DNA of 20,915 bases from a virus. Below, piece by piece: positions 1 through 20,915 of the stretch (positions are counted from its first letter, which is position 1; every line of letters starts with the position of its first letter). A program made the position numbers and the translations under genes. The notes below the pieces were generated by a model, which was not told where the DNA came from, ran no database searches, and saw nothing but the letters and a program-made list of their open reading frames with translations. The stretch spans positions 1-20,915 of the IMG/VR virus record IMGVR_UViG_3300043409_000539; one strand, 5' to 3'.

Positions 1-333
1 CTAACTCAAGAGGACTTCTGGGATGAGGTGATTGACAAAGCAATGGGCGGAGATGGGAAGGATGGAAACATCCAGTTAATGCAACTTGTTGGCCAGCGCC
101 TTGAGGCTCCATTCAAGCCAACAATGCAGCCAGTTGACATTGGGATATCTGCTGGTGACACGCTTGAGCAGATGGCTGACAAGGTGGTGTCTTCCGGACT
201 TCCACCTGACATAGCTGAGAAGATGCTGCAGAACATCAAATTGCGCCATGAGATAAGCGAGAAGGGTGAGATACTGAAGCGGCTTGAAGCATTGGAGGGT
301 AAGGGTGTCGGCGGCATTGAGAAAGCGGATTGA
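1..333 (+). CDS. terS: Terminase small subunit, 3' end (partial at window start)
   Basis: The frame is open from base 1 and ends at TGA 331-333, so only the C-terminal ~110 residues are present; the GTG at 28 is internal, not the start. Small terminases recognise the packaging site on concatemeric DNA and regulate the large subunit. The identification rests on position immediately upstream of terL with overlap, and on the segment around residues 5-35, which has the look of the TerS region with a GG-D run followed by a helix and a 'RLEAPFK' turn. The C-terminal ~60 residues are charged and predicted helical, as expected for the part that contacts the large subunit. The DNA-binding N-terminus and any pac site within it are outside the window. 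An unrelated small packaging protein is possible but less likely. Confidence 0.72.
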   Translation, partial: LTQEDFWDEVIDKAMGGDGKDGNIQLMQLVGQRLEAPFKPTMQPVDIGISAGDTLEQMADKVVSSGLPPDIAEKMLQNIKLRHEISEKGEILKRLEALEGKGVGGIEKAD

Positions 334-1972
334 CGAACTTGAGCGCAAGGCGGCTGCTGTGAACTTCATTGCTGGAACTGGCACAGTGATTGGCTTGGTG
401 TCTCCTGATGGAAGGCTGTCAAAGTGCCTGCGTTTCGATGGCGAGCGATACGAAGAGTTTCACGGGGCTGAGCCACAAGCATTCTTTGCTGAAAGGCTGG
501 AGCCGATATTCACTAGGCCTAAGCGGTTCATTGTCATTATTGGTGGGCGAGGGTCCGGTAAATCCATTGCCATCGGGGATATAGGCCTGATAGAGATGCA
601 CGATCGTGGTGTCAACTTCATGTGCCTTCGTGAGTTTCAAGCGTCCATTGCCGACTCTGTTCACTCCCTGATGAAAGAAGAGGCTGAGCGACTTGAGCTT
701 GATGGGCTTGAAGTAACGGAGAGGGCGCTTAGGTTCCTGCATAATGGATCGTCAGCCAAGTTTTCCGGCCTTGCTCGCAACCCTGAATCCGTAAAGTCTG
801 CGTATGGCTTTGGCCTTTGGTGGTGCGAGGAAAGCCAGTTCCTGTCTGACAAGTCGCTGAAGACTCTAACCCCAACAGCCCGCAACAAGCCAAAGAAGGG
901 GCTGCCTGGAAAGATGCTTGAGGTGGGTGGTGATGAGGTTGATATGAGTCAAGTGCGGCTTGTGTTCGTTGGAAACCCAGCATCAAGCGAAGACCCATTC
1001 AGTCAGCGATTCATCGTGCCGTTCCAGGATGCGCTCAACCGTGACGGCATCTATGAGGATGATATGCACCTTGTCATCAAGATGAACTGGAGCGACAACC
1101 CATGGTTCGCGGAGTCAGGTCTTGAGCGGGAACGCCAGTTTGACCTTGCCATCCTGCCGCGCTCTACGTACGACTGGATCTGGGAGGGCGGTTTCAACGA
1201 CGAGATAGACAACGCACTAATTAAGGCTGAGTGGTTCGACGCCTGCATTGATGCTCACATCAAGCTTGGCATGAAGCCTCACGGAATCACCAGGGTATCA
1301 CACGACCCGTCAGACCTTGGCTCTGACCCTAAAGCCGTGTGTGTTCGCAAGGGAAACATCATCACGCAGATAGTTGATCGAGATGACCTAGATGTGAATG
1401 AAGGCAGTGACTGGGCCCTATCCATAGCCATCAACGAGAATGCAGACCAGTACATATGGGACGTCGGCGGCATGGGTGTGACTCTCAAGCGTGACATAAA
1501 CTCCGCTCTTGGAGGCAAGAAGTGTCAGGTTTACCAGTTCAACGGGGCTCACGCTGTAGAGCGGCCTGATGCCATATATGAGCCTTCTGGCGCCAACAAC
1601 TTCAGAGAGAAGACCAACAAAGAGATAAGCCGCAACCTGCGGGCTCAGTGCTACCTTAGATTGAGGGATAGGGTTTACCGAACATATCGAGCGATCAATC
1701 ATGGCGAGTTTTGCGACCCTGACAAGCTAATCAGCTTTTCCAGTGAGTGCGGAAACCTGAAGGGCCTTCGTGCTGAGTTGTGCAGACTCCCAATTAAGCC
1801 AAACCCTAACGGATTCGAGCTCTACACCAAGGCGGAAATGCGCAGCAAATTCAAGGTGAGATCGCCTAACTTGGCAGACTGCGTTATGATGTCTGAAAAT
1901 GAATCATTTCAAATGAACCGCGAAGAGGTTGATATCTCATCGCTATTCGTCCAGACAGTGACGGGGTGGTAA
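305..1972 (+). CDS. terL: Terminase large subunit (packaging ATPase and headful nuclease)
   Basis: This is the motor that pumps DNA into the procapsid and cuts it when full. I chose GTG 305 (555 aa) because GGAGG at 294-298 sits 6 bases upstream; an earlier TTG at 284 lacks this site. The gene overlaps the end of terS by 29 bases. Visible motifs: Walker A GGRGSGKS at residues 80-87; Walker B-like LWWCEES at 171-177 with a catalytic Glu; a coupling-type segment ending in VFVGNP at ~221-225. The C-terminal RNase H-like nuclease half has acidic residues in HDPSDLG (~334), WDVGGMG (~386) and NLADCVM (~525), in the order expected for the metal-binding triad. Length is normal for the family and slightly longer than P22 gp2. 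The portal gene follows after 3 bases. Confidence 0.96.
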   Translation: MSAALRKRIDELERKAAAVNFIAGTGTVIGLVSPDGRLSKCLRFDGERYEEFHGAEPQAFFAERLEPIFTRPKRFIVIIGGRGSGKSIAIGDIGLIEMHDRGVNFMCLREFQASIADSVHSLMKEEAERLELDGLEVTERALRFLHNGSSAKFSGLARNPESVKSAYGFGLWWCEESQFLSDKSLKTLTPTARNKPKKGLPGKMLEVGGDEVDMSQVRLVFVGNPASSEDPFSQRFIVPFQDALNRDGIYEDDMHLVIKMNWSDNPWFAESGLERERQFDLAILPRSTYDWIWEGGFNDEIDNALIKAEWFDACIDAHIKLGMKPHGITRVSHDPSDLGSDPKAVCVRKGNIITQIVDRDDLDVNEGSDWALSIAINENADQYIWDVGGMGVTLKRDINSALGGKKCQVYQFNGAHAVERPDAIYEPSGANNFREKTNKEISRNLRAQCYLRLRDRVYRTYRAINHGEFCDPDKLISFSSECGNLKGLRAELCRLPIKPNPNGFELYTKAEMRSKFKVRSPNLADCVMMSENESFQMNREEVDISSLFVQTVTGW

Positions 1973-1975
1973 TAC

Positions 1976-4072
1976 ATGCAATCGCACGAAAAAATGATGG
2001 AGCATTACCGCTCCGCTTCGTCAGATACGACAATGCGCGATCAATGCAATCTAGATATGCAGCGCTTCTTTATCGATGGCGAGTGGTGGTCTGGATCCGG
2101 CCGGTACGCTGAGCCGTTCAAGAACCGGCCGCGCCCAGAGTTCAACCGCATCTGGAAGAACATCAACCGGCTGATTGGCGACATCAACGATATGGAACTG
2201 AACGCCGTAATCATGGGTAACTCTTCTGACGCCAGCGATGAAAGCGCCGTGCTACTCCAGAAGCGTTGGCGCCATGACTTTCAGTCTTCTGATGGAGTGG
2301 AGGCTAGCGAGACCGCCACGATGGAGGCCATTGTAGGTGGCTTTGGTGCGCTCAAGATTGTCACGAAGTATGAGGATGAGGAGCAGCCAAACGATGATGA
2401 GCAATACGCCTGCCTGGAGATAGTACACTCTGCCGCCACTTCCGTTTACTTCGATGCCGGAGCGATCAGAAAGGATAAGTCTGATTCAAGATGGGGCTGG
2501 CACCTAACAAGGGTGAGTCGAGATAGGCTTGAGGAAGACTTCGACGTTGACAGCATTTGCAGCTTTGGGAATCCAGTGGCTAATGAATCTCGCAACCTGG
2601 ATACCAATAGAGATGTCTATGTGGCTCACTATTACGAGGTTATCGAGAAGAATGTAACAACCTACGACTTCTCGTTACTGGTTCCGGGGCTTGAGATAAC
2701 CAGTGGTGACGGTATAGCCGATTCAGCTGGGGCAACCTACACCCGTGAGGAACTGAAAGAGATCCGCGCAGAGTACGAGCTGCAAGTTGGCGAGATGGCC
2801 CCCACAACTCGACGCAAGGTGAAGTATGTCGAGTACGCACTGGCTGACGGCGAGAAGTACCTAACCAAGCCGCAGCGCATGCCGTTTAAGCGAGTTCCAA
2901 TAATCCCGCGCTACGGGTATTACGCTGTGGTGGATGGGCAGGAATACTATTGCGGTGAGGTGCGCAAGAACACCGACGCAGAAATGTTCCACAACATGTT
3001 TGGGTCCATACTCGCTCAGGTTGCATCAGCACCTCAGGTAACCAAGCCAGAGTACGCACCAGAGCAGATTGCGCGACATGCAGCGCAGCGAGCCAGGGCG
3101 GATATAGATAACGTTCCATTCTTGCTTAGCGATCCAATTCGAGATATAGAAAATAACCCAGTACACTTTGGTCCAGTTGGTTATCAGCAGCCACCACAAC
3201 TTGGAAGCGGTGCCGCAACATTCGGCCAGTTCCTTCAAGAGACCATTGCAACCAATGGCGGAACGGGGCAAGCAACCCTTCCATCCAACACCTCTGACGC
3301 CGCCATACAGAGCGTGAACGAAAGGCAAGATGACGCATTCCTGCCAATCGTCAAGAACGTCCTGCACTCATGCAAGGCTACTTGTGAGGCGTGGATACCT
3401 GCCGCTCAGAAGCTGTACTTCTCGAACTCTCGACAGATAAGCGTAATCGAGGGGAATGGTGAGATAGCCAAGATAACCACGCTGGAGATGGGAGAGACTG
3501 AAGGCGGTGGATACGGACCCAGCAAGAACACCGCTAATGGTCGGTATTCCGTAAAGGTTGAGCAAGGAGAGGCGTACAAGACAAGCAAGGAGCGCCAGAT
3601 TGAAGTAAACCTTCAAATGATACAGATGGCTGGTGCCGATGCTGAGTACGCTCAGCTTCTGGCCTACAACACCATGACGCTGACCGATGGTGAAGGTGGC
3701 GACCGGATGCGGATGATTGCCCGCCTGCGTGAGATCGACTCAATCCTATCAATGGGCTACCCAATCCAACTGTTCGACTTCACCGAGGAGGAGCAACAGT
3801 TCATCCAGTATCGTCAGCAGCAGATGCAACAGCAATCGCAATCACAGGAAAATCCGGCAATGGCATTGGCCCAGGCAGAAATGCTCAAGGGTCAGGCCGC
3901 CCAGGTTGAGGCTGAGTCCAGCATGATGAGCCAGCAGATTAACGCATTCAACGCTGAGACGAAGAGGATGCAGGTTGCCATTGATGCAGAGAAGGCGGGA
4001 GCTGACATCAACATCAAGCAGGCTGACTTGAGATTGAAGGCAATAGGTCAGGCAGGGAAGATGATGCAGTAA
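1976..4072 (+). CDS. 1: Portal protein, P22 gp1-like
   Basis: The portal forms the twelve-subunit ring at one capsid vertex through which DNA enters and leaves and to which the tail attaches. The 698-aa length is close to P22 gp1 (725 aa). The N-terminal region, with the FIDGEWW and RPRPEFNRIWKNI segments around residues 32-62, is typical of P22-type portals. The protein ends in a glutamine-rich stretch (~607-627) followed by a long helical region to the C-terminus rich in Ala, Gln, Met and Lys. This matches the helical barrel that extends into the capsid in P22 and is thought to sense headful pressure. The ATG at 1976 lies 3 bases after the terL stop, with a weak GGGGTGG just upstream, so translation is probably coupled. 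The next gene downstream lies on the other strand. Confidence 0.93.
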   Translation: MQSHEKMMEHYRSASSDTTMRDQCNLDMQRFFIDGEWWSGSGRYAEPFKNRPRPEFNRIWKNINRLIGDINDMELNAVIMGNSSDASDESAVLLQKRWRHDFQSSDGVEASETATMEAIVGGFGALKIVTKYEDEEQPNDDEQYACLEIVHSAATSVYFDAGAIRKDKSDSRWGWHLTRVSRDRLEEDFDVDSICSFGNPVANESRNLDTNRDVYVAHYYEVIEKNVTTYDFSLLVPGLEITSGDGIADSAGATYTREELKEIRAEYELQVGEMAPTTRRKVKYVEYALADGEKYLTKPQRMPFKRVPIIPRYGYYAVVDGQEYYCGEVRKNTDAEMFHNMFGSILAQVASAPQVTKPEYAPEQIARHAAQRARADIDNVPFLLSDPIRDIENNPVHFGPVGYQQPPQLGSGAATFGQFLQETIATNGGTGQATLPSNTSDAAIQSVNERQDDAFLPIVKNVLHSCKATCEAWIPAAQKLYFSNSRQISVIEGNGEIAKITTLEMGETEGGGYGPSKNTANGRYSVKVEQGEAYKTSKERQIEVNLQMIQMAGADAEYAQLLAYNTMTLTDGEGGDRMRMIARLREIDSILSMGYPIQLFDFTEEEQQFIQYRQQQMQQQSQSQENPAMALAQAEMLKGQAAQVEAESSMMSQQINAFNAETKRMQVAIDAEKAGADINIKQADLRLKAIGQAGKMMQ

Positions 4073-4077
4073 AAGAA

Positions 4078-4098
4078 AAGGCCCCGTGATGGGGCCTT
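4078..4098 (-). terminator. Rho-independent terminator of the minus-strand cassette
   Basis: A perfect 8-bp stem (AAGGCCCC / GGGGCCTT) encloses a 5-base loop. Read on the minus strand it is followed by a T-rich tail (TTTTCTTTT), so it should end the minus-strand operon efficiently. On the plus strand the tail is only TTATG, so it would be a weaker stop for transcription leaving the portal gene. It lies between the convergent ends of the portal gene and the 64-aa gene. Confidence 0.85.
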
Positions 4099-4101
4099 AT
4101 G

Positions 4102-4296
4102 CTACTCCTTATGAACAACCTTTCCTGTCAATGCTATCTTCTCATCTCTTGATTTTAAATATTGTATGAATTCAACCGCCACATTAATTGAGTGAAATCC
4201 ATTTAGGTTAGCCTGATGCCATGGAGTCATAAACCTATTCTTAACCTCAACAAAATAGTCATCATTTGAACCTGTAACAACCCTATACTTTTTCAT
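4102..4296 (-). CDS. Hypothetical 64-aa protein, last gene of minus-strand cassette
   Basis: I do not recognise this family. It is a small soluble protein with mixed charge, starting MKKYRVV, with alternating hydrophobic residues in the first half that suggest beta strands and a helix-like segment INVAVEFIQYLKS around residues 37-50. The ATG is preceded by AAGGTGAT at a good distance, and the start lies 15 bases after the stop of the 224-aa gene, so it is the last member of the same operon. The gene is noticeably more AT-rich than the flanking late genes, which fits recent acquisition. It is immediately followed by the terminator. Confidence 0.7.
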   Translation of the reverse strand: MKKYRVVTGSNDDYFVEVKNRFMTPWHQANLNGFHSINVAVEFIQYLKSRDEKIALTGKVVHKE

Positions 4297-4311
4297 GCTA
4301 TCACCTTGTTG

Positions 4312-4986
4312 TTATGGGCGGCGGATGAAGCGCCACGGCCTCCTTACATTAACCCACCTATCGCATGATTCCCCATACTTTACAGAAAAGGCATAATCAC
4401 TAGCATATGAAGCGTCCTCCATCTGGCTTACGGGCCACCCACCTTGATCATTGTGGTCGTATGCATCAACCCATACAATATCCCCAACCCGCAAATCCCG
4501 CCAATCTTTAATCGCCAGCTCCGGCTCTTGCTTTGCGGTGATTGGCGATACCTTCAGGCCAATCGCCTCACAAGCTAGATCAAGCGCTTTCAGCTTGGCG
4601 TCCGCATCAGATTTCGCGGCATCCGCCTCTTGCTGCTTGCGCTCGGCGCAGTCCTTGGCGTTGCGGTAGTCTGATGCTAGTTGTTCGATGGTAGGCTTGG
4701 CTTCTACTACCGGCTCCAGTGCGGTGTCGGAGCCCGGGTACAGGTGGGAATACTCGTCACGCGAGAGGATGGTCTGGTTCCATCCGCGAATAGTAGTACA
4801 AGAACGCAGACCTTCTGCGGAGCCCGCAGCCGTCCAAACCTCACGACCTACACCAATACTAGGCTTCGTATCATACGCAAACACATCGCCGTCCTTGTCT
4901 TGGGCCGCGAAACTGAAACCATCACGCCAGCCCCCATTCTCGCTTATGATGCGGGCCAGTTCTTGCTTTGATTTGCTGATTTTCAT
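4312..4986 (-). CDS. Hypothetical 224-aa protein with central coiled coil
   Basis: No function is recognised. Three parts can be seen. The N-terminal ~95 residues are a mixed domain containing repeated aromatic and DKDGDV-type acidic turns. A central helical coiled coil at ~98-145 is rich in Ala, Asp, Glu and Lys. The C-terminal ~65-residue domain begins DWRDLRVGDIVWVDAY and ends WRFIRRP, looking like a small beta-barrel. The 'RVGDIVWVDAY' style is familiar from phage proteins of unknown function. There is no signal peptide or membrane segment. The ATG overlaps the TGA of the upstream 55-aa gene (ATGA), indicating coupled translation. The gene is part of the reverse-oriented cassette, not the late operon, so a structural role is not implied. 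Confidence 0.75.
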   Translation of the reverse strand: MKISKSKQELARIISENGGWRDGFSFAAQDKDGDVFAYDTKPSIGVGREVWTAAGSAEGLRSCTTIRGWNQTILSRDEYSHLYPGSDTALEPVVEAKPTIEQLASDYRNAKDCAERKQQEADAAKSDADAKLKALDLACEAIGLKVSPITAKQEPELAIKDWRDLRVGDIVWVDAYDHNDQGGWPVSQMEDASYASDYAFSVKYGESCDRWVNVRRPWRFIRRP

Positions 4987-5150
4987 TTCTTAACCTCAAC
5001 GCATTTGTGCCAATCATATTTCGGTAGTTTGCTGATGGCATCCCCAGCCTGCATGCACGATTGGTAAGATGTGAAACCATCAACCGCTGCTGGTCCGCCT
5101 GTCTGCCCCATTCCGACGCTCATATAAAAAATCAAAACCCAAGTTGTCAT
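4983..5150 (-). CDS. Small membrane-anchored or exported protein, 55 aa, two cysteines
   Basis: A short gene starting at ATG 5150, with AGGAG eight bases upstream. The protein begins MTTWVLIFYMSVGMG, a short hydrophobic N-terminus that could be a membrane anchor or signal segment. A polar tail follows with two cysteines (Cys32 and Cys50) flanking a helix-like stretch, suggesting a periplasmic disulfide. Similar small phage proteins with a hydrophobic start and a GF(T/S)S..SC pattern are familiar, but I know no assigned function. It overlaps the zinc-finger gene upstream and the 224-aa gene downstream by 4 bases each (ATGA), strong evidence that it is a real operon member. Superinfection exclusion or envelope modification is speculation from topology alone. 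Confidence 0.7.
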   Translation of the reverse strand: MTTWVLIFYMSVGMGQTGGPAAVDGFTSYQSCMQAGDAISKLPKYDWHKCVEVKK

Positions 5151-5275
5151 TTCTCACTCTCCTGCTTTTTGCTATCTCGAAACTTCTTCTGCCTGCACCT
5201 GTCAGAGCAGTATTTGGCATTACTCTGCATCCTCTGCGTCTTTCCGCAGACTGGGCAGGTTAGGTCTTGTGGCAT
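5147..5275 (-). CDS. Zinc-finger microprotein, 42 aa
   Basis: A very short gene with clear support: ATG 5275 is preceded by GGAG five bases upstream. Its stop overlaps the next start as ATGA, and its beginning overlaps the end of the upstream gene by 16 bases. The protein has CPVCG at residues 7-11 and YCSDRC at 22-27 (Cys7, Cys10, Cys23, Cys27), a C-x2-C...C-x3-C arrangement that should bind one zinc ion. A strongly basic tail follows (RQKKFRDSKK). This layout is common in small phage and bacterial zinc-ribbon or treble-clef-like proteins. The basic tail suggests nucleic-acid or protein binding; the target is unknown. Confidence 0.75.
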   Translation of the reverse strand: MPQDLTCPVCGKTQRMQSNAKYCSDRCRQKKFRDSKKQESEK

Positions 5276-5568
5276 GTGCGCTCCAGTTCGGCGAGGAGGG
5301 CGTCTGCGTATGTGGTGCGCCAAGCAAAGTACATGGCCGCACTTCCAGTTGCGGTAATTTCCACTAGGCGGCTGCGACCATCGTGGAGTGGAATAAAAAA
5401 CATTCCGTTTGATTTATTCTCATCACGCCACTTGAAGCTAAACCAATCAGGCACTTCAGGCGCATGCATCGCCATCATCTCGCGCTTGGTTAGGCCGCTC
5501 CACCATCTGCTACTTTGTGTCTCATCTACAACCTCAAGCGGCATAGCTGGCATATCTGCATTCTTCAT
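5260..5568 (-). CDS. Hypothetical phage protein with GLTKRE motif, 102 aa
   Basis: The protein contains GLTKREMMAMHAP around residues 25-37, a motif resembling the GLTKREYFA/GMTLRDYFA signature seen in many small phage accessory proteins of unknown function. It ends with a segment WRTTYADALLAELE that also recurs in that group. Between these lies a beta-rich part with several tryptophans and phenylalanines. I chose ATG 5568, eight bases after a GGAG; a GTG at 5571 directly in front would add one residue. Such genes usually sit in early or accessory regions, so finding one inside the morphogenesis cluster supports the view that this cassette was inserted. The function is unknown. Confidence 0.72.
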   Translation of the reverse strand: MKNADMPAMPLEVVDETQSSRWWSGLTKREMMAMHAPEVPDWFSFKWRDENKSNGMFFIPLHDGRSRLVEITATGSAAMYFAWRTTYADALLAELERTCHKT

Positions 5569-5590
5569 CACTTCATCTCCGCGTTGTTGG

Positions 5591-5803
5591 TTATAGGTTC
5601 GATATCATGCGATCAATGCACTCGTCTTCAATCGCCGAGTTTCCCGATGCAAGGTTGAGCGCCTCCGTGATCTCCTCATCTGTCATATAGAACACCGACA
5701 GCAACTCAATGATTGCGTGCTCAGCTATCGTGAAATCACTTTCCTCCCTGCACATCATGAGGGTGCTCTTTATTGCTTCTGATGCTGGAACTACAAAACT
5801 CAT
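5591..5803 (-). CDS. Hypothetical 70-aa protein, first gene of minus-strand cassette
   Basis: A small acidic, mostly helical protein with methionine- and isoleucine-rich helices and three acidic clusters; no family is recognised. The ATG at 5803 is preceded by GGGGGAT seven to eight bases upstream. It is the promoter-proximal gene of the reverse cassette, with a sigma70-like promoter 30-57 bases before its start codon. The 22-base gap to the next gene carries that gene's ribosome binding site. Small acidic phage proteins often act by binding a host protein, but nothing here shows which. There are no cysteines in a metal-binding pattern and no membrane segment. Confidence 0.7.
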   Translation of the reverse strand: MSFVVPASEAIKSTLMMCREESDFTIAEHAIIELLSVFYMTDEEITEALNLASGNSAIEDECIDRMISNL

Positions 5804-5832
5804 ATCAAATCCCCCGTGTTGTTGATGGCTAA

Positions 5833-5860
5833 ATCATAACGCAATTTCGTTACACATCAA
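5833..5860 (-). promoter_or_regulatory. Sigma70-like promoter of the minus-strand cassette
   Basis: On the minus strand a TTGATG -35 element (5855-5860) and a TATGAT -10 element (5833-5838) are separated by 16 bases. The -10 matches five of six consensus bases and the -35 four of six. Predicted transcription would start near 5826, leaving a short leader before the 70-aa gene. A promoter that needs no phage factor would allow expression outside the late phase, including from a prophage. Confidence 0.7.
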
Positions 5861-5893
5861 GATGAATCTGCAATTATTTTCACGTGGCATAGT

Positions 5894-5928
5894 TGGCGCA
5901 ATTCGCCACTATTTGCGCATTCTCGCCA
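5894..5928. repeat. Paired GCGCA...CGCCA repeats between divergent promoters
   Basis: An exact inverted repeat TGGCG-CAATT-CGCCA (5894-5908) is followed by a related copy TTGCGCATTCTCGCCA (5913-5928), which keeps both half-sites with one extra base. The second copy overlaps the -35 region of the plus-strand promoter candidate. This is the layout of a repressor or activator operator, but no cognate regulator is in the window. Confidence 0.4.
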
Positions 5929-5940
5929 TGGTGTTACAAT
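5913..5940 (+). promoter_or_regulatory. Extended -10 promoter candidate upstream of scaffold
   Basis: TGTTACAAT at 5932-5940 is an extended -10 element (TG plus one base, then TACAAT, five of six matches). The -35 at 5913-5918 (TTGCGC) keeps only three of six bases, with 16-base spacing. It would start transcripts near 5947 and supply scaffold and coat mRNA despite the reversed cassette upstream. The call is by eye. Confidence 0.45.
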
Positions 5941-5946
5941 TGCAGT

Positions 5947-5966
5947 GCCTACCGGTGGCCTACCGG
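5947..5966 (+). repeat. GCCTACCGG tandem repeat and hairpin in scaffold leader
   Basis: GCCTACCGG occurs at 5947-5955 and 5958-5966, an 11-base period. The same bases can fold as CCGGT-GGCCT-ACCGG (5952-5966). It lies 22-41 bases before the scaffold ribosome binding site, where a protein or RNA-structure control of scaffold translation could act. Confidence 0.35.
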
Positions 5967-5998
5967 ATTTCGTTTCACCAGGATTTCGAGGATTAAAA

Positions 5999-6859
5999 AT
6001 GCTGGATCTGGACTATATGCCCGATGCCGAACTTGACGTGAATCAACCTGCTGGTGGTTTAGCGGCCTCAGTAGAGGAAATCGGTGGTGACGCTAACGCC
6101 ACTGACACCGATGAGCTTGGGTTTGAGATTGAGGGTGAAGGCGACCATGAAACGCCTAATGAAGATGTCGAGCTGAAGCGCCGCAAGGCCGCATTTGCTA
6201 AGCAGAAGCAGAAAGCCAGAGAGGCCAAAGCTCGCGAGGATGCAGCAATTGCTGAGAGCCAGCGACTCAAGCAGGAGCTTGAAGATCTGAAATCGCAGGT
6301 CGGACAGCTAAAGGTCGGCCCAAAGCCAACTTATGAGGCTTGCGGGTATGACGATGCCGTTTATGAGCAGAAGCTGGCTGATTGGATCGCTAATGGCGGT
6401 AACAAGCAGCAACAGCAAGCTCAGCAGCAACAACAGCGCCAGCAATCACAGGCTAGTTATGAGCTGGACCCTGAGATTGAGTTCGAGCACGAAGAGGCTG
6501 TGTCCGCAATCAAGAATGCTGGCGTGTCAGACTATGACGACAAGCTTGCTGCGCTTGATGGTGCAATCTCTGAGCTTGGGCTGGTTCCGTCAGTTGTTCG
6601 AGGCCAGCTTCGTCAGCTGTGTTCGTTGGCTGGCATCGACTCAGGAAAGGCTGAGTACATGCTGGGTCGCAATACTGCTGTTGTAGCTGAATTGGCTGGC
6701 GCCAAGTCTCAGCAGCAGGTAAAGCGCATCCTTCAGCGCGAAGCAGACAAGCTGAAGCTGCGTCAAAAGCAAAAGCTCGACGTTAAACCAGAAGTAAGCA
6801 TCCCATCCAGCGGGGCGCGGAAAGATGATGTAATGAAGCGCCTTGGTAAATTCGAATAA
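5999..6859 (+). CDS. 8: Scaffolding protein, P22 gp8-like
   Basis: Scaffold drives coat protein to assemble into a procapsid of the right size and exits before or during packaging. The call rests on position between portal and coat, length (286 aa against 303 in P22) and composition. The N-terminus to ~58 is acidic; a long charged coiled coil spans ~58-105; then comes a PTYEACGYDD segment (~110-119) like that of other phage scaffolds. A glutamine run lies at ~137-150, and the C-terminus is basic and helical (~225-286), where P22 scaffold binds coat. I chose ATG 5999 because GAGG lies seven bases upstream; a GTG at 5945 in the same frame has no ribosome site and lies at or before the predicted transcript start. 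Coat follows after 17 bases. Confidence 0.88.
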   Translation: MLDLDYMPDAELDVNQPAGGLAASVEEIGGDANATDTDELGFEIEGEGDHETPNEDVELKRRKAAFAKQKQKAREAKAREDAAIAESQRLKQELEDLKSQVGQLKVGPKPTYEACGYDDAVYEQKLADWIANGGNKQQQQAQQQQQRQQSQASYELDPEIEFEHEEAVSAIKNAGVSDYDDKLAALDGAISELGLVPSVVRGQLRQLCSLAGIDSGKAEYMLGRNTAVVAELAGAKSQQQVKRILQREADKLKLRQKQKLDVKPEVSIPSSGARKDDVMKRLGKFE

Positions 6860-6876
6860 TCTTGGAGAAGTGAAAA

Positions 6877-8181
6877 ATGGCTAACAACCTTGACAGTAAC
6901 GTAACAAACAAGCTGATGCGGGCTTTCATCCCAGCATTTGACTCTCAGCGCAAAGTATCAAAGCTAATCTCAACTAACGCACAAAACCTTGTTGAAGGGT
7001 TTGACGAAACAACCGGTGATTCCTACGGCGCCGTGCGCATGAAGCGACCGCTGCAGTTCGTTCCTCAGCGCACCCCTGATGGTGACTTCACCAGCATGAG
7101 CCTTAACCCCGTGAAGGTTGGCTCTGTGCCCGCCGAGGTTGGTCAGTATTGCACTGTGTTCGTTGAGATGACCGACATTGAGCGAGCGCTCAAGTCTGCT
7201 GACGTGGCAGAGGAAATGACCAAGCTGGTCGCTCCTGCCGCCGAGGATATGTGCAACACTATCGAGTCTGAGCTTACATCTCGCATGATGAAGGCTGCCG
7301 CAAACACGTCAGGCTCCCCCACCCAAGCAATCGCTAAGTGGCAGGATATTGCGCAAGCTGGCACCATGCTGAAAGCAATTGGCCTCCCAAGCTCTGGCAA
7401 GCGATACTGCGTAATCAATGACTTCGACTCCCTGGCGCTGGCTGGCGAGCAGAAGGGGTTGGCCGTAAACCCAGAGGTTGGAGCCGCCCTCCGCGATGCT
7501 GCCATTGCATCAAGCTACGCAGGTTTCGATACCGTACTAACAAGTGACAACATGCCGTCCTTCACGGCTGGTACCATCAAGACCGGCATCACCGTCAAGT
7601 CTGCTCCAGTTCAGACATATGACGCCTGCAAGGATTCGTATCAGCAAACACTGGTGCTTACTGCTACTGGTTCAGTAGGTAAGACGCTCGTTGCTGGCAC
7701 CACCCTTGTAATTCAGGGCATCAACCGAGTTCACCTTCGCAACCATAACCCCATTCGAGGCGTTGGCGGCCTGTTTATCCCGCTTACTGTGTCAGTCCTT
7801 GAGACCGCAACTTTTGATTCCAACGGAGATGCCAACGTCAAGGTTTCTGGCTGTTCAATCTTTGAAGCTGGCGTTAATGGCGCATATAACACCGTTGCAT
7901 CCGCGATCGTTGCTGGCGCAGTTGTGGTTATTAGCGAGAACATTAGTACCGCTTACGCTCCTGGCTTGGCATTCCATGAAGCATTCTTCGGCATGGGCTC
8001 CATCAAATTGAAGAAGCTGGATGCTACCGACACATCATTCACCTCCATGGACGGTCTGAACTTCCGCGTTTCTCGCGGTAGCGATATCATCGGCAACAAG
8101 CACAAGATCCGCATCGACTTCCGCCCAACCTTCGCATGCCTGAACCCGTTCTTTGGGGAAAAGGTATACGGCAACGTGTAA
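6877..8181 (+). CDS. 5: Major coat protein, P22 gp5-like
   Basis: This 434-aa protein (P22 gp5 has 430) forms the icosahedral shell. Its position after scaffold is standard. The region YAGFDTVLTSDNMPS (residues ~213-227) followed by TGITVKS matches the style of the P22 coat just before its inserted beta-barrel (I) domain. The stretch ~235-330, with alternating strands, should be that domain, which stabilises the subunit during folding. The N-terminal ~90 residues contain the loop region, and an AAEDMCNTIESELTSRMM helix (~127-144) resembles the long spine helix of the HK97 fold. GGAG lies nine bases before the ATG. Coat and scaffold probably share one transcript; a hairpin follows the stop. 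Confidence 0.93.
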   Translation: MANNLDSNVTNKLMRAFIPAFDSQRKVSKLISTNAQNLVEGFDETTGDSYGAVRMKRPLQFVPQRTPDGDFTSMSLNPVKVGSVPAEVGQYCTVFVEMTDIERALKSADVAEEMTKLVAPAAEDMCNTIESELTSRMMKAAANTSGSPTQAIAKWQDIAQAGTMLKAIGLPSSGKRYCVINDFDSLALAGEQKGLAVNPEVGAALRDAAIASSYAGFDTVLTSDNMPSFTAGTIKTGITVKSAPVQTYDACKDSYQQTLVLTATGSVGKTLVAGTTLVIQGINRVHLRNHNPIRGVGGLFIPLTVSVLETATFDSNGDANVKVSGCSIFEAGVNGAYNTVASAIVAGAVVVISENISTAYAPGLAFHEAFFGMGSIKLKKLDATDTSFTSMDGLNFRVSRGSDIIGNKHKIRIDFRPTFACLNPFFGEKVYGNV

Positions 8182-8186
8182 AAGTT

Positions 8187-8204
8187 ATGGGGCTTCGGCC
8201 CCAT
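8187..8204 (+). terminator. Hairpin with UUCG loop after the coat gene
   Basis: A 7-bp stem ATGGGGC/GCCCCAT closes a TTCG tetraloop, an unusually stable RNA hairpin. The following TTAATTAAG is not a proper T-tract, so it is more likely a partial terminator or an RNA-stability element that favours coat mRNA over downstream messages. Confidence 0.5.
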
Positions 8205-8221
8205 TAATTAAGGGGGATAGC

Positions 8222-8515
8222 ATGGTTTTTGTTTACAAGTGCGGCGGAGATTGGGAGCTAAGTGGTGTGCCATACACGGTTGATTTCGTTGGCATCTCAG
8301 AATCAAAGAAGATGCTTAAAAATGGATGGCATCTGTCGCTTGATGAGGCACTGGCAGTAACGGAGAAAAGTCACATGGCTGACGCTGATGGTGATGGTAA
8401 GCTGTCTCACGAAGAAGCTAAGGCCTATCTTGCAGAGGCTGGCGTGGAGTATGAGGATGGCCTGCACTGGAAGAAAGTGGTGGCTATGGCCGAACAACAC
8501 ATGAAAGGTGAGTGA
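8222..8515 (+). CDS. Small phage protein with EF-hand-type calcium-binding loop, 97 aa
   Basis: The start is ATG 8222 with AGGGGGAT just upstream; the open frame extends further but runs back into coat. The N-terminal ~45 residues (VYKCGG...VPYTV...GWHLSLDEAL) resemble small proteins commonly found beside head genes of tailed phages, function unknown. Residues 54-65 (DADGDGKLSHEE) fit the 12-residue EF-hand loop exactly: acidic at 1, 3, 5 and 12, glycine at 6, hydrophobic at 8. Helix-like segments lie on both sides. The C-terminus (EEAKAYLAEAGVEYEDG...) also recalls the small HeH/LEM-like helical domains at the end of such phage proteins, so the loop could be part of that domain. A capsid decoration or head-completion role is a guess from position. 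Confidence 0.78.
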   Translation: MVFVYKCGGDWELSGVPYTVDFVGISESKKMLKNGWHLSLDEALAVTEKSHMADADGDGKLSHEEAKAYLAEAGVEYEDGLHWKKVVAMAEQHMKGE

Positions 8516-8516
8516 T

Positions 8517-8900
8517 ATGATCGACAATCAGATCGAGAAAGAAATTCAAGACAAGGGCCTGACGGCTCCGCGCATTACGCCTGCCGATCTGGAGGCGAAT
8601 ATTGCTAGCGAGCACTATTTTACGGCTGCTGATGGGGTGCTAGGTGAATGGCAATACCGCCATGATACTGATGCGGCTCCCGCGCCATCTCCTACGATGA
8701 CTGTCCCACTGCAATTGCTAACCTTTTGCGTGCTTACGCTGCAAAGCGGATTTACCGTCACGGGCGAAAGCGCCTGCGCCAGTCCTGAGAACTTCGACAC
8801 CGAACTCGGTCGCAAGATTGCTCGCCAGAATGCCATCAACAAGGTGTGGCCGCTGATGGGCTATGAGCTCAAGTCACGACTGCATAAAGCTGGTGAGTGA
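8517..8900 (+). CDS. N4 gp49 / Sf6 gp66 family protein
   Basis: The protein (127 aa) carries the signature of the phage gp49/gp66 family (Pfam PF13876). The N-terminal half has RITPADLEANIASEHYFTA (~19-37). The C-terminal half has a LTFCVLTLQSGFTVTG strand region and a SPENFDTELGRKIARQNA segment, ending in WPLMGYELK. The function of the family is not established. In Sf6 the gene is outside the head cluster, whereas in N4 gp49 is among structural genes; here it lies between coat and gp4. I chose ATG 8517 (AGG upstream) over an in-frame GTG at 8508. It overlaps the next gene by one base (TGATG). Confidence 0.88.
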   Translation: MIDNQIEKEIQDKGLTAPRITPADLEANIASEHYFTAADGVLGEWQYRHDTDAAPAPSPTMTVPLQLLTFCVLTLQSGFTVTGESACASPENFDTELGRKIARQNAINKVWPLMGYELKSRLHKAGE

Positions 8901-9358
8901 TGAGCATCACCAAGGGCGAACTGGTAATTCGCGCGCTAAAGATGCTTGGGGTGGTGGACTCCATCACCTCGGCTGACCCAGAGGAGATTCGGGACGGCCT
9001 TGATTATCTCGACTCCATGGCGACCGAGTGGGAAAACCATGGCATTCGGATTGGCTACATTCTGCCGCCTGAGGGTGTGCCGACGATGCCAGATGATGAG
9101 TCAGGCCTGAGCGATACAAAGGTTCTTGGCGTTGCCGCAAACCTTGCCGTGAACATGGCGCCAATGATAGGGCGGGAGGCTCAGCCAACCGTTAAATCAC
9201 GGGCCAAGCTGTTTTACGAGGGTCTATTTAGCGTTGAACTAATCCAGCGACAAAGCGATCCAATGATGCCAACTGGCGCCGGAAACTGCTACCTGGGTGC
9301 GTATCAGGATCCTGATGATGACATCACAATAGAGAATGACGGCCTGCTAACGCTGTAA
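8900..9358 (+). CDS. 4: Tail accessory factor / head completion protein, P22 gp4-like
   Basis: gp4 is the first protein added under the portal after packaging and forms the ring on which gp10 docks. The 152-aa protein (P22: 166) shares the N-terminal TKGELVIRALKMLGV pattern and the LDSMATEWENHGIRIGY segment. The GLSDTKVLGVAANLA helix and the C-terminal MPTGAGN motif (~120) also have clear counterparts in P22 gp4. ATG 8900 overlaps the preceding stop (TGATG), and GTG 8897 directly before it is less likely. In P22 gene 10 follows directly; here three extra genes intervene. P22 gp4 has been reported to have muramidase activity; no obvious catalytic motif can be judged here. Confidence 0.92.
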   Translation: MSITKGELVIRALKMLGVVDSITSADPEEIRDGLDYLDSMATEWENHGIRIGYILPPEGVPTMPDDESGLSDTKVLGVAANLAVNMAPMIGREAQPTVKSRAKLFYEGLFSVELIQRQSDPMMPTGAGNCYLGAYQDPDDDITIENDGLLTL

Positions 9359-9359
9359 C

Positions 9360-9383
9360 AAAGCCCCCGATGCAGGGGGCTTT
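9360..9383 (+). terminator. Terminator-like hairpin after gp4
   Basis: A perfect 9-bp stem AAAGCCCCC/GGGGGCTTT closes a 6-base loop directly after the gp4 stop. The tail is TTTCTG, so U-rich only briefly. It should cause some termination unless the late transcript is antiterminated. It resembles the hairpin at 12265-12288 in stem sequence and in the following CT-CAT bases. Confidence 0.7.
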
Positions 9384-9419
9384 CTGCATTAAGACATAGC
9401 GCACTAAAGGAGGGGCGAC

Positions 9420-11372
9420 ATGACAAGAATTTCAGACCTTAACAGGAATCAGGATTTGACAGATGGGGATGTCTTCCCTATCGGAACTGCTGATGGTTCA
9501 ACCCGTGGCATAACCGCCGCTGATTCCGCAAGGTATTTCTCCGCAAAGACAGAGGAAGACATAGCGCCACTTATTGATGCAGCAACGCAAGCGTCAGCCG
9601 ATGCGACTCAAGCTGCAATAAACGCAGACGCTAGCGCGGATTCTGCATCTGCAAGCGCTGCATCTGCTGCTGGTGCTGTTGATGCTTTGCGTGATGAGCT
9701 TGCGTCAGATGATGGCGTCACTTTGCTTGGGATTGGCAATGGAAGAACTCAGGCAGATAAAAACGCTGAGATAGCAAGCATAAAGGACTGGGACAAAGAT
9801 GCAGGAGCGTACGGTCATTTATGCCATGCAGCCATAGTTGCTGCTGATCAGTGGTGCTTTGAGCGCGGTAGGACGCTGCACTTTCCTGACGGACAATACT
9901 GCATTGGTTTATCGATCATAAAGAAAGCCCGCTGGGCTGGTGCCGGATCCCCTGAACTAGCTCCATTCCCGCAAAATGATGATGACAAAATATATCTGCG
10001 CCCTGGCTATAAGGGCAAGCTTCCGGGAACCAGCATAATTTTGATGGCTGGCTCTACACTGTCTAGTGTCAGTACAGTTCGCAGTGACATGTTCAGCAGC
10101 ATGACTTACGCAGTGAAAACACTCCCTCAGTACCCAGCTAACATGGATGGCATAGCCATCGTCATGGATATGGACGTATATGACGCTGGCGGGTCCCTAA
10201 CCACTCCATCCACTGATAACCGCGCTGAGTGTGACGTCGGTTTGCTTATAGATGACTCCAGCGCCAGCGATTTCCCCAACCTCGCAGTCTTCGGTTACTG
10301 GAACAAGGCGGGTGTAGCTATCTGGTCTCATGGTGTCGGCGACAATCCTGACTACACAAAATTTGGCTTTGGCAGCACCATGGGGTATTACGGTCTGGCG
10401 CTGATTGGCAACGATAATGCGGCGGGAGCAGGCCCAGGATTATCTGGAACTCAGTGCCTGGGATTTCAGTTGTTTGCTAATGATCATCACAGCAGACAGC
10501 CTCAGCCTCTGCGCCCAGGTCAAACAAACGCTTATGGACACTTGATTTTTATTGACGGAAACACTGGCGCAGCAGACACAGATTTAAATGGTCATGAGTT
10601 CATAGCTGGGGGGTGGAGGACTTACTCAAGCAAGCCGGTAGTTCTGGATAATTGTTCAAACCTTCACTTAGTGAATGTGCCATTTGAGTTTTCAACAATA
10701 GGAGGCCAGCCAGACACGGGGAACCATAAGTTTCTCGGAACTTCGCAAACCAGAAACGTCCACATTATGAATAGCAGGAACTGCACGTATTCTTTGTGGG
10801 ATCATGCTGATTTTGGAGATGTTGTCGAAAAGTTGATGATCACCAATCCATTTTTTGGTGATATCGTAGTTGGCAGCAAGGGTGCATATCTTAGAATGAT
10901 GGCGACTGGTGGCGGTGAGGATCCTCGCATCCAGTTTACTAGGAATGTCGCATCCAGTGAGGATGGATTCTCTCTGCGCATGGATGTTTCAGATTCTGAT
11001 GCGCTTGCCATATCTCTAGGCGGTTCGGCTGTGGCAAGAATTGACCCATCCACTGGATGCGTGGCATTCAAGAGAACCGCGCTATGGCCGGTAGGGGCTG
11101 CACTCGTGGTTTCTAGCGGCGCTATAACCATATCACAGAACGCACACGTAATAGACGCAACAGGATCGCCATCCATTAGCACAATCAACGGAGGGTCAGA
11201 AGGAGAGGTGGTGCAACTTCAAAAGACAGGATCTGGAACGGTAACTCTCGCTGAGGGTGGAAATATTGTAACCCCAGGAGCTAGCATATCACTAACAGCA
11301 AATAGCGACATTGTAATGATCGTAAAGCGCGGCAGTAACTGGCTTGTTCAATCTTTCAGTGATAACGCATAG
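9420..11372 (+). CDS. Tail fibre / tailspike-like protein with beta-helix
   Basis: This 650-aa protein begins with TRISDLNRNQDLTDGDVF, the short N-terminal domain shared by many phage tail fibres. An Ala/Ser/Asp-rich helical stalk spans ~54-90. Then comes GRTLHFPDGQYCI (~150-162), typical of the entry into a right-handed parallel beta-helix (pectate-lyase-like) found in polysaccharide-binding or -cleaving spikes. The middle ~220-490 has repeating short strands with Asn and Gly turns. The C-terminal ~90 residues (GGSEGEVVQLQ...RGSNWLVQSF) match the small beta domain that closes many such fibres. An excellent ribosome site (AAAGGAGG) precedes the ATG. P22 has no gene here, so this is probably an extra receptor-binding or depolymerising component. 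Active-site residues cannot be assigned by eye. Confidence 0.82.
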   Translation: MTRISDLNRNQDLTDGDVFPIGTADGSTRGITAADSARYFSAKTEEDIAPLIDAATQASADATQAAINADASADSASASAASAAGAVDALRDELASDDGVTLLGIGNGRTQADKNAEIASIKDWDKDAGAYGHLCHAAIVAADQWCFERGRTLHFPDGQYCIGLSIIKKARWAGAGSPELAPFPQNDDDKIYLRPGYKGKLPGTSIILMAGSTLSSVSTVRSDMFSSMTYAVKTLPQYPANMDGIAIVMDMDVYDAGGSLTTPSTDNRAECDVGLLIDDSSASDFPNLAVFGYWNKAGVAIWSHGVGDNPDYTKFGFGSTMGYYGLALIGNDNAAGAGPGLSGTQCLGFQLFANDHHSRQPQPLRPGQTNAYGHLIFIDGNTGAADTDLNGHEFIAGGWRTYSSKPVVLDNCSNLHLVNVPFEFSTIGGQPDTGNHKFLGTSQTRNVHIMNSRNCTYSLWDHADFGDVVEKLMITNPFFGDIVVGSKGAYLRMMATGGGEDPRIQFTRNVASSEDGFSLRMDVSDSDALAISLGGSAVARIDPSTGCVAFKRTALWPVGAALVVSSGAITISQNAHVIDATGSPSISTINGGSEGEVVQLQKTGSGTVTLAEGGNIVTPGASISLTANSDIVMIVKRGSNWLVQSFSDNA

Positions 11373-11400
11373 ATTTTTTTAAAATAAAAAGGATGATCGA

Positions 11401-11694
11401 ATGCAATACACAATCACGGCGGCAGACGGCGTAACGCTGCTTCCATACAGCTCTGAAGCAATGAACAGGTTGATATCGGTTCGCTATCACACCCCCATCA
11501 CTGGCGGCACAATCGAGATCAAGGCTCGCGCCCCTGGTCGCACCGAGTTCCTTGCTATAGAGGATGCTCCGGCATTCTCAGCCTCGGCAGAGAAAACCAT
11601 CACGCTGGCATATCCGGTGGAGGAACTTCAGGTAACACAGGCTGGAATCACTGGTGGGTCGCTTATCTTTGTCACTGTGACTGAGGGGGTGTGA
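11401..11694 (+). CDS. Hypothetical 97-aa beta-rich protein beside fibre gene
   Basis: No family is recognised. The protein is almost wholly predicted beta: alternating hydrophobic and polar residues, TITAADGVTLLPY at the start, GGTIEIKARAPG in the middle, and a closing GGSLIFVTVTEGV. There is no signal peptide. It looks like a small beta-sandwich, a form common in decoration or fibre-attachment proteins. AAGGA lies eight bases before the ATG. Its stop codon lies five bases ahead of the next gene's ATG, so the two are translated together, and both belong to the insertion between gp4 and gp10. Confidence 0.75.
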   Translation: MQYTITAADGVTLLPYSSEAMNRLISVRYHTPITGGTIEIKARAPGRTEFLAIEDAPAFSASAEKTITLAYPVEELQVTQAGITGGSLIFVTVTEGV

Positions 11695-11696
11695 TT

Positions 11697-12248
11697 ATGG
11701 GAGGTTTTGACGAGTACCCAGCAAAAGATGGTATTGCAGGTCCGCCAGGGCCAATTGGTCCAGCTGGGCCAGCCACACCACTACCTACAGGTGCGTCCAT
11801 TCGTCGCTTTGCTCAGGTCAGCAATGCAGCTAACTCGACAAGTGTTCCGAGCAACACCAACACCATGCTGCCATTGAACAATGACGGGGCTTTCTCGTTT
11901 GCGTTCAATAACCCATCTGGTAAGTGCAGCGTTGATCCGGCTAATGACTGGATTGACGTATCTGGGTGCTCTCAGTATTCGGACCTTGAGGCGCGTGTCA
12001 CGTTCAGAAATACAGCTGGCGGCGCCGTAACTGGCCAGCTGGTTATGAGGCTTATACCAAACAAGGCCACACCTACCGTGGGATTTACCGACATATTGAC
12101 AGACCAGATCACGTTCAGCTCAACTAACTCTGTACTAATCACGGCATATCAGGGCACGACGCAAGCAGTAAGGATTGGCATTCGCACAAACTCAAGCGAA
12201 AGCATAGAACTACAGGGGGTTTACTTTAAGGTTACAGATATTGCGTAG
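11697..12248 (+). CDS. Virion-type protein with short collagen-like stretch, 183 aa
   Basis: The N-terminus (residues ~12-28) contains five Gly-X-Y triplets, GIAGPPGPIGPAGPA, a collagen-like segment that promotes trimerisation in several phage fibres. The rest (~55-183) is beta-rich, with SVDPANDWIDVSG and a terminal GVYFKVTDIA, resembling a jelly-roll-like head domain. I chose ATG 11697, which is eight bases from GAGGGG; a GTG at 11691 in the same frame is too close to it. The gene ends just before a strong hairpin. A fibre tip, a decoration protein or a trimeric side fibre are all possible. No catalytic motif is seen. Confidence 0.75.
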   Translation: MGGFDEYPAKDGIAGPPGPIGPAGPATPLPTGASIRRFAQVSNAANSTSVPSNTNTMLPLNNDGAFSFAFNNPSGKCSVDPANDWIDVSGCSQYSDLEARVTFRNTAGGAVTGQLVMRLIPNKATPTVGFTDILTDQITFSSTNSVLITAYQGTTQAVRIGIRTNSSESIELQGVYFKVTDIA

Positions 12249-12264
12249 TTTTTATGCATACACA

Positions 12265-12288
12265 AAAGCCCCTCAACCGAGGGGCTTT
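12265..12288 (+). terminator. Terminator hairpin before gp10
   Basis: A 10-bp stem AAAGCCCCTC/GAGGGGCTTT closes an AACC tetraloop, followed by CTTCATC. It is the strongest hairpin inside the plus-strand operon and marks the downstream edge of the three-gene insertion. Confidence 0.78.
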
Positions 12289-12353
12289 CTTCATCATTCG
12301 CTCAATCATCAATCAAGTGGTAGAATTCGCTATACATTAGGAGATTTCGCCAC

Positions 12354-14132
12354 ATGCCGGAAATTCAGATCCCACTTGTCAAAGGTCAGGGTAAGTCGCC
12401 AAAGAATGCCGACTACGTTGACCTACTGCCAACCAACATTGTCCCCATCATCGGAGAGGCTGAGGGGGCGGCTGGTTATTTCCGATTCTGGCCTGGGATA
12501 ATCAAGGTTTCCGATGTCGCAGGGGTTAGCCGTGGCAGCCACTGGAACACCGTAAAGAATGCCGTCTATCGCGTGATGGGCGGCAAGCTCTATCTTGGGC
12601 ATGCTGAAGTTGGCGATGTGGCTGGCTCTGGCAGGGTATCAATGGCTCACGGGCGCACATCTCAGGCTGTTGTTGTGAATGGACAGCTAAAGCTATATCG
12701 GTACGATGGCGAGATTAAGACGGTAGAGAACTGGCCGGCAAATGAGGTATTTCCTGGCGAGACGAAGACCATCCAGACCACGCAGCACAACAAGGATGGC
12801 GACACGCTAAAGATTACCGCCAGCAATGAGGCTGGAGAGTTGACGCTAACGGTCACTCCAACAAACGGCAATAACAAGTCAGGGGCTCCTCTGTCAATCG
12901 CCGAGAGCGTGTGGAAAGTAGGCGGTTCAGAGTCTCAGTCTGCTCCGGCTGCTGGAACCCCATACATCACCAACCTGAAAGTAAGCGGCACTAAATTCGC
13001 AGGCGCTACCCTTCTCGTTACCTACACATTCAACCCAAATCCGGTAACTCCAGGATCGCCAACAGCAGCAGAAGAGCGGGATATAAGCAAGCTTGTTTGG
13101 GTGCAGGTAACGCAAACAACCACGGTTCCAAATCCGCAATACGACTTTACACCTGTTAGCGATGTATGTCGCATCCGTGGCCGCTACGTGTTCACGCAGG
13201 CTGGTACCGATACATTCTGGCTTACCAGCCTTGAAGACGAGAGCAAGCCAGACCTGACAGCGCCAGCTTACCGCGCTGAGAACATGCCGGATGGCATCCT
13301 TGCTTTGCGCGAGTACCGAGATTTCATCCTGGCGTTTGGATCTGCGACGATAGAGTTTTTCCGCCTGACTGGTGACGCAAACAACCTTGTCCAGTTCGCT
13401 AGCAGCTATATGGTGCCAATCGGGATTGCGGGCCAGTTCTGCCTTGCTGAGTTTGCTGAGTCATTCGCATTCATCACTAGCCCAGCTCGTGGGCAGGTGA
13501 TTGTTGCCGTGATGGGTCAGGGAGTTTACAACCAGATCTCAGACCGCAACACCAACAAGATTTTGGCTGGATACAGTGCTGTCGAGCTTTCCGCATCATT
13601 TGTTGAATCCCTAAAGACTGAGGATAACCAATTCCTAATCCTACACCTGCCTCAGCACACGCTTGTTTACAACGCCACTAGCCAGCTATGGAGCATCATA
13701 AAGACTGGCACTGGCGATGACGTGCACAGGGCTGTTGATTACCGCAACGAGGGAGATGTCGTGACTTGCGGTGATCGCCTATCGCCATTCCTTGGCAGTC
13801 AGGATTTAACAACTTCCGCCCAGTACGGTGAGGATCAAGAAATTATCCTTTACAGCCCGCTGATAGGAATGGAAAAAACCGTGATGTACGACATGCAGAT
13901 CACGGCAAACTCTGGTCTTGCTTCCAACGTGCGCCGCATATTTGTCTCATCAACATCCGATGGCATCAACTACGGAAACGAGGAGGCTATCGAGTTCGAC
14001 GGGACGTGGCAGTGGCTACGTAGAGCTATAAAGCGCAGGGTTGGCCGCATCCGACTGCGCATAGGGTTCAAGCTGCGCATCGTTGGCGCCACTCCATGCA
14101 CACTTTCAAATTTCAGAGCGAGGATTGAGTAA
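12354..14132 (+). CDS. 10: Tail hub protein, P22 gp10-like, with inserted domain
   Basis: gp10 binds the gp4 ring and connects it to the needle and tailspikes. Similarity to P22 gp10 is clear at the start (KGQGKSPKNADYVDLLP, 10-26). It is near-identical at GGKLY...EVGDVAGSGRVSMAHGRTSQAV (76-106), and strong again at RIRGRY...GTDTFWLTSLEDES and in the C-terminal KRRVGRIRLRIGFKLR segment. It is 592 aa long against 472 in P22. The excess is a single block at ~130-262, where P22 has about a dozen residues. The block contains KVSGTKFAGATLLVTYTFNP (~209-228), which looks like an Ig-like strand pair. The ATG lies ten bases after AGGAG. The stop overlaps the next start (TAATG). Confidence 0.93.
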   Translation: MPEIQIPLVKGQGKSPKNADYVDLLPTNIVPIIGEAEGAAGYFRFWPGIIKVSDVAGVSRGSHWNTVKNAVYRVMGGKLYLGHAEVGDVAGSGRVSMAHGRTSQAVVVNGQLKLYRYDGEIKTVENWPANEVFPGETKTIQTTQHNKDGDTLKITASNEAGELTLTVTPTNGNNKSGAPLSIAESVWKVGGSESQSAPAAGTPYITNLKVSGTKFAGATLLVTYTFNPNPVTPGSPTAAEERDISKLVWVQVTQTTTVPNPQYDFTPVSDVCRIRGRYVFTQAGTDTFWLTSLEDESKPDLTAPAYRAENMPDGILALREYRDFILAFGSATIEFFRLTGDANNLVQFASSYMVPIGIAGQFCLAEFAESFAFITSPARGQVIVAVMGQGVYNQISDRNTNKILAGYSAVELSASFVESLKTEDNQFLILHLPQHTLVYNATSQLWSIIKTGTGDDVHRAVDYRNEGDVVTCGDRLSPFLGSQDLTTSAQYGEDQEIILYSPLIGMEKTVMYDMQITANSGLASNVRRIFVSSTSDGINYGNEEAIEFDGTWQWLRRAIKRRVGRIRLRIGFKLRIVGATPCTLSNFRARIE

Positions 14133-14557
14133 TGACTACCATCGCATATCACCACGAAAGAAAAGAGATCGCATACGACGGAAGAACAACTCGCGGCAAC
14201 ACGATCATGAGCGACAGCTCAGAAAAGATGGTTGAGCAAGGTGGTGTGAAATTCTTCTTGTGTGGCGCAACCTGCGACTACGACCTTCTGATTTCTATGT
14301 ACTTTGGTGATAAGCCAGGTCTTGTTCCAGAGGCAAACGCATTTGTTATTGATGGCGGCATTGTTTATAGGATCGGATGCCAAGATGATGGAGTGTTCTG
14401 GAAGTGCAAGCCAGATTGCAATGATGCAATAGGTAGTGGGTGGACTCTGGCTCTGTCTGCAATGGATTTCGGCAAGGGCGCACGTGAAGCGGTTGAGTAC
14501 GCCGCAACGCGAGACACTTGCACTGGCGGGAAAATAACAGTGGTAGGAGTTGAATGA
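14132..14557 (+). CDS. HslV / proteasome beta-like Ntn hydrolase (putative threonine peptidase)
   Basis: This 141-aa protein resembles HslV, the peptidase of the bacterial HslUV protease (~175 aa). After loss of the initiator Met the N-terminus is Thr-Thr-Ile, as in HslV, whose first Thr is the nucleophile. Two positions earlier than in HslV come Asp15-Gly16 (HslV Asp17), GNT at 21-23 and Lys31 (HslV Lys33), the residues that support the catalytic Thr. FLCGATCD mirrors FAGGTAD, and AIGSGWTLALSA mirrors the AIGSGG segment. The missing ~35 residues are mainly central. No HslU-like ATPase is present. The gene overlaps gp10 by one base (TAATG, GAGG upstream) and gp26 by one base, so it is expressed with the tail genes. 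It might process or protect virion proteins; that is inference. Confidence 0.82.
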   Translation: MTTIAYHHERKEIAYDGRTTRGNTIMSDSSEKMVEQGGVKFFLCGATCDYDLLISMYFGDKPGLVPEANAFVIDGGIVYRIGCQDDGVFWKCKPDCNDAIGSGWTLALSAMDFGKGAREAVEYAATRDTCTGGKITVVGVE

Positions 14558-15237
14558 TGGCAGTGGAAAAACCAACACCGGTGAGTGTAGAGGCGCGTCG
14601 TCTTGATGTGTCGATACTTCCTCTTAACTTCAGCATCCCGCTAACTGACTTCTTGGTTGGGCAAAATGACGACCTATCAAACGTAGCAGGGAAAGCAAAC
14701 GATGCCGCCAATGGCGCTTACATTGCGCAGCTAACCAACGATGAACAGGACGCCGTACTTGCTGAGCACACTCAGCAGATACAGGGTCTCGATTTTCGCC
14801 TTATTGCCGCAGAGGCAACGCTCGAAGACCATGAGATTCGCATAACCAGCAATACCGACCGCCTAGATATCGTTGAGCCAAAGGTTAGCGCCCTAGAAGG
14901 TCAGGTTGTTAGTCTTGACAGCAGAATAACCCTTGTGGAGGGCGACTATGTTAGCAAGTCAATTACCACAATGCAGACTCTTGCCAGCCCAATTTCTGTT
15001 GCTACCAGCTACAGCGTTGGCGGGATAAAGGTTGTCGGGGTTCGCAACACTGGTTGGACGGCGGCTGGAGGAACTGTTGTCGCAAACAAGGGCGTTTGGA
15101 ATCCAAACACCTTGGCGGCAGCATCTGCCACCTACTCACAGGCTGAGGCTAACGCAGTAAGGCAACAGCTTAACGCGACAGAGGCTCGCTTAAAAGCCAT
15201 AGAGCAAATGGCCCGAACTCACGGATTAATTAACTAG
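14557..15237 (+). CDS. 26: Tail needle, P22 gp26-like
   Basis: gp26 is a trimeric needle that plugs the tail and penetrates the outer membrane. The N-terminal motif RRLDVSILPLN (14-24) matches the P22 segment that anchors in gp10, and GKANDAANGAYIAQLTNDEQDAV has a direct P22 counterpart. A long coiled coil follows (~60-128) with regular hydrophobic spacing. DYVSK at ~130, then LASPISVATSYSVGG and TGWTAAGG, match the P22 C-terminal part, as does the final RTHGLIN. Length (226 aa against 233) is normal. AGGAG is seven bases before ATG 14557; another ATG at 14554 would be only four away. Coupling to the HslV-like gene is tight. Confidence 0.95.
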   Translation: MAVEKPTPVSVEARRLDVSILPLNFSIPLTDFLVGQNDDLSNVAGKANDAANGAYIAQLTNDEQDAVLAEHTQQIQGLDFRLIAAEATLEDHEIRITSNTDRLDIVEPKVSALEGQVVSLDSRITLVEGDYVSKSITTMQTLASPISVATSYSVGGIKVVGVRNTGWTAAGGTVVANKGVWNPNTLAAASATYSQAEANAVRQQLNATEARLKAIEQMARTHGLIN

Positions 15238-15611
15238 TGGAGCGCATATCTAGATCTGACGGGGTGCGCCTAATGCGCCTGTGGGGCGTGGAAGACTGGC
15301 CTGACGTTGATGCTGATTACCGGCTTTGGTGCGACTGCGGGGTGTTTGCAATAATGCCAATGGATGGGTTCACGGATATTCACATGGCGATGGATAAGCG
15401 CGGGAGAAGGCATTGCAGAGATGCCGTGTCGTCCCTTCTATCAATGCTAGAGAGTCAAGGGGTCAGAGAGGTTAGGGCGATGATCGAGGTTAGTTATCGC
15501 CAAGTGTGCAATCTAGCAATCAAGATGGGGTTTCATCACTGCGGAATGATAGTTGGTCGCCGCCTTGATGGTACAATCACAGAGGTTATAGAAATGAGGA
15601 AGTCACTATGA
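15237..15611 (+). CDS. Gene 14-position protein with GNAT-like C-terminus
   Basis: In P22 the gene between the needle and gene 7 is 14, needed for infectious particles; this 124-aa protein holds the same place. Its C-terminal half (VREVRAMIEVSYRQVCNLAIKMGFHHCGMIVGRR, described in part: ...VCNLAIKMGFHHCG, ~91-104) resembles the final helix-strand of GNAT acyltransferases. The expected acetyl-CoA pyrophosphate loop (Q/RxxGxG/A) is not evident, so it may be a degenerate fold used structurally. Five cysteines are present. The GTG at 15237 overlaps the needle stop (TAGTG) without a good ribosome site. ATG 15273, after GGGG, is an alternative start. Confidence 0.7.
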   Translation: MERISRSDGVRLMRLWGVEDWPDVDADYRLWCDCGVFAIMPMDGFTDIHMAMDKRGRRHCRDAVSSLLSMLESQGVREVRAMIEVSYRQVCNLAIKMGFHHCGMIVGRRLDGTITEVIEMRKSL

Positions 15612-16228
15612 GTTTCGTTGGTGATGCAATAGGAAGCGTTGTTGGAGGGATTACCGGATCAAACAAGGCTGCTGACGCGCAAATTGACGCAGCAAACAAG
15701 AGCGCCAACCTAAGCCAGGAGCAGTTCCAGCAGATTCAGCAGAACCTTGCCCCATTCCTTCAATTTGGCACGGGCCAGTTGCAAGGACTTGGCGGGCTAA
15801 TGCAGCCACTGAATCGACAGCATGAGCTATCACAATTCTATAGCGGACCAGAGTTTGCCATGCAGTCACAGCAGGCGAGGGGGCAGCAACTGGCGGCGTC
15901 AGAGGCAACCGGTGGGCTTGGTTCTACATCAACAGGTAATGCGCTTGCCTCGATCGCGCCGCAGCTTGGAATGAACTACCTTGGGCAGCGAGAGGCGCAG
16001 CAGGCTGACATGTTCAACCGCTTATTCGCTGGCGCAGGGATGGGCCTTAACGCAGCAGCGCAACAGGGGCAGGCAGGGCAGAACTACGCAAGCCAAGCAA
16101 GCCAGGCATACAATCAGGCAGGGGCGGCTCAGGCTGGTGCCGCAGGCTCTGGATTTAATAGCCTGATGGGACTTGGTGGCGCGTTCATTGGTGCTGGAGG
16201 CCTTCCTGGCCTTGGAAAACTGTTTTAA
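15608..16228 (+). CDS. 7: DNA ejection protein, gp7 position
   Basis: First of three ejection proteins that travel with the phage DNA and are thought to form a channel across the cell envelope. The 206-aa protein starts MSFVGDAIGSVVGGITGS, a glycine-rich amphipathic or hydrophobic segment. A Gln-rich helix follows at ~36-50 and an Ala/Gln/Gly-rich C-terminal half at ~140-206, with a second hydrophobic glycine run near the end. This low-complexity composition is typical of phage DNA transfer proteins. Direct similarity to P22 gp7 cannot be judged by eye, so the number rests on order and size (P22 gp7 229 aa). The ATG overlaps the previous stop (ATGA), with GAGGAAG upstream. Confidence 0.8.
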   Translation: MSFVGDAIGSVVGGITGSNKAADAQIDAANKSANLSQEQFQQIQQNLAPFLQFGTGQLQGLGGLMQPLNRQHELSQFYSGPEFAMQSQQARGQQLAASEATGGLGSTSTGNALASIAPQLGMNYLGQREAQQADMFNRLFAGAGMGLNAAAQQGQAGQNYASQASQAYNQAGAAQAGAAGSGFNSLMGLGGAFIGAGGLPGLGKLF

Positions 16229-16237
16229 GGGGGAGTG

Positions 16238-17482
16238 ATGGCTATCCAACCAATTGACTATTCATCTGCTGGCTTGCAGGCGCTACAAGGAGGCCTGCAG
16301 GCTGGCCTTGGCCTACGCGAGGCTGGCATGCGCCAGCAGATATTCGACCAACAGCAGGCGCAGCGGGCAAAACAACAGGAGTTCGGGCTGGCACTTAAAT
16401 CGGCATGGGAATCTGGCGACCAGAAATCCATGGTTGACCTGATCGCGTCAAACCCAGAGCAGCTGCAAACCATCCAGGGATTGATGGGGTTTCAAGACCA
16501 ACAGAAGCGTCAGGCTATCGGAAACGTTGCATCACAGCTAACGGCTGCTCTTGATAGTGGAAACATGCAGGGAGCGGCTGGGGTAATCCAGTCAAATGCG
16601 GAAACGCTGCAATCTATGGGGCAAGACCCCATGGAACTACTTCAGCAGTTGCAGCAAGACCCTGGCTCGCTGCGCAAAGGCGCTGATTCCATGATGCTGC
16701 TGACGATGACCCCTGATCAGGTTGTGGCATACAAGCAGAAGCTCGAAGACCAGCAACTAAAGCGCGACCAGCTCAATGTGCAGATGCGCGGGCAGGACAT
16801 TACCGCAAGGGGTCAAGACATATCAGCAGGAAGTGCGGCAGCAGATAGAGAGCTTAGGCGCCTTGATAATGAGCAAAAGTACCTAGATAGGCAGCTAGCA
16901 AGGGAAACCAACGATCTAAAGCGACAAGAGATACAGCAAAAGATGAATATTGCCGCTGAAAAATCAGACACCATGAAGCGCGAAAAGATGGCCGCAGGGG
17001 AGGCCGCAATATCAACATTTGACAGGTCAATCAACACAATTGACGAGATACTTTCTGATCCTGCGCTACCAAGCGCTGTTGGCGTTAAGGGCATCACCTC
17101 ATACCTTCCTGGTTCTGACGCGCAGACAGTAAAGGCAAAAATTGAAACGCTGAAGTCTCAGTCATTCCTAAATGAAGTTGAGAAGATGAAGGGGCTTGGG
17201 GCACTCACAGAAGCCGAGGGGCAGCGCCTTGTTTCTGCCATCGGCTCTCTTGACCGAGACATGCCAGAGAAGGCATTTAAGGCTGAGTTATCCAAGATAC
17301 GCGGATACATGGAAACTAGGAAGTCGGCCGCAGCCAATAAATATGACATTAAGATCCAGAAGCCTAGCACTGAGCAACAGTCAGCCGCCGCCCCACAGCA
17401 AGCAGTTGACTATCTTAATGCAAACCCGCAATTCAAAGGCGCATTCAAGAAGAAATATGGCTACTTGCCGGAGGGGATGTAA
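16238..17482 (+). CDS. 20: DNA ejection protein, gp20 position
   Basis: The second ejection protein, 414 aa (P22 gp20 471 aa). The N-terminal ~160 residues are Ala/Gln-rich helices. A long charged coiled coil spans ~170-250, followed by a helical region containing LDRDMPEKAFKAELSKIRGYM (described here as ~342-362). The C-terminus carries AVDYLNANPQFKGAFKKKYG (~387-406), a motif found at the ends of various phage virion proteins and sometimes associated with peptidoglycan or envelope crossing. ATG 16238 follows AGGGGGAG; GTG 16235 is one codon earlier and less likely. The stop overlaps the next start (TAATG). There is no membrane segment, which fits a soluble channel component. Confidence 0.85.
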   Translation: MAIQPIDYSSAGLQALQGGLQAGLGLREAGMRQQIFDQQQAQRAKQQEFGLALKSAWESGDQKSMVDLIASNPEQLQTIQGLMGFQDQQKRQAIGNVASQLTAALDSGNMQGAAGVIQSNAETLQSMGQDPMELLQQLQQDPGSLRKGADSMMLLTMTPDQVVAYKQKLEDQQLKRDQLNVQMRGQDITARGQDISAGSAAADRELRRLDNEQKYLDRQLARETNDLKRQEIQQKMNIAAEKSDTMKREKMAAGEAAISTFDRSINTIDEILSDPALPSAVGVKGITSYLPGSDAQTVKAKIETLKSQSFLNEVEKMKGLGALTEAEGQRLVSAIGSLDRDMPEKAFKAELSKIRGYMETRKSAAANKYDIKIQKPSTEQQSAAAPQQAVDYLNANPQFKGAFKKKYGYLPEGM

Positions 17483-19653
17483 TGGCAAACCCATTTGATC
17501 AGTTTGATGCACCAACAAAGTCTCAGGTCGGAGGGAATCCATTCGACCAGTTCGACACCACACGACAGGATTTACAGGCGTCAGGTATTGTTCAGCAACA
17601 GCAAATGCCAGACCTTTCCACGGAAGAGCTGGCGCGGCTTCCTAGCAACCCTGCTGAGTTTGCGCAGACAATGCGACAACCAAACTCAAAGTGGATTCAG
17701 CGCCAATACGATCTTAAGGGAGCTCAAGAGCGCGGAGGGCTAACCACTCTTGGCGCATCAATCGGCAAAGGCGTAATGAACGTAGCTCGAGGGCTCGGCA
17801 TTGCTGATGATGCCACCCAGCGAGAGAAAGAGCTGTTTGCAGCGTCAGAACAGCAATACCCAATCACTACAGCAACAGGTGAGGTTATCGGTGAAGCAGC
17901 GCCATTCGCACCACTCGGAGTGGCCGCAGGTGCCATCCCAGCTTTTGGCGCCAGAGTCGCGGCGTCCGGAGCTCTTGGCGCTGCCGAGGGCGGCATTGCG
18001 GCACTTGGTAGAACTGGTGACGCTGAACGAGCAGGAGAGGCGGCAGGTATTGGCGCTGTACTCGGCGCTGGGATTGAAACTGCTTTGCCTAGCCTTGGTC
18101 GGATTGGGAGTGCGATTTTTCGGCGGGTGAGTGGCAGAGCACCAGCGGGCGCATTGTTTGATTCAGCTGGGCAGCCAACAGCGGAAATGGCTGATGCCTT
18201 GCAAAAGGCAGGTGTTAGCCTTGCAGATCTGCAACAGTCAGCACTTGATGACCTGATGAAGTTGCCAGCGGGCTCAAGCCCAGGGCAGGCGGCTAGGGTG
18301 GCTCAGTTTGCGCAAGAGGGGATTCCATACACTAAGGGTGACATAACCCAGGCATTGCCACAGCAGGCCATGGAGGCTCGTCTTGCTGAGTCTGCAAGCG
18401 ACCCGCTGGCGCAACCAGTTCGCTCGATGCGCCTTGAGCAGTCTGAAAAGTTTCGTGGTGCTCTAGATGAGATGGTAAGGAAGCTAGGGGTACCTGAGCG
18501 CACGGGTGATTCACTAAAAGATGCGCTTTCAGGTAGAAAGTCGCTGATGAGCAAGGAAAAACGAGAGCTATACAAAACAGCCACCGATCAGGCTAGAGAG
18601 ATTGGAGGGGTGCCAGTGATGCCAGACAATATCCGGTCTGCTATACCGCTTGCTGACTTGGAAGATCTCGCCATAACAGCACCGGGGCCAATAGGCTCTC
18701 TTGATAAGTTGTTGGTTAAGTACGGGCTAAAGGAGGCGCCAGAAGGTGCTGATGTTTCGATCACCCCGCTGGCGATAGATAACGCAGAGCGATTCCGTAA
18801 ATCACTCAACGCAATAGAGAGGGGTGACACCACTGGTGCATCTAAGGTGGCAACCATGCCCATAAAAGAGGCTTTGGATGCCGAACTTGATCTGATGGTA
18901 GATGCTGCTGGCTCGTCAATCCCAAGCAGCCTGCTGGAGTCACTCCAGAAGGCTAGGGGTGTTACGAGAGATATTAAAACTGAGTTCAGCCCTCAAGCTA
19001 TGGCTGGCCGACTGATTGACGTAAAGCGTGATGGTGTGACGCCAGTAATTGAGGCATCAACCGTATCTCGCCGTCTGCTAGGCCCAGCTGGAACATTGGA
19101 GGATATGAGGCGCACTATGCAATCTCTTTCAAAGTCAGGAGGCAAGGGGGCGCAGGCGATTGGCGATCTACAAGCCACTGCCATTATGGATATCATGGAG
19201 GCTGGATTCGGGGCCACCAGTCGCAAGATTGACGGCGTACCAACTCTGGGTCCCGCAGCATTCCAGAAGGCGTTAAATAAGATCGGGGAGCCAAAGCTAA
19301 ATATACTTTTCAACAACAACAAGGAGTCGCTTTCCCGCCTAAAAAACCTTGGGAAGATCGCTGGTAGCATCCAGGCGCAGGCAGGAGCGATACCAAAGGG
19401 CTCAGCTAGCGTAATTTTAGACAGCCTGAACAAGATGGGGATCATGGGCATCAGCGCAAAAATTCCAGGGGCTGGCCTGCTTCTTGATGTAGTTGACACT
19501 GCCGCTAAGAATGCGGGAACAAAGCAAGCTGTTAAGCAGGCTTTGGATGCTAAGCCGGATCAGCTTAAAATGGCAATTCAGATAGACAGAAACTACCCAG
19601 CACTAGCCCAGGCTCTTGGCATTGCTGGATTAGCACAGACAACAGAGGAATAA
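17482..19653 (+). CDS. 16: DNA ejection protein, gp16 position
   Basis: The largest ejection protein, 723 aa (P22 gp16 609 aa); in P22 this protein acts in trans to get DNA across the inner membrane. Two copies of NPFDQFD lie at residues 3-9 and 19-25, a motif recurring at the ends of phage injection proteins. A glycine/alanine-rich hydrophobic region at ~133-210 (e.g. GAVLGAGIETALP) is a credible membrane-inserting segment. The remaining two thirds is helical and charged, ending with another hydrophobic helix pair (~645-680). I see no lytic transglycosylase motif, unlike some podophage internal proteins. It is coupled to the gp20-like gene by TAATG overlap, and the tailspike ATG starts 2 bases after its stop. 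Confidence 0.87.
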   Translation: MANPFDQFDAPTKSQVGGNPFDQFDTTRQDLQASGIVQQQQMPDLSTEELARLPSNPAEFAQTMRQPNSKWIQRQYDLKGAQERGGLTTLGASIGKGVMNVARGLGIADDATQREKELFAASEQQYPITTATGEVIGEAAPFAPLGVAAGAIPAFGARVAASGALGAAEGGIAALGRTGDAERAGEAAGIGAVLGAGIETALPSLGRIGSAIFRRVSGRAPAGALFDSAGQPTAEMADALQKAGVSLADLQQSALDDLMKLPAGSSPGQAARVAQFAQEGIPYTKGDITQALPQQAMEARLAESASDPLAQPVRSMRLEQSEKFRGALDEMVRKLGVPERTGDSLKDALSGRKSLMSKEKRELYKTATDQAREIGGVPVMPDNIRSAIPLADLEDLAITAPGPIGSLDKLLVKYGLKEAPEGADVSITPLAIDNAERFRKSLNAIERGDTTGASKVATMPIKEALDAELDLMVDAAGSSIPSSLLESLQKARGVTRDIKTEFSPQAMAGRLIDVKRDGVTPVIEASTVSRRLLGPAGTLEDMRRTMQSLSKSGGKGAQAIGDLQATAIMDIMEAGFGATSRKIDGVPTLGPAAFQKALNKIGEPKLNILFNNNKESLSRLKNLGKIAGSIQAQAGAIPKGSASVILDSLNKMGIMGISAKIPGAGLLLDVVDTAAKNAGTKQAVKQALDAKPDQLKMAIQIDRNYPALAQALGIAGLAQTTEE

Positions 19654-19655
19654 AC

Positions 19656-20915
19656 ATGGCAGACATTTTAGTAACCAGCCCTTACAGGCCATTCACCATG
19701 CCAAGCCAGTTCAAGGCGGTATTCAATGGGTTCATTTACTGTGGCACGGTTGATGCGGTAGATCCATCAAATTCCCAGGTTCAGGTGTACAAAGTTAACG
19801 AGGATGGCAGTCGCATCCCTGTCGCCCAGCCTCTGCGCACCAATGCTGGAGGCTTCCTTGTTTACAACGGGCAACCAGCCAAGTTTGTCACCGACTCAAA
19901 TCACAGCCTCCTTGTTCGTGACTCGCTAGGCGCTCAGGTTTGGTATGCGCCGAATATGGCATCAGTTGATCCAGACACCATGTATCAACAGATAATTAAT
20001 CACTATCTTTCTGATGTAGGATATCAAGGTATAGGTGACAACATAATAGCAAGGCTTTCCACCCTAAAGGCGAAGTTTGGCGTAGCTGCTTGGGCTCAGG
20101 CCGCAAACTACAAGACATTTCACATAGACATAAATGACACAAAATCATCAACATACAGCATACCAGCGGGTCAGACTGTCATACTTGATGGTGAGGTTGC
20201 TCATAGCGCAAGCTCGACCTGCTTCATGGCTCAAGGGGTCAGTGGGTGGCGCTTGACAGGGAATGGTAGGCTCAACGGAGGTAGCCTTCCTACTTCGCTA
20301 GATGCGCCTCACGTTGGGCTTCTTGTCACAGACTGTTTTGGATTCACGATTGATGGTTCGATAGACATAATCAATTTCAGGAGTAATGGCGCATATTTCG
20401 ACGGCACGTTCGAGGTGTCAGGCCCTGTATCATTCAGCCATGTAAGCGGCCTGCGACTCCATGACAACTGGATCAATCACACTCTATCAAATGGGTTTGC
20501 TGCTGAATATACCACGTTCACCGGATGCTGGAACTATGACGCGATTAGCATTGCCATGGTGGAGCAAACTGGGAATATCAACTACATAGGCGGGGGTGTT
20601 ACACACAGTAAAGGCGTGGGTCTATACTTGCAGCACCCAACATTCGGCGGCAACCCGCATCACGGGATGTTCGTCGGAACTATGTTTAACCACAGCGCTG
20701 GAGCAGGGGTGCTGGCAGAGGGGGTTGCCAACGGAATGCAGTTTATTGGCTGCAACTTCTACCATGGCGGCGCAAGCGATCGTGGACACATATTCCTTAA
20801 CAGCTCCAGAGGAATTAGTTTTGTCGGTGGTATTTTGGCCTGTGACGTGTACTGCAGGGAGAGTGACGGGGACCCGCACTTAGGCTGGAACAGCATTCGC
20901 GGAATGTTCGTTTTA
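19656..20915 (+). CDS. 9: Tailspike with P22 gp9-type head-binding domain (truncated by window end)
   Basis: The frame is open from ATG 19656 through the last base (420 codons, no stop), so the C-terminus is missing. Residues ~1-107 match the P22 gp9 head-binding domain (Pfam PF09008): SQFKAVFNGFIYCGTVD, NEDGSRIPVAQPL, NAGGFLVYNGQPAKFVTD. This trimeric domain attaches spikes to the tail. The body from ~155 on shows the short repeating strands of a right-handed beta-helix (GNGRLNGG, GVGLYL, GVANGMQFIGCNFYHGG), unlike the P22 sequence, as expected for a receptor-specific module that binds or cleaves O-antigen or capsule. Enzyme class and active site cannot be read from sequence by eye. The start lies two bases after the gp16 stop. 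Confidence 0.93.
   Translation, partial: MADILVTSPYRPFTMPSQFKAVFNGFIYCGTVDAVDPSNSQVQVYKVNEDGSRIPVAQPLRTNAGGFLVYNGQPAKFVTDSNHSLLVRDSLGAQVWYAPNMASVDPDTMYQQIINHYLSDVGYQGIGDNIIARLSTLKAKFGVAAWAQAANYKTFHIDINDTKSSTYSIPAGQTVILDGEVAHSASSTCFMAQGVSGWRLTGNGRLNGGSLPTSLDAPHVGLLVTDCFGFTIDGSIDIINFRSNGAYFDGTFEVSGPVSFSHVSGLRLHDNWINHTLSNGFAAEYTTFTGCWNYDAISIAMVEQTGNINYIGGGVTHSKGVGLYLQHPTFGGNPHHGMFVGTMFNHSAGAGVLAEGVANGMQFIGCNFYHGGASDRGHIFLNSSRGISFVGGILACDVYCRESDGDPHLGWNSIRGMFVL

Follow-up and report, generated by a model that had tools for sequence, protein, structure and literature searches.

A proteasome-like gene between gp10 and gp26

The window (the whole stretch of DNA analysed, 20,915 nucleotides) carries a late module in the P22 order, running from terminase through portal, scaffold, coat, gp4, gp10, gp26, gp14, gp7, gp20 and gp16 to the start of a tailspike gene; gp14 and gp16 are so named from where they lie, since the family matches for these two were uninformative. 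Between the homologues of gp10 and gp26 (Table 1) lies an open reading frame for a protein of 141 residues with the N-terminus MTTIAYHH, which a preliminary description of this DNA had presented as an HslV-like threonine peptidase translationally coupled to two tail genes. Overlaps of stop and start codons were indeed found at both junctions. The stop codon of gp10 (TAA, 14130-14132) overlaps the ATG of the inserted gene at 14132, giving TAATG, and the stop codon of the inserted gene (TGA, 14555-14557) overlaps the start of gp26, which is either the ATG at 14554 or the one at 14557 that is conserved in relatives; a Shine-Dalgarno-like TAGGAG for gp26 sits in the last codons of the inserted gene. 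At third codon positions the inserted gene has a GC of 0.48, below the 0.57 of gp10 and close to the values for gp26 and gp16.

Elsewhere in the module, a tailspike-like protein of 650 aa, whose C-terminal part weakly matches a depolymerase, is encoded between gp4 and gp10 (9420-11372), and a P22-type tailspike head-binding start follows gp16 (19656-20915). The gp26 product is shorter than that of a near relative (227 aa against 280 aa in L020:8782-9624), with the N-terminal part kept and a different C-terminal part. Four small genes occupy the minus strand between portal and scaffold (4102-5803), and one of them (5591-5803) matched an anti-restriction family (phrog_14587, 1.6e-10).

Table 1. 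Features of the gp10-gp26 region, in window coordinates
Feature	Position	Strand	Evidence
gp10 homologue (packaged-DNA stabilisation / tail hub, head closure Hc3), flank	12354..14132	+	PF11134 8.3e-146, phrog_578
PPH gene, predicted 141-aa proteasome-beta-fold N-terminal threonine hydrolase (phrog_1040)	14132..14557	+	profiles, AlphaFold2, ORF
425-base cassette, not present where gp10 meets gp26 in three near relatives	14132..14556	+	junction comparison
Thr2 codon (predicted nucleophile, Thr1 of the mature chain, which loss of the initiator Met would expose)	14135..14137	+	invariant in 135 homologues (partly through the start filter)
Asp16 codon (Asp17 equivalent, proteasome numbering)	14177..14179	+	Asp 133/135, Glu 2/135
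Lys32 codon (Lys33 equivalent, proteasome numbering)	14225..14227	+	135/135
Ser102 codon (Ser129 equivalent, GSG motif)	14435..14437	+	128/135
Codons 128-131, Asp-Thr-Cys-Thr (Asp166 and Ser169 equivalents, RDxx(S/T)GG motif)	14513..14524	+	Asp 133/135, Thr/Ser 135/135
gp26 homologue (tail needle), flank	14554..15237	+	phrog_1219 1.2e-61

The active site is complete and conserved

Counting the threonine that follows the initiator methionine as residue 1, the aspartate is at 15, the GNT segment at 21-23 and the lysine at 31 (aspartate 17 and lysine 33 in proteasome numbering), so that each stands two residues early, as had been described. The reported counterparts of the FAGGTAD and AIGSGG segments are also present, as FLCGATCD and AIGSGW. 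The equivalents of Thr1, Asp17, Lys33 and Gly47 are all found in the window protein, and its RDxx(S/T)GG motif aligns with the RDxxSGG of proteasome beta subunits in a profile comparison with the PDB.

Conservation was scored over 135 near-full-length homologues, the window protein included, of which 133 keep the oxyanion-hole glycine (other positions in Table 1). Since only rows beginning with [MVIL]TT[IVL] were kept, the invariance of the threonine is in part a product of this filter. Of the discarded rows, those looked at were truncated or frame-broken or began with an atypical start codon. Because one homologue scan had used an MTTI pattern, loci found through C-terminal motifs alone were counted separately, and threonine, aspartate and lysine were present in all 65 kept copies, which were again rows with a [MVIL]TT[IVL] start. 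Between moderately diverged pairs the median dN/dS was 0.126, indicating purifying selection. The low dN/dS, together with the near-invariant threonine, aspartate and lysine, suggests that the protein is a maintained enzyme. Removal of the initiator methionine is established behaviour of methionine aminopeptidase, and in the window protein it would be expected to expose the threonine.

The protein is a member of the PPH family

A profile built from 92 homologues, with the window protein left out of the build, gave it 192.6 bits (E 4e-58), where the best of 2,000 shuffled sequences reached 8.7 bits; the resemblance is thus not due to chance. The family model phrog_1040 ('peptidase HslV family') matched residues 1-138 (E 2.4e-30), and homologues were present in 64 phage records; most homologues are 136-160 aa long. 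A single-sequence Pfam search of the window protein found nothing and an NCBIfam search only weak proteasome/HslV hints. When a profile of 16 homologues was compared with the PDB, proteasome beta chains were matched over the full length (E 6.9e-12). Two unrelated designed proteins also appeared at 1e-8 to 1e-6, so the argument is not the E-value by itself; it is the full-length alignment, which pairs every catalytic position.

The AlphaFold2 monomer model (pLDDT 97.4, pTM 0.91) has helices only at 47-57, 104-112 and 117-124. The first pair thus consists of a single helix and the second pair is whole, the second helix of the core fold (H2) being absent, and the chain stops two residues past the last strand (136-139). 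There is no propeptide, since MTT starts directly at the threonine, and no C-terminal domain. Foldseek matched the model to proteasome beta, HslV and BPH at probability 1.0, as well as to many predicted phage proteins; human beta5 was found at 3.4e-8 and E. coli HslV (4g4e) with a TM score of 0.73 at 22% identity. Taken together, the alignments and the model make both the fold and the catalytic competence of the window protein well supported and, in our judgement, very probable.

The designation as HslV-like stood as far as it meant the proteasome/HslV fold and the conserved Thr1, Asp and Lys, and the Met-Thr-Thr start is shared as well. It did not stand as membership of HslV proper, which was rejected: the window protein scored 12 bits with the HslV model, whose cut-off is 137, and over 93 diverse members the archaeal proteasome beta model matched 68 and an HslV model 18 (E up to 0.01). 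The window protein is also about 30 residues shorter than HslV and differs from it in having the proteasome-beta form of the motif, RDxx(S/T)GG. The best profile and fold matches were to proteasome beta (archaeal, eukaryotic beta5), with which it shares the RDxxSGG and GSG motifs, and PF00227 matched 62 of the 93 members (E up to 0.1). Unlike proteasome beta, it is a single compact subunit with no propeptide and one helix missing, and no alpha subunit was seen. The phrog_1040 name, which is the usual automatic label for these phage genes, overstates the kinship with HslV; the model also matches in bacterial and archaeal control genomes.

A family with these features has already been described. 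Fuchs, Alva and Lupas (2021, PMC8665760) gave the name PPH to proteins of about 140 residues from phages and their hosts, present also in prophages, that lack helix H2 and a propeptide; they reported that its function was not known, that no genomic context suggested one, and that the new homologues had no HslU partner. The window protein, from a tailed phage, has the same length, the same active-site equivalents, the same missing helix and no propeptide, and no difference from PPH was found in the protein itself. On these features and on phrog_1040, rather than on an alignment to the authors' own PPH set, we assign it to PPH. Another proteasome-like type without H2 is resembled by a 288-aa protein of Vibrio phage 424E50-1 (L019), and the window protein differs in having no C-terminal extension. 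A literature search found no experimental work on PPH after the 2021 description. What is new here is the occurrence of PPH between gp10 and gp26 of a P22-like phage, together with the empty sites, defined to the base, and the slot survey.

Near relatives have an empty site

In three near relatives, Aeromonas phage 4_4512 and two IMG/VR relatives, gp10 is about 88-89% identical to that of the window and is joined directly to gp26, which bears out the earlier view of PPH as an insertion. In Aeromonas phage 4_4512 (gp10 identity 89%) the junction reads ...GCGAGGATTGAGTGATGGCAG... and in the two IMG/VR relatives ...GCGAGGATTGAGTAATGGCAG..., where the window has ...GCGAGGATTGAGTAATGACT...[PPH]...GTTGAATGATGGCAG... 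The window thus differs from these relatives by exactly one cassette of 425 bases, whose presence leaves both translational couplings intact. Searches for PPH found none in Aeromonas phage 4_4512, Shewanella ZP9, Proteus Brookers or the two IMG/VR relatives; PF00227 and phrog_1040 gave no match in 4_4512 or the first IMG/VR relative, whereas both models did match in E. coli and other controls. Gain of PPH in the window lineage is the simplest reading of the junctions, the alternative being loss in the relatives.

PPH occupies many different slots in other phages

About 110 non-redundant PPH loci in other phages fell into 12 slot classes, including nin/terminase, portal/head morphogenesis, head-tail connectors, lysis and replication, the labels being coarse and derived from about 55 hand-picked reference proteins. 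On the PPH tree, a quick one with many open forks, 45 slot changes were required. The nearest kin of the window PPH adjoin replication genes (DnaD/DnaB, NinB/NinG), as in Shewanella phage 3/49, where PPH lies beside NinG and DnaD/DnaB. It precedes the terminase in Medea1 and phiAH14a, lies between portal and head morphogenesis in BUCT006 and 1.197.A and between head adaptor and head closure in 1.085.O (Ad1-PPH-Hc1), is found among lysis genes in HHBS14_1 and is near helicase and DprA in KPP10 and PAK_P3. Other contigs with P22-like proteins carry it before gp4 (L039), upstream of the coat gene (L052) or before the portal (L043). Most labelled loci are near the late/structural region or its border, and some clades hold one slot (nin|ter), so that part of the family appears to be inherited in place. 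No partner gene recurs across the family among the neighbours of the roughly 110 loci. Searches of plasmids and with a defence library gave no match, and two narrow-pattern scans of bacterial genome contigs yielded no confirmed relative, a result that does not imply absence from prophages.

Some copies are decayed. Frameshifts or internal deletions were seen at L083:5935-6402 and about 7920-8417, L091:6190-6580 and L123:7990-8430, and a single in-frame TAG at L170:2945-3385; the broken copies are second or lone PPH copies. Such decay would be expected of dispensable cargo.

Possible roles of PPH

The preliminary description had inferred a virion-associated or tail-assembly role from the position of the gene. 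In such a role PPH would be an assembly-time or virion-associated peptidase, or a tail ring, that cuts gp10, gp26 or ejection proteins or is associated with them, and both the translational coupling to gp10 and gp26 and the presence of PPH inside head/connector operons elsewhere (Ad1-PPH-Hc1; portal-PPH-head morphogenesis) are in keeping with this. However, near relatives build the gp10/gp26 tail without it, its partners vary by lineage, the closest kin of the window PPH are in replication modules, and elsewhere the family has a wide variety of neighbours. LC-MS/MS of phiAH14a particles (PPH is p58) detected four head proteins and no PPH, which is weak evidence since these particles had no tails and coverage was limited (PMC4936722). 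A tail-specific role was rejected as first choice on the empty sites and slot diversity, and we consider it improbable; the observation of the gene was correct and its position had been over-interpreted. An assembly function common to many phages is possible, given that most labelled loci are near the late/structural region. That PPH is a degenerate, inactive passenger, as the broken copies in four relatives might suggest, is highly improbable, for the copy in the window is unbroken, none of its active-site positions is lost, and the family is under purifying selection.

Two further readings concern what the enzyme would act on or with. PPH might hijack host HslUV, forming mixed rings with HslV or borrowing HslU as an unfoldase and so blocking or redirecting host proteolysis. 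The likely hosts are gammaproteobacteria, which carry HslUV; the fold is that of HslV, and, in line with the preliminary description, neither an AAA+ gene nor hslU was seen among the neighbours of PPH in the window, which is a partial record. The sequence is nevertheless closer to archaeal proteasome beta, and the protein is shorter and lacks the second helix, so hijacking seems improbable. Nor do we think it likely that PPH is a specific Ntn amidohydrolase or a protein ligase rather than a general peptidase: the proteasome-like family does include the ligase connectase and many uncharacterised members (PMC8665760), but the S3/S4 helical insertion that marks connectase is absent from the AlphaFold2 elements, and the peptidase residues are complete.

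Because relatives build the same tail without PPH and its partners differ everywhere, an accessory peptidase is favoured over a tail component. On balance, PPH is probably a roving single-gene cargo, a threonine peptidase without an ATPase that acts in the infected cell and is not part of the tail. The cassette would have entered a P22-like late operon precisely where the gp10 stop and gp26 start codons overlap. The methionine would be removed by host methionine aminopeptidase, and the exposed Thr1 would attack the peptide (amide) bond of a substrate, assisted by the Asp15/Lys31 pair and a Ser101/Asp127/Thr130 network. We infer that the subunits probably form rings and are proteolytic without an ATPase of their own, that PPH is made late owing to its position, and that it acts on a host or phage protein in the infected cell and not in the tail. 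A bolder form of the cargo reading, to which we give only a small chance, is that the family is a self-compartmentalising protease of viruses, exchanged among many unrelated phages as a single-gene weapon and aimed at a host protein, which might be a regulator of defence or stress, or HslUV by way of mixed rings; if true, this would be a virus-owned proteasome serving host takeover.

As a single gene in many slots, PPH has a position that reveals no partners, which indicates why its describers found no telling context, and the survey steers attention from tail biology to PPH substrates in infected cells. In one contig two PPH genes stand in tandem with overlapping ends (L154:4367-4813 and L154:4810-5244); the first lacks the Ser129 and Asp166 equivalents (GAG, RN) and the second retains both, and the pair could be active and inactive subunits of a mixed ring. 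PPH is present in well-studied phages, among them Pseudomonas phage PAK_P3 (gene 143), which makes the role of a viral proteasome homologue directly testable, and RNA-seq of PAK_P3 has been published (PMC4933390). Gene 143 (NC_022970.1 75363-75791) is named 'peptidase HslV family', yet the note in its record says nucleoside kinase superfamily.
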